From a marine gamma proteobacterium HTCC2080 (lineage in GTDB: Bacteria; Pseudomonadota; Gammaproteobacteria; Pseudomonadales; Halieaceae): a stretch of 64,000 bases of DNA. Below the pieces are notes generated by a model that searched no databases, was not told the DNA's origin, and worked only from the letters and a program-made list of their open reading frames with translations. Where the stretch lies: positions 186,001-250,000 of the forward strand of contig AAVV01000005.1 in NCBI GenBank assembly GCA_000169115.1, read 5' to 3'. Positions within the stretch are counted from its first letter, which is position 1. Each line of letters starts with the position of its first letter. Positions 1 to 64,000 of this stretch are shown here, piece after piece. A program made the position numbers and the translations under genes.

Positions 1-288
1 ACCGATAGCGCAAATAGTGATTAACTGCCACGCGCCCCCCTCGGCAAAGGGAGCAACTCCCAGGCCATACGATAGGTCTGGCGGCGCTATGTTAATGCGC
101 CAAACATTCCAGGTGTCACCCATGGACGCTCCGACTAAAATCAGCGCAGTCCCAAGCAGGGCGAAGAATGCGGTACTGACCCCGAAGAAGCCGACGTAAA
201 ACGGCCCCACCCAGAAGTCAAAGAGGTCTCCTCCAACCAGCGTGCCACCCCTGACACGGTACTTCCTCTCAAAACTCAGTAATGACAT
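1..288 (-). CDS. pufL: Photosynthetic reaction centre L subunit (5' part, runs off the window)
   Basis: The first 96 codons are present; the rest lies beyond the left edge. The N-terminus begins [16 protein letters not shown] and continues through [18 protein letters not shown], the highly conserved start of purple-bacterial L subunits, into the first transmembrane helix (about residues 32-55). It ends with the conserved [11 protein letters not shown] and WQLITIC segments. PufL binds the special-pair bacteriochlorophylls, bacteriopheophytin and QA/QB-pathway cofactors with PufM in the inner membrane; the ligating histidines lie outside the window. The ATG at 288 is preferred over an out-of-frame ATG at 293 because GAGGG sits 7 bases upstream. 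It follows pufQ directly, with no pufB/pufA between. Confidence 0.96.
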
Positions 289-313
289 GTCATGTCCCTC
301 AATCCCTGTGCGT

Positions 314-327
314 CGCTATCGATAGCG
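314..327. repeat. Perfect 14-bp palindrome in the pufQ-pufL intercistronic gap
   Basis: CGCTATCGATAGCG reads identically on both strands and lies 26 bases before the pufL start. A second small hairpin (ACGAC, 5-base loop, GTCGT) sits at 356-370. In puf transcripts of Rhodobacter, intercistronic hairpins set segment stability. A similar role here, or a protein-binding site, is inference from position. Confidence 0.55.
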
Positions 328-379
328 TGCCGCGGGTTATTACTTCTCGGTAGGTACGACTCTCGGTCGTGCCTGTTGT

Positions 380-601
380 TCAGACGTGCATGAAAGCGTA
401 GGGAACCACGCCATATGCCGCCTTTTTCGCTGCTTGAAAACAGCTTTCACCTGGTGAAGCGTGCGCGACCGACTGAAACGTCAGACGACACATCACTGCA
501 CCGATGAAAAACCAGCAGAACGCTACGCTTAGCAACAGTCGAAATTGCAGTTGCTCGCCTAGCGATTGCTGATGTCCTTTTTGCCCTGATGAATGATTCA
601 T
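380..601 (-). CDS. pufQ: PufQ-like small membrane protein
   Basis: A 73-residue protein with one hydrophobic helix (about residues 21-40, RLLLSVAFCWFFIGAVM) and a short soluble tail ending in VVPYAFMHV. Size, single helix and position between bchZ and the reaction-centre genes match PufQ, the small protein that in Rhodobacter helps deliver bacteriochlorophyll to assembling complexes. Sequence similarity is weak by eye, so the name rests largely on position. The ATG at 601 is chosen over the GTG at 604 because the GGGAG motif in the bchZ-pufQ gap is then about 7 bases away. bchZ ends 18 bases upstream, so it is probably cotranscribed. Confidence 0.65.
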   Translation of the reverse strand: MNHSSGQKGHQQSLGEQLQFRLLLSVAFCWFFIGAVMCRLTFQSVAHASPGESCFQAAKKAAYGVVPYAFMHV

Positions 602-619
602 CACACTTCTCCCTCGCGG

Positions 620-2062
620 TCAGGCTGCGGTGCCGGTCTTTACCTCAAGACCTGCACGCAACACATGTTCTTTGCTAACAGCATCGACGCCCTGATGCCG
701 AGCCGAGTGCTCGGCGGCATCACGAATTCGTTTTGCTGCTGAAATTCGTACCAATATCGGTTGCTTGGCAACCAATGTTTCTAGTGTTTTTTCTGCATCA
801 TCGGCCCAGCGCAGTGCCATACGTGCAGGTGTTGCCTCAACGGCATCCATTTCGGTGCCAAGCGGTAGAATGTGGAACAAGGCGTCGAATAGAGCGTTAC
901 AAACTTCCTGTAATAAATAGGTGGCTCCGCTATAACCCATGAAGGGGGTTCCCGTATGGCGTCGAATAATCGTGCCCGGTAGGGAGGCTGGAATGTAAAT
1001 GCTCTTGCCGCCTAATTCTGCGAGGTACATGCGTTCGTTATAGCTACCAAACAGGATAAGGGGTGAGGTCTCTGCAATTGTCTGACGAATCGTTTCGTTG
1101 TCAGGTTTTACACCGGGTTTGCGTGAGAAGTGAAAAGCGCAGGGAAGTCCCAGCTCATCTTCTAAAAAATGTCTCACGCCACGGGTATATGTTTCCGTGG
1201 CGGCGATACCAAAGTTGGCAGTTCCAAAGAAATCTTGGGTTACCGAGCGCCACAAATCCCAGACGGGTTTCAGCGTTGTGTGGCGTTCTTGTTCGATAAA
1301 GGGTTCGGGGTCTAAACCGAGCTCTTCGCCCAGTGCGCGTAAAAACTTGGTGGTGCTGTGTAGCCCAAAGGGTGCCTGAAACCACGGCTTTTCTAGTGCC
1401 TGACAGAGCTTGGAGCCAAATTCTCTGTACATACACACGTTGGCGTCAGCGTCTCCCAGAGAGGGGATGTCATCGAGATGGCAGCCCAAAGGAAAAACCC
1501 GATTGACTCGCGCGCCCATACCCTCGACTAATCTAACAATCTCTGCTTGGTCTGATGCTGTGTTGAAATAACCGTAAGCGGGTCCGATGATATTGACCAA
1601 AGGTACGGCATTTTCCTTAGCGGCTTTACGCTTTTTCTTTTTCCCGCCGTACTGATCCCACAGCCAGACTAGAGCGCGATCTGCACTCTGCCATTGATCC
1701 TCGTCTATGGTTCTGGGCAGAAAACGCTTTATGTTGGTATCTGCGGGGGTGACGCCTCCGCCAATCATTTCTGCAATCGATCCGGTTACAACGACGCTTG
1801 GGCGCTCTGCATCTAGAGTCTGATGGGCACGGCGCAGCGCGCCTTCCGTTCCTTTCTGTCCTAGCTCTTCCTCAGCAAGCCCGGTAACAACGATAGGGAG
1901 CTCGTGGGGTGGCAAGCCATCGGTGTAGTGAAGTACCGAGGTAACGGGCAGGTTTTCGCAGCCCACGGGGCCATCAATGATTACTTGCAGTCCTTTCACT
2001 GCAGTAAACACATATACCGAGCCCCAGTAGCCGCCAGCTCTGTCATGATCAAAGACGAGCAT
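620..2062 (-). CDS. bchZ: Chlorophyllide a reductase subunit Z
   Basis: A 480-residue nitrogenase-like catalytic subunit. With BchY it forms the heterotetramer that takes electrons from BchX and reduces the C7-C8 bond of ring B of chlorophyllide a (chlorin to bacteriochlorin), in the cytoplasm. Visible signatures are the N-terminal [20 protein letters not shown] followed by GPVGCENLP (Cys about 35, a cluster-region cysteine) and [13 protein letters not shown]-terminal segment of about 45 residues ([16 protein letters not shown] onward) resembles the PCP_red helical domain of light-independent reductases. The start overlaps the bchY stop as TGATG, implying translational coupling. Length is normal for the family. 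Confidence 0.97.
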
Positions 2063-3561
2063 CAGGCAACCTCCCTCGTTTTGATTAGACCTGACCGGTT
2101 GATAGTGTCTTCAGTCCAAACACCCGCTGCATCGCCTGACCCTACGCCCTCAAAGAATGAGTCCATGGCGGCGAAGCGTGATTTGTTATTCACCGCTGTG
2201 TTAATCACCTGACTGAGCGAACCCGCTCCAGCAGGACCCATAAGCGGTCGAGCAGAAATTAAGTTCGTGAAATACAGCGAAGGGACGCCTTTCTGCTTCG
2301 CGTGTTGCACAACCGGCGTGGTGCCGATGGCAAGGTCTGGTTCAAATGCGTCTACAGCACAGGTGTCGTCTTCCAGCGAGGCTCGAAACTTAACAGTGAC
2401 GCCATGTGCCTCAAGCCATTCTTTGTCGTGTGCATTCCACTTTGTGCCGGGACAGGCACTGCCGACATAACGCAGGTCAGCGCCACTCTCGACGAGTAAG
2501 CGGCCGACGAGCAATTCAGAGCCCTCATAACCCGAGAGCGTCATACGCGCCTTGATTGGGTTTGCAGCAATGGCCTCAGCAATCGATTTACGCAGCGTGT
2601 CGCGGTGTTTAGTCATCACATCTGCAGGCGTACCTAAAGCCGTACCTATCGCGGTAAGCCATTCGGCAGTGCCCTCGGCACCGACAGGGGCGGAGCCAAT
2701 AACTGGTTTACCTGCCGCAACGAACTCTCGATTACAGGCGCTGTAAAATGGGTGAAGCATAGCGACTAAGCTGCTATCTAATGCGGCGTAAAGCTCTCGC
2801 CACTCCCGCGTGGGAACGACAGGACCAGCACTGGCACCCAGTGGCCTTAGTAATCGATCAATTACGATGGCGTCGACAGGAAAAATTTCACCCAAAAGTG
2901 CAATTGAAGGCTTGCTGTCCCGAGACTCTAGGCTCGTAGGGCGAGCCACAGGACCAGCGGACACCTCGGAACGCGCATACTTAAGCATGGCAGCAGCCAA
3001 CACATCCTTCGCTTCAGCATGGGTAGGAACGCCAAAGCCTGGCACATCAATGCCTATGATCCGTACGCCGTTAATAGATTTTGGTAACAGATCTAATGGA
3101 ACACCTGAAGCGGTGGGCACGCAAAGGTTGATCACAACCACTGCATCATATTTAGCAGGATCAGCCAGGGTATGGACTGACTCTCTAATATCTTCAAAGA
3201 GTTTGCCGGTAACCAGGGATTCAGAATCGAAGGGTACGTATCCTACGGTTCGGCGTGCGCCATAAAAGTGTGAGGTAAACGTTAATCCGTAGACACAGCA
3301 GGCTGAGCCACTCAGGACTGTTGCCGTGCGTTGCATTCTCAGGCCAACCCTTAAGGATCCAAATGCGGGACACATGCTTTGAGGCTGATCGTGAGGTCCT
3401 ACGGGGTAGTCTTTAGCGTACTGATCGAGTGTTTCTTGATTGGCCTGACCTGCCGCTTGATCACGCAGGGTTCGGGAGCTTCCAGCACAGCCTGGTGCAT
3501 CGGTCGCATCCTCTGTCACCAGTGGAATAGTTTCCGGACTATTTGATGCGCGATCAGACAT
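2062..3561 (-). CDS. bchY: Chlorophyllide a reductase subunit Y
   Basis: A 499-residue partner of BchZ. Cluster-region cysteines appear in [16 protein letters not shown] (Cys about 64) and [17 protein letters not shown] (about 88-89), followed by the family segment [20 protein letters not shown]. The open frame extends to a TTG at 3594. The ATG at 3561 is preferred because it gives a compact 8-base overlap with the bchX stop and starts in a variable leader. The roughly 60-residue N-terminal leader before the first cysteine is low in recognisable motifs. It lies in the bchC-X-Y-Z run with coupled starts throughout. Confidence 0.96.
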
Positions 3562-4549
3562 TGTCGTAGACGACCTCAAGGGAAGGCTGCTCAAGCTTTG
3601 TTACATCGCAGAGGTCTGCGAGGGTTGCCGGTTGCAGCACCACATTGCGACCAACGGTATCGCCATCGAAAAGTTCTAGAAGGCCGTCTTGTGTCAGTGG
3701 AGCCGGTTGGGCCGGTGGTGCTTCGGCCACGTTGCTGGCCAAACCTGCAAAGAGGGATCCCCACTCACTTTCTGGCGTACCTATGATTTCGTAGTTGGCG
3801 CTTTTGCGGCGAATATCGTCATTGGCCGGTATCGAGGCTAACTCGGGAATGCCTACTGCCTCGCAGAACGCTTGAGCTTCTCCGCTACCGTCGTCCTTGT
3901 TGGTGACCATGCCTGCGACACCGACGTTACCGCCCAATTTTCGGAAATACTCGACCGCAGAGCAGACGTTGTTTGCCACGTATAAGGATTGAAGGTCGTT
4001 GGAGGCGACCACAATCACTTTTTGACACATGTCTCTCGCGATTGGGAGGCCAAAGCCGCCGCAAACCACGTCGCCTAAAAAGTCGAGCAAAACATAGTCG
4101 AAGTCCCAATCATGAAAGCCCAGTTTTTCGAGGGTTTCAAAGCCGTGGATGATGCCTCGGCCACCACAGCCTCGTCCGACTTCGGGGCCACCAAGTTCCA
4201 TGGCATAAACGCCGTCGCGCTTAAAACAAACGTCTTCTACTCTGACTTCGTCTCCCGCCGCTTTTTTGGCAGCCGCGGTTTCAATAATGGTTGGACAGGC
4301 TTTGCCACCAAAGAGTAGTGATGTAGTGTCACTTTTTGGGTCACAGCCTATCAGCAACACCTTTTTGCCTTGCTGTGCCATCATGTAAGACAGGTTAGAG
4401 AGCGTAAAACTCTTGCCAATGCCACCTTTCCCATAAATTGCAATAATCTGGGTTTTCGGGGCTTCTGCGGTAGAGCTGGCAATCATGTCAGCGCGTTCGC
4501 CGCTAGCCTCTAGGCCTGGGTCATAGACTTGTGCTTCGCTGGGACTCAT
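3554..4549 (-). CDS. bchX: Chlorophyllide a reductase iron protein
   Basis: A 331-residue NifH-like ATPase that hydrolyses MgATP and passes electrons from a dimer-bridging [4Fe-4S] cluster to BchYZ. The P-loop YGKGGIGKS is at about residues 39-47. The two bridging-cluster cysteines are visible in GRGCGGRG (about 128) and DVVCGGFG (about 163), equivalent to NifH Cys97 and Cys132. An N-terminal extension of about 33 residues precedes the nucleotide-binding fold, as is common in BchX. It overlaps the bchC stop by four bases (ATGA), so translation is coupled. Confidence 0.97.
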   Translation of the reverse strand: MSPSEAQVYDPGLEASGERADMIASSTAEAPKTQIIAIYGKGGIGKSFTLSNLSYMMAQQGKKVLLIGCDPKSDTTSLLFGGKACPTIIETAAAKKAAGDEVRVEDVCFKRDGVYAMELGGPEVGRGCGGRGIIHGFETLEKLGFHDWDFDYVLLDFLGDVVCGGFGLPIARDMCQKVIVVASNDLQSLYVANNVCSAVEYFRKLGGNVGVAGMVTNKDDGSGEAQAFCEAVGIPELASIPANDDIRRKSANYEIIGTPESEWGSLFAGLASNVAEAPPAQPAPLTQDGLLELFDGDTVGRNVVLQPATLADLCDVTKLEQPSLEVVYDNV

Positions 4550-5493
4550 ACGGCCCTCCAGTCAAGAATCATTTTTAAACAAAGGGGATCAGAAAACGCC
4601 TTGTCATAGGCTGGCGCAGCGTCTTGGGCGGTGTATTGGTGGGTAATGAGATCCTGCACTTCGATTCGATTGTCTGTGAGCAAGCTTCGGGCGAACTCAA
4701 GATCTTCTGGCTGCCACTCTGCGGCTATGCGCAAGGTCGCTTCCGACATAAATGCGACGGGGAAATCAAACTGTATGGGCTTGTGATAAAACCCGGCTAA
4801 CACGATCCAACCGCCTTTGCTGAGGCTAGGAAGAAGCGTTTCTAAAATCGAAGCGTCACCCGAAACATCACAAATTCGCTCGTAGCGACTTGCAGTATCA
4901 TCCTTGGGATCGAGTACGGGGTAGGGCGTACCGCTATCTCGTCGCGCGGGATCCTGCTCCCAAACGCGCAGATCTTCAGCACCTAAAGATTGACATATTC
5001 TGGCGACAAGGCGCCCTAAAACGCCGTGGCCAACGACTAACTGAGGCAGTGCACCATTTTCGAAACGTTTAATCGCATGAACAGCGGTTGCAATAAGAGC
5101 AAGCAGAACGCCTTCAGAGCCAGTATCGGGTTGCAGTTGTACTAGTCGGGCTGAATCTACGACCAGCTTTCGTGCCGCGCCACCAAATAGTCCAGCGACA
5201 TCTTCAAAGCCTCGACTTCCGGGTACAAAGACAACACTACCAGCTTTTATCTTGGATTCGCTGCCGGCATCGATCACTCGACCTACGCTTTCATAACCGG
5301 GTACTAGTGGGTAATTCAGTCCGGGAAAGTGTGGCATGCGGCCGTCCCATAAGAGGCGCTCAGTACCTGTGCTTATGCCTGAGTAGTCAATTTCAACTAA
5401 ACAGTCAGCCGCGTCACAGTCGGGAAGGCCAACCTCACGTAACGAGAGGTTCCCGGGTGACTCAAAAACTACAGCTGTTGCTACCTGGGTCAT
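4546..5493 (-). CDS. bchC: Bacteriochlorophyllide a dehydrogenase (hydroxyethyl to acetyl step)
   Basis: A 315-residue medium-chain dehydrogenase. BchC oxidises the C3 1-hydroxyethyl group of bacteriochlorophyllide to acetyl using NAD. The family N-terminus includes YSGISTGTERLLWDGRMP and the conserved LVPGYESVGRV. A Rossmann glycine motif, VVGHGVLGRLV, is at about residues 153-162. The typical catalytic-zinc cysteine pattern of alcohol dehydrogenases is absent, as expected for BchC. It is the first gene of the bchCXYZ-puf run and lies 120 bases downstream of crtF. That gap carries a TGT-N12-ACA site, so bchC probably has its own promoter in addition to read-through from crtEF. Confidence 0.95.
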   Translation of the reverse strand: MTQVATAVVFESPGNLSLREVGLPDCDAADCLVEIDYSGISTGTERLLWDGRMPHFPGLNYPLVPGYESVGRVIDAGSESKIKAGSVVFVPGSRGFEDVAGLFGGAARKLVVDSARLVQLQPDTGSEGVLLALIATAVHAIKRFENGALPQLVVGHGVLGRLVARICQSLGAEDLRVWEQDPARRDSGTPYPVLDPKDDTASRYERICDVSGDASILETLLPSLSKGGWIVLAGFYHKPIQFDFPVAFMSEATLRIAAEWQPEDLEFARSLLTDNRIEVQDLITHQYTAQDAAPAYDKAFSDPLCLKMILDWRAV

Positions 5494-5574
5494 TCAAAGG
5501 CTCCGGAGTTTTTAGCTCCTTTAGCTTCTTGTTATTTGCTTTATTGAAGACAATAAATTTCTGTTTTCAATAGG

Positions 5575-5592
5575 TGTCAGTTTAAAGAGACA
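5575..5592. promoter_or_regulatory. Candidate CrtJ/PpsR operator upstream of bchC
   Basis: The sequence matches TGT-N12-ACA exactly and lies 82-99 bases before the bchC start, in the only sizeable gap of the crtEF-bchCXYZ run. A near match (TGT-N12-ACG) lies 26 bases away at 5601-5618, over the crtF stop. The bchC promoter is a classical CrtJ/PpsR target in Rhodobacter. A single exact site could occur by chance (about one per 4 kb), so position carries most of the weight. Confidence 0.55.
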
Positions 5593-5613
5593 TTTGAAAC
5601 TGTCAACAAAAGA

Positions 5614-6765
5614 TTACGCATTGATTTTATCACCGATGAGCACCCTCACAAGGCTAGGCATGGGGCTCTTGGCTTCACGAACGTTGTTAAATCCCGCTAT
5701 TTTCATCATTGAGGTGAGTTCTGCTGAGGTTCGCGGGCGACCGCTCCCCATTGCCCAGAGATAAAATCCGAAATAGGTGTGTCCAATCGACTCTGATCCG
5801 GGGGTTTCTGCCATGGGCTCGGCTACCATCAGCTGGCCGTTTAAAGATAGGGCCTGAAAGGCTTTATTGATGAGATGCTGGGCAGGTTTATCGTCGTGAT
5901 CGTGCAATACACGCACTAAACTCATGATGTCAGCTTGCTCGGGAAGCGGATCCTCGAACATGTCGCCACCCTGGTATTGCAGGGCATGAGACGTGTCGTT
6001 GCTGTTATGTGCCGCGGCAGCTTGCTCGGTCACCGCCGGTAAATCGTAAACGGTGGCTCGAAGGTTGGGGAATCGGGCTACCGCGCGGCGTGCAAAGGCA
6101 CCTGTACCCCCGGCAATATCTACGAGCCGTGCTTTGTCATTGAAATCGACAGTGTCCAGCACGTAATCGGCAATCATCCCCTGAGAAGTTGCCATCAGTT
6201 CGCTGTAGGTCTCGGGACTAATGTCACCTTTCTTCACGTCCCCGTAGGCCCAGTAGTTCGCCAGCGCGGTCTTTTCACGCTGACGGAGGAGTGCAGTTGG
6301 GTCCGAGAGGTCGGCGTAGAGGTGTTGATGATGGCGAACCATTGCGGCTATGCCAGGATTGGCAAGCATGGCAGCACCCAGCTCCCCTAAGCCCCAAATA
6401 TTCCCCTCGTAGCACTCTAATAGCCCTAAACCTTTAGCAGCCTTCAGTAGTGTTAGCAGGGCGGGTTCAGGGATGCCGGTAGCGGATATCAGTCTGTCCG
6501 TTTGTGCAGGCCCGTCTGCAAGCAGTTTGGGAATATCAAGTTCTACGAAAGCGGCGAGGGTTTGGGAGTACACAAAGCCCGCGGTGATGTGGTGAAGTTG
6601 GGTGGCTCGCCGATTTGCGATAAGCCGGACAAGGGGGGTTCGTGCGGCCAATTTTTGAAAGCGTGGATTGGCGATTAACTTGTTGCGGTATTGATGCCAG
6701 CGTAATCGCCAGGATGTCGAATAACCTGGGGTGTCATTGCTCACTAACTGTCCCTGTACAGACAT
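5614..6765 (-). CDS. crtF: Hydroxyneurosporene O-methyltransferase
   Basis: A 383-residue SAM-dependent methyltransferase of the plant/bacterial O-methyltransferase fold. It methylates the tertiary 1-hydroxyl of acyclic carotenoids (hydroxyneurosporene/rhodopin series). The dimerisation/winged-helix N-terminal half is followed by SAM motif I, LVDIAGGTGAFARRA (about residues 214-228), then YDLPAV. A later segment, VRVLHDHDDKPAQHLINKA, matches the His-containing active-site region, and GRPRTSAEL is a family C-terminal motif. crtE ends 3 bases upstream, so the two form the crtEF unit. Together with crtC and crtD this predicts methoxylated carotenoids of the spirilloxanthin series. Confidence 0.93.
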   Translation of the reverse strand: MSVQGQLVSNDTPGYSTSWRLRWHQYRNKLIANPRFQKLAARTPLVRLIANRRATQLHHITAGFVYSQTLAAFVELDIPKLLADGPAQTDRLISATGIPEPALLTLLKAAKGLGLLECYEGNIWGLGELGAAMLANPGIAAMVRHHQHLYADLSDPTALLRQREKTALANYWAYGDVKKGDISPETYSELMATSQGMIADYVLDTVDFNDKARLVDIAGGTGAFARRAVARFPNLRATVYDLPAVTEQAAAAHNSNDTSHALQYQGGDMFEDPLPEQADIMSLVRVLHDHDDKPAQHLINKAFQALSLNGQLMVAEPMAETPGSESIGHTYFGFYLWAMGSGRPRTSAELTSMMKIAGFNNVREAKSPMPSLVRVLIGDKINA

Positions 6766-6768
6766 AGC

Positions 6769-7647
6769 TTAGGCCGCCGTATGTTTAATGCCCTGTGGAA
6801 AAAAACGATTTGATTGTTGTTGGACAACGTCATGTAGCAGGGCGCGGCCCTTACAGGCGGGGATGGAGTCCAGCCCTTTTTCGATACAACGCTCTAGACG
6901 TTTTACCGCTCCCTGCAGGCCCAGTTCCCGTACGGCACTGGGTCTATCGAGGGCGACATCAATGCCCGTTGGTTTGCCGATGGTGGCGGTATCGGCAATG
7001 GCGTCCTGAATGTCGTCAGCAACCTGATAGGCTTCACCAATGCTGTTGCCAAGTTCGCGCCAGGGTTCTGAGGGCACACCCGCTGCAGCTGCGCCCGCGC
7101 AGGTTGCCGCAACAAACAAGGCCCCCGTCTTGGCTTGGTGGTAGTGCTCAAGCTCGACTCGGGGTTCACATTCCCACGCCTGTCCTGCGCATATGCCCAT
7201 GGGTCCGCCCACTCCCGCAGCGACAATTGCAGTGACTTGTGCCATTCGGACTGGGTGGGTCACGCTAGAACCGAGCTCTGCCAATTGCTGAAAAGCGGCC
7301 ACGATGAGGGCATCACCCGAAAGTACGGCGATGCGTTGCCCGAAAGCAGCATGGAGGGAGGGTTTACCGCGACGTTCAATGGCATCGTCAAAGCAGGGTA
7401 GGTCGTCGTGAACGAGCGATGCGCAATGCAGCAACTCAATAGCCGCTGCAGCAGCAGACGCCAGTCGCGGCTCTGAATTGCCATTGGCGAGTGCTACAGC
7501 GAGGCAAAGGCGAGGTCGTACCCTAGCGCCGCCCGGAAAGACAGCATAGTCCAGCGCTTTTGCAAGCAGTGGCGGGCAGCCCTGTCCTGTAGCCTCGCGG
7601 ATGGCAAGGGAGAGGGTATGTTCACAATCGAGTGACTCTTTCCCCAT
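6769..7647 (-). CDS. crtE: Geranylgeranyl diphosphate synthase
   Basis: A 292-residue trans-isoprenyl diphosphate synthase producing C20-PP for carotenoids and the bacteriochlorophyll tail. The first Asp-rich motif is in VHDDLPCFDDAIERRGKPS and the second is YQVADDIQDA. The frame stays open to a TTG at 7710. The ATG at 7647 is preferred because GGAGG lies 8 bases upstream and the longer form would run into the operator pair at 7679-7721. It is first in the crtEF-bchCXYZ-pufQL run and divergent from crtC, with about 96 bases between the two starts. Confidence 0.94.
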   Translation of the reverse strand: MGKESLDCEHTLSLAIREATGQGCPPLLAKALDYAVFPGGARVRPRLCLAVALANGNSEPRLASAAAAAIELLHCASLVHDDLPCFDDAIERRGKPSLHAAFGQRIAVLSGDALIVAAFQQLAELGSSVTHPVRMAQVTAIVAAGVGGPMGICAGQAWECEPRVELEHYHQAKTGALFVAATCAGAAAAGVPSEPWRELGNSIGEAYQVADDIQDAIADTATIGKPTGIDVALDRPSAVRELGLQGAVKRLERCIEKGLDSIPACKGRALLHDVVQQQSNRFFPQGIKHTAA

Positions 7648-7678
7648 GGCATAAGCCTCCATTGATGGGAAGGTTTGT

Positions 7679-7721
7679 TGTAAAGTAAACAAGACATATA
7701 AGATGTTCAAGATATATTACA
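7679..7721. promoter_or_regulatory. Tandem TGT-N12-ACA operators in the crtE/crtC divergent promoter
   Basis: Two exact TGT-N12-ACA elements occur at 7679-7696 and 7704-7721, 25 bp apart start to start, in AT-rich sequence between the crtE and crtC start codons. This is the consensus and paired arrangement of CrtJ/PpsR sites. A predicted repressor bound here would control both directions under oxygen or light. No ppsR gene lies in this window. Confidence 0.82.
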
Positions 7722-7743
7722 CTTTCAGTGCGGGAAGCGTGTC

Positions 7744-8739
7744 ATGGGATCAATGCCAAAAAATGGGCCGCAGGAGGAGATTGCCGGCAAGGCATTGGGG
7801 TTTGATGCAGAAGTTCCTGATGGCGGATACCGCTGGTGGTACTTGGATGCATTCAGCGATGATGGCAAAGCCGCCCTAACCATTATCGTTTTTGTGGGTA
7901 GCGTATTTTCCCCCTACTACTATCGTGCTCGGCGTCGACACGCCGGTAATCCCGAAAATTTCTGCAGCGTGAACGCTATTCTCTACGGCCCAGATCGTCG
8001 GAGATGGTCGCTGACTGAAAGGGGGGCGGGTGATTTGAAGCGCGGACGCGATCAAATTGTTATTGGCCCAAGCAGGGTAGAGCAGAGTGGCGACGAGCGG
8101 TTTATCTTTCACATTCATGAGGTATGCAATCCTTGGCCTACCCGCCTGTCAGGGCAGATTGAACTCAGCGTTCCAGCGCTGGGGCAACGGTCTTTTGAAC
8201 TTGATCCTGACGGACTCCATCGATGGTGGCCGGCAGCCCCTGCAGGGCGGGTTAAAGTGACGATGAAAAAGCCCGGCATCGCATGGGAGGGAGCGGCTTA
8301 TCTAGACTGCAATGCGGGCGTAGTGCCGCTAGAGGAAACCTTTCTTAACTGGCATTGGCAGCGTAGTGCGGCAGAGGCTGGCTCTGGTCACATTCATTAC
8401 GATGCCACCTTGACCAACGGCGAACGTCGATCTCTTGGCCTGCGTTATGACCCCGATATGTCCTGTTACGAACTCGCTGATTCTGGCAGAGATACACCAA
8501 TTTCCTCTACGCCGTTGTGGCGTGCTCAACGTCTATGTCGAACTGTTTCGGGTCAACCGCGTGTCATTGAGACTCTTGAAGAATCGCCTTTTTATGCACG
8601 TTCCGTATTGGATTTGGATACGGGTTTAGGATCGCGTAAAGTCATGCACGAAAGCCTGCACCTTGATCGTTTTACTCGACCTTGGATGCAATGGCTGCTG
8701 CCCTTTCGGATGCCGCGTCGGCCTCTGGTGCGACCCTAG
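7744..8739 (+). CDS. crtC: Carotenoid 1,2-hydratase
   Basis: A 331-residue CrtC, which adds water across the 1,2 double bond of acyclic carotenoids (neurosporene/lycopene) to give the tertiary hydroxyl later methylated by CrtF. Family segments seen are VPDGGYRWWYLDAFSDDG, VFSPYYYRARRR, HRWWPAAPAGRV, the W-rich FLNWHWQR and YYDA-like HYDATLTNGERRSLGLRYD. The C-terminus (RFTRPWMQWLLPFRMPRR) is basic and may touch the membrane. It is transcribed away from crtE under the shared paired operators, and GGAA precedes the ATG. It converges on crtB, with a 150-base gap in which no clear terminator was seen. Confidence 0.94.
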   Translation: MGSMPKNGPQEEIAGKALGFDAEVPDGGYRWWYLDAFSDDGKAALTIIVFVGSVFSPYYYRARRRHAGNPENFCSVNAILYGPDRRRWSLTERGAGDLKRGRDQIVIGPSRVEQSGDERFIFHIHEVCNPWPTRLSGQIELSVPALGQRSFELDPDGLHRWWPAAPAGRVKVTMKKPGIAWEGAAYLDCNAGVVPLEETFLNWHWQRSAAEAGSGHIHYDATLTNGERRSLGLRYDPDMSCYELADSGRDTPISSTPLWRAQRLCRTVSGQPRVIETLEESPFYARSVLDLDTGLGSRKVMHESLHLDRFTRPWMQWLLPFRMPRRPLVRP

Positions 8740-8889
8740 TAATAAAGTTCGTGGTTGAGTCAAGAAATCTGTAGTTTTCGGATTGCTGACGTCAAAGATT
8801 GCTCGGTCAACGGTGCAAAGTAAGCCCGGGGCGAGTCTGCGGCTGATCGGATTCGCAGGCGAGTTATGCGCACGACGGTTTTGCAATGC

Positions 8890-9987
8890 TTAGGAATGAC
8901 CCTCGCTAAGCGCGTTATTATGGCCCGAGGCTGCAGCTTGTTGTCTTGCTTCGAGTACTGCAAATAGATCTAAGGTCCAAACCATGCGCCGATAAATGCG
9001 GCGAAAAACCGAATTATGATGCAGCTCTGTCGATTGTGCTGTTTGCGCCTGCTGTACAGCATCGAGCAAGTACTGACATTCTGGCAGCGCTGACTCGTGC
9101 AGTCCGGCTTTATTCAGTGCGACCCATTGCGGGGTTCTTAAAACCAGTCTTGCCTTGCCTGCCATACCAATGTACGCGCGGGTGTCTATCGAGTTGCCGC
9201 CGCTTTTGAGCAGGGCATGTCCAATTTCGGCATAAAGCAATCTAGCGGCATAAATGCCAGGTCTTGCTCCTACGGGTAACAATGCAATTCCACTCTCGCT
9301 GCGTCGATACAGCTGTTCCGCCTCGAGTAATAAGCGCTCAACGACTGTACACAGTGCGGGTGAAAATGTTGGCGCTTGGAGAAAGGATTCAGGATCAATA
9401 CCTGCATCAACCAGCATTTGTCGCGGTAAATACAGGCGCCCAGCTCGGGCATCCTCGCCGACATCTCTCGCGATATTGGTTAGCTGCATGGCGACACCGA
9501 GATCGGCGGCTCTAGCTAGGGCGTTGGATTCGCGAACACCCATTAGAACGGCCATCATGACGCCCACGACACCCGCCACCCTTGCGCCGTACGCGAAGAC
9601 ATCGGACAAGGTATGGTAGTGACGACCGCTTGCATCCCAAGCGAAGCCTTCAAGCAAGGCTTCTAACAGCGTTCGTGGCAGCTGATGATGTATTACGATG
9701 CGCTGCAATACCCGATCAACCGTGCGCTCCTGAGACGCTCCGCTGTAAATCCCGTCAAGGCGTTCATGCAGTTGGGCAAGTGCGGCATCGGCGTCATCGC
9801 CTTCATCAATTAGGTCATCGGCCTCGCGGCAAAATGCATAGAGTCCGCACGCGTCGTTGCGCAGGGTTGGGGGTAGTAGTTGCGAGGCGACCCAAAACGA
9901 ACGGCTGCCACCGGATAACGTCTGACGACAATGCGCCAGATCCGTATGAGGGGTAGGGAGTTCAGCGAGTTCTGATAGTAGTGGCAT
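8890..9987 (-). CDS. crtB: Phytoene synthase
   Basis: A 365-residue squalene/phytoene synthase condensing two GGPP molecules to phytoene. The two Asp-rich Mg-diphosphate motifs are AFCREADDLIDEGDD and LTNIARDVGEDARAGRLYLP. The first substrate motif region, GGSRSFWVASQLLP, is near the N-terminus. The frame extends upstream to 10065, but the ATG at 9987 leaves a 26-base overlap with crtI rather than 104 bases and begins just before the conserved fold. It is translated from the crtI-crtB message. Confidence 0.95.
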   Translation of the reverse strand: MPLLSELAELPTPHTDLAHCRQTLSGGSRSFWVASQLLPPTLRNDACGLYAFCREADDLIDEGDDADAALAQLHERLDGIYSGASQERTVDRVLQRIVIHHQLPRTLLEALLEGFAWDASGRHYHTLSDVFAYGARVAGVVGVMMAVLMGVRESNALARAADLGVAMQLTNIARDVGEDARAGRLYLPRQMLVDAGIDPESFLQAPTFSPALCTVVERLLLEAEQLYRRSESGIALLPVGARPGIYAARLLYAEIGHALLKSGGNSIDTRAYIGMAGKARLVLRTPQWVALNKAGLHESALPECQYLLDAVQQAQTAQSTELHHNSVFRRIYRRMVWTLDLFAVLEARQQAAASGHNNALSEGHS

Positions 9988-11509
9988 GAGGCACGACTTC
10001 GTCGAGTACTTTGGCGGAGGAGATGACACCCGGAATACCTGCTCCGGGGTGGGTTCCGGCGCCAACTAGGTAGAGGCCATCAAAGTCTTCGCTTTGGTTG
10101 TGTGGTCTAAACCATGCGCTTTGACTAATCCGGGGTTCGAAGCTAAATCCAGCACCCTTAAAGGAGTTCAGGCGATCCTGAAAGTCTAACGGTGTCAGCA
10201 GTCTGGAGGTCATTATGCGATTTGAAATGTCTGGCAGCACGGTCTCCGCTAACCGTGTTTCGATTGCTTGTCGAAATGTTTCGGCATGTTCGAGCCAGTC
10301 AACGCCAGCATCGAGGTGGGGTACGGGGACAAGGGCATAAAATGTATCGCAACCCTCGGGCGCCATGGAGCTGTCGGTTGCGGTTGGCCGGTGTAAGTAG
10401 AGGCTGAAGTCGTCACTCAAAACTTTGTGTTTGAAGATATCTTTGAGCAGGCCTTCGTAGCGAGGCCCCAGTAATACCGAATGGTGAGGGACATCCTCAT
10501 ATCGACCCTGTGTACCAAAATACCAGACAAACAGGCCATTCGAGTAAGCGGCCTTATCGAGTCTTTTGTTGGTCCAGCGCTTGCGCTTGCTCTCGGGTAG
10601 AAGATGACGGTAAGTCCAGGCGGAGTCTGCATTTGACACTACAATATCTGCGTTTAATGTTTCGCCGGTCTTTAGCGTGACGCCCGTTGCCCGCCTGCCT
10701 TCTGTATTAATTTGGGCGACCTCAGTATTGTAGAAAATGTGGCTGCCTTGTCCCTCAATCAGCGATACAAAACCATCAACTAAGCGTCCTGTACCTCCCA
10801 TGGCTGACCACACGCCAAAGCTTTGTTCGAGGTGAGAAATGAGTGAATAAATGCCAGTTACAGAAAAGGGATTGCCGCCTATGAGCAGCGGGTGAAAGCT
10901 CATGACCTGTCGTAAATACGGATCCTTGATGTAGCTAGAGACCAGGCTATAAACGCTTCGGTCACTACGTAAACGGATGAGTTGGGGTAGGAATCGAATG
11001 AGCTGCCACAGGCTGTCGAAAGATTTAAATCCGAGTCGCTCAAAGCCTACGCGATAACGTTGCTCGCTGGCATCTAAATACTTTAGGTACCCCTCGGCAT
11101 CGGCTTCATTGAAGGTCTTAATTTGTTCAATGTTGCTCTCACGGTCACCTGAATAGTCGAAGCTTCGGCCATCGTCGAAGCGAATCCTGAAGAACGGATC
11201 CATCGGCCGGAGGTCGACGTCGTCACTAAGCTTGCGGCCGCAAAGCTCCCACAATTCCTCGAGCAAGAAGGGTGCTGTAATAATTGTCGGGCCTGCGTCG
11301 AAGGTAAAACCATCTTGATGATAAACGTAAGCTCGGCCTCCGGCGGCATCGAGCTTTTCAAGAATGGTCACGCGGTAACCTCTCGCGCCCAGCCGCACTG
11401 CAGCGGCAAGTCCACCAAAACCACTACCGATAACGATCGCGTGGGGCCGCTCGTCAAGAGGGCCATAATTTTGGGTACCAAGCTTTTCCAGATCAAGTTG
11501 CGTGTTCAT
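9962..11509 (-). CDS. crtI: Phytoene desaturase
   Basis: A 515-residue CrtI-type FAD desaturase converting phytoene through successive dehydrogenations to neurosporene/lycopene. The dinucleotide-binding motif is VIGSGFGGLAAAVRLG (about residues 26-41), followed by the GGRAYVYHQDGFTFDAGPT segment. The C-terminal FAD signature is LYLVGAGTHPGAGIPGV. The open frame runs to 11689 across the bchO end. The ATG at 11509 is chosen because the upstream part is non-family and overlaps bchO. There is no strong ribosome-binding site. crtB follows with an overlap. Confidence 0.95.
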   Translation of the reverse strand: MNTQLDLEKLGTQNYGPLDERPHAIVIGSGFGGLAAAVRLGARGYRVTILEKLDAAGGRAYVYHQDGFTFDAGPTIITAPFLLEELWELCGRKLSDDVDLRPMDPFFRIRFDDGRSFDYSGDRESNIEQIKTFNEADAEGYLKYLDASEQRYRVGFERLGFKSFDSLWQLIRFLPQLIRLRSDRSVYSLVSSYIKDPYLRQVMSFHPLLIGGNPFSVTGIYSLISHLEQSFGVWSAMGGTGRLVDGFVSLIEGQGSHIFYNTEVAQINTEGRRATGVTLKTGETLNADIVVSNADSAWTYRHLLPESKRKRWTNKRLDKAAYSNGLFVWYFGTQGRYEDVPHHSVLLGPRYEGLLKDIFKHKVLSDDFSLYLHRPTATDSSMAPEGCDTFYALVPVPHLDAGVDWLEHAETFRQAIETRLAETVLPDISNRIMTSRLLTPLDFQDRLNSFKGAGFSFEPRISQSAWFRPHNQSEDFDGLYLVGAGTHPGAGIPGVISSAKVLDEVVPHATTIRTR

Positions 11510-11576
11510 TATTTTTGACGTTCTCTGTGTCAAGCTAGGCTGACAGTCTATCAGTCCAAAACCCCAGTGAATAGCG

Positions 11577-12440
11577 TCATATTTTGGCCGGTAAAGCTGC
11601 TCGAATAATGTCTGCAAAAGGCGTGGGGTCTTCTTCGTGTCCGAGGTGGCCAAGATCAGGCACCCTGTACAGTTTCGAACAGGTGACAAACTCGGATAGG
11701 CGCTCAGATTGCCAGGGAGACACGGTTCGATCGTTGGAGCAAACGACTAGATGCAACGGGGTGCGGAGGCTAGGTAAAACCTGTCGTTGATCAGCGAGAT
11801 CCCAACCTGCCATCATCTTCAGCGTGCCCGTCACATGATCAGGACGGGAAATTAGTTCCCGATAACATTGCAGCATTTGCGCGCTGGGACTAGAGCCGGT
11901 TTCAACCAGCATGTTCCTTATAGGTCGGTTAAACATGCCGTGCGCCGCGGTAATGTAAGCCAAAAGCCGAGATTTAGATAACCACTGCGCTAAGCGGTTG
12001 AATACAGGTGCCGCCGCTGAGCCAAAGGGGAGGAAAGCGCCGTTTAAGGAGACGATGGCTGCAGGCGAAAACTGTTGGTGCAGCGCTAAATGAGTTGCAA
12101 TAACGGCGCCCGCAGAGTGGCCCACTAGAAGTTTTGGATCAATCTCAAGGGCGGAAAGTAGACTCTGCAAACCGCGGGCGTAACCCTCTATGCACACATC
12201 CTCTGGCGGCAGCGGGCTGCTAAATCCCTGTCCAGGTAGATCGGGCATGACTAGGGTAAATTGATTGGCCAGCTTGTCCGCAAGCGCGGCCCAGCTGTGT
12301 GTCGACGCACCCGTGCCATGAATCATGAGTAGTGCAGGACCTGTCCCGCGAATTTGAACATGCCAGTCGATATCATCAACCTTTATAAATCGGCTGTACT
12401 CGCTGTTTGGCCAAAACTTGGGTAGATCTCGGAGGTTCAA
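11577..12440 (-). CDS. bchO: BchO, magnesium-chelatase-associated alpha/beta hydrolase
   Basis: A 287-residue alpha/beta hydrolase. The oxyanion segment is MIHGTGASTHSW, the nucleophile elbow is VGHSAG (Ser about 109), the acid lies in VVCSNDRTVSP, and the histidine lies in DLGHLGHEEDP. The triad therefore looks intact. BchO is conserved next to bchD/bchI in purple bacteria and is thought to assist Mg chelation; its substrate is not established. It overlaps bchD by four bases, giving a bchI-bchD-bchO unit with coupled translation. Confidence 0.93.
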   Translation of the reverse strand: MNLRDLPKFWPNSEYSRFIKVDDIDWHVQIRGTGPALLMIHGTGASTHSWAALADKLANQFTLVMPDLPGQGFSSPLPPEDVCIEGYARGLQSLLSALEIDPKLLVGHSAGAVIATHLALHQQFSPAAIVSLNGAFLPFGSAAAPVFNRLAQWLSKSRLLAYITAAHGMFNRPIRNMLVETGSSPSAQMLQCYRELISRPDHVTGTLKMMAGWDLADQRQVLPSLRTPLHLVVCSNDRTVSPWQSERLSEFVTCSKLYRVPDLGHLGHEEDPTPFADIIRAALPAKI

Positions 12441-14212
12441 CTTATGGCCTCAGCCGATTGCACAATATTTCGAAGTCCTTTGGCATCAGCCTGCGGCATC
12501 GCTAGATATTGGCCTCCTAGGGCGTCTGCTAATTCACGTGCCTTTTGCTGGGCGCGGGGCGATGCATCGATGACTAGCGCTCGGCTTTTTAGTGCTTTAA
12601 ATTGCTTCGCAGCGGTCATGGCTTCTTCTTTTGCACGCTGCCTACCGGGTGTGCCGTCTCTGGCGATGTTGGCGACGCCATCGGTCAGAAAAACCGCCGT
12701 AGGTGTCGCGCCATCACGTAAAATTTGTTCTGAAAGCAAGGTTGTGAGTTCTACCGCATGGGCTAACGGCGTGCCGCCGCCGCCAGGGAGCGCTGCCAAG
12801 GCTTTTTTAGCCCGTACAAGCGACCGCGTCGGGGGTAACAGAAGTTCAGCTTTGTTTCCTCGAAACGCAATCAGAGCAACGCTGTCACGACGACTGTAGC
12901 AATCGGCCAACAGGAGCTCTACGGCCCCCTTGGCTTCAGCCATCCGGTGCATTGCGGCAGAGCCCGATGCGTCCACTACAAAGAGTGTCGTACTTTCGCG
13001 CTGGTGGCGGAACCGCGTGGTTCTAAAGTCTGAGGGTTTAATGTGCAGCTGCCCTTGTCGAGCAGAGGTGGCTTGCTGACGCCGCAGGGTTTGCCAAGGT
13101 GCGGCGGCTCTGAGAGTCGCCATTAAATTAAGCCGACCCCCTCTGCGTGGGTCACCTGGCTCTGTACCTACAGGACGTCCACGTTGCTTATGACGCTGCT
13201 GGGTTCCCGATTTCCCACCACCTGAACTCTTACTTCGCGGTTGGTGCCCTTGCCGTAGCGAGGCGAGTAAGCCCGGCGGTATATAGGCTATTGCTGCTTC
13301 AATCAGGGCTTCTAGAGGGGGTGCGTCTGTGGGTTGGTCCTTGTTTTCTTTTGGCTCTTGCTCGTTGGGTTCGGTTTGGGCTTCTTGGGGTTCGGGTTCG
13401 CTAGGTTCCTCGTCTGCCTCCTCGGGTGGCTGTTGGGGCAGTCGCGTTGCTCGATGCGCAAGAGCCATAACTACGGCGCGCTCCAAATCAACTTCGATGG
13501 CTTCAGTGCGGCCTTCAAGCGCCGCTAGTATTTTGATCAATCGAGAGGTCAGTACCAAAGCTCTAGGTGAATCAATGCCTAGGGCCAGCGTGGTTGCAGC
13601 CAAGGCTTCTATAAGCGAGTCTGGAACTGCTACTGACATCCAACGCATTTGGGCATTAATCAGGTTTGCGCGATCTACGTCACTCGATAGGGCGTCGTGC
13701 ACGCTCAGGCTTCCTAGGTCAACTCGTAACCCCAAGCGTTCTGTTAATGCGTTTTGAGGATGCTCTCCCTCAAGACCCTCGTCTAGGGCAATAACGCCAA
13801 AAGCCGCGGGAACTGATTGGTTTAAACCTTCACGAGCGAGCTTCAGAGTTCCTGTATCCAAGGCGCTACACAAGTGCGCAACGGTTTGGCGCTGCGCGCG
13901 TTCGGCCATACTTAGTATTACAACGCCCCCGTCGCTCTGGGCCAGCAGTCCGCTCTCCCAATGTAGCCTGCCGGTAGCCAGTGTTTGCGCTAACTCAATG
14001 CCGCCTAGTAGGCGTGACTCTTGAACATGTAGGGGAATTCGTTTGGCGGTTGCATTGAGTTGCCACTCGGCAGCTAGTTCGAGAAATAACGTTCTTACTG
14101 GGCCTGGTGGACTGCGGACCCATAGGCCGCCTAGTGCATGCGGTGCGACTGAAAATGCAGCTAACGCCGCTTCGGCAAGTGCCCAATGGCTAGACGCCGA
14201 GGAAGGCTTCAT
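12437..14212 (-). CDS. bchD: Magnesium chelatase subunit D
   Basis: A 591-residue platform subunit of Mg-chelatase, acting with BchI and BchH to insert Mg into protoporphyrin IX. The N-terminal third is a degenerate AAA+ domain. The middle is a highly acidic, Pro/Glu-rich linker (EEADEEPSEPEPQEAQ region) and a basic patch with RSKSSGGGKSGTQQRHK. The C-terminal von Willebrand A domain has the MIDAS motif VVDASGSAA and the LPGGGGTPLAHAV segment. It has four-base overlaps with bchI upstream and bchO downstream. Confidence 0.96.
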   Translation of the reverse strand: MKPSSASSHWALAEAALAAFSVAPHALGGLWVRSPPGPVRTLFLELAAEWQLNATAKRIPLHVQESRLLGGIELAQTLATGRLHWESGLLAQSDGGVVILSMAERAQRQTVAHLCSALDTGTLKLAREGLNQSVPAAFGVIALDEGLEGEHPQNALTERLGLRVDLGSLSVHDALSSDVDRANLINAQMRWMSVAVPDSLIEALAATTLALGIDSPRALVLTSRLIKILAALEGRTEAIEVDLERAVVMALAHRATRLPQQPPEEADEEPSEPEPQEAQTEPNEQEPKENKDQPTDAPPLEALIEAAIAYIPPGLLASLRQGHQPRSKSSGGGKSGTQQRHKQRGRPVGTEPGDPRRGGRLNLMATLRAAAPWQTLRRQQATSARQGQLHIKPSDFRTTRFRHQRESTTLFVVDASGSAAMHRMAEAKGAVELLLADCYSRRDSVALIAFRGNKAELLLPPTRSLVRAKKALAALPGGGGTPLAHAVELTTLLSEQILRDGATPTAVFLTDGVANIARDGTPGRQRAKEEAMTAAKQFKALKSRALVIDASPRAQQKARELADALGGQYLAMPQADAKGLRNIVQSAEAIS

Positions 14213-15234
14213 GAGACGACCATGGTCTCCAGCACGCGCGCAATGCGGCTATCACTTCCCGATTCGTCTAGAGGATCACGGCGCAAGCGGTGCCGCAGCA
14301 CCATAGGTGCGACTGTGCGAATATCCTCGCAGGTCAGCAGGTCTTTTTTATTTAAAGCGGCAAGGGCACGCCCGGCACGCAGTAATGTTAGCTCGCCGCG
14401 CAGTCCATCAGTGCCTAGCTGGAGACACAGTGAGGCGGCAAATTCCAGCACTTCGTCCGGCGTATTCACGAGACCGACCTGCAGTCTTGCTTTTTCAATG
14501 CGACTTCGCTGCGCAGACTCTTTGCGTCGCCATTGCTTAATGAAACCTTCAGGGTCTTGTTCGTAGCGATCGCGTTGTCGAATAATCTCGACTCTCGATT
14601 TCACATCCTGAGGCGTCGCCACATCCACTGACAGTCCGAATCGATCGAGCAGTTGCGGCCTAAGCTCGCCTTCCTCGGGGTTGCCACTGCCCACCAGTAC
14701 AAAGCGAGCAGGATGCCTAATACTGAGGCCCTCACGTTCAACGACGTTTTCACCTGAAGCCGCGACATCAAGCAGTGCGTCGACAATATGATCTTCTAGT
14801 AAATTGACTTCATCAATATATAAAAACCCACGATGAGCTCTTGCCAAGAGTCCGGGTTCAAACGCTTTTTCACCGGCGTGTAAAGCTCGCTCAATATCTA
14901 AGGCGCCGATAACACGATCTTCCGTTGCTCCCAGGGGGAGGTCGACTACCGGTATGCTCACGGTCGTTGTCTTGACGACTTGATTCTTGTTTTGTTGGCA
15001 GTTGTCACACTGACCTGCTGGAGTGCGTCCAGGGTCGCAGTTATATGCGCAGTTAGCGATGACTGGAATCTTCGGCAGTAAAGCAGCTAGAGCTCTTATT
15101 GCGGTGGATTTTCCGGTGCCTCGATCGCCCATGATGAGCACGCCACCGACCCCTTGATCGACGGCTGCGATCAGCAGTGCCAGTTTCATGTCTTGCTGGG
15201 CCACAATAGCCGTAAAGGGGTAGGGTGCTGCCAT
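14209..15234 (-). CDS. bchI: Magnesium chelatase ATPase subunit I
   Basis: A 341-residue AAA+ motor. Walker A is GDRGTGKSTAIR, Walker B is RGFLYIDEVNLL, and sensor/arginine-finger segments are VGSGNPEEGELRPQLLDRFGL. A Cys-bearing insertion, NCAYNCDPGRTPAGQCDNC, precedes the conserved VVDLPLGATEDRVIGALD. It forms rings that drive Mg insertion by BchH with BchD. It is first of bchI-bchD-bchO and divergent from the hydrolase-like gene at 15338, with paired TGT-N12-ACA operators in the shared promoter. Confidence 0.97.
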   Translation of the reverse strand: MAAPYPFTAIVAQQDMKLALLIAAVDQGVGGVLIMGDRGTGKSTAIRALAALLPKIPVIANCAYNCDPGRTPAGQCDNCQQNKNQVVKTTTVSIPVVDLPLGATEDRVIGALDIERALHAGEKAFEPGLLARAHRGFLYIDEVNLLEDHIVDALLDVAASGENVVEREGLSIRHPARFVLVGSGNPEEGELRPQLLDRFGLSVDVATPQDVKSRVEIIRQRDRYEQDPEGFIKQWRRKESAQRSRIEKARLQVGLVNTPDEVLEFAASLCLQLGTDGLRGELTLLRAGRALAALNKKDLLTCEDIRTVAPMVLRHRLRRDPLDESGSDSRIARVLETMVVS

Positions 15235-15268
15235 TCGAGTTTTCCGTTGTAGAACTTAGGCTTATAAG

Positions 15269-15311
15269 TGTAAACCACAATTAACATAAAAAGTGTAACA
15301 ATAGGCGCACA
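15269..15311. promoter_or_regulatory. Tandem TGT-N12-ACA operators in the bchI/hydrolase divergent promoter
   Basis: Exact TGT-N12-ACA elements lie at 15269-15286 and 15294-15311. Their start-to-start distance is 25 bp, the same as in the crtE/crtC promoter. They sit between bchI (start 15234) and the alpha/beta-hydrolase-like gene (start 15338), so a CrtJ/PpsR-type repressor would be expected to control both. Confidence 0.82.
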
Positions 15312-15337
15312 TTATTGCCGATGACCCGGAAAATACT

Positions 15338-16216
15338 ATGAGTTTAGAAAAGGCGATGGCTGCGGATATCTGCAATTTTTCGGTGGCGGGAGGGGTCCAG
15401 TTGAGCTGCTACCGTTCTGATCCAGGGGATGAAGCCATAGGTAACCGTCCATTGATTTTGCTGCACAGCATCAATGCGGCCCCCAGTGCCATGGAAATGA
15501 GGCCGTTATTTGAACGCTTTGCTGATTCGCGTGTGGTTTATGCGCCAGATTTGCCGGGTTTTGGTCGGTCGCAGCGTGGGGATCTACCGTACTCTCCGAG
15601 TTTTTATGCTCAGGTAATCGCCGATTTTTTAATGCAAATCGACGGGCCCGCCCCCGACGTGATTGCGCTGTCTTTAACCAGCGAATTCACGGCTCGTGCC
15701 CTGCGTGACAATGGCGCAGTGATTCATTCACTGACCTTGATTTCCCCAACCGGGTTGGGGCGCAATCAGCCGCCCTCTGCGGAGGTGGGTGCCCGTATCA
15801 ATCGTGTTCTCAATATTGGTTGGTTGAGCAGGGGGTTATGGCGTGCCTTAGTCTCTCGGCGCAGTATTCAGTATTTCCTTAACAAAGCTTTTTATGGTCC
15901 TGTACCCGAGGCCCTTGTTGATTATGCAGTTGCGACAACCCGTGAGCCTGAGGCGGCCCGGGCGCCCTTTGCCTTTTTGACCATGCAGCTTTTCACCACC
16001 GACGCACTGACCCTGTTGTACGAATCGCTGCAGGTGCCAACGTTGCTATTGTATGACCAAGATCCGAATATTAGTTTTGAGTGTGTGCCTGATTTACTCG
16101 ATAACAATACCCTGATCAGCGCTGAAAAAATTGTTCCCACCTGCGGCCTACCGCAATGGGAGCGCCCCGAGGAAACTTTCAACGCACTAATCCGATTTTG
16201 GGGTGAATCGCGCTAA
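15338..16216 (+). CDS. Alpha/beta-hydrolase-fold protein with a degenerate catalytic triad
   Basis: 292 residues with the overall alpha/beta-hydrolase layout: PLILLHSINAAPS (oxyanion strand), VVYAPDLPGFGRSQ and a nucleophile-elbow equivalent at IALSLTSEF (Ser about 112, with the flanking glycines lost). The usual GHxPxxE histidine motif near the C-terminus reads TCGLPQWERPEE (Cys about 269), so the catalytic His is missing. It is distinct from BchO, which is separately present. It is divergent from bchI under the same paired operators and overlaps the crtD 3' end by 30 bases. A non-enzymatic or altered role in pigment assembly is inferred. The start codon has no clear ribosome-binding site. 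Confidence 0.8.
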   Translation: MSLEKAMAADICNFSVAGGVQLSCYRSDPGDEAIGNRPLILLHSINAAPSAMEMRPLFERFADSRVVYAPDLPGFGRSQRGDLPYSPSFYAQVIADFLMQIDGPAPDVIALSLTSEFTARALRDNGAVIHSLTLISPTGLGRNQPPSAEVGARINRVLNIGWLSRGLWRALVSRRSIQYFLNKAFYGPVPEALVDYAVATTREPEAARAPFAFLTMQLFTTDALTLLYESLQVPTLLLYDQDPNISFECVPDLLDNNTLISAEKIVPTCGLPQWERPEETFNALIRFWGESR

Positions 16217-17722
16217 CACCCTAGCAAGCCAAGGTGCCGCCTGATCTTTCTTGAGCAGGGCTTGTGCCGCCAATCGGCCAGATAGTGTTGCCATGGGAAC
16301 CCCCGGGCCGGGATGAACTGAGCCTCCCGCAAGGTAAAGTCCAGAAATTTTGGTTTTTGAACTGGGCCGCATAAAGCTGGAAAAGAGTCCGTGAGTGGCT
16401 TGCCCGTAGAGGGAACCCCCGCTACCCGGAAAACGGCTAGCAAAGTCCTGTGGGTTTGCCATGCGGCAGGTCGCCGAGCTAAGTGACATTTTGAGTCCAC
16501 AGTCAGATAGCACGGCCTCGGTACGCGTGATAATTTCAGACATCTGCTGTCGAGTCCATGTGCTTAGGTCGCCTGTTGCAGGTGCATTGACTAGCACGAG
16601 TAGGCGTTCATGGCCCTCGTGATGACCGGTTAATAATCGGTCCTGAGCGCAGACGTAGACGGTGGGCCGCTCAGCGACGGTTTTGTCCTCGAACAGCGCA
16701 CTAAATTCCCGGGGGTAATCTTCATCAAAAAAGACGTTGTGATAACTCAATGGAAACCCAGCAGTATCTGCTCGCAAACACCAGGTAACGGCAGATAAAC
16801 CTCTTTGCGCCACGGGGGTCCCTCGGGTTGCCAGAACAACATCGGGGCCCAGACAGCCTGTTGCCAAGGCACTTCGGTCACCATTGAAGATGACATCGTC
16901 GGCTTCCAGTGATTCGCCGTTGTCGAGGGTGACGCCACTAACGCGACCATCGTGGGTATTTATCGCAGCAACTTTAGTATTTAGCCTAAACTGCGCGCCG
17001 TGCTCCTCCGCCAAATTTTGCATCGCTCGAGCCAGAGAGGTCATGCCTCCAGGCAAAACCCAGACGCCCTGCTGTTCGGCGTGGGTGATGAGCAGTAGTG
17101 TCGCCGGTGCTCTGAATGGTGAGGAGCCTACATAGGTGGCGTAGCGCCCAAAGAGTTGGCGTAGTCGTGGGTCTTTTAAATAATCCCCAAGGGCGCGCCA
17201 CAAGGTTTGATGAGGTCTTAGTGTCAGCATTTCACCAAGCTTGTTAAGCCCTATGCGCATTGCCAAACTTATAGGATTCGGTTGGGGCGCTGCCATAAAG
17301 CTGGATTTCAGCAATTCGAAAATGTGACCGGAATCCCGGCAAAGTTGCAAATACCCCTCTGCATCCTCACTGCCGGCTAGGGCTGCGATGTCAGCTGCGG
17401 TAACCTGCGGATCCGCATGGAGATCAATGGAGGCACCACTCGTCCACCAATGGCGGGCCAGTGTGGTAATTTCCTTGAAGGGGAGTCGGCTGGCGAATTG
17501 TGCCCCTGCATTTGCAAATAGGTCGTCAAATACCCAGCGCATAGTGAAAACAGTAGGTCCGGCATCAATCCAATGTTCACCAGACCGAACCTGATGCATT
17601 TTTCCTCCCACAGTTGCAGCGCTCTCTAAAACAGTGACCGCGCGACCCGCCGCAGCGAGCTCCACCGCAGCGGCAAGTCCACCTGCGCCAGCGCCAATAA
17701 CAATGACGTGCTGTTTGCTCAT
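16187..17722 (-). CDS. crtD: Carotenoid 3,4-desaturase (methoxyneurosporene/hydroxyneurosporene dehydrogenase)
   Basis: A 511-residue CrtI/CrtD-family FAD enzyme. The FAD motif VIVIGAGAGGLAAAVELA is at about residues 6-23, followed by GGKMHQVRSGEHWIDAGPTVFTM, a CrtD-like variant of the CrtI segment. The C-terminal signature is LYLAGGSVHPGPGVPMA. It introduces the C3,4 double bond after hydration and methylation. CrtD is chosen over a second CrtI because of the N-terminal segment and because crtI is already present at 9962. It overlaps the upstream membrane-protein gene by four bases, so the two are coupled. Confidence 0.9.
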   Translation of the reverse strand: MSKQHVIVIGAGAGGLAAAVELAAAGRAVTVLESAATVGGKMHQVRSGEHWIDAGPTVFTMRWVFDDLFANAGAQFASRLPFKEITTLARHWWTSGASIDLHADPQVTAADIAALAGSEDAEGYLQLCRDSGHIFELLKSSFMAAPQPNPISLAMRIGLNKLGEMLTLRPHQTLWRALGDYLKDPRLRQLFGRYATYVGSSPFRAPATLLLITHAEQQGVWVLPGGMTSLARAMQNLAEEHGAQFRLNTKVAAINTHDGRVSGVTLDNGESLEADDVIFNGDRSALATGCLGPDVVLATRGTPVAQRGLSAVTWCLRADTAGFPLSYHNVFFDEDYPREFSALFEDKTVAERPTVYVCAQDRLLTGHHEGHERLLVLVNAPATGDLSTWTRQQMSEIITRTEAVLSDCGLKMSLSSATCRMANPQDFASRFPGSGGSLYGQATHGLFSSFMRPSSKTKISGLYLAGGSVHPGPGVPMATLSGRLAAQALLKKDQAAPWLARVLARFTPKSD

Positions 17723-18471
17723 TTGGCGACCACTTTTTGCTCTCGGGATTTACGGGTTATCGTGTATTGATGGTAAATGATTAAGGTTAGGCCGGTGATC
17801 AAAGGAATCGCCCAGAGACCCGGCGTTAGGGCTAGTTCTGGCATTAGCCGCACCGCGCCGAAAGCAAAAAATGCGGTGTAAACTGAAATTCCTGCGCCTA
17901 CCAAGCTTTTGATGTGCTCTTTTACATAGTCATGGTTATTGGGTGCAGGTTTAAAAATAAACCAATAATTTGTCGCGACAGTGGCGAAGCCCACTATGGA
18001 GAGTCCCATCATCATAGGCTGCTGCACCCAGTAGCCCTGTATCAGACACGTTGTAGACGCGATAGTCAGTGCAATCTGCAAACAGTTGTTGGCGCGTGTT
18101 CCGGTGGCACGATGGTTTCTTTTGTGCCGTAGGGCAAGCTTGCCATGCCAAGCAAGATTAACCGTGAGCGTGGCGAGATACAGCATCATCCAGCCAAAAA
18201 TGGCACGTATCATAGAGGGGTCGCTAAACACCTCATGATCAGACAAGTGTGGGTGAGTTGCTACAGGGTCAAAGAGCGTGGTGGTGGCAATGCCTATTGC
18301 GGTGATTCCAGTGATTAGTAGCGTATTAATGAAGACGCGACCAAACCGCCGATGGCTGGTGCTTCCTTTGCGACCTCCTACGGGAATCCAAAACGAAATA
18401 AGACCTACTGTCCCGGTGGCAATGTGGACAGCAACTAAGGTCATAAAGATGTCATGGGTCGACACCATCAA
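17719..18471 (-). CDS. Multi-pass membrane protein, DUF2306-like, coupled to crtD
   Basis: 250 residues with about seven hydrophobic helices (roughly 8-27, 47-66, 90-108, 130-148, 154-172, 190-210, 217-236). A conserved-looking HIATGTVGLISFW...SHRRFGRVF pattern near the start resembles DUF2306-type membrane proteins (histidine in helix 1, then HRRxGR in the loop). Function unknown. The four-base overlap with crtD and divergence from the P450 at 18489 (17 bases between starts) suggest a role in carotenoid handling or oxygenation, for example as a membrane partner. That is inference. The Pfam link is from memory of pattern only. Confidence 0.75.
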   Translation of the reverse strand: MMVSTHDIFMTLVAVHIATGTVGLISFWIPVGGRKGSTSHRRFGRVFINTLLITGITAIGIATTTLFDPVATHPHLSDHEVFSDPSMIRAIFGWMMLYLATLTVNLAWHGKLALRHKRNHRATGTRANNCLQIALTIASTTCLIQGYWVQQPMMMGLSIVGFATVATNYWFIFKPAPNNHDYVKEHIKSLVGAGISVYTAFFAFGAVRLMPELALTPGLWAIPLITGLTLIIYHQYTITRKSREQKVVAK

Positions 18472-18488
18472 AGCGCCCTCGCATACTG

Positions 18489-19889
18489 GTGAATCTGTTG
18501 TCCTGGCGTCTCACTATGTCCTATAGCAATCACTTTGTCCCGCCCCATCCCAAACCGCTGCCTGCGCTGCCCGCTCTCGCTAGGGTTCTGTGGCATGGCG
18601 ATGGCAACTTGCTCGAGCTGATGCCGGGTGAGGCTTATAGATTTGATTTTGGTAATTTGGGTTATTCCCGACGCTCGACCGTGCTGTTTAACCAGCCGGA
18701 ATTGGTGCGAGAGATTTTGCGTGATGACGGCAGCCGCTTCCCGAAAAGTGATTTGATGGTTAACGCCCTTGAGCCGCTGATCGGCCAGTCTATTTTTGTC
18801 ACTGATGGTGCGCGTTGGAAGCGTCAGCGCGGCATGATAGATCCCGCATTTTCTCAGCTGCGGGTAAGCCATGCCTTTGATGCCATGCAATCTGCTGTTC
18901 TTGACCATTTGGATGTTTTGGACGGTCATGCTGACAGTGGGGACAGTTTTTCCCTCGACATGGCCATGAGCCATTTGACGGCCGATGTCATTTGTCGAAC
19001 AATATTTTCGACACCGCTTGCGGCGGGGGTGTCTAGCGACGTTTTTGAAGACTTCACAGAATTTGAGCAGTCGGTAGCGCAGGTTGATATTTTTCGTCTC
19101 ATTTTTCAAAAAGCCTGGGCAAAGATGCCGCAGCCCCCGGGAGTATTGGCCGCTTGCCAGCGTATCCGAGGGCACCTGGGTGACTTGGTGGATCCCCATT
19201 TGGAAAATCCTGGCGCCTTCAATGATATTGCGAGTGACGTGATTGCGGCCAAAGACAGTGATACTGGGGAGGCGTTTACCCGTGAAGAGCTGATTGACCA
19301 GCTGGGGGTTTTCTTTCTGGCTGGGCATGAGACGTCGGCTAGCGCATTGACCTGGGTGTTTTACTTGCTGGCCGAGCAGCCAACCTTGGTCTTGCGACTG
19401 CGTAATGAGCTTGAGCACGTTGTGGGGTCGGGCCCCATTAACTTCAATCACGTGAAACAACTGCCCTTGGTTCGAGCCGTATTTAGGGAGACCCTCCGGC
19501 TCTATCCGCCGATTACTTTTATTCCCCGCGTCGCCCTTGAAGATTGTCAAATTGGCCCGAGGAAGCTGCGGCGTGGTGCGCTGGTCATGGTCTCGCCATG
19601 GACCATTCATCGGCACCAGCGTTATTGGAGCGATCCCGATGCTTTCATACCTGATCGCTTTCTCGTTGAGGGTGAGAGCTCGATTCAAGAAGGCGCGTAT
19701 ATTCCTTTTGGCGTTGGACCACACACGTGCATTGGTGCGGGCTTCGCTCAAGCTGAAGCAGTTTTGATTATTGCTGAGCTGGTACGGCGCTTCGATTTCA
19801 GCCGTGCCGACAGACAGTCTGTACGGCCTGCTGCACGATTGACGACCCGCCCGGCCCAGCAAATTAAGCTTCATTGTCGACGCTTGTGA
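18489..19889 (+). CDS. Cytochrome P450 inside the photosynthesis gene cluster
   Basis: Up to 466 residues. Family motifs present are the I-helix oxygen site FFLAGHETSAS, the K-helix FRETLRLYPP, the meander segment DPDAFIPDRFL, and the haem loop FGVGPHTCIGAGFA with the Cys ligand. The ETLRLYPP and DRF segments resemble CYP4/CYP110-like bacterial P450s that act on long hydrophobic chains. No signal or membrane anchor is seen. The frame starts with GTG at 18489; an ATG at 18516 is a plausible alternative, and neither has a good ribosome-binding site. Its 3' end overlaps the convergent ATP-grasp gene by 26 bases. Location predicts a carotenoid or bacteriochlorophyll-tail substrate (inference). 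Confidence 0.9.
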   Translation: MNLLSWRLTMSYSNHFVPPHPKPLPALPALARVLWHGDGNLLELMPGEAYRFDFGNLGYSRRSTVLFNQPELVREILRDDGSRFPKSDLMVNALEPLIGQSIFVTDGARWKRQRGMIDPAFSQLRVSHAFDAMQSAVLDHLDVLDGHADSGDSFSLDMAMSHLTADVICRTIFSTPLAAGVSSDVFEDFTEFEQSVAQVDIFRLIFQKAWAKMPQPPGVLAACQRIRGHLGDLVDPHLENPGAFNDIASDVIAAKDSDTGEAFTREELIDQLGVFFLAGHETSASALTWVFYLLAEQPTLVLRLRNELEHVVGSGPINFNHVKQLPLVRAVFRETLRLYPPITFIPRVALEDCQIGPRKLRRGALVMVSPWTIHRHQRYWSDPDAFIPDRFLVEGESSIQEGAYIPFGVGPHTCIGAGFAQAEAVLIIAELVRRFDFSRADRQSVRPAARLTTRPAQQIKLHCRRL

Positions 19890-21045
19890 CCGCTTCGGTC
19901 GAAGTCTCCGACCATAACGGCGCGATATCTCGCTGGCATGCTTCTCCGAGTGATATTCCTTCGAGAAGCGCCGGCTTTAAAATTGGCCATGAGAGTGGCG
20001 TCATTAATAAAAAAGGCAGGGGATCCCGCCGGGACCAGACCACGTCAGAAACTTTCCAGCATAAACCTATCCGTCGCCCAAACTCTTTGAAATCGCCAGA
20101 AAACAATGCTGCATAGGCCTCGGTCAGGGTGCTGTAGCGCCACTGCCAGATCGTGTTTATATGGGGGGTTAGCGGTGTGTTTTTGGAGGTGGAAAGGGCA
20201 GCTCCCAAGCTTTCCGCGGTGAAAAAATGGATGCCACTGGTTAGCCGAGGATTGCATTCGATGGCCTGTGGGGTACCCGAAGCATCAACAATGAAGTCAA
20301 AGGCGATAAAGCCGCTGTAATTCATGTCCTTCACAAAGGTCTCTATCCATTGGCTAACTTTGTCAGCTATGTCTCCTGTCAGCCTTTCAAAGCATATCGC
20401 GACGGTGCCAGCAAAGACCGAGCCCTGATAAACGGTGCTAGCTTGAATTTCGCCGGCTTTGATCATGGACAGACTACTGACAACCTCACCTTCAATCGTT
20501 TGTTGCACGAGCAACTTAGGGCTCTTTGACGTCAGTACATCTCCAGCGCGGTGAAATGCCACGTCAATTCCAGAGCAGCCATTGATGGGCTTTGTTATGT
20601 AATCAGATGTTTCGCATATGGTGGCCGCCAACGGTGAATCAGCTGGGGCCGAACGAGGGGCCGTCAGCGTTTTTTGGAGGGCCGAGTCTATAAATGCGGC
20701 TTTATCAGCCAATGTGCGGTAGAGCTCCACATCGGGACCAAACAGGGTTACTTGGGGAGGTAGGCGGCTGCGAATCGCCAGAACGTAATGTGCTTCTTCT
20801 GATATGGGTACAACAAGATCCACCTTCTCTTGAGTGATCAGTGCGAGAAGTGCCTGCTGGTAAGCCCCTGCATCATCGTTGGGAGCGGGAAGTTGAACAG
20901 TTTTAGCGACGTCCCTAGATACACGGCTTAGGTGCCAGGCAAAAGGTTCAGCGACAATGACGCGGTAACCCTGCATGCGCAAAGCGCGTGCGACAGCGAG
21001 GGCTTTTGGAAGTCTCCCAAGGGTGATGAGTGCGGTTGGCATCAT
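19864..21045 (-). CDS. ATP-grasp family ligase of unknown substrate
   Basis: 393 residues. It has an N-terminal Rossmann-like pre-ATP-grasp domain (ALITLGRLPKALAVARAL), then ATP-grasp elements: SDYITKPINGCSGIDV, LLVQQTIEGEVVS, and the Mg-binding strand FDFIVDASGTPQAIECNPR. It resembles the carbamoyl-phosphate-synthase/D-Ala ligase superfamily members that activate a carboxylate to acyl phosphate for attack by an amine or other nucleophile. The substrate is unknown. The start at ATG 21045 (or 21042) is preferred over 21081 because AGGA sits just upstream. A TGT-N12-ACA element lies 71 bases upstream. It lies tail-to-tail with the P450, overlapping by 26 bases, which links it to the pigment cluster. 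Confidence 0.8.
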   Translation of the reverse strand: MMPTALITLGRLPKALAVARALRMQGYRVIVAEPFAWHLSRVSRDVAKTVQLPAPNDDAGAYQQALLALITQEKVDLVVPISEEAHYVLAIRSRLPPQVTLFGPDVELYRTLADKAAFIDSALQKTLTAPRSAPADSPLAATICETSDYITKPINGCSGIDVAFHRAGDVLTSKSPKLLVQQTIEGEVVSSLSMIKAGEIQASTVYQGSVFAGTVAICFERLTGDIADKVSQWIETFVKDMNYSGFIAFDFIVDASGTPQAIECNPRLTSGIHFFTAESLGAALSTSKNTPLTPHINTIWQWRYSTLTEAYAALFSGDFKEFGRRIGLCWKVSDVVWSRRDPLPFLLMTPLSWPILKPALLEGISLGEACQRDIAPLWSETSTEAVTSVDNEA

Positions 21046-21115
21046 GGTTCCTTTGGCCACAATGCGATTTTGGCCGCGCATACCGTGTTCATTTCGCCTA
21101 CGGCAATGAATTCTC

Positions 21116-21133
21116 TGTTAGGTCTGACATACA
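21116..21133. promoter_or_regulatory. Candidate CrtJ/PpsR operator upstream of the ATP-grasp gene
   Basis: An exact TGT-N12-ACA match in the 184-base gap between the ATP-grasp gene and the RND transporter, on the ATP-grasp promoter side. No partner was found 25-26 bases away, so it is weaker than the paired sites and may be chance. Confidence 0.4.
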
Positions 21134-21265
21134 CCATGATTTGCCCGCAAGTACCGCTTAAGCGTTAAAAGATGACATATTTAACTGTCGAACTAAAGTA
21201 ACGTGACAGGGGCGCGGTCTTAAAATCTTTTGAGGGGCACGATACAAAAATTTTGACGGGGTATT

Positions 21266-24200
21266 TTAGGCTTCGCCCTGTTTGCTGCCGTGATCCGTGT
21301 TGGTTTCGTTATCGGGCGGTCCACTGAAATCATCAAGGATCAAATAGAGCGCCGGTACCAGCAGCAAGGTGACCGCCGTAGCGAAGATCACGCCGAAGCC
21401 CAATGAGACTGCGAGGGGCACGAAGGGTGCCGTCGCGAGATCGGCATTGAGCATAAGTGGCGCCAGTCCTACAAAGGTCGTCACTGATGTTAGGAAAATC
21501 GGCCTAAACCGGGCAACACCGGCGCGGGTGACAGCCTCTGCAACAGTAATTTCCAGATTCAAGCGGCGTTTGTTAATGAAGTCTACGAGCACCAGACTCG
21601 CGTTGATGACCACGCCCGACAGCGCAACGATGCCAAGTATGGAAAAGAATACCAGGTCGTATCCCAGTATAAAGTGACCGAGTATCGCCCCGATTAAGCC
21701 AAAGGGGATGCTGGCCATAACAACCAGCGGTTGCAAATAGGATTTAAGTGGAACGGCTAGTAGGGTGTAAATGATAATGAGCGCTAAAAGGCTGGTACGA
21801 GCTAATCCCGTGAGGGCGCTAGCCCGTTCCTCGGCTTCACCCGCTAGGGAGAATGTTGTCCCGGGGAATTCGGCCTCAAGGCGAGGAATGTGTTGATCTT
21901 CGACCAGACGCAGTACGGTTTCGGGAGCTATTCTTGTTCTGTCAGCATAAGCTGTGACATTAATTGTCCGTTGGCCATCAACGCGCCGAATGGTGGCGTT
22001 GCCGGTACTGAGTTGGGTGCTAGCCACACTTTCTATAGGCACCTCTGCGCCGTTTGGAAGTCGAATGTAAAGCTGGTTGTAGTCATCTAGTGAGCGACGA
22101 TCGGCTTCGGGGTATCGCACCATAATGCGCATATCGTCGCGGCCACGTTGTACCCGTTGAGCCTCGGCACCATAGAATGCATGCCTCACCTGAGAGCCCA
22201 AATCGGCCTGAGTTAAGCCCAAGGATTCGGCTTCTGGTCGCACCCGCAGAACTAACTCTTGCTTTCCTGCCCGGTAACTATCACTGATATCGTAAATTGC
22301 ATCAAAACTTGAGAGGATCTTCGTTAAGGCTGATGCCGCGGCACTCATTACCTCAAGATCTTTGCCACGAATTTGAATATTGATGTCCTCGCCAAGTGAC
22401 ACAGCTGAAGCGGTAAAACTTTTTTCAATAACGTCCGGAATGTCTGGTGTTAGCTCTCGCCAGCGTTTTGCCGCTTGCTTTGGCGTCATGCCGCCGCGTT
22501 CATCATGGGGGTACAAGGTGATGGACATCTCTGCAATATGGCTACCTGACTCCTCGCTGCCTGAAATAGTACTTTTACTGATGGGAAGACCAATCGTTTT
22601 AAATTGGTTAACAACTGCAGTTGCTCCTTCGGGCAGACCTTCGTTCAGTTCGACGATAAGTTGATCAGCAGACGCTTGGATAACCTCGAGGGCGGTCGCA
22701 GTTCGTTCAACAGGATAGCCCTCTGGTAGTTCGACGCTGGCATAAATTTCGTTGCCTGAGACGGTTGGAAAGAACTGAAAGACAATTCGGCCACTGGCTA
22801 AGAGGCCTACGATAATAATCAGCGCAGCAACTGCGGCGCCAAGCGTGACGTATCGGTATTTCAGAACAAGACGCAGTGCAGGTTGATAACGTTGCTGTGC
22901 GAAGCGCTCCAAGCCGCCTGAAACGTTTTCTTGGAAGTTTTCCCATCGTGCTCCAATGGCAGACTTGCCGCGTTCTCTGTTTCGGTGTGCCAAATGTGCG
23001 GGGAGCACTAGCTGTGATTCAATGAGACTAAAGACCAGGCATAAGAGTACTGTCCAGCCGATAGCTCCAAAAAAACTGCCTAGCATACTGTCTACAGTAA
23101 CGATGGGTATAAATGCTGCCATCGTCGTGAGTACGCCAAAAAACACAGGGATTGCGACTTCTGTGGTGCCATTGATGGCGGCTTCTCGGCTGTCGGGTGT
23201 AAAACCCTCATGGGTGTGGATACGCTCCCCTACGACAATGGCGTCATCGACCAAAATGCCAAGAGACAGTAAAAAGCCCATCAGCGACAAAGTGCTAATG
23301 CCTAAGTCGGCGGATGGGAAAAATGCAATGGCCCCAAGAATGGAGACTGGAATGCCGGCAGTTACCCACAGCGCCAAGCGCAGGCGAAGAAAAAGTGCGA
23401 GGGTGAGTATTACGAGCAACAGGCCGCCAGTCGCGTTATTAATCAGTGTTGATAGTCTAGAAACTAGCTCATCGGCCTCGTTGCTCCAGATACGCAGCTC
23501 GAGCCCGGAGGGGAGGCTGCGCTGCTTAACCTCCAGAAACTCGGAGAGATCTCTTGCCATCGCCAATGTATTGTCTTTGCCTAAACGCCACACTTTTAGC
23601 AATTGCGTCGGCCGGCCATCAAGCATGGCTGAAAGATCCTGCTGCTCAAATCCGTCACGTATAACCGCAATATCGCGCAGGAGTACGCGAGTACCGTCCG
23701 CGTTGGTAATGATAGGGATGTCCTCTAATTCCCGACCTGAGTAACGTTGCGCAGTGCCGCGCAGACGAATCTCACCTGACTCAGTTTTTATGGAGCCGCC
23801 GGGAATGTCGATGCTGCTTTGCCGTATCGCCTCAGCAACTTGACCCAGTGTTAGGCTGTGCCGTCGCAGGGTGAACTCGGGAATTTCAACTGAAATTTCG
23901 TCGGGCCGAACGTACATGGTGTCGACTAGGCTCACCGACGGGATTTCGAGGATTTCTTCCCGTAGAGATTCAGTTAGGTTTTTCAGTGATCGCTCGTCAG
24001 TCTCTCCGGAGACGGCGATATACATGACAACAGAACGTAAACTGACTAATGCAACTACGGGCCTTTCCGTATTGGCAGGGAAGGTTGATATGGCATTTAC
24101 CTGGGCTTTAACATCGTCGAGCGCACGATCTTGATAAGAGGCATTGGTAAGCTCCAAGGCAACAACACATCTATTTTCTGCGGCTTGGGTTTTTATTTTT

Positions 24201-24436
24201 TCGATGCCTTCAATGCCTTGAACGGCTTCTTCGATGCGAATGCAGACACCTGTTTCAACTTCTGAGGGTGCCGCCCCCAAATACGGGACACTGACTGTGA
24301 TTGTTGGTACGTCGATGTTGGGAAATTCTTCTTTTCGGACTTCGATCAGTCCCAAAAGCCCACCCACGACCAACGAAAACATAAGCAGGTTGGCGGCTAT
24401 TGGGTTACGTACGAACCAACTGATGAGGCCTTTCAC
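21266..24436 (-). CDS. RND-family efflux transporter (inner-membrane pump)
   Basis: 1056 residues, the normal RND length, with two six-helix bundles and two large periplasmic loops. The N-terminal helix is ISWFVRNPIAANLLMFSLVVGGL. The proton-relay double aspartate is in GILVDDAIVVGERIHTHEG. The porter-domain start PYLGAAPSEVETGV and the second bundle LVFFSILGIVALSGVVINASLVLVDF are typical. It is divergent from AcrB-like drug pumps in several segments and resembles the general HAE-1-like subgroup. The adaptor ends 10 bases upstream. No TolC-like outer-membrane gene is in the window. Substrate cannot be deduced. Confidence 0.92.
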   Translation of the reverse strand: MKGLISWFVRNPIAANLLMFSLVVGGLLGLIEVRKEEFPNIDVPTITVSVPYLGAAPSEVETGVCIRIEEAVQGIEGIEKIKTQAAENRCVVALELTNASYQDRALDDVKAQVNAISTFPANTERPVVALVSLRSVVMYIAVSGETDERSLKNLTESLREEILEIPSVSLVDTMYVRPDEISVEIPEFTLRRHSLTLGQVAEAIRQSSIDIPGGSIKTESGEIRLRGTAQRYSGRELEDIPIITNADGTRVLLRDIAVIRDGFEQQDLSAMLDGRPTQLLKVWRLGKDNTLAMARDLSEFLEVKQRSLPSGLELRIWSNEADELVSRLSTLINNATGGLLLVILTLALFLRLRLALWVTAGIPVSILGAIAFFPSADLGISTLSLMGFLLSLGILVDDAIVVGERIHTHEGFTPDSREAAINGTTEVAIPVFFGVLTTMAAFIPIVTVDSMLGSFFGAIGWTVLLCLVFSLIESQLVLPAHLAHRNRERGKSAIGARWENFQENVSGGLERFAQQRYQPALRLVLKYRYVTLGAAVAALIIIVGLLASGRIVFQFFPTVSGNEIYASVELPEGYPVERTATALEVIQASADQLIVELNEGLPEGATAVVNQFKTIGLPISKSTISGSEESGSHIAEMSITLYPHDERGGMTPKQAAKRWRELTPDIPDVIEKSFTASAVSLGEDINIQIRGKDLEVMSAAASALTKILSSFDAIYDISDSYRAGKQELVLRVRPEAESLGLTQADLGSQVRHAFYGAEAQRVQRGRDDMRIMVRYPEADRRSLDDYNQLYIRLPNGAEVPIESVASTQLSTGNATIRRVDGQRTINVTAYADRTRIAPETVLRLVEDQHIPRLEAEFPGTTFSLAGEAEERASALTGLARTSLLALIIIYTLLAVPLKSYLQPLVVMASIPFGLIGAILGHFILGYDLVFFSILGIVALSGVVINASLVLVDFINKRRLNLEITVAEAVTRAGVARFRPIFLTSVTTFVGLAPLMLNADLATAPFVPLAVSLGFGVIFATAVTLLLVPALYLILDDFSGPPDNETNTDHGSKQGEA

Positions 24437-24446
24437 CGTAAATAAC

Positions 24447-25625
24447 TCAGTTGGCCAAGGTCACGGACATGCCATCGACCACATATTGCAAAGGCGACAG
24501 ACAAATTCGCTCCCCAGTGGCGAGTCCAGAGGTTACAACGACACTTTCGTTCTCGTAACGTAGCACCTCAATTTGCCTGAAGTGTAGGGTGTTATCTGAG
24601 GAGATAACGAGCACGCGGTTGCCTTCCCGAACGGCTGAGCGCGGTATGACGGCGGCGTTTTCTACGGTGATGCCTGAAATCTCCGCCTCGAGAAACAAAC
24701 CAACGGGCAGGTCAATGCCATGCTGGCTTTTCGGATCGTCGACCTGAGCGACGACGTATACGACGCGACTCTGGCGATCGATTGCACCCTCTGAGCGAAG
24801 GAGTTTACCGTTCCATCCGTGCTTTTTACCGGCGTAGCTGGCGCTTAACGATACACGCGGTGCTGCGTTGTAGGTGTAGATTCCGGTCTCGAGAATGAGA
24901 GGATCCAGAAAGCCCAACTGACTGTCAGCGAGGGGAAGGCGAACTTCAAGTTGTTCCGTTGCGTACAGCTGCGCAATAACACCGCCGCGCGCCATAAATT
25001 GACCGATATCAACTTGTTCTGATGCGACACGACCGTCATAGGGTGCCGTGATGTTCGTTCGACTTAGATTGAGTTGGGTATTGCTGAGTTGCACCTGAGC
25101 ATCAAGTAGGCCCGCCTGAGCGACGTCAGCAGCGCGGTGAGCGTCGCGAAGCTGAGACTCGCTGACCATATCTTGCTTTGATAGCGCGATTAGGCGTTTA
25201 TTTTCAGCACTGAAATAGTCAGCCTCGGCTGCTGCGCGTTGCAGCTTTGCGGTCGCTTGTAGATTTGCGTGCTCATAGTCCTGAGGATCAATCCTTAGCA
25301 GTGAGTCACCCGCAGAGAAGCGACCACCGGCACGCAATGCGTCATTCACGTAAACGACTTCACCCGAAACTTGAGCGACGAGATTGGTCTTTATACTCGG
25401 TTGCACAGTCCCTTCCGACCGTACGCTGAGCACGACCGTCTCTAAGCTGATCTCGAGGCTACGAACAGCGATTGCGGTGTTTTCACCAATTGTCGTATCC
25501 AGCTCGGATTCAGAGCCCAGCAATACGGCTGTAATGCCCGCGGCCGCAGCGATGAAAGCTAGTGGGTAGGCAACGCGTTGGCGCAGCCATGCCCGGGAGG
25601 GCCCCCTGATATCCTCATTACTCAT
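24447..25625 (-). CDS. RND periplasmic adaptor (membrane fusion protein)
   Basis: 392 residues. One N-terminal membrane anchor (about residues 20-38, YPLAFIAAAAGITAVLLGS) is followed by a lipoyl/barrel-sandwich half (SEGTVQPSIKTNLVAQVSGEV), an alpha-helical hairpin, the second lipoyl half (LNLSRTNITAPYDGRV), and beta-barrel and membrane-proximal domains (GVIAQLYATEQLEVRLPL, ERICLSPLQYVVDGM). It bridges the pump at 21266 to an outer-membrane channel. The two genes form one minus-strand unit. Confidence 0.92.
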   Translation of the reverse strand: MSNEDIRGPSRAWLRQRVAYPLAFIAAAAGITAVLLGSESELDTTIGENTAIAVRSLEISLETVVLSVRSEGTVQPSIKTNLVAQVSGEVVYVNDALRAGGRFSAGDSLLRIDPQDYEHANLQATAKLQRAAAEADYFSAENKRLIALSKQDMVSESQLRDAHRAADVAQAGLLDAQVQLSNTQLNLSRTNITAPYDGRVASEQVDIGQFMARGGVIAQLYATEQLEVRLPLADSQLGFLDPLILETGIYTYNAAPRVSLSASYAGKKHGWNGKLLRSEGAIDRQSRVVYVVAQVDDPKSQHGIDLPVGLFLEAEISGITVENAAVIPRSAVREGNRVLVISSDNTLHFRQIEVLRYENESVVVTSGLATGERICLSPLQYVVDGMSVTLAN

Positions 25626-25727
25626 GTTTTTCCTAGCTTTCTAGTTTGCACGGGTCTTGCGTGGCCGGCAGTCTAGCACTCTGCATTACACCTCGTTAGT
25701 TTAGAGTCTCTTTATGGCCGCAGACCT

Positions 25728-26828
25728 TCAAATAGGTATTCCGTGATCAATGGCGTGCTCGCGCTGTGCCGGAGTGGCTACGCCGGGAACATGATAAAGC
25801 CCGTTTAATGGCGTTTGTCCTGTCAGTTCACTCCCAGCATCGCCGTAAAAAGCCCCGTACCACTTTCGATTGTTGAGAAAGGGTCCCTCGGTTTTCATGG
25901 CCATAGGCCTGAGGGCGGGGGCTTTGTGTTGCCAAATTTCAAAATCTTTTGAAAACGCTTCAAGTGCGCCCGCCTGAACCTGTCTTGCCATATTCCGATC
26001 GTCTTCAGTGATGGTTTCACTCTGAGCTTTTACCAGACAACCGTGCCAGGCTTTTATTCTGCCATCCGAGACGGGTGTATTGGCAATCATCTCAAACTGA
26101 GTTGTGTCCCCCCAGACCTGTTTACTTAGAAGCACCCCTGGTCCGGTGTACCAGGTGGTGGTGTAAAGCATGACCCCGCCATAGAGCGTCATTGGTCCAC
26201 CCTGGCGTTGAATGAGCACATGGTCTTTTATCTCGTTCTCAAAGTATTCGCAGGGTGCACCATGGGTTGGTCCTAAGTGCCGATTGTCGGCCATGTTATC
26301 GAGAACTTCCTGAGGGTGAATGTCCAATTCGGGTAAATGATCCAGATTCCAATGAACCCATCCGGCTTCATCCCATTGCTGAAGGTAAGGTGGTGGATAA
26401 AGTGGATCGTTACCTTGCTCGTCAAACCACATCATGATGCAGCCCATATTGTCGACTACAGGATAGGACCTGATAGAGGCAGATTTTGGGCAGGGTCCAT
26501 CGTGATAGGGAATGTCATCGACATGGCCCTCTGAGTTGTAACGCCACCCGTGGTAAGGGCACCGAATTGCATCGCCTTCAATGCGCTTACCACCCACATC
26601 GGCAACGATTAACATGGCGCTGGTGTTTTTACCCAGGTGCGTTCCCATGTGCTTACAGTAGGCGTCAAGCATGACTGGATTGCCGCTCTCTCCTCGATAG
26701 ATAACAAAATCTCGATCGAAAAAGGTGACGCCTATGGGGCTGGCATCTATCTCTCGGCTCTCTGCCACGACAAACCAGCCCCGGGGGAAGGTGTTGGGCC
26801 CCAAGCCGTATTCAGTTGCTTTCGCCAC
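25728..26828 (-). CDS. Rieske non-haem iron oxygenase, KshA-like (copy 1)
   Basis: 366 residues. The Rieske cluster ligands are DAYCKHMGTHLG (Cys58, His60) and CPYHGWRYN (Cys90, His93). The mononuclear iron motif is NMADNRHLGPTHG, matching N-x2-D-x2-H-x4-H. The C-terminal NNRKWYGAFYGDAG segment resembles the RRWYEQFY end of 3-ketosteroid 9-alpha-hydroxylases. This family hydroxylates or desaturates steroids and other rings using a separate reductase, and none is encoded nearby. It is divergent from the acyl-CoA dehydrogenase pair at 27018. It differs more from the other two Rieske proteins in this window than they do from each other. Confidence 0.88.
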   Translation of the reverse strand: MAKATEYGLGPNTFPRGWFVVAESREIDASPIGVTFFDRDFVIYRGESGNPVMLDAYCKHMGTHLGKNTSAMLIVADVGGKRIEGDAIRCPYHGWRYNSEGHVDDIPYHDGPCPKSASIRSYPVVDNMGCIMMWFDEQGNDPLYPPPYLQQWDEAGWVHWNLDHLPELDIHPQEVLDNMADNRHLGPTHGAPCEYFENEIKDHVLIQRQGGPMTLYGGVMLYTTTWYTGPGVLLSKQVWGDTTQFEMIANTPVSDGRIKAWHGCLVKAQSETITEDDRNMARQVQAGALEAFSKDFEIWQHKAPALRPMAMKTEGPFLNNRKWYGAFYGDAGSELTGQTPLNGLYHVPGVATPAQREHAIDHGIPI

Positions 26829-26995
26829 TTCAAATCTCCTCTCAATTCGTGCTGAGCCTGTTCGCTGGAATGATGGCTCGGCGTTGCAATTTCTCGCTAG
26901 TCTAAGTTAAGGCTAAAGGGTTAGCTTGGTCAAAAGCTGCCGGCAGGAAGGCGTAGACAAAAAGGACGATGACATTGTGTGATAGGAGGGTAAGC

Positions 26996-27097
26996 ATGGT
27001 GGGGCTATGGGCGCACTATGGCTGCGAAACCGTCCTCGGAGTGCACAGTTGTTATGAAAAATGCAGATACAGCGGTTTCTTTTCGTACAGAGATTAA
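26996..27097 (+). other. Short 33-codon frame with a strong ribosome-binding site, overlapping the next gene
   Basis: GGAGGG lies about 6 bases before an ATG at 26996, the best Shine-Dalgarno in this intergenic region. The frame encodes MVGLWAHYGCETVLG and onward and stops at TAA 27097, out of frame with the acyl-CoA dehydrogenase that starts at 27018. It may be a leader or uORF, or a chance match. No family is recognisable. Confidence 0.25.
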
Positions 27098-28268
27098 ATC
27101 GTGGTTACAGAAAAACTGCCCAATCTCTCAGCGCCAACCCATTATCCAGAAAGAGCAGATATGGGGTGGCCGCAACAAACACTTTTATAACGACGATGCC
27201 CGTCATTGGTTTGAGGCGGCAAGAGATCGCGGCTTCACTGCCCCCGAGTGGCCAGCACGCTATGGAGGAGGGGGCCTGAGTGCTGATCAGGCAGCTGTGT
27301 TGAGAGAGGAGATGCAGGATTTGGGCTGTCGTCCCCCACTATATGATCAGGGGCTCTGGATGCTGGGTCCTGCACTTTTGGTCTTTGGAACCGAGGCTCA
27401 AAAGCAACGGCATTTACCTGCTATTTGTCGGGGCGAAATCCGTTGGGCTCAGGGGTATTCAGAACCGTTCGCGGGTTCGGATTTAGCGAATCTGCAGACA
27501 AAGGCTGAGGATGATGGTGATTTTTTTAAAGTTACTGGCTCAAAAATCTGGACCACAAGAGCTGATGCGGCGGACTGGATTTTTTGTTTGGTTAGAACTG
27601 ACGACTCAGGCCCAAAGCAACAGGGTATTAGTTTCCTTCTGATTGACCTTGCTAGTGCTGGGGTGTCAATTGCGCCGATACCGCTGCTTAGCGGCGATTC
27701 GGATTTCTGCCAAACATTTTTTGATGATGTTCGCGTACCCAAAGACAACTTGGTCGGTGAGCTTCATGGTGGTTGGGCTGTTGCTAAAGAGGTGTTGCGG
27801 CACGAGCGCCAGTTAATGGCTTCCTTCGAAAGCATGGCCGAAAAACCGAAACTAAACATCATTGATCTGTTTAACGAGCATATGGGTAACGAGAACGCCT
27901 ATGGAATCTCCAGCACTGACATACGCAGTCGTTTAGCGAGCCACCTTATCCGTGATAGCGCGGTGAAGCAGCTTGGAAATCGCATAGCCCAGCAGCATGA
28001 GGTTCAGTCTGTTGATTCTAGGTTGCCGCTTCTTATGAAATATTTGAGTACCCGTGAAGTGCAACATAAAAACGAAATAATCCTCGATATATTGGGCACC
28101 AGAGGGCTGTCTCTGGCCAGTCCTGATAACCCGGAGCTGTATGACTCCATGGTTAAGCAATGGGCCTTCGACAAAGCGTTAACGATTGCAGGTGGCACGT
28201 CAGAAATACAACTCAATATTATCGCCAAGCGGGCGCTTGAGCTGCCCTCGGCGAGCACTCCAGAATGA
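27018..28268 (+). CDS. Acyl-CoA dehydrogenase, subunit 1 of a two-gene pair
   Basis: 416 residues. The N-terminal helical domain includes GFTAPEWPARYGGGGLS, the middle beta-domain includes QGYSEPFAGSDLANLQT and ITTRAD-like KIWTTRADAADWIFCLVRT, and the C-terminal segment is TIAGGTSEIQLNIIAKRALELP. The pairing with the next gene resembles the heteromeric alpha2-beta2 acyl-CoA dehydrogenases that degrade steroid side chains or rings (ChsE1/ChsE2, FadE28/29 type). The family is certain, while the substrate is inferred from neighbours. The start at 27018 or the in-frame ATG at 27054 are both possible, since neither has a strong Shine-Dalgarno. The end overlaps the next gene by four bases. Confidence 0.9.
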   Translation: MAAKPSSECTVVMKNADTAVSFRTEIKSWLQKNCPISQRQPIIQKEQIWGGRNKHFYNDDARHWFEAARDRGFTAPEWPARYGGGGLSADQAAVLREEMQDLGCRPPLYDQGLWMLGPALLVFGTEAQKQRHLPAICRGEIRWAQGYSEPFAGSDLANLQTKAEDDGDFFKVTGSKIWTTRADAADWIFCLVRTDDSGPKQQGISFLLIDLASAGVSIAPIPLLSGDSDFCQTFFDDVRVPKDNLVGELHGGWAVAKEVLRHERQLMASFESMAEKPKLNIIDLFNEHMGNENAYGISSTDIRSRLASHLIRDSAVKQLGNRIAQQHEVQSVDSRLPLLMKYLSTREVQHKNEIILDILGTRGLSLASPDNPELYDSMVKQWAFDKALTIAGGTSEIQLNIIAKRALELPSASTPE

Positions 28269-29368
28269 TATTGACCTCAGAGCAGAAGCTTTTCAGGGAT
28301 AGTCTTGAGAGCTTTCTATCGAGCAAACTCCCCATTGCTGCACTGCGAAGCCTGCGTGATGCTTCTCTGTCAACAGCCTACGATCGGGGCGTGTGGCAGC
28401 AGTTGGCTGCGCTGGGTGTTAGCAGTATCACGGTGCCAACCACCTTGGGGGGCGCCGAATTTGGCTGGCTGGCCATGGGTGCGGTAGCGCAGGAGATGGG
28501 CAGACGGTTGTCCCCAACCCCGCTACTTTCCAGTGTGGTGCTTGCACAAGGCGCGCTCATTAATTGTGCAAATCTTGACCAGATCAATCATTACCTACCT
28601 GCCTTGCTCAATGGCGATGAGGTTTGGGCCGTAGCCTTTGAAGAGCGCGCGCATTTTTCGCCTGATAGCGTGTCTACAGCAATGACCCCCCGGGGTCTCA
28701 GCGGCGGCAAGTGCATGGTCCTCGATGGTGCTTCTGCAGACCGAGTGCTCGTTAGCGCGCTAAACGCTGATGGGCAGAGTAGATTATGTTTGGTTAAGAC
28801 TGATGCGCTCGGTGTTAAGCAGAGCCCATCGCGACTGATGGACGGGCGTCAGTACGTTGCTTATGAGTTTAGTGATGTTCCCGAATCTGAGTGCGATTGG
28901 CTTGCCGGTGGGGCTTCTGGTGCTGGCTGGATTCAGGTGTTGAATCAGGGAATGGTGGTGCTGGCGGCTGAAATGTTGGGAGGCGCCAGAGAGCTTTGTG
29001 AAAGGACCTTCGAATACCTGAAGGAGCGAGAGCAGTTCGATGTCAAAATTGGAAGCTTTCAAGCGTTGCAGCATCGGGCCGCCCATATGTATAGCGAATT
29101 AGAGCTCAGTCAAGCCGCAGTTGATGCAGCACTTGTTGGTTTTGATTCGGGGCAGGGGGATCAATGTGCCATGGCTAGTGCCGCTAAAGCACTAGCCAAC
29201 GAATGCTTTCAGTTGATCAGTGATGAGGCCGTGCAAATGCATGGCGGCATGGGGGTAACCGATGAGCTAGATATTGGGTTGTTTTTAAAGCGTTCGCGAG
29301 TCTGCAACCAGCTGCTAGGCAACACCCATTGGCACCGCCTCCGGTACGCTGATCGCGCAGGGTTTTGA
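28265..29368 (+). CDS. Acyl-CoA dehydrogenase, subunit 2 of a two-gene pair
   Basis: 367 residues, translationally coupled to subunit 1 by an ATGA overlap. The N-terminal segment is ALGVSSITVPTTLGGAEFGWLAM. The C-terminal domain carries VQMHGGMGVTDELDIGLFLKR, the FAD-contacting QxHGG motif. The middle domain is more diverged than in subunit 1, which is usual for the second subunit of steroid-type heteromeric acyl-CoA dehydrogenases. It is likely to form a heterotetramer with the 27018 product and to oxidise a bulky CoA thioester. Confidence 0.9.
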   Translation: MILTSEQKLFRDSLESFLSSKLPIAALRSLRDASLSTAYDRGVWQQLAALGVSSITVPTTLGGAEFGWLAMGAVAQEMGRRLSPTPLLSSVVLAQGALINCANLDQINHYLPALLNGDEVWAVAFEERAHFSPDSVSTAMTPRGLSGGKCMVLDGASADRVLVSALNADGQSRLCLVKTDALGVKQSPSRLMDGRQYVAYEFSDVPESECDWLAGGASGAGWIQVLNQGMVVLAAEMLGGARELCERTFEYLKEREQFDVKIGSFQALQHRAAHMYSELELSQAAVDAALVGFDSGQGDQCAMASAAKALANECFQLISDEAVQMHGGMGVTDELDIGLFLKRSRVCNQLLGNTHWHRLRYADRAGF

Positions 29369-29421
29369 TGCAGCAAATGACGGGCAGATTGAGCTCGTAA
29401 GTCTGCTATTTGCAGGTGCTG

Positions 29422-30423
29422 TTATTGCGCCTCTACAAGAAACTGGTCATACCAGCGACGAAATTTGGCAAAAGGCCCGTCACCGTCGCACAGCAAAGGA
29501 CGTTCAAAATACTGTTTCCGTTGCCAGATGATTTGATCCTCTTCCATTTGCTGACAGATATTGGCAATGATGGCCTGCCCTACGGTTTTCCCCAGTGTGT
29601 CGGCGGTTGCCTTGGGCTGGATGAACGCGTACATCGCATGACTGATTTCTCGCTCCACTGGCGTAATATTGGCGAGTAGGATCGTGTCGTAAATACCGCT
29701 GAAACGAACAACTGATAAGCCCGTACCGTAACTTCGGGTTTCGATGGCACCGTCGACGACGCCACGGGGCGTGGGCTGCCGCGTGACAAATTTTGCATGG
29801 CGCTTATAGCCATCAAAAGATTGAATTTCGGTTTCCGGTAATTCTGAAGTGCCGTGTACAAAGTGAAAGTGTGCACCATCAACGCCGTTCTCGCCGATTT
29901 CTTGCATGTGCGCGTGTATCTCCCACTCATGCCGATCGAAGTCGGTCCATTCGGTGTTGCGAATCAGAGCCTCTTCGATACTCTCTGGTTCCCAAGTGGG
30001 CGCTTCTTTGTTGGGGTGATACCAGACAAGAATCTGTTGGTTAACTTCCCTGACTTCCCATGCTCCAAGAATTGATTCGCCTTTCGCCACTCTGGGCGGG
30101 TTATTCTTTGCGTAGGGAATATGAGTGCACTGCCCTTGCCCGTTCCACTGCCAGCCATGAAAGGGACATTCGAGGCTCTCACCCACAACACGAGGTCCTT
30201 TGCCGGCATTGTCGCGAATGCCGTAGCCCAGGTGAGCACCCATATGGGGACAGTAGGCATCGACGACCTGAGCGGCCCCACTTTCTGTCCGAAAGGCCAC
30301 TAACTCTTTTCCGAAGTAGTGCAAAGGAATAGCGTCTCCAGCTTCAAGATCGCTAGAGAATAAAACTTGAAACCACCCCATGGGAATGGGCAGAGGGCAC
30401 CGTCCAGTATCGCTCGCAATCAT
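29422..30423 (-). CDS. Rieske non-haem iron oxygenase, KshA-like (copy 2)
   Basis: 333 residues. Rieske ligands are AYCPHMGAHLG (Cys58, His60) and CPFHGWQWNGQG (Cys86, His89), followed by THIPYAKNNPP, which closely resembles KshA and cholesterol 7-desaturase (Neverland/DAF-36) proteins. The iron site is NGVDGAHFHFVHG. The C-terminus FRRWYDQFLVEAQ matches the KshA end. It acts in the cytoplasm with a reductase not seen here. It converges on the acyl-CoA dehydrogenases with a 53-base gap. A steroid or sterol ring substrate is inferred from family and context. Confidence 0.9.
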   Translation of the reverse strand: MIASDTGRCPLPIPMGWFQVLFSSDLEAGDAIPLHYFGKELVAFRTESGAAQVVDAYCPHMGAHLGYGIRDNAGKGPRVVGESLECPFHGWQWNGQGQCTHIPYAKNNPPRVAKGESILGAWEVREVNQQILVWYHPNKEAPTWEPESIEEALIRNTEWTDFDRHEWEIHAHMQEIGENGVDGAHFHFVHGTSELPETEIQSFDGYKRHAKFVTRQPTPRGVVDGAIETRSYGTGLSVVRFSGIYDTILLANITPVEREISHAMYAFIQPKATADTLGKTVGQAIIANICQQMEEDQIIWQRKQYFERPLLCDGDGPFAKFRRWYDQFLVEAQ

Positions 30424-30604
30424 TATTCAAGGTTCTCAATGTTAGGGATCAGTTGCATCAGTTTACTAGAGCTTGCCGTTTAAAAATTACTCCAGATGGG
30501 CTAGACAGGTTGATCACGATCTGGAGGTTAATTAGGTGTGGCATCAGTACACTCGAGACACCGGCAAAGGCATTTTTGAGGCGAGAGATCTTGGGTCTTC
30601 TCTT

Positions 30605-30888
30605 GAGAGAGGATTGCACGGGAGTCATAACATCGCGGCAGAACAAAGCTGAGTGTTGTTTTTGGTGTTCCAGATGACCGGCTTGGGGAGGAGCTAGCGA
30701 TGGTTGTCTACTGTGGACCCAATCAGACTTTGACCTCAGATCAAGTGCGAGCGCAGCTACAGCAATCTATTGCGGGCTATAAAGTGCCTCGCTACATCAG
30801 AATTCATGATCGCCCCTTGCTCAAGGGTGCAACAGAAAAATTTGATAAGCGCGCTATCCGTGAGGGGTTCATCGCTGAGCAGGATTGA
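30605..30888 (+). pseudogene. Remnant of an acyl-CoA synthetase C-terminal domain
   Basis: From about 30653 the translation reads SVVFGVPDDRLGEELAMVV and then SIAGYKVPRYI and KGATEKFDKRAIREGF, the standard C-terminal domain of AMP-forming acyl-CoA synthetases (including the lysine near the end). Just upstream the homologous reading (SHNIAAE) is in a different frame, so a frameshift lies at about 30645-30653. The whole adenylation domain is missing. An ATG at 30700 would give a 62-residue peptide with no catalytic core. This is best read as decayed debris of a fadD-like gene. Confidence 0.75.
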
Positions 30889-30956
30889 GACGAGCTTTGC
30901 TCTCGAGGTTTTTCTTAGGGTGGCAGGGCGCCTCGCACAACCATTGCGCCGTTTTT

Positions 30957-31733
30957 TTAGAGCCCATAGCCTCCATCAACTGGAATAAGCTGTCCAGTGG
31001 TATAGGCAGAGGCTGACGAGGCAAGAAAAACAGCCATTTTTGCCACTTCTTCGGGGGTACCAAAGCGTTGCATGGGAAGGTTCTGTTTGACCTGGGCTAC
31101 CCATTGATCATCAAAAACGCCTTGCTCTCGCAGGCGCAAGAATATGCCGGTTTCAATTACGCCGATTGCAATACTGTTGGCCCGAATATTATGCGAGCCT
31201 TCTTCTTTAGCGACCCCTTTAATGAGCTCCTCAATGGCGGCTTTTGGAGCCACTGAAAGAATATCCAGAGGAGGGTAGCGAAGTAGGCCTGCTGAACTGA
31301 TGTGCACATAGCTACCACCACCACCGGCCCGAAGGTGGGGCAGCGTTGTGTAGATCGCATTGAATACGCCCTCGGCGTCGGCTCGGAGAACACGTTGCCA
31401 TAACTCCGGGGTTAAATCAGCAATACTCACTTGGGGGATGTCATACCCCGTGGCAATGAAAACTGAGTGCAATCGCCCGCGGTTTGTAATGTCTTTGACG
31501 CAGCGGTTAAGGCTCTCAATGTCTTGTAACGAGACTTGCGCTGTACTCACGACTCCGCCGCTGCTACGAATGCCGTCCGCGAGCTCTTCGGCTCGCTCAC
31601 GATTACTTTGATAGGTGATGCAAACCGAAATTTTCCGGCTCGCCACTTCGGCTGCGATCGCGCTGCCCACACCGCCGCTCCCGCCTAAGACCAGTGCTGT
31701 TCCCTCGGGGAAATCCGGATTTTCTGTAGACAT
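30957..31733 (-). CDS. Short-chain dehydrogenase/reductase lacking the catalytic tyrosine
   Basis: 258 residues with an SDR Rossmann fold: ALVLGGSGGVGSAIA near the start and QLIPVDGGYGL at the end, and APEEVA-like GTPEEVAKMAVFLAS. The active-site region reads HISSAGLLRYPPLDILSVAPKAA. The lysine is present, but the residue four before it is Ser rather than Tyr (SVAPK in place of YxxxK). Either chemistry is altered or the protein is inactive. It is preceded by AGGG about 7 bases before the ATG and a very AT-rich promoter region. It stands alone between the fadD remnant and the TonB receptor terminator. Confidence 0.85.
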   Translation of the reverse strand: MSTENPDFPEGTALVLGGSGGVGSAIAAEVASRKISVCITYQSNRERAEELADGIRSSGGVVSTAQVSLQDIESLNRCVKDITNRGRLHSVFIATGYDIPQVSIADLTPELWQRVLRADAEGVFNAIYTTLPHLRAGGGGSYVHISSAGLLRYPPLDILSVAPKAAIEELIKGVAKEEGSHNIRANSIAIGVIETGIFLRLREQGVFDDQWVAQVKQNLPMQRFGTPEEVAKMAVFLASSASAYTTGQLIPVDGGYGL

Positions 31734-31832
31734 TGGCTTGCCCTTTTGTCGTTTATTAATAGTTAGTTAAGAGGTTTTTTAAATATAAAGTATTAAGATA
31801 TTTTAGGCGCTTTCATTGTCAAGTTTTGGCGC

Positions 31833-31860
31833 AAAAAAAACCGCCTTTAGGCGGTTTTTA
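31833..31860 (-). terminator. Rho-independent terminator of the TonB-receptor gene
   Basis: A GC stem (ACCGCC / GGCGGT) closes on a four-base loop. On the minus strand it is followed by a run of eight T, 15-40 bases after the TonB-receptor stop. The plus strand also has a short T run, so it could work in both directions. Confidence 0.88.
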
Positions 31861-31874
31861 ATCTGTGCTGAGTG

Positions 31875-34568
31875 TTACATAGAGACCGAGATATCAAGGC
31901 CGTAGGTCGCTGGGTTGCCCCACTGGTGCACGGGTAATCCCAGATCTGCGCCCAAGTTATAGCCAAAGGTGCGGTAGTCCTCATCGGTGATGTTTTGACC
32001 CCATGCTGAAACTCTGACCTCAGTGCCGCCGTCTGCTTCATAGGCCCATGTCAATCGTGTGTTAACCAAGGTTCGAGACTGGTTGACCGGCTGCTGGAAG
32101 TTTACGGGTATTTGAGGCTGGCCTGCTGCTGCATAGAGTGAAGTCGACGCCCCGATGCTTTGTGTCGCATCTTGATAGTTGCCAGACAGATTGAAGCTCA
32201 CAACGTGTTTACCCCTGCGCAAGACATCCCAGTCCAGAGCGACGTATGCCGAGTTCTCGGGTGCTAAGCCTTCGGTTGGCGTGATAGTCAGGCCGAGGTA
32301 GGGAGGGAACGCGTCATAGCTGCCGTCGATGTAGCTGTAGTTAGCCGTCAGTTGTAATCGATCGGTGATCAGCCACGCCGCCTCAACCTCGAGGCCTTCG
32401 CGACTCAGTTTCGCGGCGTTATCGATCTCAGTCGATAAGCCATTGGCATCACTTTTCACCGTACTAATCTGCACATCGTCATAATCGTAGCTGTATAACG
32501 AGGCGTTCAGGCGGAGCCGGCCATCCGCGAGAACCGACTTGAAGCCGACTTCCATGCTTTCAATAGTTTCCTCGTCGAAGGCGTCCCCCACGCTGGTGAT
32601 TCTGTTGTAGCTGCCACCATTGAAGCCCCCCGCACGATAGCCCGTGGTGTAGCTGGCATAAACATTAAAGTTGTCGGTAAAGTTGTACTGAGCTACCAGA
32701 CGTCCACTGGTATTATCGAATCTCTGCTTTTCAGATTGGCCGTAAACACCTTCTGTTTCGGGGATTGTATCAAGCTCATCAAGAGACCAAACGTAACCAG
32801 CCCCAAGATCTCGAGGTATGTCGATGACAACACCCTCTAGAGCTAATGCGGCGGCTTCTTGGATGGCGGCAGAAACGTAACCACCAACGCCACCGAGTGC
32901 GGCATCACGCCACAACCAGGTCATGTCTTTGTTTTCTTCGGTGTAGCGTAGGCCAGCGGTCAGAGCTAATTTACCGTCTCCGGGGCGCCACGTTGCCTCG
33001 CCAAACACCGACCATGCATCGCCACCGTTATCAAAAGAGCGTCCCTGAGAGCCATTGGCTAGTGGGAATGTGGCGTTTTGAACGTTGCGGAAGCTGCCCT
33101 CGTCTTCCCAGTAGAAAAAGCCTGCAGCCCAGTCGAAGTTACCAGTAGTGCCTACAACCTGAAGTTCATGACTGTCTTGCTCATACTCATTTAGAGCATA
33201 AGTTGAAAACACAGGAGCGCTGCCAAATTCATTGATAGTGTCAACCATCAATAGCCCCAGGTTGATATTCTCCAAAATGTAATCACTGATGGGCAGGACA
33301 AAGCCCGGAGCCAGCTCAATACTTGAAGGCACGACTCCAGTAAGAAATGCGCCGCCAATCGTCTGTAGGACGAGGTCGTGTTGGACGCCGCCGTTCACGC
33401 TGTTGTTCATGCCATCCAAGTCTTGAGATGTGTAGGCGGAGACTTCGCGATGACCGTAGATGTACTTAATATCGATGCTATCTGTCAGCTCAAACTGCGC
33501 CTTAAATGTATGGGCCCCGGTGCTTTGGCTGTTAAAGCTGTCGAAGTCACTCGATCCGGTTCCTGGGTTTTGGCTCGTACCATCTAGAACCCCTTGGCCC
33601 CAGGCAGCATAGTCAGCGCTCCACTGGAGGTATTGGCTAACTTGTGGGGCAGGTAGGTTGGGTAGGACAAAGCCTTGAACAAAGGAGGCGATCCCGCCCA
33701 CGGTTTGCAGTCTTGAGTCGCTTTCAATGGGAACCGCTGTGAGGTCTCCCCCTGCGCCGGCATAGCCTGCTACCGCTGCGTATGTCGGGTTCAACCCACT
33801 GACCACACTGTGGTTATCGCGCTCGTCCGAGACGTCATCATTAGTGTAGATGTAGTCAACGGTCAGTCGGTCAGTGAGGTCCCACTGCAGGGCCATGCGA
33901 TAACCGCTTCGATCGGTGCTGTTGAAACCGTCCTGAAAAGGGTTTGTGTTGTCCCAAAAGGCATCACGGTCGCGCTGGTAATAAGAGGCAGCAACGCGGA
34001 GATTATCAGTGAGGGGGACGTCAATTCGGCCCGATAAGTCCCGCTGATTGTAGTTTCCCGCAGTCGCTCGTAAATCTACCGCCAGTTCATCGCTGGGCGC
34101 CTTTGAAACGAAGTTAATGGCGCCTGCGATAGTGTTTCGACCGTATAGCGTGCCCTGAGGGCCTTTGAGTATTTCAATACGTTGGAGGTCGGTGATGTCC
34201 ATGCCTGAGCCGACTACCTTGCCAATGTACACGCCATCAATGTAACGGGCAGTTCCTGGGTCTACTGAGAGGTTAGGTGACCCATCGCCGATGCCCCTAA
34301 TATTGAGGCCAACGTCAGACGTGGTGCCGGGGGGCGCATAACCCTGCACACCCGCGACCTGATCTACCAGGTCCATCGCGTTCTTGATCCCTCTGGACTG
34401 TATTTCCTCAGAACTCAGCACTTGAATCGAAATGGGTGTCTCCTGCAAATTTGCCTCGCGACGCTCTGCAGTAACAATGACTTCCTCAAGCTGAGCGAAA
34501 GCACTCTCTGTAGAGAGGGCGCAGACGACCGCTGTAGTGAGTAGGGACCTCTGGATGGATGGCTTCAT
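31875..34568 (-). CDS. TonB-dependent outer-membrane receptor
   Basis: 897 residues. The signal peptide is MKPSIQRSLLTTAVVCALS, with cleavage after about residue 25 (ESAFA). The TonB box LEEVIVTAERRE follows, then the plug domain with SIQVLSSEEIQSRGIKN, NIRGIGDGSPN, VYIGKVVGSGM and RIEILKGPQGTLYGRN. The 22-strand barrel ends with YGLDISVSM. The ATG at 34568 is chosen over the longer frame to 34667 because GAGG sits 8 bases upstream and the signal peptide begins there. It belongs to the Caulobacter/Sphingomonas-type receptors often found next to catabolic genes. The likely cargo is a hydrophobic terpenoid or steroid, inferred from context. Confidence 0.95.
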   Translation of the reverse strand: MKPSIQRSLLTTAVVCALSTESAFAQLEEVIVTAERREANLQETPISIQVLSSEEIQSRGIKNAMDLVDQVAGVQGYAPPGTTSDVGLNIRGIGDGSPNLSVDPGTARYIDGVYIGKVVGSGMDITDLQRIEILKGPQGTLYGRNTIAGAINFVSKAPSDELAVDLRATAGNYNQRDLSGRIDVPLTDNLRVAASYYQRDRDAFWDNTNPFQDGFNSTDRSGYRMALQWDLTDRLTVDYIYTNDDVSDERDNHSVVSGLNPTYAAVAGYAGAGGDLTAVPIESDSRLQTVGGIASFVQGFVLPNLPAPQVSQYLQWSADYAAWGQGVLDGTSQNPGTGSSDFDSFNSQSTGAHTFKAQFELTDSIDIKYIYGHREVSAYTSQDLDGMNNSVNGGVQHDLVLQTIGGAFLTGVVPSSIELAPGFVLPISDYILENINLGLLMVDTINEFGSAPVFSTYALNEYEQDSHELQVVGTTGNFDWAAGFFYWEDEGSFRNVQNATFPLANGSQGRSFDNGGDAWSVFGEATWRPGDGKLALTAGLRYTEENKDMTWLWRDAALGGVGGYVSAAIQEAAALALEGVVIDIPRDLGAGYVWSLDELDTIPETEGVYGQSEKQRFDNTSGRLVAQYNFTDNFNVYASYTTGYRAGGFNGGSYNRITSVGDAFDEETIESMEVGFKSVLADGRLRLNASLYSYDYDDVQISTVKSDANGLSTEIDNAAKLSREGLEVEAAWLITDRLQLTANYSYIDGSYDAFPPYLGLTITPTEGLAPENSAYVALDWDVLRRGKHVVSFNLSGNYQDATQSIGASTSLYAAAGQPQIPVNFQQPVNQSRTLVNTRLTWAYEADGGTEVRVSAWGQNITDEDYRTFGYNLGADLGLPVHQWGNPATYGLDISVSM

Positions 34569-34758
34569 GAAATCGACCTCTATTTTTAGTGTTTTACGGG
34601 ACATCGGCATTAGTTGCTCTTGTTGTCCCAATTGTGTCGCGGTTGCGCGGGAAATGACATACAGCAAATGGACTATCAGTTATCCCGTACCTTGCATTGC
34701 CTATATGGTTCCTTTTTTTCCCTTTAGCGTTAGGTGTTCGCTGGTATCTGTCGAGAAA

Positions 34759-35502
34759 TCAAAAGTAAGGTACTTGAACGGTAGAGGAGTTATCTACCCT
34801 GATTTCAGCCCCGTTGATATGGCGGGCTCCGTGTGAGGCTAGGAAGCAGATAACGTCTGCAACGGCTGCAGGCTCACAGGCAAACTCCATCGCTCGGGCC
34901 CCCTTATCTGGGTCCATTTCAGGGAAGTTCCCCTGCATACGCGTAATCATATCGGTGAAGATGCCGTCGGGGTGTACTGAATTGCAACGGATTGGGAGGC
35001 CATTGGTCTGACAGTAAACGGCGGTACTGACAGTGAGATTTCGTACGGCCGCTTTAGTGGCGCCGTAGGCGGCAAAGTGTGGATAGCCACCTACAGCAGA
35101 TGTAGATGACATATTGATAATTGACGCAGCCGCGCTTTTTTTCATGACGGGCAGTAGCGTTTTCATGCCCAAAAATATGGAGGTGCAATTGACCTGCATG
35201 ATGGTATTAAAGTCTTCTAGGGACTGCTCCTCGATGTGGTAGGCCATAAGAATAGCGGCGTTGTTGACAAGTATGTCGAGGTGGCCGTATTCCTCCTCGA
35301 GCCAGGTCGCCAGAGACTGCCAGTCCGCTTCGCTCGCCACGTCGTGTTGTCGATAAACCACGCCCTCTGGTGGGGTGCCATCGATAGCTCGAATATCGGT
35401 ACCAATAACAATGCAGCCCTCTGCGGCGAGTTTTTCTACCGTGGATTGTCCCACACCACCTGCGGCCCCGGTTACTAATGCAACGCGTTGTTTCGTTTCC
35501 AT
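34759..35502 (-). CDS. Short-chain dehydrogenase/reductase
   Basis: 247 residues. The cofactor motif is ALVTGAAGGVGQSTVEKL, with Asp after the second strand (IGTDIRAI), which favours NAD. Also present are NNAAILM, the active-site INMSSTSAVGGYPHFAAYGATKAA (Ser, Tyr, Lys present) and CNSVHPDGIFTDM. The end differs from the usual VDGG: EIRVDNSSTVQVPYF. It is classical and intact. It lies upstream of the TonB receptor on the same strand but is separated by 190 bases, so cotranscription is uncertain. It is divergent from the SDR at 35653. Confidence 0.93.
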   Translation of the reverse strand: METKQRVALVTGAAGGVGQSTVEKLAAEGCIVIGTDIRAIDGTPPEGVVYRQHDVASEADWQSLATWLEEEYGHLDILVNNAAILMAYHIEEQSLEDFNTIMQVNCTSIFLGMKTLLPVMKKSAAASIINMSSTSAVGGYPHFAAYGATKAAVRNLTVSTAVYCQTNGLPIRCNSVHPDGIFTDMITRMQGNFPEMDPDKGARAMEFACEPAAVADVICFLASHGARHINGAEIRVDNSSTVQVPYF

Positions 35503-35583
35503 ATGAGTGTCGCTCCATTTGTTTACTTGAGCATGGCAGGACGCAATTATTCTGTCTATCTCCTAACGGCCGATGGTCTGTGC

Positions 35584-35610
35584 TTGCTAATTTGTGAGAT
35601 GGTTGCTAAT
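35584..35610. repeat. Direct repeat TTGCTAAT in a divergent SDR promoter
   Basis: TTGCTAAT occurs at 35584-35591 and again at 35603-35610, 19 bases apart, between two divergently transcribed SDR genes. About two helical turns of spacing would suit a regulator binding two half-sites, but the repeat is short and could be chance. Confidence 0.3.
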
Positions 35611-35652
35611 CAGATTGGCTTTGTTAGATGGTCTCGGTGGGGGGGATAGAGA

Positions 35653-36432
35653 ATGTTTTTGGCAGATAAAGTGATTGTGATTAGTGGGGTAGGGCCGGGT
35701 CTTGGAAGAACTCTTGCACTTGAGGCTGCGGTCGCAGGTGCGAAGGTTGTTTTGGGGGCTCGTAACCAAGAGTTTTTAGCGTCGGTGGTGGCTGATGTTG
35801 AGGCTGCAGGTGGGGCTGCTGTGGCACGGGGGACTGACGTCACTAGTAAGGAGCAATGTCAGGCTCTGGTGGCGATGGGCGTTGAAACTTTCGGTAAAAT
35901 CGATGGACTGGTGAACAGCGCCTACGTTCATGGTGATTGGGCCAGTATGGACGCCGCTGACTCTGAAAAGTTCGGCGAGGTATTCGATGTTATTTGTCAG
36001 GGCGCTATTCGCATGGCTCAAGCTTGTTTGGCTCCTATGCAGGCCGTCGGCGGAGGTTCCATCGTGAACATTTCGACATTGTCTACGGTTAAACCCTTTT
36101 CGGGAGAGGCAATGTACGCTGCTGCGAAAGGTGCTTTAAATGCCGCGACTCGGCATATGGCCAATGATTTTGGACCTATGGGGATCCGGGTCAATGCTCT
36201 GCGAATGGGTTGGATTGGCGGCGCTCCCGTTTATGCTTATATTGATCAGCAAGTAGCAGCTGGTGCTGATCGAGATACCGTGATTGCGGGAATTACCGAT
36301 CGAATCCCCCTGCGTGAAATTCCACCAGAGGTTGATTGTGCCCGCGCGGTGATGATGTTCCTTTCTGATTATTCAAGGGTTGTGTCGGGGGCGTCATTGG
36401 ATGTAAACGGCGGGGAATATATGGCGCCGTAG
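35653..36432 (+). CDS. Short-chain dehydrogenase/reductase
   Basis: 259 residues. The cofactor motif is VISGVGPGLGRTLAL; next come GARNQEF (Arg after the second strand, compatible with NADP), NSAYVHGDW, the catalytic IVNISTLSTVKPFSGEAMYAAAKGAL (Ser, Tyr, Lys intact) and the C-terminal GASLDVNGGEYM. A GGGGGATAGAGA ribosome-binding region precedes the ATG. It is followed 26 bases later by an SRPBCC-fold protein, probably in the same operon. Substrate unknown. Confidence 0.93.
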   Translation: MFLADKVIVISGVGPGLGRTLALEAAVAGAKVVLGARNQEFLASVVADVEAAGGAAVARGTDVTSKEQCQALVAMGVETFGKIDGLVNSAYVHGDWASMDAADSEKFGEVFDVICQGAIRMAQACLAPMQAVGGGSIVNISTLSTVKPFSGEAMYAAAKGALNAATRHMANDFGPMGIRVNALRMGWIGGAPVYAYIDQQVAAGADRDTVIAGITDRIPLREIPPEVDCARAVMMFLSDYSRVVSGASLDVNGGEYMAP

Positions 36433-36458
36433 TACATAGCGCATTAGGGAGATAGCTC

Positions 36459-36947
36459 ATGTCAGAAGATCCACGATTAGCATTTGATCCGGAGGCTGTC
36501 GTTTGCTCTGAAAAAGTAGCCATTGCTGCACCTGCACAAAAGGTCTGGGACGTACTTGTGGACTTTGACGGCTACAGCCAATGGAATCCGTTTTGCGTTG
36601 AGGCCAGAGGAAACTTAGCGCTAGGGGAGCCGTTAACGATGAGGCTCAAAAATTATCTTGTGCCCGGAGAATATTTCGATAACGTGGAGACGATTTGCGA
36701 GATTGATGCACCACATTGCGTCGCATGGTCTGCTCCCTGGCTTGATGCCTGGCCTTATCCGGCTAGGCGCGACCAAATCATCGAGACAAATGAACAGGGA
36801 GGTTGTATTTATTACTCCACCGACGCTTTTTTGGGGCCTTATGGCATTCACGTCATGCGTTTTGCCGGGCCTTGGGTTAAGCGCGCCTTTGACGACACGG
36901 CCTACGCCTTGAAGGCCTTTGTTGAAGCACAGAACCCAGCGCCATAA
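36459..36947 (+). CDS. SRPBCC (polyketide-cyclase/START-like) ligand-binding protein
   Basis: 162 residues. The SRPBCC opening EKVAIAAPAQKVWDVLVDFDGYSQWNPFC and the HCVAWSAPWLD strand mark the hydrophobic-pocket fold used to bind sterols, lipids or polyketides. It has no signal peptide. GGGAGATAGCTC precedes the ATG. It follows the SDR at 35653 and may bind or present the same hydrophobic substrate, though catalytic activity cannot be read from the sequence. A related SRPBCC is at 50294. Confidence 0.82.
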   Translation: MSEDPRLAFDPEAVVCSEKVAIAAPAQKVWDVLVDFDGYSQWNPFCVEARGNLALGEPLTMRLKNYLVPGEYFDNVETICEIDAPHCVAWSAPWLDAWPYPARRDQIIETNEQGGCIYYSTDAFLGPYGIHVMRFAGPWVKRAFDDTAYALKAFVEAQNPAP

Positions 36948-37040
36948 TCATGGGCGCTTGTTGGGGCCTCTTTCATAAAGCTTGGTGTTGTCTTAACGGG
37001 GTGGGCTTTTTTGGCAATTATTAGCGGGAGAAATTTAGGG

Positions 37041-37913
37041 ATGAAAAAGTCAATTTGCGCGCTGTTTGTACTTGCGATACTGGTGCTCGGATGTTCTAAA
37101 GGTGTGCACGAATCTGGAGAGCAAACCTTATCGGAGGAATCGAGTGGCGAAGCCGCGAGCTTACCATCGACCAAACTATATACCTTTGATTGTGGTGATA
37201 TTGAAGTGTCCGATTTAGACGCTTTCTCCTCGAGCGGCGACTATGCGGGGAAAGCCGGACAGTTAGTGAATACCTGCTATTTAATCCGCCACCCCGAAGG
37301 CGACTTGATCTGGGATTTAGGGCTGCCTCAAGCTTTGGTGGGATCTGGCCCCCAAGTTAACGGCATTTTTACGCTATCTTTGGAAAGCTCACTTGCCGAT
37401 CAGTTGGCACTAATAGGCCTGTCAGCAGCCGATATTGAATTTCTGTCGATCTCGCATAGTCACTTTGATCACACGGGCCAAGCCGCGCTTTTTCCAGATG
37501 TTGAGTGGCTGGTGCACGAAGAAGAGTTTGACCATATGTTCGGGACTGTAGAGGGAGAGGCACAACACAGCGCTTTTGCAGGGCTTAATAAAACCACCTT
37601 CAGTGACAACTATGATGTGTTTGGCGATGGTTCGGTTGTGATTTTAACGATGCCTGGGCACACCCCTGGACATACAGCACTGCGGGTTAGCTTGCCCGAA
37701 AGTGGCACTGTTCTGCTTTCAGGCGATCTCTATCACCGAGCTGAAAGTCGCGAGTTGGCGCGAGTGCCGCGTTTCAATAGCGATGAGGCCGAGACCAGAG
37801 CGTCTATGGTCGCTTTCGAACGACTCGCGACAGAGTTGGGTGCTAGAGTCATTATTCAGCATGAAAAACTCGATGTCGCTTTATTGCCAGAGCTTCCCGG
37901 TTTTTTAAACTAA
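37041..37913 (+). CDS. Metallo-beta-lactamase-fold lactonase-like lipoprotein
   Basis: 290 residues. The lipoprotein signal is MKKSICALFVLAILVLGC with lipidated Cys18, followed by a Ser/Glu-rich spacer. The di-zinc motif is HSHFDHTG (His139, His141, Asp143, His144), with PGHTPGH (His207 region), GDLYH (Asp229) and a C-terminal QHEK His (about 274). The pattern is that of AHL-lactonase-like enzymes (AiiA/AttM/GKL type). A periplasmic membrane-anchored hydrolase of lactones or similar esters is predicted. ATG 37041 is preferred over a TTG at 37011 because it begins the signal peptide. Confidence 0.87.
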   Translation: MKKSICALFVLAILVLGCSKGVHESGEQTLSEESSGEAASLPSTKLYTFDCGDIEVSDLDAFSSSGDYAGKAGQLVNTCYLIRHPEGDLIWDLGLPQALVGSGPQVNGIFTLSLESSLADQLALIGLSAADIEFLSISHSHFDHTGQAALFPDVEWLVHEEEFDHMFGTVEGEAQHSAFAGLNKTTFSDNYDVFGDGSVVILTMPGHTPGHTALRVSLPESGTVLLSGDLYHRAESRELARVPRFNSDEAETRASMVAFERLATELGARVIIQHEKLDVALLPELPGFLN

Positions 37914-38174
37914 TAATCGGCGTCACCACCGCACCACCTTGGTGGGCGCCCTCAACAAATTAACAGCCGTCGTCCCCCATCCGATCAGACATTTGCTGAT
38001 GTTTCAGGTGATATAACGGGTTGGAACGGAACACTAGCGCGGTTGATTGAGGTTAACTTCAGGGTAAGTGGTAGGGGGGGGCTTACGGTGTTTTTAATCC
38101 CGCGTCCACCAACGATCAGAGGTTGAAAAGTCTATTTTTTTGCTGCGTGGAGTGTTTCGAGGCGTATTTCTACG

Positions 38175-39326
38175 TTAGCCACTCACGTGACGCGCGATGT
38201 AATCGGCAAATTGCAGGTTGAGCTGCCCCTCTTCTAAACCGAACTCTTCAGCAGTGTAGTGGTGTTCTGGTCGCGCTTCTCTTTGATTGAATTCCCGCCA
38301 GCGTTGCATTTCTTGGAGGGTTTGATCGGTTAGCTCCAAATTGGCAAACGCGTAGAGTTGGCTCAGTACTGCTTCTGGTTCGTGAATTGAATCTTGAAAT
38401 TGAAGATCAAAGTAGGGCGCATCAGGGTGCAGGTCCCGGTAGTGCTGCGTTGCGGTAAGGCCCTGTTGCCATTTTTTGACCCAGTGAGCTGCTAGGATTT
38501 GTTTGTTCAGGTTATTGGCAAAGGGGGCGGCTAGCTCGCACATCATGCTGGCATAGGAGGGCATGACTTCACTTGGGTGGCGATGCGTTTGAATCACCAC
38601 AGCATCTGGAAAAGTCTGGAAGAGCTGCTGTGGGTAATGCAGGTGATGCGGCGTTTTTAGCAGCCAGCGCTGGCCGAGCTCTCCTTTTCGACGCTTCTGC
38701 CACTGTAAAAACTGCAGCATTTTATACAAGTAATCGTAGCTTGCTGAGGGATCCTGCGCGTAAAGCGCTTCTCCATATTTGGGAATGCTGGCGTAACACT
38801 CGGGCACCGTACTGATGAATGAGTGTTCGAGCAACATGATCTCCTCATCGGGAGCAACCGCGTCCATGGGGTGGATCGCAGCGAGGCCTGGCATAGCGGC
38901 TAGCATGGCGTCGACTTCAGCCTTCGCTATCGCGATGCGACCATCATCCGAGACAAAGTTCATGTCGATGGGTGCCGGCTGCCGCACTTCATACCAAAGG
39001 GGTGCCATCAGGCTGGTATCAGTAGCAATGGTTCTGTGGAGTAATGTGGTGCCGGTACGGGGTAAGCCCACAATAACAATGGGTGCGAGCAGGATTTCCT
39101 CTGCTATTTCTGGGTGCTCTCTCGTCCAGTCTTCAAGGGCTTTGCGGTTTTGTAATAAGCCCTGCAAGCGCGACTGGTGAAAGGCTATGCCCGCCGTATT
39201 AAGATCGGCTTCTGTGTTAAGTGCATCAATCAGCGCGGTGAGTGGCTTTATGAATCCCGTGTCTTCGTAGCGGGTGCTTTGGGACCGGGTAAGCCCCTGC
39301 GCGAGTATCTCGTCGATACTTAACAT
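38175..39326 (-). CDS. Sulfotransferase-family protein
   Basis: 383 residues. The PAPS 5'-phosphosulfate loop is IVGLPRTGTTLLHRT (about residues 85-99), the 3'-phosphate-binding region is VVIQTHRHPSEVMPSYASM, and RWLLKTPHHLHY is the typical preceding strand. It belongs to the Sulfotransfer_3-type bacterial proteins that often sit in catabolic clusters of terpenoids. It could sulfate a hydroxyl of the pathway substrate; activity has rarely been shown for this subgroup. It is last in a seven-gene run, and its start overlaps the previous stop as TAATG. Confidence 0.88.
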   Translation of the reverse strand: MLSIDEILAQGLTRSQSTRYEDTGFIKPLTALIDALNTEADLNTAGIAFHQSRLQGLLQNRKALEDWTREHPEIAEEILLAPIVIVGLPRTGTTLLHRTIATDTSLMAPLWYEVRQPAPIDMNFVSDDGRIAIAKAEVDAMLAAMPGLAAIHPMDAVAPDEEIMLLEHSFISTVPECYASIPKYGEALYAQDPSASYDYLYKMLQFLQWQKRRKGELGQRWLLKTPHHLHYPQQLFQTFPDAVVIQTHRHPSEVMPSYASMMCELAAPFANNLNKQILAAHWVKKWQQGLTATQHYRDLHPDAPYFDLQFQDSIHEPEAVLSQLYAFANLELTDQTLQEMQRWREFNQREARPEHHYTAEEFGLEEGQLNLQFADYIARHVSG

Positions 39327-40453
39327 TAGATCGAGGGCGCCTCGAGGTTTTTCAGGTTTCCAATATCACCCACAGGCATGACTGTCACCTGTGGGTCGAC
39401 ACCATCTTTAGCCCCCACCCAACGAAAGCACAACGTACCTTCGCTATGGCCGGCTGTAGAAATCCAGTTGGTGCAACCCGGATCAGTGGACGTAAGAACG
39501 AGCGTGACGCTACCGTTGCCATTAACGCTTGCTTGAGCCTGATTTAAGGACACGCGGTGGTAGCGGTAATCAAGGGATTCCATCCAGTAGTTATCGACTT
39601 GAATATTCCAGGTTTGACACGCTGGAATTGACGGGAGGGTGATGACCATGGCCTCTTCGTTGTTTAATTTAAAATGCCCGTGGTAATACAAAATGTTGGG
39701 ATCACCCCCGACCATTTGGCAAAAGGCTTGGTCCCAAAGCGGCAGTGTGTTTGGGTGCTGTGAGATTTTCTGGCTCCAATCGGCAAACATTCGCGTGGTA
39801 TTGCGATAGAAAGCTGTGGCCTTCTCGAAGTGTGCGATAGCGGTCATAAGTTCGAGAGGTTTTGGCGCGGCATGACGGTCGAGTCGCTCAATGGTGATTT
39901 CTGCTGGCGTCTCTTGATCGCGATGTCGAAATGTTTGTCGTATGAGTAAAGATTCGCTGGCTTCGCTGGCGGCCAGCCAGTTGCCCGTCTGTTGCTTCTG
40001 GCTGATGACAACTTCAAACGTGCCGTCAGCGCCTACGGTCAGCGTGTTGCCATCGAGGAACCCTGTTTCTACCTGCGTAAAGTTTTCAGCATAACTGCCT
40101 CGGCTGGTAGCCATACTGATGTAGTCAACGCTGCCTCGTGTACCTCTAAGGCGATACTCGTATCGCCCATCAATGACAGCTTTCTGGTATAGATTGTCGG
40201 GATTGTCTGCCCCCAGCTTGATGGTTTCGTGAGCAGGTCTGTAGAGCACCGGGAACGCGGGGTCATTGAACTCCACGTACCATTCTAAAGCGGCGCGTGC
40301 CATGCGTGACAAATAGCGAAGACCATCGGCCTGAGTTTGATCATCTTGTGGGACCCCTGACTCGATCAGAAGGTCACCGGCGTCTCTTAGAGTGTCACAA
40401 AACTGGTGCCATGCTGCGCGAGCTCGCGATTCAGGGTTGATGTTGCTGCTCAT
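39326..40453 (-). CDS. DUF1214-domain protein
   Basis: 375 residues. The C-terminal part carries DUF1214-like features, such as the ACQTWNIQVDNYWMESLDYR segment and YRHRVSL-like YHRVSLNQAQ. The N-terminal half has RYLSRMARAALEWYVEF and DNPDNLYQKAVIDGRYEYRLRG, which often occur in this family in steroid and terpenoid clusters. No catalytic residues are known. No signal peptide is seen, so it is probably cytoplasmic. It overlaps the genes on both sides (four bases with the SnoaL-like gene, one with the sulfotransferase). Function unknown. Confidence 0.8.
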   Translation of the reverse strand: MSSNINPESRARAAWHQFCDTLRDAGDLLIESGVPQDDQTQADGLRYLSRMARAALEWYVEFNDPAFPVLYRPAHETIKLGADNPDNLYQKAVIDGRYEYRLRGTRGSVDYISMATSRGSYAENFTQVETGFLDGNTLTVGADGTFEVVISQKQQTGNWLAASEASESLLIRQTFRHRDQETPAEITIERLDRHAAPKPLELMTAIAHFEKATAFYRNTTRMFADWSQKISQHPNTLPLWDQAFCQMVGGDPNILYYHGHFKLNNEEAMVITLPSIPACQTWNIQVDNYWMESLDYRYHRVSLNQAQASVNGNGSVTLVLTSTDPGCTNWISTAGHSEGTLCFRWVGAKDGVDPQVTVMPVGDIGNLKNLEAPSI

Positions 40454-40968
40454 CCGGCGGAGTTGGCTTCACCAACAAGTCCCGGTCCTGCACCAATCTG
40501 GATAACGCTTAGACCAGCATCAGAATTTTGTAGATGGAGGTTGGACATCAGGGTGTATTTTGATCGGCTCATTTTCCAGCCATCCTCCAATTTAACGTAT
40601 TGGTCTTCATAGTAGCCGCTCATGAGTTGCACTTGCTTCAGTTCGGTCTCGAGTAACTGAAAGCGCATTCTCCACCGACCCTCGGCGGTGTGCGTGTCTT
40701 TAATGGTTATTTCGGGAGCCAAACCATGATGCATATCAATGTGAGTAGGGTGGCAGGCCAAGGACTTAAAGACCGCAATAAACGCGCCCATATCGGTGAA
40801 CCTACCAATGAAGCCAAAGTCGATTTCAAAGTCATTTTCATCGAAGCAAGCCCGCATACCGGCGGTATCCCGCGTATCACAGGAAAACCACCAGCGTGCT
40901 TTGAGCTGCTTTATGGCCTCAATGTCCTCGAGGCACTGCATACGCTGCTCCAGTTCCAAGACGCACAC
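40450..40968 (-). CDS. SnoaL-like (NTF2-fold) protein
   Basis: 172 residues. The N-terminal helix LEQRMQCLEDIEAIKQLKARWWFSCD and the ACFDENDFEIDFGFIG segment are typical of the SnoaL_4/NTF2 cone-shaped fold, which includes ketosteroid isomerase and scytalone dehydratase. Asp/His residues occur in the pocket (IDMHHGLAPE). The GTG start at 40968 follows the ADC-like stop by 6 bases with GGAG in between; an ATG at 40941 is possible. An isomerase or dehydratase role on a steroid-like ring is plausible but not shown. Confidence 0.82.
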   Translation of the reverse strand: MCVLELEQRMQCLEDIEAIKQLKARWWFSCDTRDTAGMRACFDENDFEIDFGFIGRFTDMGAFIAVFKSLACHPTHIDMHHGLAPEITIKDTHTAEGRWRMRFQLLETELKQVQLMSGYYEDQYVKLEDGWKMSRSKYTLMSNLHLQNSDAGLSVIQIGAGPGLVGEANSAG

Positions 40969-40974
40969 ACTCCG

Positions 40975-41757
40975 CTATTGTTGGGGCGGCGGCGCACCAT
41001 TGACCCCAGGCCAACGCGAGCCAGAGATTGTGTCGGCAAAGGGCAGGAAGGCATCGGGGTCTAAGGGCGCAGACAAAGTGACCGATCGGTCAAGGAATAT
41101 AGGCCACCATAAATATGCCGACAGTTGCTCACGCATGGGTAGCTTGGTACTGAGCGGATCCCAAGGGCTGTCTCGTAACGTTAGTTTACCCTGCACTGAT
41201 TCCTGCCAAGCGGTGCCATATTTACTTTTGACGTGCACCACGTGAGGCGGGAAGTCATAGCCGGTAGCAGGACCGCCAATGCTTACGGCTCTGGATACTT
41301 TGATCCACCACTCATTCTGCTCCCACTCGGGTTGGGGTCCTGCAGAGCCCTCGCTGACTCCTTCAAATTCCAAAAACGTATAGCCTTGGTGGGTACAACG
41401 CGCTCGAACCATGGGCCCGATGCGGTGGTAATCGATCTCCGCGGGATACTTAGGCTGTCCGTTAGTTTCTTGGCTTATAAATATTGCACTTTCCTGATCG
41501 ATACCGTAGCCCAGCGTATATTCGCCCTGAACGCCGTTGAAGTCTGCATTGACGGTAGTGACAATTCCGTACTCGGGTACATCAGGCACGGGAAAGTTGT
41601 AAACCGTTAAATTGACATTGGGCTCGCTCCCGACAGTGATGCCCGGGGGAAGCAGCGCAGCAATAGCTTCGGGATCAGTGCGGTAGTGTACTTTGAGCAT
41701 AGGCCAGTTAATGATGTCACCGGTGTTGCCCTGAGGTGCTTGCGGAGTATCGGTCAT
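40975..41757 (-). CDS. Acetoacetate-decarboxylase-fold protein
   Basis: 260 residues, the length of ADC-fold proteins. The opening WPMLKVHYRTDPEAIAALLPPGI and the central QETNGQPKYPAEI match the family. Lys103 aligns with the Schiff-base lysine, but the next residue, usually a second lysine that tunes its pKa, is Tyr. Such ADC-like enzymes can do aldol/dehydration chemistry instead of decarboxylation. It sits in the middle of the seven-gene run, 6 bases before the SnoaL-like gene and 26 bases after an SDR. Retro-aldol or decarboxylation on a keto acid is a possible role (inference). Confidence 0.84.
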   Translation of the reverse strand: MTDTPQAPQGNTGDIINWPMLKVHYRTDPEAIAALLPPGITVGSEPNVNLTVYNFPVPDVPEYGIVTTVNADFNGVQGEYTLGYGIDQESAIFISQETNGQPKYPAEIDYHRIGPMVRARCTHQGYTFLEFEGVSEGSAGPQPEWEQNEWWIKVSRAVSIGGPATGYDFPPHVVHVKSKYGTAWQESVQGKLTLRDSPWDPLSTKLPMREQLSAYLWWPIFLDRSVTLSAPLDPDAFLPFADTISGSRWPGVNGAPPPQQ

Positions 41758-41783
41758 AGTCAGTCCTCTATTAATATTATTCG

Positions 41784-42668
41784 TTAGCCTACGGATTCAG
41801 GTATTGGTGTGGTTTTTCCAATAATCATATCGGCACGCCGCCGGATCTTGGCTTCATTTTCTGCCGTCAATTCGAGAAGCCAGAAGTTGCCCTCAGGTAA
41901 TCCCTGCAGCGCCATTTCAGCGACTTCGTCAGGATGGGTCGTCTGGAGGTTAATGCCATACTCCTCGGCCATTCGCTTCATATCTTCAACCGAGTTAATA
42001 CCGGTTTCGTTACCGACAACGCCCTTATCAAATTCTTCTGGACGCACGCGTCCTGAGTTGAACAGACCGGTTTCTACCACGTGGGGACCGGGGAAAAGTG
42101 CGCTCACCACCACGGGGAGGCCGCCAGCTTGCACCTGATAGTGCAAATTCTCGGTAATGGTGTGCACTGCTGCTTTACTAGCGGTGTAAATGGGCACGTC
42201 AGGTAGTACTGCATAGGCGCCATTCCCAGATCCGGTAATGACTAAGTGCGTTCTTTCCGGGCGACTTGCTAAATAGGGCATGAAAACGTTGATGCTGTTC
42301 ACCACTCCCCAAACATTAACGTTAAAACACCACTGCCAATCTTTTTCGGAGTACCCCCAAATCGGCCCGGCCTCGCCCGCACCAATTCCAGCGTTGGCGA
42401 ACACAAAATCAACTTGGCCAAAAGTCTCCACAGCGCTATCGAGGACTGCCTGCAAGCTACTTGTTTGCGTGACGTCACAGTGATCAACGCGATGAGGAAC
42501 CCCCGCAGTTTCAAGGTCAGTGTCAATGATTGCCATGGCGCTCTTATCGACGTCGCCGACTACAACGTTGCTGCCTGCAGCGCCTAGGGCCATGGCGAGA
42601 GAGCGTCCTACGCCGCTAGCTCCACCCGTGATAATGGCGGTCTTGCCTGCAAAATAATTAGCTGTCAT
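41784..42668 (-). CDS. Short-chain dehydrogenase/reductase
   Basis: 294 residues. The cofactor motif is AIITGGASGVGRSLAMALG with Asp in VVGDVDKSA (NAD-type). The catalytic region is LVITGSGNGAYAVLPDVPIYTASKAAV, with Ser, Tyr and Lys present. The longer C-terminal region (ETGINSVEDMKRMAEEYGINLQTTHPDEVAEM) replaces the usual VDGG ending, as in larger SDRs of terpenoid clusters. It overlaps the Rieske oxygenase stop by four bases and probably oxidises the hydroxyl made by that oxygenase (inference). Confidence 0.92.
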   Translation of the reverse strand: MTANYFAGKTAIITGGASGVGRSLAMALGAAGSNVVVGDVDKSAMAIIDTDLETAGVPHRVDHCDVTQTSSLQAVLDSAVETFGQVDFVFANAGIGAGEAGPIWGYSEKDWQWCFNVNVWGVVNSINVFMPYLASRPERTHLVITGSGNGAYAVLPDVPIYTASKAAVHTITENLHYQVQAGGLPVVVSALFPGPHVVETGLFNSGRVRPEEFDKGVVGNETGINSVEDMKRMAEEYGINLQTTHPDEVAEMALQGLPEGNFWLLELTAENEAKIRRRADMIIGKTTPIPESVG

Positions 42669-43630
42669 TGGACACCCCGCTCACTGTTGGGTAGATAAAA
42701 TTTCCGCACCCATTTTCTGAAAAGAACGAGGGTTTCATCGCCCTTACAGAAGATGGGTTGTTTGCGGTGAACCTTATGTTTCCAAATAGGATAATCGTCC
42801 TGCAGACCGTCAATGATGCCATTCATAACTTGGTCCCCTGCAAGATCTGCAATCTCCTTGCGCACGGTTAGGGTCCAGCGCAGTAGGGTTTCTTCCCGGC
42901 TGTACGGTTGAGCTGAGTTGTACACAATCATCTCAGCTCCCGGGCCGTAACTGGTTAGCACGGTAGCGAGTCCTGGTTGAAACATTGTCGCGTGGAGCTG
43001 GCCGGGCATGCCACTCGCATTCATCTCGGCTCGCAGGTGTACCGCGCCGTCTTCTTCAACGGTGACTGAAGAGGGCGGCGTTTCGCTCTGCTTGTGTACA
43101 TATTGAAAGTGCTCCGGGTCGCAAGAATTCTCAGCGATGTCTTGTACATGGGTGGGGACTAAGAACTCGACTTGGCGGGGTGCAGTCCAGTTTTCGTCAT
43201 CGAGCTGCTCTACCTTTGGCACTTGCCATTGAGGCTCTTCTCCAGTGGGATGAAACCACATGTAGATTTCGCCATTAATCTCTGTAGCGGGCCAATTGTT
43301 AAGCTTTGCGCGCGATGGAATTTCTTCACAGTATGGAATCTTCTCGCAGACGCCGTCGCCGCCAAACTGCCATCCGTGAAAAGGGCATTGGATCGACTCT
43401 CCAACGACGCGCCCATTGACGCCTAGGTTTGCTCCTAAGTGCGGACAGTAGGCATCGTGAACGCGAACGGCGCCAGATCTTGTCCTGTAGAGCACCAGCT
43501 CCCTGTCTAAGGCCGATACCGATTTTACTTCGCCAACCTGCAGCTCGTGACTGCGGGCTAGAGACCACCAGCCCATTGGAAAGTCAGGTGCGGTATTAAC
43601 TTTTGAGTCACAAACTGCAATCAACTCCAT
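42665..43630 (-). CDS. Rieske non-haem iron oxygenase, KshA-like (copy 3)
   Basis: 321 residues. Rieske ligands are DAYCPHLGANLG (Cys62, His64) and CPFHGWQFGGDG (Cys82, His85), followed by EKIPYCEEIP. The iron motif is NSCDPEHFQYVHK. The C-terminus LFRKWVRKFYLPN resembles the KshA end. It is very similar in layout to the 29422 protein. It is second in the seven-gene run after an amidohydrolase, 34 bases downstream, and is coupled to the SDR by an ATGA overlap. The reductase partner is not in the window. Confidence 0.9.
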   Translation of the reverse strand: MELIAVCDSKVNTAPDFPMGWWSLARSHELQVGEVKSVSALDRELVLYRTRSGAVRVHDAYCPHLGANLGVNGRVVGESIQCPFHGWQFGGDGVCEKIPYCEEIPSRAKLNNWPATEINGEIYMWFHPTGEEPQWQVPKVEQLDDENWTAPRQVEFLVPTHVQDIAENSCDPEHFQYVHKQSETPPSSVTVEEDGAVHLRAEMNASGMPGQLHATMFQPGLATVLTSYGPGAEMIVYNSAQPYSREETLLRWTLTVRKEIADLAGDQVMNGIIDGLQDDYPIWKHKVHRKQPIFCKGDETLVLFRKWVRKFYLPNSERGVQ

Positions 43631-43664
43631 GATGTCGTTTCCTCGCGCTTATCGTACTGATTTA

Positions 43665-44882
43665 TTATTGGTTAAAAATGCTTATCTCGGGACCAATTTC
43701 ATCTGCGATTGTGCGCAGATAGCCTTCATCCATACCGTAAAACTTCGTGGCATTTCCACCGAGAATGGCTTTGCCCTCGTCGACCGGGAATCCTGCGAAG
43801 GTTTCTGCAAAATAGTCAGCGGTATTAGGCCAAGTGCCCTCTGGGTGAGGAAAGTCGCTTCCCCACATAATCTGATTTAAGCCAATTTGCTCCTTGAGAT
43901 CCAGGTCGCGCCTAGGCACACAGGAAGCTCCTATGCCGCAATTGCGCGCAAAATACTCGCTGGGTGCCATAGAAAGGTGCGACCGGAAGTCGCCCAGCTT
44001 CGCTGAAAAATGTATGTCGGTGTAATTGTGGTCAAGCAGGCGCAGCCAGGACGGAACCATAAACATAGTGCCGCCTTCTACGACCATGGCTTGGAGCTTT
44101 GGAAAGCGCTCAAAAACCCCGCCCCATAACATGAAGGTTAAAGGTCTAAATAGCCAAAACATCACCTCTGACACGTAACACCCCATCGCACCCGGAAGCG
44201 TCTCGCTGGAATCGACCACAGGGAATTCAGGGCCAAAGTATTCGTTCAGCGGCGCCGGACCCGAGTGAAAGTGCACCACAATGCCCAAATCTTCGCAGAC
44301 AGCCCAGAAAGGGTCATATTTACGGTCATGGTAGGCGGCATGTTCCCCCCACATCGTCGGCAACATCACGCCCTTCAGGCCATTCTCATGACACCATCGT
44401 GCTGCCTCTACCGCTTGATCAACATCGAAAAGTAGCGGGATAGAGGCCACACCAAAGTGACGCTTTGGATCATTGGCCACGAGTTCTGAGAGCCAGCGGT
44501 TGTGGGCCATAGCGCCCGCCCATTGCAGTTCGGGCACAGCATCTTTGGGCGAGAGGCCTAGGCCTGCACCGAACGGCGGCGTATTTTGTTCAGTGATGCC
44601 GTCGGGGAAAATGACTTCAGCTGCGATGCCATCGCCCGCAAGCATTTTGCTGCGTTGTTTGTAGTCCCAAGCTCCGGTGAGCGCTTCTTTGATCGGCGCG
44701 CGCCAAGCATCGTTAATTTCCTTTATCAGGAACTGCGCTTCAGCTTTGTCCATCATGTCCACTTGGACGTCGACCGCCATATCAATAAAGTCATGGTATT
44801 TGGTTTCGACGTAGGGCTTGTATTGGCTGATTGGCAGGCCAGCGTGACAGTCAGTAGAAACAACCAGTAATCGTTCGCTCAT
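43665..44882 (-). CDS. Amidohydrolase-2 family metal-dependent hydrolase (ACMSD-like TIM barrel)
   Basis: 405 residues. Metal-site elements are the N-terminal VVSTDCHAGLP, the central IVVHFHSGPAPLNEY and the C-terminal IMWGSDFPHPEGTWP, all present, so it looks active. The family performs C-C hydrolysis, decarboxylation or hydration in aromatic and steroid catabolism. Family members occur in many aromatic and cholesterol gene clusters. It is first in the seven-gene run 44882-38175. The upstream 200 bases contain a 6-bp inverted repeat, AACAGG-GCG-CCTGTT (44996-45010), which could be an operator. Confidence 0.88.
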   Translation of the reverse strand: MSERLLVVSTDCHAGLPISQYKPYVETKYHDFIDMAVDVQVDMMDKAEAQFLIKEINDAWRAPIKEALTGAWDYKQRSKMLAGDGIAAEVIFPDGITEQNTPPFGAGLGLSPKDAVPELQWAGAMAHNRWLSELVANDPKRHFGVASIPLLFDVDQAVEAARWCHENGLKGVMLPTMWGEHAAYHDRKYDPFWAVCEDLGIVVHFHSGPAPLNEYFGPEFPVVDSSETLPGAMGCYVSEVMFWLFRPLTFMLWGGVFERFPKLQAMVVEGGTMFMVPSWLRLLDHNYTDIHFSAKLGDFRSHLSMAPSEYFARNCGIGASCVPRRDLDLKEQIGLNQIMWGSDFPHPEGTWPNTADYFAETFAGFPVDEGKAILGGNATKFYGMDEGYLRTIADEIGPEISIFNQ

Positions 44883-44995
44883 CGTAATGCCGTCCTAATA
44901 GGTAATAATAAGAATAAAGAAAACATAATGCTCTGAACTCCTCCCAACAACCTGTTAGATGGCTGTTGGGTCAATAGGCCGGCTGCTGTGTAACA

Positions 44996-45010
44996 AACAG
45001 GGCGCCTGTT
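44996..45010. promoter_or_regulatory. Inverted repeat upstream of the seven-gene operon
   Basis: AACAGG, a three-base spacer, then CCTGTT lies 114-128 bases before the amidohydrolase start. Its location between the operon and the tetR 3' end suits an operator, but only the symmetry supports it. Confidence 0.3.
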
Positions 45011-45047
45011 AGTTTCCGTACACTTCGGCCGAGACCATCGAATTGAT

Positions 45048-45067
45048 CCAGTAAAACCCCTTACTGG
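45048..45067 (-). terminator. Hairpin downstream of the tetR gene, weak terminator candidate
   Basis: CCAGTAA and TTACTGG form a perfect 7-bp stem with a six-base loop, 18-37 bases after the TetR stop. No T run follows on either strand, so intrinsic termination is doubtful. Confidence 0.35.
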
Positions 45068-45084
45068 GATAAGCCCTAACCGGA

Positions 45085-45720
45085 TCATGTGCGCGCTACT
45101 TGTATTTGTTGTTGCAGTTCGATTCCGCCTATGAGCCATTGAATACTTTGCATAAAAACTGGGGGTGGTGTTTTGCCATCAGGTGAGCGCTCATAAGCGT
45201 TGGCATCAATCGACAATAACCGTGCTAAATGATCCCCTTCGATCGCCGTTTCATCATAACGATGAGCCTGGGTTTCGAGCTCGCCTAACGTCAAGCTAAC
45301 AATAACGTGGACCAGTGATCGACACACTTCAACTGCCACGGCCTCAGAAAATTCGGAGGCGATCAGTGCCGCGAGTAATGGTCGGGTGAATTCGATAAGG
45401 GCGGGGCGGTTATCAGTGCTCAGGTGTCGCGAGAGGTTCGGTCGCTCTAAGATAGCCAACCTTAGTGCGCTTGCCCACGCACCAATGGCGTCTTTCCAAC
45501 TCAAAGTGGAATCAAGCTCTGGTGCCGTCTTGACAAAGTAGTGGTTGAGCAGCGCAGAAATCAACTCTTCCTGCTTGCCCATCTGTTGATACAGGGTGCG
45601 TGTAGAACACTTTAACGTTGTAGCTAGGCGCCGGGCAGTCAGGGGGCCCGCGCTGGGCTCCTCCATGGCCTCGAGCGCTACGGTAATAATGGTCTCTGTA
45701 TCTACCAGCGGGCGAGGCAT
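45085..45720 (-). CDS. TetR/AcrR-family transcriptional regulator
   Basis: 211 residues from ATG 45720, the usual TetR length. The N-terminal helix-turn-helix is GPLTARRLATTLKCSTRTLYQQMGKQEELISALL; the C-terminal ligand domain is helical and diverged. The open frame extends to 45855. ATG 45720 is favoured since AGGAG lies 12 bases upstream and the DNA-binding domain starts shortly after, though an ATG at 45774 cannot be excluded. It is divergent from the P450 at 45939, with a perfect 14-bp palindrome between, so it likely represses the P450 operon and itself in response to a hydrophobic ligand. Confidence 0.88.
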   Translation of the reverse strand: MPRPLVDTETIITVALEAMEEPSAGPLTARRLATTLKCSTRTLYQQMGKQEELISALLNHYFVKTAPELDSTLSWKDAIGAWASALRLAILERPNLSRHLSTDNRPALIEFTRPLLAALIASEFSEAVAVEVCRSLVHVIVSLTLGELETQAHRYDETAIEGDHLARLLSIDANAYERSPDGKTPPPVFMQSIQWLIGGIELQQQIQVART

Positions 45721-45754
45721 GTCTACTTTGTAGCTCCTATCAATCGACTCTGTG

Positions 45755-45768
45755 ACGTCACGTGACGT
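45755..45768. promoter_or_regulatory. Perfect palindrome, probable TetR operator
   Basis: ACGTCACGTGACGT is a perfect 14-bp palindrome in the 218-base gap between tetR and the P450 gene. TetR-family proteins normally bind such palindromes in their own divergent promoter. The centre contains CACGTG. Confidence 0.65.
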
Positions 45769-45938
45769 ATGCATAGTAATACTGGACGTTTTAAAAAAAC
45801 AATGTTTTCCTACACACAAACGGACGACGTGCTGTTGCTTGCTTAAGGGGAACATCGAGGTCTCACATCAGAGGCAAGGGCTGCGTAGTAGTAATGAAAA
45901 TGATAGCTGCTTTAGTACTGCAGGAATTTTTTTGTTAG

Positions 45939-47243
45939 GTGCTGAAGCGGCAAATGGAGATGACCACAGATATGGAAAATATGGAAGCGAGCTGTCCCTT
46001 CACACACCTTCTGGATCTTGACGCGTACAGTCAGGGCATGCCCTATCAGGCACTTGCCGACATCCGTCAGCAGGGGAGTTTTGTACGTTTCGATGACCCC
46101 ATGACAGGTATTCCTTATTGGGCTGCAGTTAAGCGAGATGCCCTGGATTTTGTTTCCCAGAACCCCGCTCTATTTTCATCGCAAATTGAAGGCCCTTTTC
46201 CAATGGAGCCTGAATCTGAGATGCAGCGAGAAACGATGCAGGTCATGTTGGACAATGCATTTATTGCCATGGACCCTCCCAAGCACAGGGCTCATCGCCG
46301 TGTGGTTCGTGATGCTTTTACGCCTCGGGCAGTGTCCGCGATGGAGCCTTGGTTGCGAGAGCAAGCTAAAGCAATTGTCGACCGAGTGGCCGCCGCAGGA
46401 TCTTGTGAGTTTGTCGAGGAAGTTGCAGCGGAATTACCCTTAATTGCTGTTTTAGAGCTGATGGGTGTTCCTCAGGAAGACAGAAAGCAGTTTTTTGAAT
46501 GGACCAACATTATGGCCTTCGGCGATGATCCTGATATTTCTACGGGGCCAGAAGAGGCTAATGCTGTTTCTTTTGAGGTGATTCTCTATGCGATGGAGTT
46601 GGCGAAAAAGCAGCGCAAGGGCTTTACCGGTCCTGTTATTCAGGCCTTGTTGGAGGGTGAAGTCGACGGCGAGCCTATCAGCGATGAAATGTTCGCCTGG
46701 GTCTTTATTCTGCTTATGGTGGGTGGCAACGAAAGCACCCGCACTGCGACCGCTCACGGCATGCGGCTGTTGATGGAGAACCCGGATCAGCTGCAACATC
46801 TTGTTGATCACCCTGAGGATATACCTGACGCTATTGAAGAGATGCTGCGTTACAACACGGCGTTCATCGCGATGCGTCGAACAGCAACACAAGATATCGA
46901 GTGGAACGGTTATTCTTTTAAGCGCGGTGAGAAAATCGTGATGCATTATCACGCGGTTAACCACGATGAAGAGGTGTTTGGTGACGATGCTATGCGTTTC
47001 GATATACATCGTAAAAAGCGGATGCCAACGCTAAACCAGGAGCTACGTTCCTTTGGTATTGGTGAGCACTTTTGTTTGGGCATGAATTTAGCGCGGCTTG
47101 AGATGCGGATCATGTTTGAGGAGGTGATCCCTAGGCTGCGTGATATGACCTTTAACGGTGAGGTCACTTATATGCGCTCATTTATGATTAGCACGATTAA
47201 ATCGATGCCAGTAGTTTTTACACCAGAAGCCTCCGAGGGCTGA
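45939..47243 (+). CDS. Cytochrome P450, CYP125/CYP142-like
   Basis: 434 residues in the longest form. The I-helix reads LLMVGGNESTRTATAHGM, the K-helix EEMLRYNTAF, and the haem loop FGIGEHFCLGMNLARLE. The overall layout (MDPPKHRAHRRVVRDAFTPRAV, NHDEEVFGDDAMRFDIHR) matches the CYP125/142/124 group, which hydroxylates sterol side chains or terpenoid methyl branches. Several starts are possible: GTG 45939, ATG 45954, 45960 or 45972. It is first of a P450-SDR-phosphatase unit divergent from tetR. The ferredoxin partner is not in the window. Confidence 0.92.
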   Translation: MLKRQMEMTTDMENMEASCPFTHLLDLDAYSQGMPYQALADIRQQGSFVRFDDPMTGIPYWAAVKRDALDFVSQNPALFSSQIEGPFPMEPESEMQRETMQVMLDNAFIAMDPPKHRAHRRVVRDAFTPRAVSAMEPWLREQAKAIVDRVAAAGSCEFVEEVAAELPLIAVLELMGVPQEDRKQFFEWTNIMAFGDDPDISTGPEEANAVSFEVILYAMELAKKQRKGFTGPVIQALLEGEVDGEPISDEMFAWVFILLMVGGNESTRTATAHGMRLLMENPDQLQHLVDHPEDIPDAIEEMLRYNTAFIAMRRTATQDIEWNGYSFKRGEKIVMHYHAVNHDEEVFGDDAMRFDIHRKKRMPTLNQELRSFGIGEHFCLGMNLARLEMRIMFEEVIPRLRDMTFNGEVTYMRSFMISTIKSMPVVFTPEASEG

Positions 47244-47275
47244 GCACAACGATTTTGAGGTCTTAGGGAGTTTCA

Positions 47276-48046
47276 ATGTCTTTTAGGGGTCAGGTTGCAG
47301 TAATTACCGGTGGCGGCAGCGGTATGGGGCAGGCATGGGCGCGTCGCCTTGCTGAGGATGGCGCAACGGTTGCCATTTTAGATGTCAATGAAGCCGGTAT
47401 GGCTGAAACCGCTGCATCCGCCTCAAATATCAAACCTTACGTATTAGATATTACAGATGCTGATGCGGTTGCCAGTGTGTTTGCCGATATTGAAGCCAGT
47501 CTCGGCCCAGTAGATCGAGTAGCCAATGCCGCCGCAATCATGCCATTTGGCCGTTTGCTCGAGGAGGACCCCAAGCTAACGACGCGAGTTATGACGATAA
47601 ACTATGGTGGTCTCGTTAACGTAGCCACGGCGGCTTTGCCCAGAATGATTGAGCGAGGGAGCGGCGACTTTGTCAGCTTTTCCTCGATGACCGGTATCGT
47701 GCCGGGGCTTCTCATGGGTGCTTATGCCTCAAGTAAAGCGGCAGTTCAGTTTTATACTGAAATCCTTTATCACGAAAATCGTAATAGCGGGCTGCGTTTT
47801 TGTTGCGTCTGCCCGCCTGCGGTAAAGACCGCGCTTTGGCAGCAAGCCGAGGCAACTGTTGTACCCAAGTTGCCCTCTAAAGGGGAGACCCTGATGCCGG
47901 ACGTGGTTATTGATGAGATCGAACGCTGCCTTGATAAGGGAAAGCTTTTTTCCTACCCCGGCAAGCAAACCCAACTAGGCGTGGTGATGCGGCGATTATT
48001 TCCGCAGTTAATTTGGCGCGTGTCTCACGATGCTGAGGGTTTCTAA
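47276..48046 (+). CDS. Short-chain dehydrogenase/reductase
   Basis: 256 residues. The cofactor motif is AVITGGGSGMGQAWARRL with Asp in VAILDVNEAG (NAD-type), then NAAAIMPFG and the catalytic FVSFSSMTGIVPGLLMGAYASSKAAV (Ser, Tyr, Lys present). The C-terminal part KTALWQQAEATVV and KGKLFSYPGKQTQLG is the larger-SDR type without VDGG. GGGAGTTTCA precedes the ATG, 32 bases after the P450 stop, so it is probably coexpressed and may oxidise the P450 product alcohol. Confidence 0.92.
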   Translation: MSFRGQVAVITGGGSGMGQAWARRLAEDGATVAILDVNEAGMAETAASASNIKPYVLDITDADAVASVFADIEASLGPVDRVANAAAIMPFGRLLEEDPKLTTRVMTINYGGLVNVATAALPRMIERGSGDFVSFSSMTGIVPGLLMGAYASSKAAVQFYTEILYHENRNSGLRFCCVCPPAVKTALWQQAEATVVPKLPSKGETLMPDVVIDEIERCLDKGKLFSYPGKQTQLGVVMRRLFPQLIWRVSHDAEGF

Positions 48047-48097
48047 ACGTGGCTCAGAACCACAGCTAATGCGCTGATTTTTACCGGGAGTTACGAT

Positions 48098-48898
48098 TTG
48101 TTGTTACACACCCAAAGTCTGCCCCGTCAAATTCGGCTTGAGGGAGCGCATAATTTTAGAGACCTCGGGGGCTACCCTCTTAGTTGTGGAGGTTCCTTCA
48201 TCTCAGGGCAGATTTATCGCTCTGATCATTTGGGACGCCTGACCGGTGCTGACCGAGCAAAGTTATCCGAGTTGGGCGTGGCTACCGTAGTCGATTTGCG
48301 TCGAGCCAGTGAGCGAGAGGAAAACCCTGATCTTCTGATGGGTACCGGCATCAATGAAGTTTGGCTGCCGGTAGAAGCCGAGGGTGCGGATGTGATTAAT
48401 ATTCGCCATGAGGTTGAGGCGGGTCGAGTTGATGCGCAAGCAGCGAGAGAATTTCTCATTGAAGCTAATCGATTGTTTGTGACCCGTTTTGCTGAGGTCT
48501 ATAGCAAGTTCTTGCATCTGCTGTTAAAGCCTCTAAGTTTACCCTTGGTATTCCACTGCTCAGCGGGAAAAGACCGCGCCGGCTATGCCGCTGCGCTAAC
48601 GCTCCTGGCTGCCGGCGCTTCGAAACATGATGTCATGACAGACTATCTGGCGACCAATCGTTGCAACGAGAAATACCGTCGCGCACTGACGGCAGCTATC
48701 CCTGAAGACGATGGGGCTGAGGCAAAACGCCTGGCCCTAGATGTTTTAATGCAGGTTGAGGAACGCTACCTAGCTGCGGCCTTTAGTGAGATAGATGCAG
48801 GTTATCGGGACGCGAGCGACTACATGAGTCGAGCTTTAGCTTTTGACGCCGATAAGCAAGCAAGCCTCAAGGCACTGTTGACCGACGCTAGCACCTGA
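48098..48898 (+). CDS. Tyrosine/lipid phosphatase (IphP-like, DSP fold)
   Basis: 266 residues. The P-loop is VFHCSAGKDRAGYAAAL (nucleophile Cys154, Arg160), matching C-x5-R. The N-terminal segment GAHNFRDLGGY and IYRSDHLGRLTGAD is typical of the IphP/MptpB-type protein, which can act on phosphotyrosine or phosphoinositides. It starts with TTG, supported by GGGAG seven bases upstream. It has no signal peptide. Presence at the end of a P450-SDR unit is unusual; it may remove a phosphate from a metabolite or act in signalling, but neither is shown. Confidence 0.88.
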   Translation: MLLHTQSLPRQIRLEGAHNFRDLGGYPLSCGGSFISGQIYRSDHLGRLTGADRAKLSELGVATVVDLRRASEREENPDLLMGTGINEVWLPVEAEGADVINIRHEVEAGRVDAQAAREFLIEANRLFVTRFAEVYSKFLHLLLKPLSLPLVFHCSAGKDRAGYAAALTLLAAGASKHDVMTDYLATNRCNEKYRRALTAAIPEDDGAEAKRLALDVLMQVEERYLAAAFSEIDAGYRDASDYMSRALAFDADKQASLKALLTDAST

Positions 48899-49048
48899 AG
48901 CATCTCCCGGTGGTATGTATGGTAAGTGATCCCTGAGTATCGCTGTGACGTCTCAAAAGCTCCGACTCGCTATCGATTACCTGCAAAGGGACGATATTCC
49001 GCGCCAGTCCTGTGGCTATACTAGAGCGTCAAATTACCGGGAGAGATT

Positions 49049-50290
49049 GTGGAACAGTCTATGCTCGCAAGAGCCTATACACCGCTGCAGGTGGGTCCAG
49101 TAACCTTACCCAACCGTTTCATTAAAGCCGGCGCCAACGAAAACATGTCGCTGCGAGGCATGCCGACCCGTGCCATGCTGAAACACCATGAAAGTATGGC
49201 GGCCGGGGGCGTGGGTATGACGACCATGGCTTACCTATCAGTGAACAAGGTAGGACGCACGCTACCGGAGCAAATTTGGTTACACGACGGTGTGCTTGAT
49301 GAACTGCGAGCGGTAACCGATGCTGTGCACGCCAAGGGAGGCAAGATTGCTGCTCAAATTACGCACGGTGGGTCCTTCGTAACCGGCGTCTTTGTGCCTA
49401 AGCGTCTGCAAAGTTCTGTGTCGGGCTTTAATCCTGCGGGTCTTCTTCGGGGCAATGTCCTGCGGCGGGGGATGACTGAGGACGATATGCAGAACATGGT
49501 AGATGACTTTGTTACTGCGGCTGAGCACTGCGTGAGTGCGGGGTTCGACGCAGTTGAGATTCATATGGGCCATGGTTACCTGCTAAACCAGTTTTTATCG
49601 CCCATGGACAACAAGCGCAAAGATGCCTACGGCGGCAGTGCCGAGAACCGCGCGCGTTTTCCTACAAGAGTTCTGGCGGCAGTCAAGCAGCGTGTGGGGC
49701 AGGATATTGCGGTGCTGGCTAAGATTAATGTCTCTGACGGAAGACGTCGGGGAGCTAACGTAGAGGATGCGATCGTCACTGCCAAATTGCTTGAGGCAGC
49801 GGGTGCTGACATGCTGGTATTGTCAGGGGGTCGCAACGTAGAGTCGGGCTGGTTCATGTTTGGCAGCAATATGAATCTTGAGGCTATGTATCGCGTTCTG
49901 GGTAAGTGGTCTCTCAGTGGAATGGCTATCGGTGCCACGGCTAAGTCGGCACCTTCTATCGATTTTCGAGAGCTGTATTTTTGGGAGTACTCGAAAAAAA
50001 TTCGAGAGGCGGTATCCCTGCCATTGGCGTATCTCGGCGGTGTGAAGTCAGCTGATAACGTGGCGCAGTGCATGGCGGCGGATTTTGAAGCTGTGGCACT
50101 CGCACGCGCGCTGCTCAGAGAGCCTGACTTAGTCAATAAGTGGCAAGTGCATCCCGAGGAACCATCGCTGTGCGACAACTGTAATAGTTGCGTGGCGTAC
50201 ATCTATCATCCAGCCGGAACTTGGTGCATACATCGACCAGCAAATGTGTTGGAAGATAATCAGCTGCTTGCTTCTTCTGGGGGTGCCTGA
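49049..50290 (+). CDS. NADH:flavin oxidoreductase, Old Yellow Enzyme family with Fe-S motif
   Basis: 413 residues. The FMN TIM barrel starts YTPLQVGPVTLPNRFIKAG. The substrate-anion pair is in AVEIHMGHGYLLNQFLSP (His-x2-His), followed by KDAYGGSAENRARFP. The C-terminal part shows LCDNCNSCVAYIYHPAGTWC, a C-x2-C-x2-C-x11-C array like the [4Fe-4S] site of dienoyl-CoA reductases, but the flavin/NAD domain that normally follows is absent. It starts with GTG with GGGAG five bases upstream. An SRPBCC protein follows 3 bases later. It may reduce an enone or dienoyl thioester in steroid degradation. Confidence 0.9.
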   Translation: MEQSMLARAYTPLQVGPVTLPNRFIKAGANENMSLRGMPTRAMLKHHESMAAGGVGMTTMAYLSVNKVGRTLPEQIWLHDGVLDELRAVTDAVHAKGGKIAAQITHGGSFVTGVFVPKRLQSSVSGFNPAGLLRGNVLRRGMTEDDMQNMVDDFVTAAEHCVSAGFDAVEIHMGHGYLLNQFLSPMDNKRKDAYGGSAENRARFPTRVLAAVKQRVGQDIAVLAKINVSDGRRRGANVEDAIVTAKLLEAAGADMLVLSGGRNVESGWFMFGSNMNLEAMYRVLGKWSLSGMAIGATAKSAPSIDFRELYFWEYSKKIREAVSLPLAYLGGVKSADNVAQCMAADFEAVALARALLREPDLVNKWQVHPEEPSLCDNCNSCVAYIYHPAGTWCIHRPANVLEDNQLLASSGGA

Positions 50291-50293
50291 GCG

Positions 50294-50728
50294 ATGCTGA
50301 CCCTAAAGTTTGTTCGCAGTATAAAGGCCACTCCATCTGCGGCTTGGCAGGTGATCGTGGACTTTCCCGCCTACAACGAATGGAACCCCTTCATCACCGA
50401 GTGCATGGCGGAGCTGCAGCCTGGGGCCCCCATTGTTATGCAGGTAAACATGGGTCCATTCGAGCTTGAGCAGACCGAGCAGGTGACTCAAGTTGAGCAT
50501 GAAAAATTGTTTGAATACCGTATGCGACCCGTAGGTCGTTGGCTTTATAGCAAGCGACAGCATCGGCTTGAAGTTCTAGGCGCAGGGGAGTGCCGTTACA
50601 CCTCCTATTTTGAATTGCGAGGCTGGCTATCACCTATTGTGACGCTCTTTATGGGGTTGTTTCTGTGGCGGGGTTTTCGTCGAATGACCAATGCAGTGAA
50701 AACCCGCGCCGAGACACTATCCCCCTGA
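50294..50728 (+). CDS. SRPBCC-fold small protein with a hydrophobic C-terminal helix
   Basis: 144 residues. The opening KFVRSIKATPSAAWQVIVDFPAYNEWNPFI is an SRPBCC signature like that at 36459. The core strand pattern LEVLGAGECRYTSYFELRG follows. The C-terminal LSPIVTLFMGLFLWRGFRRM is hydrophobic and may be the long pocket helix. It starts 3 bases after the OYE stop, so it is the same transcript. It probably binds a hydrophobic small molecule; no catalysis can be assigned. Confidence 0.8.
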   Translation: MLTLKFVRSIKATPSAAWQVIVDFPAYNEWNPFITECMAELQPGAPIVMQVNMGPFELEQTEQVTQVEHEKLFEYRMRPVGRWLYSKRQHRLEVLGAGECRYTSYFELRGWLSPIVTLFMGLFLWRGFRRMTNAVKTRAETLSP

Positions 50729-50940
50729 TATTTAACGCGCTTGATTGCCGAGGCCTCCGACGAACGCTAAATGTTTTTGTCGGGTGCCAAAACGTTGTCG
50801 ATGCCGATAATTTAAGCCCAGTGCCTAGTGTACTGTTGCGTTATGGTCGCGAGCGTTTTGGGTGCAAGCCAAAGGCGGGGTTAATAGGGCCCGTCTGTTG
50901 AGATTAGGGTGATTGGCAGTTTTCATGATGGGAGGATGCT

Positions 50941-51816
50941 ATGAAGAGTAATGCACCAGTGGCACTAGTCACCGGAGCGAGCCGAGGCGCGGGAGCTGGA
51001 GTGGCTCGTGCGCTTGGACAGCACGGGTACACGGTCTACATTACGGGTCGCTCTGAGGTGGTTGGAGCCGCAAAAGCATGGGATGGCTCATTACTGCCCG
51101 GAACCATTCATGATACGGCCCAGGCTGTTACTGATGCGGGAGGCCGAGGCGTTGCCCTTTGTTGTGATCATGCCGATGATGCAGCTGTAGCGGAAGTGTT
51201 CGCGCAAATTCAGCGCGACGCCGGCCGCCTAGATGTCTTATTTAATAATGCGACATACATGCATCCTGAGCTGATTACGCCCAAACCCTTCTGGGAAAAA
51301 AGCTTAGACGCAGCCGCCATTTTAGACGTCGGCTTGCGCTCTGCCTACGTCGCCAGCTGGCACGCTGCTCGCATTATGGTGGCCGCAAGAACAGGTTGGA
51401 TTGTCTTCGGTTCATCTTTTGGCGCAAATTGTTATATGCACGGTCCGGGTTATGGCGCTCAGAAAGCCGGCCTGGATAAATTTGCTGCCGATATGCAGCA
51501 CGACCTGAATGGAACCGGCGTTAACAGCGTGTCAATTTGGATGGGTCCTCTTAAAACTGAGCGAGCGCTGAAGGCTGCTGAAGTGCATCCCGAGCAATAT
51601 GAGGAAATAATGCAGGTGGCAGAGTCACCGGAATACACCGGGCATCTTATTCACGGCTTACGCAGTGGTCCCGACCAATCTTCTTATGCTGGGCAAACGG
51701 TGGTCGGCGCAGAGCTGGGTGTCGCTTTGAAAATTTCTGATGCTGGTATCTACCCACCGTCGCACAGAGGCATGCTGGGGGGGCCTCCCGAGCGCTCAAA
51801 GGCAGTAATTTACTGA
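50941..51816 (+). CDS. Short-chain dehydrogenase/reductase
   Basis: 291 residues. The cofactor motif is ALVTGASRGAGAGVARALG, then ITGRSE, with an extra loop (VVGAAKAWDGSLLPGTIHD) before CDHADD. The active-site region FGSSFGANCYMHGPGYGAQKAGL has Ser, Tyr and Lys. The C-terminus is long and lacks VDGG, resembling DHRS1-type SDRs. GGAGG precedes the ATG. The stop overlaps the start of the DUF3604 gene (TGATG), so the two are coupled. Confidence 0.91.
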   Translation: MKSNAPVALVTGASRGAGAGVARALGQHGYTVYITGRSEVVGAAKAWDGSLLPGTIHDTAQAVTDAGGRGVALCCDHADDAAVAEVFAQIQRDAGRLDVLFNNATYMHPELITPKPFWEKSLDAAAILDVGLRSAYVASWHAARIMVAARTGWIVFGSSFGANCYMHGPGYGAQKAGLDKFAADMQHDLNGTGVNSVSIWMGPLKTERALKAAEVHPEQYEEIMQVAESPEYTGHLIHGLRSGPDQSSYAGQTVVGAELGVALKISDAGIYPPSHRGMLGGPPERSKAVIY

Positions 51817-53750
51817 TGCAAGGGCTTGAGAATAATGTTCTCTGTGTGCCTGCCGATGCCATTAGGTGCAGGCGGGTGCCCGAGCTGTTACTGGTTGCGA
51901 TGACCGTGATGTTGGTAACAGTTCTCGCGGCCTGTGACCCCATAGCAGACCCCTCTCTCTCGCCGATGGCAGGTTCCCCCGTCACTGAAATCCCTGAAGT
52001 CACTCCATTGATGCCTAGTCCGCTGCGCAACCTTTACTGGGGTGATCTACATATTCATACCGCTTTATCGAGCGATGCTTTTGCAATGGGGGTGCGTGCA
52101 TTGCCGGAGGATGTTTACCGTTTCTCCCGGGGTCTGACGATTGATCATGGTGCTGGTTACCCTCTGACCATTCGCCGTCCATTGGACTTTGCCGCGGTTA
52201 CAGATCATGCCGAATATATGGGTCAGGCGAGACTGGCAGGTCTTGATATTCCAACGACACGCCAGCCACTAGCCCAGCTGTTAGAGGAGGGTAGTAGGCT
52301 GGCCGTGACTCGTGCCTGGGTAGAGACGATGGCGCTTATGCATGGGAATGGGTTTCAGTTGACCCTTAGCGGCGTCGATGCCGCCATAAATACTGCAGCA
52401 TGGAGAACCACTGTAGAGGCAGCCAACACCTATAACGATCCCGGCAAATTCACAGCATTCATCGGCTGGGAGTGGTCGGCCGATGGTGGCGACGTTACGA
52501 CGCATTTACACCGAAACGTCATCTACGGAAATAGTGCGGTACCCGATCTGCCCTTCAGCGCTATCGACGGATCTAAAGCAACAGACCTTTGGCGGTTTAT
52601 GCGCAGTGAGCGTGCACAAGGGCGGTCAGTCATTGCTATTCCCCACAACGCTAACCTATCCCAGGGACTCATGTATCGAGTTGAGGACAGCGAGGGTCGG
52701 CTGCTAGTTGAGGCCGTACCTGACGACCGTTCTGATCTCGAACCGATTAGTGAAATTCTTCAGGTGAAGGGTGCTTCTGAAACACACCCGTTGTTATCAA
52801 GTCTCGACGAGTTCGCAGGATTTGAGATTGCTAGCGCGGTGCCCGGCCAACAGGGCACCTTGGAAACGGTCAAAGGGTCTTATGCACGCGATGCCTTGCG
52901 ACGTGGAATTTCACTGGCTCATAGAGACGGCTTCAATCCTTTTGTCTTCGGCGTGATCGGTGCAAGCGATAGTCACAATGCAAGTTCAGTCACAGATGAG
53001 GATAACTACACGGGTAAGCTGCCAATGATGGATGGAAGCGCAGGTTTACGAACGGGTGAGGCCGGTCTGGGATTAGCCTATATGACGCCTGCGCGAAGTT
53101 GGGGTTCTGGAGGGCTGGCTGGGGTTTGGGCTGAGGAAAACACCCGCGAGGCACTTTTTTCTGCGCTGCAACGGCGTGAGACTTTTGCCACCTCAGGACC
53201 ACGTATTTCACTGCGCATGTTTGGTGGCTGGCAGCTTGATTCAGCGCTGCCTGTGTCGGCTAATGGTGTCGCGCTGGCTGACGCTGTCGGGGTGCCTATG
53301 GGCTCAGCATTACCATCGCAGTCGGGATCAGGGGCGCCTCGGTTTGTCGTTTTTGCCGCGCAGGACCCGTTGGGAGCTCAGCTTGATCGTATTCAAATTA
53401 TTAAAGGTTGGGTTGACGAAAAGGGTGTGACCCACGAGAAGGTTATTGATGTGGCATGGTCTGGGGGGCGACATATTGACCCCGCCACCGGCCGATTGGA
53501 CCCCGTTGGTAGCACGGTAAACACGGCGGCAAGCACCTACGAAAATACTATCGGTGCACCCTCGTTGGCAGCTTGGTGGCAGGATGACGACTTTAACCCT
53601 GATCGCCCTGCCTTTTACTACCCAAGGGTTCTTGAGATCCCAACGCCGCGATGGTCCACCTACGATGCCCGAGATCTGGGTATAGAACCTATGGCTCCCG
53701 TCGCCATACAAGAGCGTGCCATCGGGTCTGCTATCTGGTTCGAGCCCTGA
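51816..53750 (+). CDS. DUF3604 lipoprotein (PHP-like metal-dependent hydrolase)
   Basis: 644 residues. The hydrophobic signal LLLVAMTVMLVTVLAAC has a lipobox and predicted lipidated Cys near residue 40, after a longer than usual N-terminal stretch. Then comes YWGDLHIHTALSSDAFAMG, the metal-binding HxH of DUF3604/PHP-like proteins. Further His/Asp clusters are AAVTDHAEYMG, GWEWSADGGDVTTHLHRNV, AIPHNANLSQG and GVIGASDSHNASS. A late-start ATG nearer the signal may be the true one. It is probably anchored in the periplasm or outer membrane. The substrate is unknown. It is coupled to the SDR at 50941. Confidence 0.87.
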   Translation: MQGLENNVLCVPADAIRCRRVPELLLVAMTVMLVTVLAACDPIADPSLSPMAGSPVTEIPEVTPLMPSPLRNLYWGDLHIHTALSSDAFAMGVRALPEDVYRFSRGLTIDHGAGYPLTIRRPLDFAAVTDHAEYMGQARLAGLDIPTTRQPLAQLLEEGSRLAVTRAWVETMALMHGNGFQLTLSGVDAAINTAAWRTTVEAANTYNDPGKFTAFIGWEWSADGGDVTTHLHRNVIYGNSAVPDLPFSAIDGSKATDLWRFMRSERAQGRSVIAIPHNANLSQGLMYRVEDSEGRLLVEAVPDDRSDLEPISEILQVKGASETHPLLSSLDEFAGFEIASAVPGQQGTLETVKGSYARDALRRGISLAHRDGFNPFVFGVIGASDSHNASSVTDEDNYTGKLPMMDGSAGLRTGEAGLGLAYMTPARSWGSGGLAGVWAEENTREALFSALQRRETFATSGPRISLRMFGGWQLDSALPVSANGVALADAVGVPMGSALPSQSGSGAPRFVVFAAQDPLGAQLDRIQIIKGWVDEKGVTHEKVIDVAWSGGRHIDPATGRLDPVGSTVNTAASTYENTIGAPSLAAWWQDDDFNPDRPAFYYPRVLEIPTPRWSTYDARDLGIEPMAPVAIQERAIGSAIWFEP

Positions 53751-53814
53751 TCAGATTTGTTAGGTATGCCATGGATGATGCTGAGGCTCGCAGACTAGCC
53801 TGAGGCATAAAGAT

Positions 53815-54615
53815 TTACAGCAGCTTCGGAAAGATGGCTTTACGCTCTGGCGGGTATTCATCGAAATTTTTACGAAACCAACGATGGGTATAAAGCGCCC
53901 GGGGAATCAAATTGCCTGCGGTCATTGCGAGCACAAAAACCGCCCCCAAATTCCAGGTCATGATGGCGAAGCCTGTGAAAGACAGAATTTCCCCGAGGTA
54001 CTGTGGGCAGGTAACCCAGCGGAAAACACCGCCAAAAGGAATTTTGTAGCGCGGCTCATTGGGCGCGGGCGTTTTTGAGCGCAGATTACGCAGGATGTGG
54101 TCTGAGTGAATGTTCAGCCCGAAACCCGTCGCATAAACAATTAAGCCCAACACAAATCGAGGATCACTAAACCAGTCGAGTGTGTACTGATCGCCGTACT
54201 CAGTCAGATACGCCGCGTTGAAATAACCGTGGAGAAACAGGGTGATCCAGCCTGCAATAATGACGTTGAAAGAAAAGCTTGCGGGTGTTCCCGGCTGTAC
54301 CCGCATCAGCATTGGAGTAATGAGAGCGCGGTTACTGTAGTGCATCATCCATACCGCAAGAAAAAACAAAGGCACGGCTTCGTAGGCGTTAGTCCCCATG
54401 AAGTAGACGACAGGAAAAACCATCAAGCCGGGAAGCTCCATAATAATCCAGCCCATACGAGAACCGAGCTTAATACCCTGTTTTTTACCTTTGAGTCCGA
54501 ATCGGCCGCCATAGGCAGCGGTACCCACAAAGCTCGCGGCAAATACCAGCAGCGCGTAGGCAAAACCTATTAGAAGCAATGTGTCGTAAAGGGCATTACC
54601 GGTGTACCAGGCCAT
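53815..54615 (-). CDS. Steroid 5-alpha-reductase-like membrane protein
   Basis: 266 residues with about six to seven membrane helices. The C-terminal half matches the 3-oxo-5-alpha-steroid 4-dehydrogenase family: FGLNIHSDHILRNLR, GGVFRWVTCPQYLGEI and LIPRALYTHRWFRKNFDEYPPERKAIFP. NADPH-binding residues are expected in that part. The ATG at 54615 is preferred over the longer frame to 54675 because the extra 20 residues are hydrophilic and unlike the family. It would reduce a delta-4-3-ketosteroid to the 5-alpha form in the inner membrane, or a related enone. It is divergent from the flavoprotein at 54765. Confidence 0.88.
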   Translation of the reverse strand: MAWYTGNALYDTLLLIGFAYALLVFAASFVGTAAYGGRFGLKGKKQGIKLGSRMGWIIMELPGLMVFPVVYFMGTNAYEAVPLFFLAVWMMHYSNRALITPMLMRVQPGTPASFSFNVIIAGWITLFLHGYFNAAYLTEYGDQYTLDWFSDPRFVLGLIVYATGFGLNIHSDHILRNLRSKTPAPNEPRYKIPFGGVFRWVTCPQYLGEILSFTGFAIMTWNLGAVFVLAMTAGNLIPRALYTHRWFRKNFDEYPPERKAIFPKLL

Positions 54616-54764
54616 GATGTTATCTCTTGGGGTTTGGATGGCCCGCAGAGTGGCGTGTGATTGGGCGGTGCGCAACCTTGCTCCATCGTCCGAACGGAGG
54701 CTGATCGCCTTTGATCAAGTCGCTAATGTGAAGCACCTCCAGTTGATTTGGCGAGCCTCTGCCT

Positions 54765-56234
54765 ATGTCTTTTGCCCCCATGCTTGAATCTGACGTGACC
54801 TCTTGGTCTGGCGAAAGTGATGTCGTTGTTGTCGGCTTTGGTGGCGCCGGTGCTTGTGCGGCTATCGCGGCGGCTGATGAGGGGGCATCGGTGATGATCG
54901 TGGAAGCGGCATCGGCTTCTGGGGGCTCGACCGCTTTGTCCTCTGCAGAAATTTATTTGGGTGGTGGCACGAAAATTCAGAAAGCAGTGGGTTACGAAGA
55001 CAGCGTTGAGGATGTTTTTGGTTACTTGATGGCGAGTAATGGGCCTCAGGCTGATGCCAGTAAAGTGCGAGCCTATGCGGAAGGCGGGGCGGAGCACCTC
55101 GATTGGTTGATGTCCCTAGGGGTGCCTTTCAAGGCTTCCGAGCTTAAAGAGCGCGCCATGATGGCCCTGACTGACGACTGCTTGCTCTACACGGGTAGTG
55201 AAAAAGCGTGGCCCTATTGCGAGCAGTACAAGCCTGCGCCTCGAGGACATAACCTCGAAGTCGAGGGTGACAACGGCGGCCCTTTACTCACTAAAATTCT
55301 TCTGCAGCAAGTCGAGCAGCGAGGCATTGATATTCACTATGAAACTAGGGCCTTGCGACTGATCGTGAGTTGCCACGGCCCTCAACAACGGATCGTTGGT
55401 CTTGCGGTTCGGCAAAATATGCAGGAACACTATTTTCGCGCTGGTCGAGGAGTGGTGCTGTGCGCAGGTGGATTTATCATGAACGAGGACATGGTGCGTG
55501 AATACTGCCCTCAGTTTCTTGATAACAAGACCCAAATTGGCAACCCAAATGATACGGGCACTGGCATACAAATGGGGCTGAGCGTTGGTGGTCGTGTCAT
55601 CAACATGCACGAAGGGTTTTTGAGTTTGCCTTTCTATCCTCCGGCGACGCTAACCTTCGGCATCTTTGTTAACGGCCAGGGTCAGCGTTTTATCAATGAG
55701 GACGCTTATCACGGCCGCATCGGCAGCTTTTTGGTGAACCAAAGTTATCCCGTATACCTCATTCTTAATGTGGAAGATTACGGTAATTATGAGACTGAGA
55801 GCTGGCTGCAAGCACCGGTAGTGGCAACCGGTGAAAGTCTGGAAGAATTGGTGTCGGAGTTGGACTTGCCCACGGGACAGCTTGAGCGGACGATTGAACG
55901 CTTCAACGAGGACGTGTCTGAGCGGGTGGATCGTTTGTTTCACAAAGACATCAGTTGGTTGAAAACGCTTGAGGCGCCCTTTGTGGCACTCGATTGTACG
56001 CCGGGAGCAGGGGCGTTTTTTCCCTGTTTCACCTTAGGTGGTCTCGATACCACGGTTGATGGCGCTGTGCGCTCTGTCCATGAGGGTGTTATTCCCGGGT
56101 TGTATGCCGCAGGTAGAACGGCTTGCGGTGTGCCTAGGCGTGGTGATGGTTATGCGTCTGGTAGCTCTGTGGGGGATGCCACTTTTTCAGGGCGTATGGC
56201 GGGACGTAGTGTCGCGGTTGAGGAGAGCCTATGA
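54765..56234 (+). CDS. FAD-dependent 3-ketosteroid dehydrogenase-like flavoprotein
   Basis: 489 residues, FAD_binding_2 family. The FAD motif is VVVVGFGGAGACAAIAA (about residues 20-36), followed by EAASASGGSTALSSAEIYLGGG. The C-terminal FAD segment is GLYAAGRTACGVPRRGDGYASGSSVGDA, close to the KstD/KsdD ending and with a conserved Tyr. KstD-type enzymes introduce the 1,2 double bond in ring A; related members reduce or oxidise other enones. Adjacency to a 5-alpha-reductase-like gene supports a ring-A role. No strong ribosome-binding site is seen. It overlaps the next gene by four bases. Confidence 0.87.
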   Translation: MSFAPMLESDVTSWSGESDVVVVGFGGAGACAAIAAADEGASVMIVEAASASGGSTALSSAEIYLGGGTKIQKAVGYEDSVEDVFGYLMASNGPQADASKVRAYAEGGAEHLDWLMSLGVPFKASELKERAMMALTDDCLLYTGSEKAWPYCEQYKPAPRGHNLEVEGDNGGPLLTKILLQQVEQRGIDIHYETRALRLIVSCHGPQQRIVGLAVRQNMQEHYFRAGRGVVLCAGGFIMNEDMVREYCPQFLDNKTQIGNPNDTGTGIQMGLSVGGRVINMHEGFLSLPFYPPATLTFGIFVNGQGQRFINEDAYHGRIGSFLVNQSYPVYLILNVEDYGNYETESWLQAPVVATGESLEELVSELDLPTGQLERTIERFNEDVSERVDRLFHKDISWLKTLEAPFVALDCTPGAGAFFPCFTLGGLDTTVDGAVRSVHEGVIPGLYAAGRTACGVPRRGDGYASGSSVGDATFSGRMAGRSVAVEESL

Positions 56235-56872
56235 GCCAGAATGATATTGTTGCGAGGCTTGATCGCCTGGAGTCTCTGGATGCGATCCGACAGCTTGCCG
56301 CAAAGTATTCGCTAGCACTGGATATGCGGGATATCGACGCTTTGGTAAATCTTTTCGCCGAGGATATTCGGATTGGCAGAGACAAGGTTGGCCGCGCACA
56401 CTTCAAGAAGTGGATGGATGAAACCTTGCGAATTCAGTTTACGGGTACGGCACACCACATTGGTAATCACATTATCGAATTTGAAGATCCTGATCGAGCG
56501 GTAGGCGTTGTCTACAGCAAAAACGAGCATGAAACTCCGACACAAGAGGGTGGCTGTGAATGGGTGATTATGCAGATGCTCTACTGGGACCATTATGAGC
56601 GCATCAAAGGGTGTTGGTATTTTCGACGACGCCTCCCGTGCTACTGGTATGCCACCGACCTTAATAAGCCGCCCTGCGGGGAGAATAAAATGCGGTGGCC
56701 TGATCGGGATGAATACGAAGGGGCGTTCCACAGCTTGTTCCCCAGTTGGCAGAGGTTCTGGGCCGAACCGCCCTCTGAACATTTACCGAGTGTTGCCGCA
56801 CCTGCGCCACTAGAGAAGTTTTTGGCAACGATGCGTGATGGCAGTTTAGACCCGTCTATAAAAACTCGGTAA
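56231..56872 (+). CDS. SnoaL-like (NTF2-fold) protein
   Basis: 213 residues. The opening DIVARLDRLESLDAIRQLAAKYSLALDMRDIDALVNLFAEDI is the SnoaL_4 signature. It is longer than usual, with a C-terminal extension rich in Trp and Pro (LFPSWQRFWAEPPSEH). A His pair is seen in GTAHHIGNHI. It is translationally coupled to the KstD-like gene, so it may act on its product, for example as an isomerase or dehydratase, but no catalytic Asp/Tyr set can be assigned by eye. Confidence 0.82.
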   Translation: MSQNDIVARLDRLESLDAIRQLAAKYSLALDMRDIDALVNLFAEDIRIGRDKVGRAHFKKWMDETLRIQFTGTAHHIGNHIIEFEDPDRAVGVVYSKNEHETPTQEGGCEWVIMQMLYWDHYERIKGCWYFRRRLPCYWYATDLNKPPCGENKMRWPDRDEYEGAFHSLFPSWQRFWAEPPSEHLPSVAAPAPLEKFLATMRDGSLDPSIKTR

Positions 56873-56906
56873 AGGCGGGGTTGGCTCCCAATATGAGGAT
56901 GAGAAA

Positions 56907-57986
56907 ATGAACTATGCGCACTTGTATAGCCCCCTTGAAATGGGTGACTTGCGACTTCGTAATCGCATTGTGATGGCGCCGATGACTCGTAGCCGGGCTC
57001 GGCAAGATGACGACGCGGTCTCAGAATTGCAAGCCAATTACTATGGTCAGCGCGGCGACGCCGGACTGATTGTGACCGAGGGCGTGCATCCTTCTGCCGA
57101 CGGTAAAGGTTACAACCGCACCCCGGGGATTTACAACGATACGCACACGAAGGCTTGGTCAACAGTGACCGACCGGGTTCATGGTCGGGGCGGGCTGATC
57201 GCTTGCCAGCTGATGCATTGTGGTCGGGTAGGCCATGCACTCAATAAGGGACGAAACACACGGTTTTTAGCTCCATCAGCTCTAGCTGCTAACGCCGAGA
57301 TTTTTACCGAGTCAGGGATGATGCCCATGCCGACGCCCGAGGCGATGACTTTGGCCGAGATCAAAACAGTTGTGGCAGATTATCAAGCCGCTGCTGCCCG
57401 CGCCCTGAAAGCTGGGTTCGATGCTGTAGAGCTCCACTGTGCATCGGGTTACTTGCCAGCTCAATTCTTGGCGACGGGAAGCAACCTTCGTGATGATCAA
57501 TACGGTGGCAGTTTGGAGAATCGTTTACGTTTTGTGGAGGAGGTTCTTCAGGCGATTAAAGTTGAAACCGGCGCTGGGCGTATAGGGCTGAGAATCTCTC
57601 CCGGCAATCCTTACAACGATCACGTTGATGACAATCCGACTGAAACTTACGCTGCGCTCCTTCAGGTAGCGAACCGTTTAGGACTTGCCTGGGTGCATGC
57701 GATTCGGATGGCGTCGACGGGTATTGATAGCCTGGCATTAAGCCGCGAATATTTTTCAGGAGCGCTGATCGGCAGCGACAGCTTCAATGCTGCCGAGGCA
57801 GATCAATTTATCGCTGAGCATTGTGTAGATGCGGTGTCTTTCGGGCGCGCTTATATTGCAAACCCTGACTTAGTGACAAGGTTCGCCTGCGATGCGCCAT
57901 TAAACACCCTAGATAAACGAACAATTTATGCGGGCGAGGGCCCAGGGGGCTATACCGATTACCCAAGTTTAACTGCCTCGGGTTGA
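56907..57986 (+). CDS. Alkene reductase, Old Yellow Enzyme (NemA/OPR-like)
   Basis: 359 residues, a single FMN TIM barrel. It opens YSPLEMGDLRLRNRIVMAPMTRSRA. VELHCASGYLPAQFLATGSNLRDDQYGGS contains the first active-site His, but the second position, usually His or Asn (HxxH/HxxN), is Ser. SFGRAYIANPDLVTRF is the C-terminal FMN phosphate motif. It reduces activated C=C bonds with NADPH. GAGGATGAG precedes the ATG, and it follows the SnoaL-like gene by 34 bases. A role in enone reduction of the pathway is inferred. Confidence 0.92.
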   Translation: MNYAHLYSPLEMGDLRLRNRIVMAPMTRSRARQDDDAVSELQANYYGQRGDAGLIVTEGVHPSADGKGYNRTPGIYNDTHTKAWSTVTDRVHGRGGLIACQLMHCGRVGHALNKGRNTRFLAPSALAANAEIFTESGMMPMPTPEAMTLAEIKTVVADYQAAAARALKAGFDAVELHCASGYLPAQFLATGSNLRDDQYGGSLENRLRFVEEVLQAIKVETGAGRIGLRISPGNPYNDHVDDNPTETYAALLQVANRLGLAWVHAIRMASTGIDSLALSREYFSGALIGSDSFNAAEADQFIAEHCVDAVSFGRAYIANPDLVTRFACDAPLNTLDKRTIYAGEGPGGYTDYPSLTASG

Positions 57987-58170
57987 CGGCAAAGCCACCT
58001 GAGCGAATTGCCTCGATGGTAAGTTTTCTCATGGGTAGTTTTGACGCAATGAAAAAACCTTTATAAAAAATGGTCGGCCGCACATGATAGCCACTGACAC
58101 CATGGGGTGGTGATGTTTGGTCATCGCAAACCCCTTCACCGATTGCCAAGATGGCTAGAGGACAAAACCC

Positions 58171-59040
58171 ATGCCAATGCCCACGAATTTGCCTATCATT
58201 GATCTAATGCTTGCGGTCCCAAATGACGACACCTCAAATTTTTATGATTTTATTCGTCCGTTGTTGATGGATGAGCAGAGTCGTCAGATGTTCAAAATGC
58301 CTGCGCAATACATGTTCAAAGATCTTCCAAAGGTGGGCAAGCGCGATGACTACATTGCCTACACCCTGGAAAAAATGGATGAGTTCAATATTGAAAAGGC
58401 CATGTTAGGTGTGGACGAGGGCCAGTATGAGACGCAAAACGAAGCGGTAAAAAAACATCCTGAGCGCTTCTTTGCCTCTTACGACTGCAACCCAAATAAC
58501 GGTATGGAAGAGGTTCGAAAGATTCGCCGGCTCAAAGAAACCTATGACATTAAGTCGGTGAACGCCTTTCCAGCGGGGCTCTGCCCTCAAGTCTCCTTAG
58601 CTGATAAAAAATGGTATCCCATCTTTGTCACCTGTATTGACCTAGATATTCCGTTTTGCCCCTGTGTTGGTGTGCCGGGTCCACGGATTCCAATGGAGCC
58701 CCAAAAAGTTGAGCACCTTGATGAGATTTGCTGGTTTTTCCCCGAGCTAAAAGTGGTTATGAAGCATGGCGCCGAGCCCTGGACAGACCTTGCCTGGAAG
58801 TTGATGCTGAAATATGAAAATTTGTTTTATATGACCAGCGCTTTTGCCCCGAAGCACTACCCCAAAGATATTATTCATTTTGCGAATACCCGTGGGGCTG
58901 ACAAAATCATGTATGCGGGTTACTTCCCCATGGGTTTATCCTTGGAAAGGATCTTTGGTGACATGCCTAACGTCCCATTTAAAGACGACGTGTGGCCGAA
59001 GTTCTTGCACGAAAACGCTCGTCGAGTATTCAAGCTGTAG
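58171..59040 (+). CDS. Amidohydrolase-2-like protein with incomplete metal site
   Basis: 289 residues. The fold is recognisable from EKAMLGVDEGQ, KHPERFFASYDCNP, the central LKVVMKHGAEPWTDLAWKL (His kept) and FLHENARRVFKL at the end. The N-terminal DxHxH of the family is replaced by IIDLMLAVP with no histidine, and the usual C-terminal GSDxP reads YAGYFPMG without the Asp. It may be a metal-free or otherwise altered member of the ACMSD-like group. AGAGGA lies 10 bases before the ATG. It is transcribed after the OYE at 56907 with a 184-base gap. Confidence 0.82.
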   Translation: MPMPTNLPIIDLMLAVPNDDTSNFYDFIRPLLMDEQSRQMFKMPAQYMFKDLPKVGKRDDYIAYTLEKMDEFNIEKAMLGVDEGQYETQNEAVKKHPERFFASYDCNPNNGMEEVRKIRRLKETYDIKSVNAFPAGLCPQVSLADKKWYPIFVTCIDLDIPFCPCVGVPGPRIPMEPQKVEHLDEICWFFPELKVVMKHGAEPWTDLAWKLMLKYENLFYMTSAFAPKHYPKDIIHFANTRGADKIMYAGYFPMGLSLERIFGDMPNVPFKDDVWPKFLHENARRVFKL

Positions 59041-59113
59041 CGTCGAATTTTCTTAGGCAACCGGATGAAGCTTTAAGCAGCGGACGTCATCACACTGCTG
59101 TTTTACCTTACTT

Positions 59114-59572
59114 TTACGGGTAGAAAATAGATATCGTGTCAACGATGCAGGCAGGCCGGTCGGCACCTTCTGCAGTAATAGTCACTCGAATGGTTGCTTT
59201 GTACCCTCCCTTGTTCTCCTCTACAGCAACAATTTCGCCGGAGGCAGTGATTTGTGAATCCACAGGTACAGGAGCTGGAAAGCGAATCTTTTCGGTACCG
59301 TAATTCACACCCATTGATACGTTTTCGACTTGAATGAGTTCAGGAAGAAAACAGTTGGCTAGTGACAGGGTCAGATAGCCGTGGGCAATCGTTTTACCAA
59401 AAGGGCCTGTGGCAGCTTTTTCTGGGTCAACGTGGATCCATTGATGATCACCTGTTGCCTCTGCAAATTGGTCAATGCGTTCCTGCGTAATGTGCAAGCT
59501 GGCGGTAGGTCCCAGCGCTGTACCAGTCATCGTCATCAGGTCTTTGGGGTGGGCAACGTGGGTAGTGGGCAT
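59114..59572 (-). CDS. MaoC-like enoyl-CoA hydratase (hotdog fold)
   Basis: 152 residues, the length of single-hotdog R-hydratases. The hydratase-2 motif is TGDHQWIHVDPEKAATGPFGKTIAHGYLTLSL with catalytic Asp and His. The ATG at 59572 is chosen over 59605 because GGAG lies 8 bases upstream. It hydrates trans-2-enoyl-CoA thioesters in the cytoplasm and fits beta-oxidation of a side chain or opened ring. It stands alone on the minus strand between plus-strand genes. Confidence 0.9.
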   Translation of the reverse strand: MPTTHVAHPKDLMTMTGTALGPTASLHITQERIDQFAEATGDHQWIHVDPEKAATGPFGKTIAHGYLTLSLANCFLPELIQVENVSMGVNYGTEKIRFPAPVPVDSQITASGEIVAVEENKGGYKATIRVTITAEGADRPACIVDTISIFYP

Positions 59573-59761
59573 AAAGGGTACTCCTAGGGGGCGAGGGCAA
59601 GGCACGGCTCAAAGTATGGCTTGCCGGGGTTGATGCGTCATCTAAGGAGCCTGATACTGGCGTGAGATTTATCTAAGCGCAAATACCCACATCATGTATT
59701 CAGACGATGTTATGCGTTGATTTTATTGAAAGGGTGACGCTTGAAAGCTAGGGATATTTAG

Positions 59762-60538
59762 ATGCGGCAATACGAAGGTAAGGTGGTGTTGGTTACAGGG
59801 GGCGCGGGACATATCGGTCGCGCTATTTGTCAGGGGTTCCTAAATGAAGGCGCCCAGGTTGTTGCCTGTGGGCGGCGGTCCCCCGAGGAGCCTATTGGTG
59901 ATGGTTCAGAAAAAGCCGAGTTTTTTCCGGCAGATCTCCGCGATCCCGACGCTTCCAAATCTCTCGTGGACTTCGCTTTAGAGCGATTTGGTCGCATTGA
60001 TGTTCTCATTAACAACGCAGGCGGCAGCCCTCCTGTTGACGCTGCTTCAGCCAGTCCCCGTCTGACTGAGAAAATTGTCGCGCTCAATCTTGTCGCTCCC
60101 TTGGTGTTATCTCAGCAGGCCCATGGAGCTTTGTCAGTTAATGATTCGCCAGGGTGCATCGTCAATATCGCGAGCGTCAGTGGTGTTCGACCTTCGCCGG
60201 GCACTGCAGCTTACGGAGCAGCGAAGGCTGGACTACTCAGTAGCACTCGCTCGCTAGCGATGGAGTGGGGTCCTAAAATACGTGTCAACGCGATCGTCGT
60301 CGGGTTGGTTCATAACGATGCGGGTATTGCTCATTACGGCGGAGCAGAGGGGTTTCAGCGAGTAGCCGATATGCTGCCCTTAAAGCGCATGGCGGCACCC
60401 GAGGATGTGGCCAATGCGGTTCTCATGTTGTGTGATGACAAGGCTGCTTACATCTCAGGGGCCGCTTTAGAGGTCGATGGCGGAGGCGAGGTTCCCGTAT
60501 TTCTGCATCTCGCTAGTGAGGCTTCTAAAGCTGACTAG
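59762..60538 (+). CDS. Short-chain dehydrogenase/reductase
   Basis: 258 residues. VLVTGGAGHIGRAICQGF is the cofactor motif, CGRRSPEEPIG after the second strand favours NADP, and NNAGGSPPVD follows. The catalytic SVSGVRPSPGTAAYGAAKAGL has Ser, Tyr and Lys. It closes SGAALEVDGGGEVPVF. The sequence resembles acyl-carrier or steroid ketone reductases, but the substrate cannot be chosen. The start lacks a clear ribosome-binding site. Confidence 0.92.
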   Translation: MRQYEGKVVLVTGGAGHIGRAICQGFLNEGAQVVACGRRSPEEPIGDGSEKAEFFPADLRDPDASKSLVDFALERFGRIDVLINNAGGSPPVDAASASPRLTEKIVALNLVAPLVLSQQAHGALSVNDSPGCIVNIASVSGVRPSPGTAAYGAAKAGLLSSTRSLAMEWGPKIRVNAIVVGLVHNDAGIAHYGGAEGFQRVADMLPLKRMAAPEDVANAVLMLCDDKAAYISGAALEVDGGGEVPVFLHLASEASKAD

Positions 60539-60762
60539 GCGGCGGCGCTCCGGCGCGCTCATGCATCGCGTGTATGGAAGTCACTTTTTAACGAGGCCAC
60601 AAGTAGAGCGATCGCAGCCTTTAAAGACGCACTTATTTGCACCTTGTGCTTTAGCCCTACGCACCGGCTTGCCAATCCTCGGGGCCTAATGGGGTTTGCC
60701 CAGTGCCGTGCTCAAGTGTGAGCAAGTGTAAAAAATAACTTCAGCAGCCTAGGGGTGTCATT

Positions 60763-61521
60763 TTAAAACAGCCCCTCTGTGCGCATCATGGCGTCGTGGG
60801 CTCCGTCACAATAAATCAGGGACCCCGCAATAAACGCGGCATCGGGGGACAGCAAAAAGCGAATGAGCTGGGCGACATCGTTGGGCTGCCCCGCGCGCCC
60901 GATGGGAATTGATGCCACAAATTCTTGAATTGCTGATCCATAGGCTTCACTTTTTGCTACAGCTTCGGTCATCGGTGTTTCTATGTAGCCTGGGGCTATG
61001 GCGTTAAAGCTGACCCCTCGACGTGCATAATCAGGCGCAACCTGGCGCATCCATCGAGCTACGGCCTGTTTGCTGCCAGCGTAGCATTCATGACCGTTAC
61101 TGGTTTCGGCGAGCTCACTGGCTCTAGTGGCATTATTATCTAACATGGCCTCAACGAGAGCGTCGTTGCTGCACATTGGGGCCGAGTTGGAGCTAATGGC
61201 AATAACTCGGCCGCCAGGTTTTACAGTATCAATCAGGCCCTCAATCACCGCCCGGGTACCAAAGTAGTTGATGGTGAGTATCTTGCTGGCGTCGGGGAAA
61301 TGTGAGGCGACTCCGGCACTGGTGATCACACCATCAATCCGTGGGTAATCGTTGCGAACTTTTGCGATAGCTGCATCCCGGGACTCGTCGTTGCTGAGAT
61401 CCGTCAGGATGTCAGCGTGTCGGATATCGAGCGTAATAACCGTATCACCCTGATCAGTCAGCAGCTGGCGGGTGGTTGCCCCAATTCCTGATGCGCCACC
61501 GGTCATAATATAAATTGCCAT
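60763..61521 (-). CDS. 3-alpha-hydroxysteroid dehydrogenase/carbonyl reductase-like SDR
   Basis: 252 residues. The start MAIYIMTGGASGIGATTRQ, then VITLDIRHADILTDLS, NYFGTRAVIEGL, CYAGSKQAV (YxxxK) and the end IYCDGAHDAMMRTEGLF, follow the layout of Comamonas 3-alpha-HSD/CR (hsdA) closely, including the extended loop between the catalytic Ser and Tyr. It oxidises 3-alpha-hydroxysteroids reversibly with NAD. The frame runs upstream to 61722, but ATG 61521 has a strong GGAGG seven bases upstream. It is 13 bases after the SDR at 61535 and in one transcript with it. Confidence 0.88.
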   Translation of the reverse strand: MAIYIMTGGASGIGATTRQLLTDQGDTVITLDIRHADILTDLSNDESRDAAIAKVRNDYPRIDGVITSAGVASHFPDASKILTINYFGTRAVIEGLIDTVKPGGRVIAISSNSAPMCSNDALVEAMLDNNATRASELAETSNGHECYAGSKQAVARWMRQVAPDYARRGVSFNAIAPGYIETPMTEAVAKSEAYGSAIQEFVASIPIGRAGQPNDVAQLIRFLLSPDAAFIAGSLIYCDGAHDAMMRTEGLF

Positions 61522-61534
61522 CGCTAAACCTCCT

Positions 61535-62344
61535 TTAGGCTTTTGGTTGTGGTATCTGAGATTGAATAGCGCTGCCTGGCAAGGCAGCCATGCCGCCATC
61601 AACTTCCAGAATCTTCCCTGAAATAAAACTGCTGGCGTTAGAGGAGAGATAAAGGGCTGCGAGGGCAATATCGGTTGGTTGACCCAGCCGGCCTTGGGGG
61701 ATCCACCGCACCGTATCCTCAAGTCGACCTGGATCTTGGGTGATAAACGCGGTAGCCGGTGTTTCGATAGCGCCGGGCGCTATCCCATTAACTCGTATTT
61801 TAGGAGCAAGTTCGTAAGCGAGCACCCGTGTCATTTGATCTAATCCGGCTTTTGCTGCGGCATAAGCCGCCATATGGCGATCAACCATCCAGCTCATCGC
61901 TGAGGAAATATTAACGATCGCTGCGTCCGGGGAGGCTTGCAATAGTGGCAGGGCCTCATGGATCAGACCATAAGCGGCGCTGAGATTTATATCCAGTGTG
62001 TGCTCGAAGCGCTTTTTGGTGACTTTTGCCAGTGAGCCAAACCCTTTTCCCGGCGCCCCCGCGTTGTTAACCACGATATCGAGCTTTGATAACTCGCTCT
62101 TGAGATCGGTGAAAGTGGTCGCTATGGCCGCCTCGTCGGTAATATCGCAGGGGAACACTCGTGCTTGCTGGCCAAGAGCTTCTACATCTCTAGCGACTTG
62201 CTCGAGATCGGACTCGGTGCGTGCAAGTAATATGAGGTCGGCCCCCATCTCCGCAAACGCTGTGGCGATGCGCGCCCCTATGCCTTTTCCAGCGCCGGTG
62301 ACCAAAGCGGTTTTACCATCGAGACGAAAAAAGTCTGTAAGCAT
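61535..62344 (-). CDS. Short-chain dehydrogenase/reductase
   Basis: 269 residues, a classical SDR. ALVTGAGKGIGARIATAF, NNAGAPGKGFG, the catalytic VNISSAMSWMVDRHMAAYAAAKAGL and GKILEVDGGMAALPG are all intact. Arg in LLARTESD suggests NADP. It is first in a two-gene unit with the 3-alpha-HSD-like gene, so it could act on the same steroid at another position. It is divergent from the SDR at 62489, with 144 bases between the starts and no palindrome seen. Confidence 0.93.
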   Translation of the reverse strand: MLTDFFRLDGKTALVTGAGKGIGARIATAFAEMGADLILLARTESDLEQVARDVEALGQQARVFPCDITDEAAIATTFTDLKSELSKLDIVVNNAGAPGKGFGSLAKVTKKRFEHTLDINLSAAYGLIHEALPLLQASPDAAIVNISSAMSWMVDRHMAAYAAAKAGLDQMTRVLAYELAPKIRVNGIAPGAIETPATAFITQDPGRLEDTVRWIPQGRLGQPTDIALAALYLSSNASSFISGKILEVDGGMAALPGSAIQSQIPQPKA

Positions 62345-62488
62345 GATATTAAATTCTCAAATTGCTTGGGGAGGCCTTAGTCCATTTGGGCTTGTGGCCG
62401 ACAGGGGCTCCACGATAGAACGAAGTTCCTATGAAGGGAAATAACTAGAGCCCTTTGGGGCTAGTCTGAATTGATGATGGATTGATGT

Positions 62489-63247
62489 ATGGCAGAGTTA
62501 ACGGGAAAGTCGGCACTGGTTACTGGCGCTGGAGTAGGAATTGGTCGCGCTATTGCCTGCGCGTTAGCTCGAGAGGGCGCCAGCGTGCTGGTCGTAGACT
62601 TTAATGGCGACACCGCAAAGGACACGGTCGACCTGATTCTGGGTGCGGGGGGTACCGCCACAGCGCATGTTGCAGACGTAAGTGATGAAGGTCGAGTAGC
62701 GCAAATGGTAGAGGCCGCCGTGGATGCCTTCGGTGGTCTACAGGTCGCGTGCAATAGCGCTGCTGTTAGTCGCGGCTCAGGCCCCATACATGGCTTTACC
62801 CGTGAGGTCTTCGACCAAACCCTGGCGCTGTGTCTTACCAATACCTTCCTATGTATGAAGTACGAAATTGCACATATGTTGGAGCATGGTGGTGGCAGTA
62901 TCGTCAACATATCCTCCAACGCATCACTGCGAGGACAGCCCTATAACACTGCCTACGCGGCGGCTAAAAGTGGGGTCAATCTACTGACCAAAAGCAGCGC
63001 ATCGGAGTACGGACACAAAGGGATTCGTATTAATGCCGTATCTCCTGGAGTCATTAGAACGCCTGGAGTTGAGCGCTATTTTGATGAGCAGCCTAAGATT
63101 GCAGAGGGCCTGAAACAAGCCGCTGCGATGCGACGCCTCGGTGAGCCAGAAGAGATTGCCGAGGCGGTCTGCTTTTTAGCGTCAGACCGAGCCTCTTTTA
63201 TCACGGGGCAGTTGCTGAGTGTAGACGGTGGTGCTGCCGTTAAGTAA
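62489..63247 (+). CDS. Short-chain dehydrogenase/reductase
   Basis: 252 residues. ALVTGAGVGIGRAIACAL, Asp in VLVVDFNGD (NAD-type), NSAAVSRGSG, the catalytic VNISSNASLRGQPYNTAYAAAKSGV and FITGQLLSVDGGAAVK are intact. It converges on the SDR at 63252 with only four bases between the stops. No clear ribosome-binding site precedes the ATG. Substrate unknown. Confidence 0.92.
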   Translation: MAELTGKSALVTGAGVGIGRAIACALAREGASVLVVDFNGDTAKDTVDLILGAGGTATAHVADVSDEGRVAQMVEAAVDAFGGLQVACNSAAVSRGSGPIHGFTREVFDQTLALCLTNTFLCMKYEIAHMLEHGGGSIVNISSNASLRGQPYNTAYAAAKSGVNLLTKSSASEYGHKGIRINAVSPGVIRTPGVERYFDEQPKIAEGLKQAAAMRRLGEPEEIAEAVCFLASDRASFITGQLLSVDGGAAVK

Positions 63248-63251
63248 TCCT

Positions 63252-64000
63252 CTAGCCCAGATTGACCTGCCCCCCGTCCAGGGCTATGGATTGGCCGTTG
63301 ACAAAGCGCGACTCTGGACTGCACAGCGTGGCTACAAAGTCGCCAATATCCTGTTCGCAGTCGCCTATGCGCTGCTGCGGCACTGTTTTCATAAAAGCCT
63401 CAGCCTCTTCAGGGCGGTATTTGGCCCAGGCCGCCAAGGCGGGTGATTGGGCGAGGGGGAGGATAGTATTGCTGCGAATGCCTAGCCCGCCCCACTCATT
63501 GGCTGCAGCTCGGGTGAGCGCTCTAATAGCCTCTTTTTCGGCGGCGTAGACACCATAATTGCTGCTGTCCCATCGCATGGCTGCGGAGGACGCTAAATTA
63601 ATGATATTGCCACCCCCAGCAGTCACTAGGTGAGGCTGGACTAATTGCATAAGTTTTAGTGAGGCTACGGGACCAACCCGAAGTCCAAGCTCGAACTCTT
63701 CAATAGAAGCATCCAGCAGAGGGGTAATTTGGGCTGACACGGCGTTGTTGACCAGGATGTCGAGACGACCGAATTGGTTTGCCGCCGAGGTGACTAAGTC
63801 ATCTAAATCTGCAATTACTCCAATGTCACACCTAATGGCGGCACCGTCGGTCCCAAAGCGCTCTTTAATGGTTGCTATGGTGCCTTCACATTTTTCCAGG
63901 GTTCGACCAACTGCAATGATACGCACGCCTCTTTTGGCCAAGCCATAGGCAATACCTTGTCCTACACCCTGGCCAGCTCCGGTGATTAGCGCTACCTGAT
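63252..64000 (-). CDS. Short-chain dehydrogenase/reductase (5' end beyond the window)
   Basis: About 249 codons are visible. The frame is open to the right edge, where VALITGAGQGVGQGIAYGL gives the cofactor motif, so only a few N-terminal codons are missing. NNAVSAQITPL, the catalytic INLASSAAMRWDSSNYGVYAAEKEAI (Ser, Tyr, Lys) and GQSIALDGGQVNLG follow. It is tail-to-tail with the SDR at 62489. Confidence 0.92.
   Translation of the reverse strand, partial: QVALITGAGQGVGQGIAYGLAKRGVRIIAVGRTLEKCEGTIATIKERFGTDGAAIRCDIGVIADLDDLVTSAANQFGRLDILVNNAVSAQITPLLDASIEEFELGLRVGPVASLKLMQLVQPHLVTAGGGNIINLASSAAMRWDSSNYGVYAAEKEAIRALTRAAANEWGGLGIRSNTILPLAQSPALAAWAKYRPEEAEAFMKTVPQQRIGDCEQDIGDFVATLCSPESRFVNGQSIALDGGQVNLG

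Follow-up and report, generated by a model that had tools for sequence, protein, structure and literature searches.

The 103-bp region between bchI and a divergent hydrolase-like gene in HTCC2080 houses two closely spaced palindromes, raising the question of whether these form an operator that serves both genes, and whether their spacing reflects a repressor geometry common to the photosynthesis gene cluster. A sequence-only reading of the window (the whole stretch of DNA that was analysed, 64,000 nucleotides) had placed exact TGT-N12-ACA elements at 15269 and 15294. Both starts were reproduced from the sequence and by pattern search, giving a start-to-start offset of 25 bp and a gap of 7 bp (Table 1).

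A tandem palindrome pair between bchI and the hydrolase gene

With two perfect TGT-N12-ACA palindromes separated by seven base pairs, located upstream of bchI in a genome that encodes PpsR, the pair is an ordinary and expected tandem PpsR operator; such operators have been described before in the clade. Our preferred reading, to which we assign a probability of roughly 85%, is that of a tandem operator for PpsR (CrtJ), a repressor responsive to redox state (oxygen) and light, with probable cooperative binding of both palindromes, repressing bchI-bchD-bchO and probably the hydrolase gene. Two PpsR multimers would bind cooperatively, spanning the 7-bp gap between the two 18-bp palindromes, and the bound repressor would occupy the 103-bp divergent promoter region, where it would repress bchI-bchD-bchO in one direction and the photosynthesis-linked hydrolase in the other. 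Binding and repression are here predicted by analogy with well-studied relatives (PMC5362033, PMC9144470). Palindrome 1 lies 34 bp from the bchI start codon, and palindrome 2 lies 26 bp from the start codon of the hydrolase gene. Counting against this reading, PpsR sites usually overlap the -35 and -10 elements, and a sigma-70 scan of both strands passed no promoter here.

Table 1. Features of the bchI/hydrolase locus and tandem operator pairs of the photosynthesis cluster (window positions unless stated otherwise)
Feature	Position	Strand	Remarks
Palindrome 1, PpsR-type, TGTAAACCACAATTAACA	15269-15286	.	exact TGT-N12-ACA match
Gap between palindromes 1 and 2, TAAAAAG	15287-15293	.	7 bp
Palindrome 2, PpsR-type, TGTAACAATAGGCGCACA	15294-15311	.	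exact TGT-N12-ACA match
Photosynthesis-linked alpha/beta-hydrolase-fold protein without catalytic His	15338-16216	+	PF12697
bchI, Mg-chelatase ATPase subunit I	14209-15234	-	TIGR02030, 498 bits (cut-off 467)
bchD, probably in bchI-led operon	12437-14212	-	NF009943, 681 bits (cut-off 571); overlaps bchI end
bchO, probably in bchI-led operon	11577-12440	-	TIGR03056, 237 bits (cut-off 173)
bchC tandem operator pair, gap 8	5575-5618	.	second site ends ACG
crtE/crtC tandem operator pair, gap 7	7679-7721	.	both sites perfect
crtI tandem operator pair, gap 7	11503-11545	.	first site ends ACG
acsF tandem pair, gap 8	contig C21, position 157058 (left of window)		directly upstream of acsF, aerobic cyclase gene

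Single TGT-N12-ACA sites occur 17 times in the window compared to 12.7 expected, which is near chance and gives isolated sites little weight. The frequency of a perfect pair with gap 7 was 1.2e-5 per region (about 1 in 80,000) in a simulation of 2 million 103-bp regions with a dinucleotide make-up matched to that of the bchI/hydrolase region. Across the whole 3,576,081-bp genome there are only two perfect pairs with a gap of 7 to 9, at crtE/crtC and at bchI/hydrolase, both inside the photosynthesis gene cluster, and the reversed-pattern control over the same genome and gaps yielded no perfect pairs. An accidental match in an AT-rich intergenic region, which the near-chance count of single sites might suggest, is highly improbable and is ruled out as the origin of the pair by the genome-wide count, the simulation and the persistence of half-sites and spacing across diverged relatives.

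It is also very unlikely that the pair is bound by another regulator with identical TGT-N12-ACA half-sites. Regulator identity is taken from gene linkage, and the consensus is a short one, but the one full-length ppsR gene of the genome (TIGR02040, 681 bits, cut-off 275) resides in the same photosynthesis cluster, on the same contig and approximately 34 kb from the pair, and the spacing classes fit those of known PpsR/CrtJ operators (PMC2654016, PMC9144470).

Comparison with relatives shows how far the pair extends. The gap-7 pair has at most one mismatch in the window genome and the seven relatives nearest to it, and in the eight closest genomes the palindrome 1 core GTGTAAAC is kept and the palindrome 2 core GTGTAACAAT is identical, these half-site cores being among the best-conserved parts of the bchI/hydrolase region. 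Further out in Luminiphilus, where the regions differ in sequence and range from 103 to 259 bp in length, the sites are weaker and gap 7 is still the best-scoring. In total, gap 7 scored best of 21 gaps in 40 of 47 Luminiphilus genomes (26 of 30 non-redundant clusters), counts that overstate the independent evidence because genomes of the same genus share ancestry, and several of the weaker pairs, taken singly, would not hold up in a comparison with shuffles. No clear pair was found in the bchI/hydrolase region outside Luminiphilus, or at this locus in other gammaproteobacteria that have the same divergent hydrolase, and operator control of the locus is therefore not universal. The expectation that the 25-bp phase would recur in relatives thus holds throughout Luminiphilus, where its retention upholds, on sequence grounds, the interpretation of the pair as a repressor operator, and finds no clear counterpart beyond the genus, where the outcome named beforehand as refuting it does apply.

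The hydrolase gene and its probable place in the regulon

The sequence-only reading had also placed the otherwise unassigned hydrolase-like gene in the photosynthesis regulon. By context, its standing as a real photosynthesis-cluster gene is well supported. Hydrolase and bchI are each present in 58 of 140 Halieaceae genomes, 57 of them common to both, and the two genes adjoin in nearly all Halieaceae having either one. Other gammaproteobacteria carry homologs in their photosynthesis clusters, in most cases divergent from bchI, and further homologs lie between bchO and bchD in a Hyphomicrobiales genome and beside crtD in a Lysobacterales genome. In genus g7 the hydrolase gene has been re-oriented and lies upstream of bchI, and a perfect gap-7 pair of its own precedes it. 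Two purple sulfur bacteria also have matches; within the stretches covered, these are not near recognisable photosynthesis genes, one weak crtE-like match being the sole photosynthesis-like neighbour. Cluster membership, drawn from the co-occurrence with bchI, the clusters of other lineages and the g7 pair, therefore stands; the hydrolase gene is probably regulated by PpsR, and we infer its control by the bchI/hydrolase pair in particular.

The pair could instead govern bchI-bchD-bchO only, with the divergent hydrolase sharing the region and not the regulation. Other gammaproteobacteria do have the hydrolase divergent from bchI without an operator pair, and in one group of Luminiphilus relatives (G071-like) a TTGACA-N16-TAAAAT arrangement can be picked out visually, and only in the bchI direction. 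However, both palindromes are symmetric, no more than 103 bp separate the two genes, the hydrolase start lies close to palindrome 2, and the re-oriented gene of genus g7 has a pair of its own upstream, making exclusive control of bchI-bchD-bchO somewhat unlikely. Repression of both flanking transcripts by PpsR is the reading that we prefer.

The hydrolase protein itself has a degenerate active site. Ser112 (the nucleophile) and Asp242 are kept in Halieaceae orthologs, and the position of the catalytic His is occupied by Gly in these orthologs and by Gly or Ala in distant homologs, in all homologs inspected (L188-L205 included), leaving the classical Ser-Asp-His triad incomplete. A structure model predicted from four sequences (mean pLDDT 69.8) agrees with the standard alpha/beta-hydrolase fold, with low model confidence around the missing His at residues 267-273. 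The protein resembles BchO (TIGR03056) in being an alpha/beta-hydrolase-fold protein encoded beside bchI and bchD, but it has no TIGR03056 match, whereas the product of 11577-12440 does. A BchO paralog was ruled out, as a separate true BchO is encoded in the window and similarity to it is only marginal. What emerges is a widespread photosynthesis-cluster protein with no assigned role.

Elsewhere in the window, positions 17719-21081 encode two proteins (250 and 468 aa) without a Pfam or NCBIfam family, plus an ATP-grasp protein. This block adjoins crtD in Luminiphilus and in a g3 genome; a Lysobacterales genome (L204) likewise has it in the neighbourhood of crtD and ppsR.

Gaps of seven and eight base pairs

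The offset of 25 bp had been noted as equal to that at crtE/crtC, and this equality was confirmed (crtE/crtC sites at 7679-7696 and 7704-7721). The broader proposal built on it, that one repressor geometry is conserved across the cluster, fails. Five tandem pairs are found in the photosynthesis cluster, and although crtE/crtC, crtI and bchI/hydrolase have a gap of 7, bchC and acsF have a gap of 8, which corresponds to an offset of 26. A single 25-bp geometry was dropped on the contrast of bchC and acsF with crtI, and it does not return in relatives, where bchC has an offset of 26 wherever the gene is in view and crtI an offset of 25. Among the Halieaceae clusters examined, the bchC gap is 8 in 18 of 18 and the crtI gap is 7 in each of the 21 with a scoring pair (Fisher p 1.6e-11 for the contrast, uncorrected for relatedness); at crtE/crtC, most have 7 and some have 8. 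As a separate observation, the crtE/crtC pair overlaps the opening codons of crtE when the longest open reading frame is taken (TTG start, 7710); family matches begin only at about residue 35 or later, so translation of crtE probably starts at a more downstream codon.

The same two gaps prevail across Proteobacteria. In a survey of 80 named alpha-, beta- and gammaproteobacterial loci, 71 have a bchC pair at no more than two mismatches, and 66 of these, or about 90%, have gap 8 (63 of 71 when region and cut-off were set slightly differently). Of the perfect pairs in 97 photosynthesis loci, 29 have gap 7 and 38 have gap 8; the remaining gaps between 0 and 40 together account for 13, and the reversed control contains a single perfect pair in total. 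In these surveys 25 bp is a standard geometry alongside 26 bp, and the choice between the two varies by promoter. Offsets of 25 and 26 are likewise the classical tandem spacings of PpsR/CrtJ (PMC2654016, PMC9144470), and the gap between sites in Rhodobacter is typically eight (PMC9144470). Near bchC, loci L099, L112, L129, L160 and L186 contain triples of consecutive PpsR-type palindromes in which gaps of 7 and 8 are mixed, and all palindromes of the L099 triple (from 5084) are perfect.

The gene-specific spacing, with 7 at bchI/hydrolase and 8 at bchC, is the only unusual feature of the pair. One explanation is that the gap is dictated by the overlap of the palindromes with promoter hexamers and not by the repressor. 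At bchC, the upstream palindrome contains a near-invariant -35 element, TTGACA (on average 5.87 of 6 positions match, n = 63); a gap of 8 then puts a TAnACT-like -10 element into the second palindrome. On the other hand, gap-7 promoters have no consistent -10 register, no sigma-70 promoter passes a scan of both strands at the bchI/hydrolase pair, and gaps of 7 and 8 are mixed within tandem triples. A general rule in which the gap equals the promoter spacer minus a constant is plausible at bchC, and it was demoted to a rival because of the missing -10 register at gap-7 promoters. We regard dictation by hexamers as a genuine contender that nevertheless falls short of even odds.

The choice of 7 or 8 could also be a conserved promoter-specific code through which a single PpsR gives different redox (or heme) responses at crtI/bchI-type and bchC/acsF-type promoters, a proposal that we put forward as speculative and rather unlikely. 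If true, such a code could explain why the bacteriochlorophyll-to-carotenoid ratio is redox-dependent, as reported for this clade. An earlier proposal for the clade is that operators of bacteriochlorophyll genes are discriminated from those of carotenoid genes (PMC3666943), and promoter-specific gaps would be a candidate basis for it, although a simple division between the two gene classes does not hold because bchI, a bacteriochlorophyll gene, shares the gap of crtI. As the spacing per promoter (8 at bchC, 7 at crtI) is fixed over large evolutionary distances, and a 1-bp change in spacing alters redox-dependent PpsR binding in Rubrivivax (PMC4452267), this long-standing proposal becomes testable by changes of plus or minus 1 bp. 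The comparison of spacings around the bchI/hydrolase pair is in this respect more useful than the pair itself.

Comparison with known PpsR and CrtJ operators

The closest known counterpart is Congregibacter litoralis KT71, a member of the same clade with the same palindrome, in which 12 of 15 putative PpsR sites are reported to occur in tandem within the photosynthesis cluster, 7 or 8 nucleotides apart (PMC2654016). The main text of that report gives the spacing without a gene-by-gene breakdown, which its Figure S5 may contain. The CrtJ pair at bchC of Rhodobacter capsulatus, which has been footprinted and is aerobically repressed, likewise consists of two close TGT-N12-ACA palindromes (PMC5362033, PMC9144470); it differs in having a gap of 8 and in overlapping the -35 and -10 elements, while the bchI/hydrolase pair has a gap of 7 and no recognisable promoter. 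Finally, Rubrivivax gelatinosus shares the feature of promoter-specific spacing, with 9 bp at pucB and 8 bp at crtI (PMC4452267). The promoters compared there are partly others, and the crtI gap of 8 contrasts with the gap of 7 in HTCC2080, but it is in this organism that the difference between 9 and 8 bp has been found to alter the redox-dependent binding of PpsR in vitro (PMC4452267).
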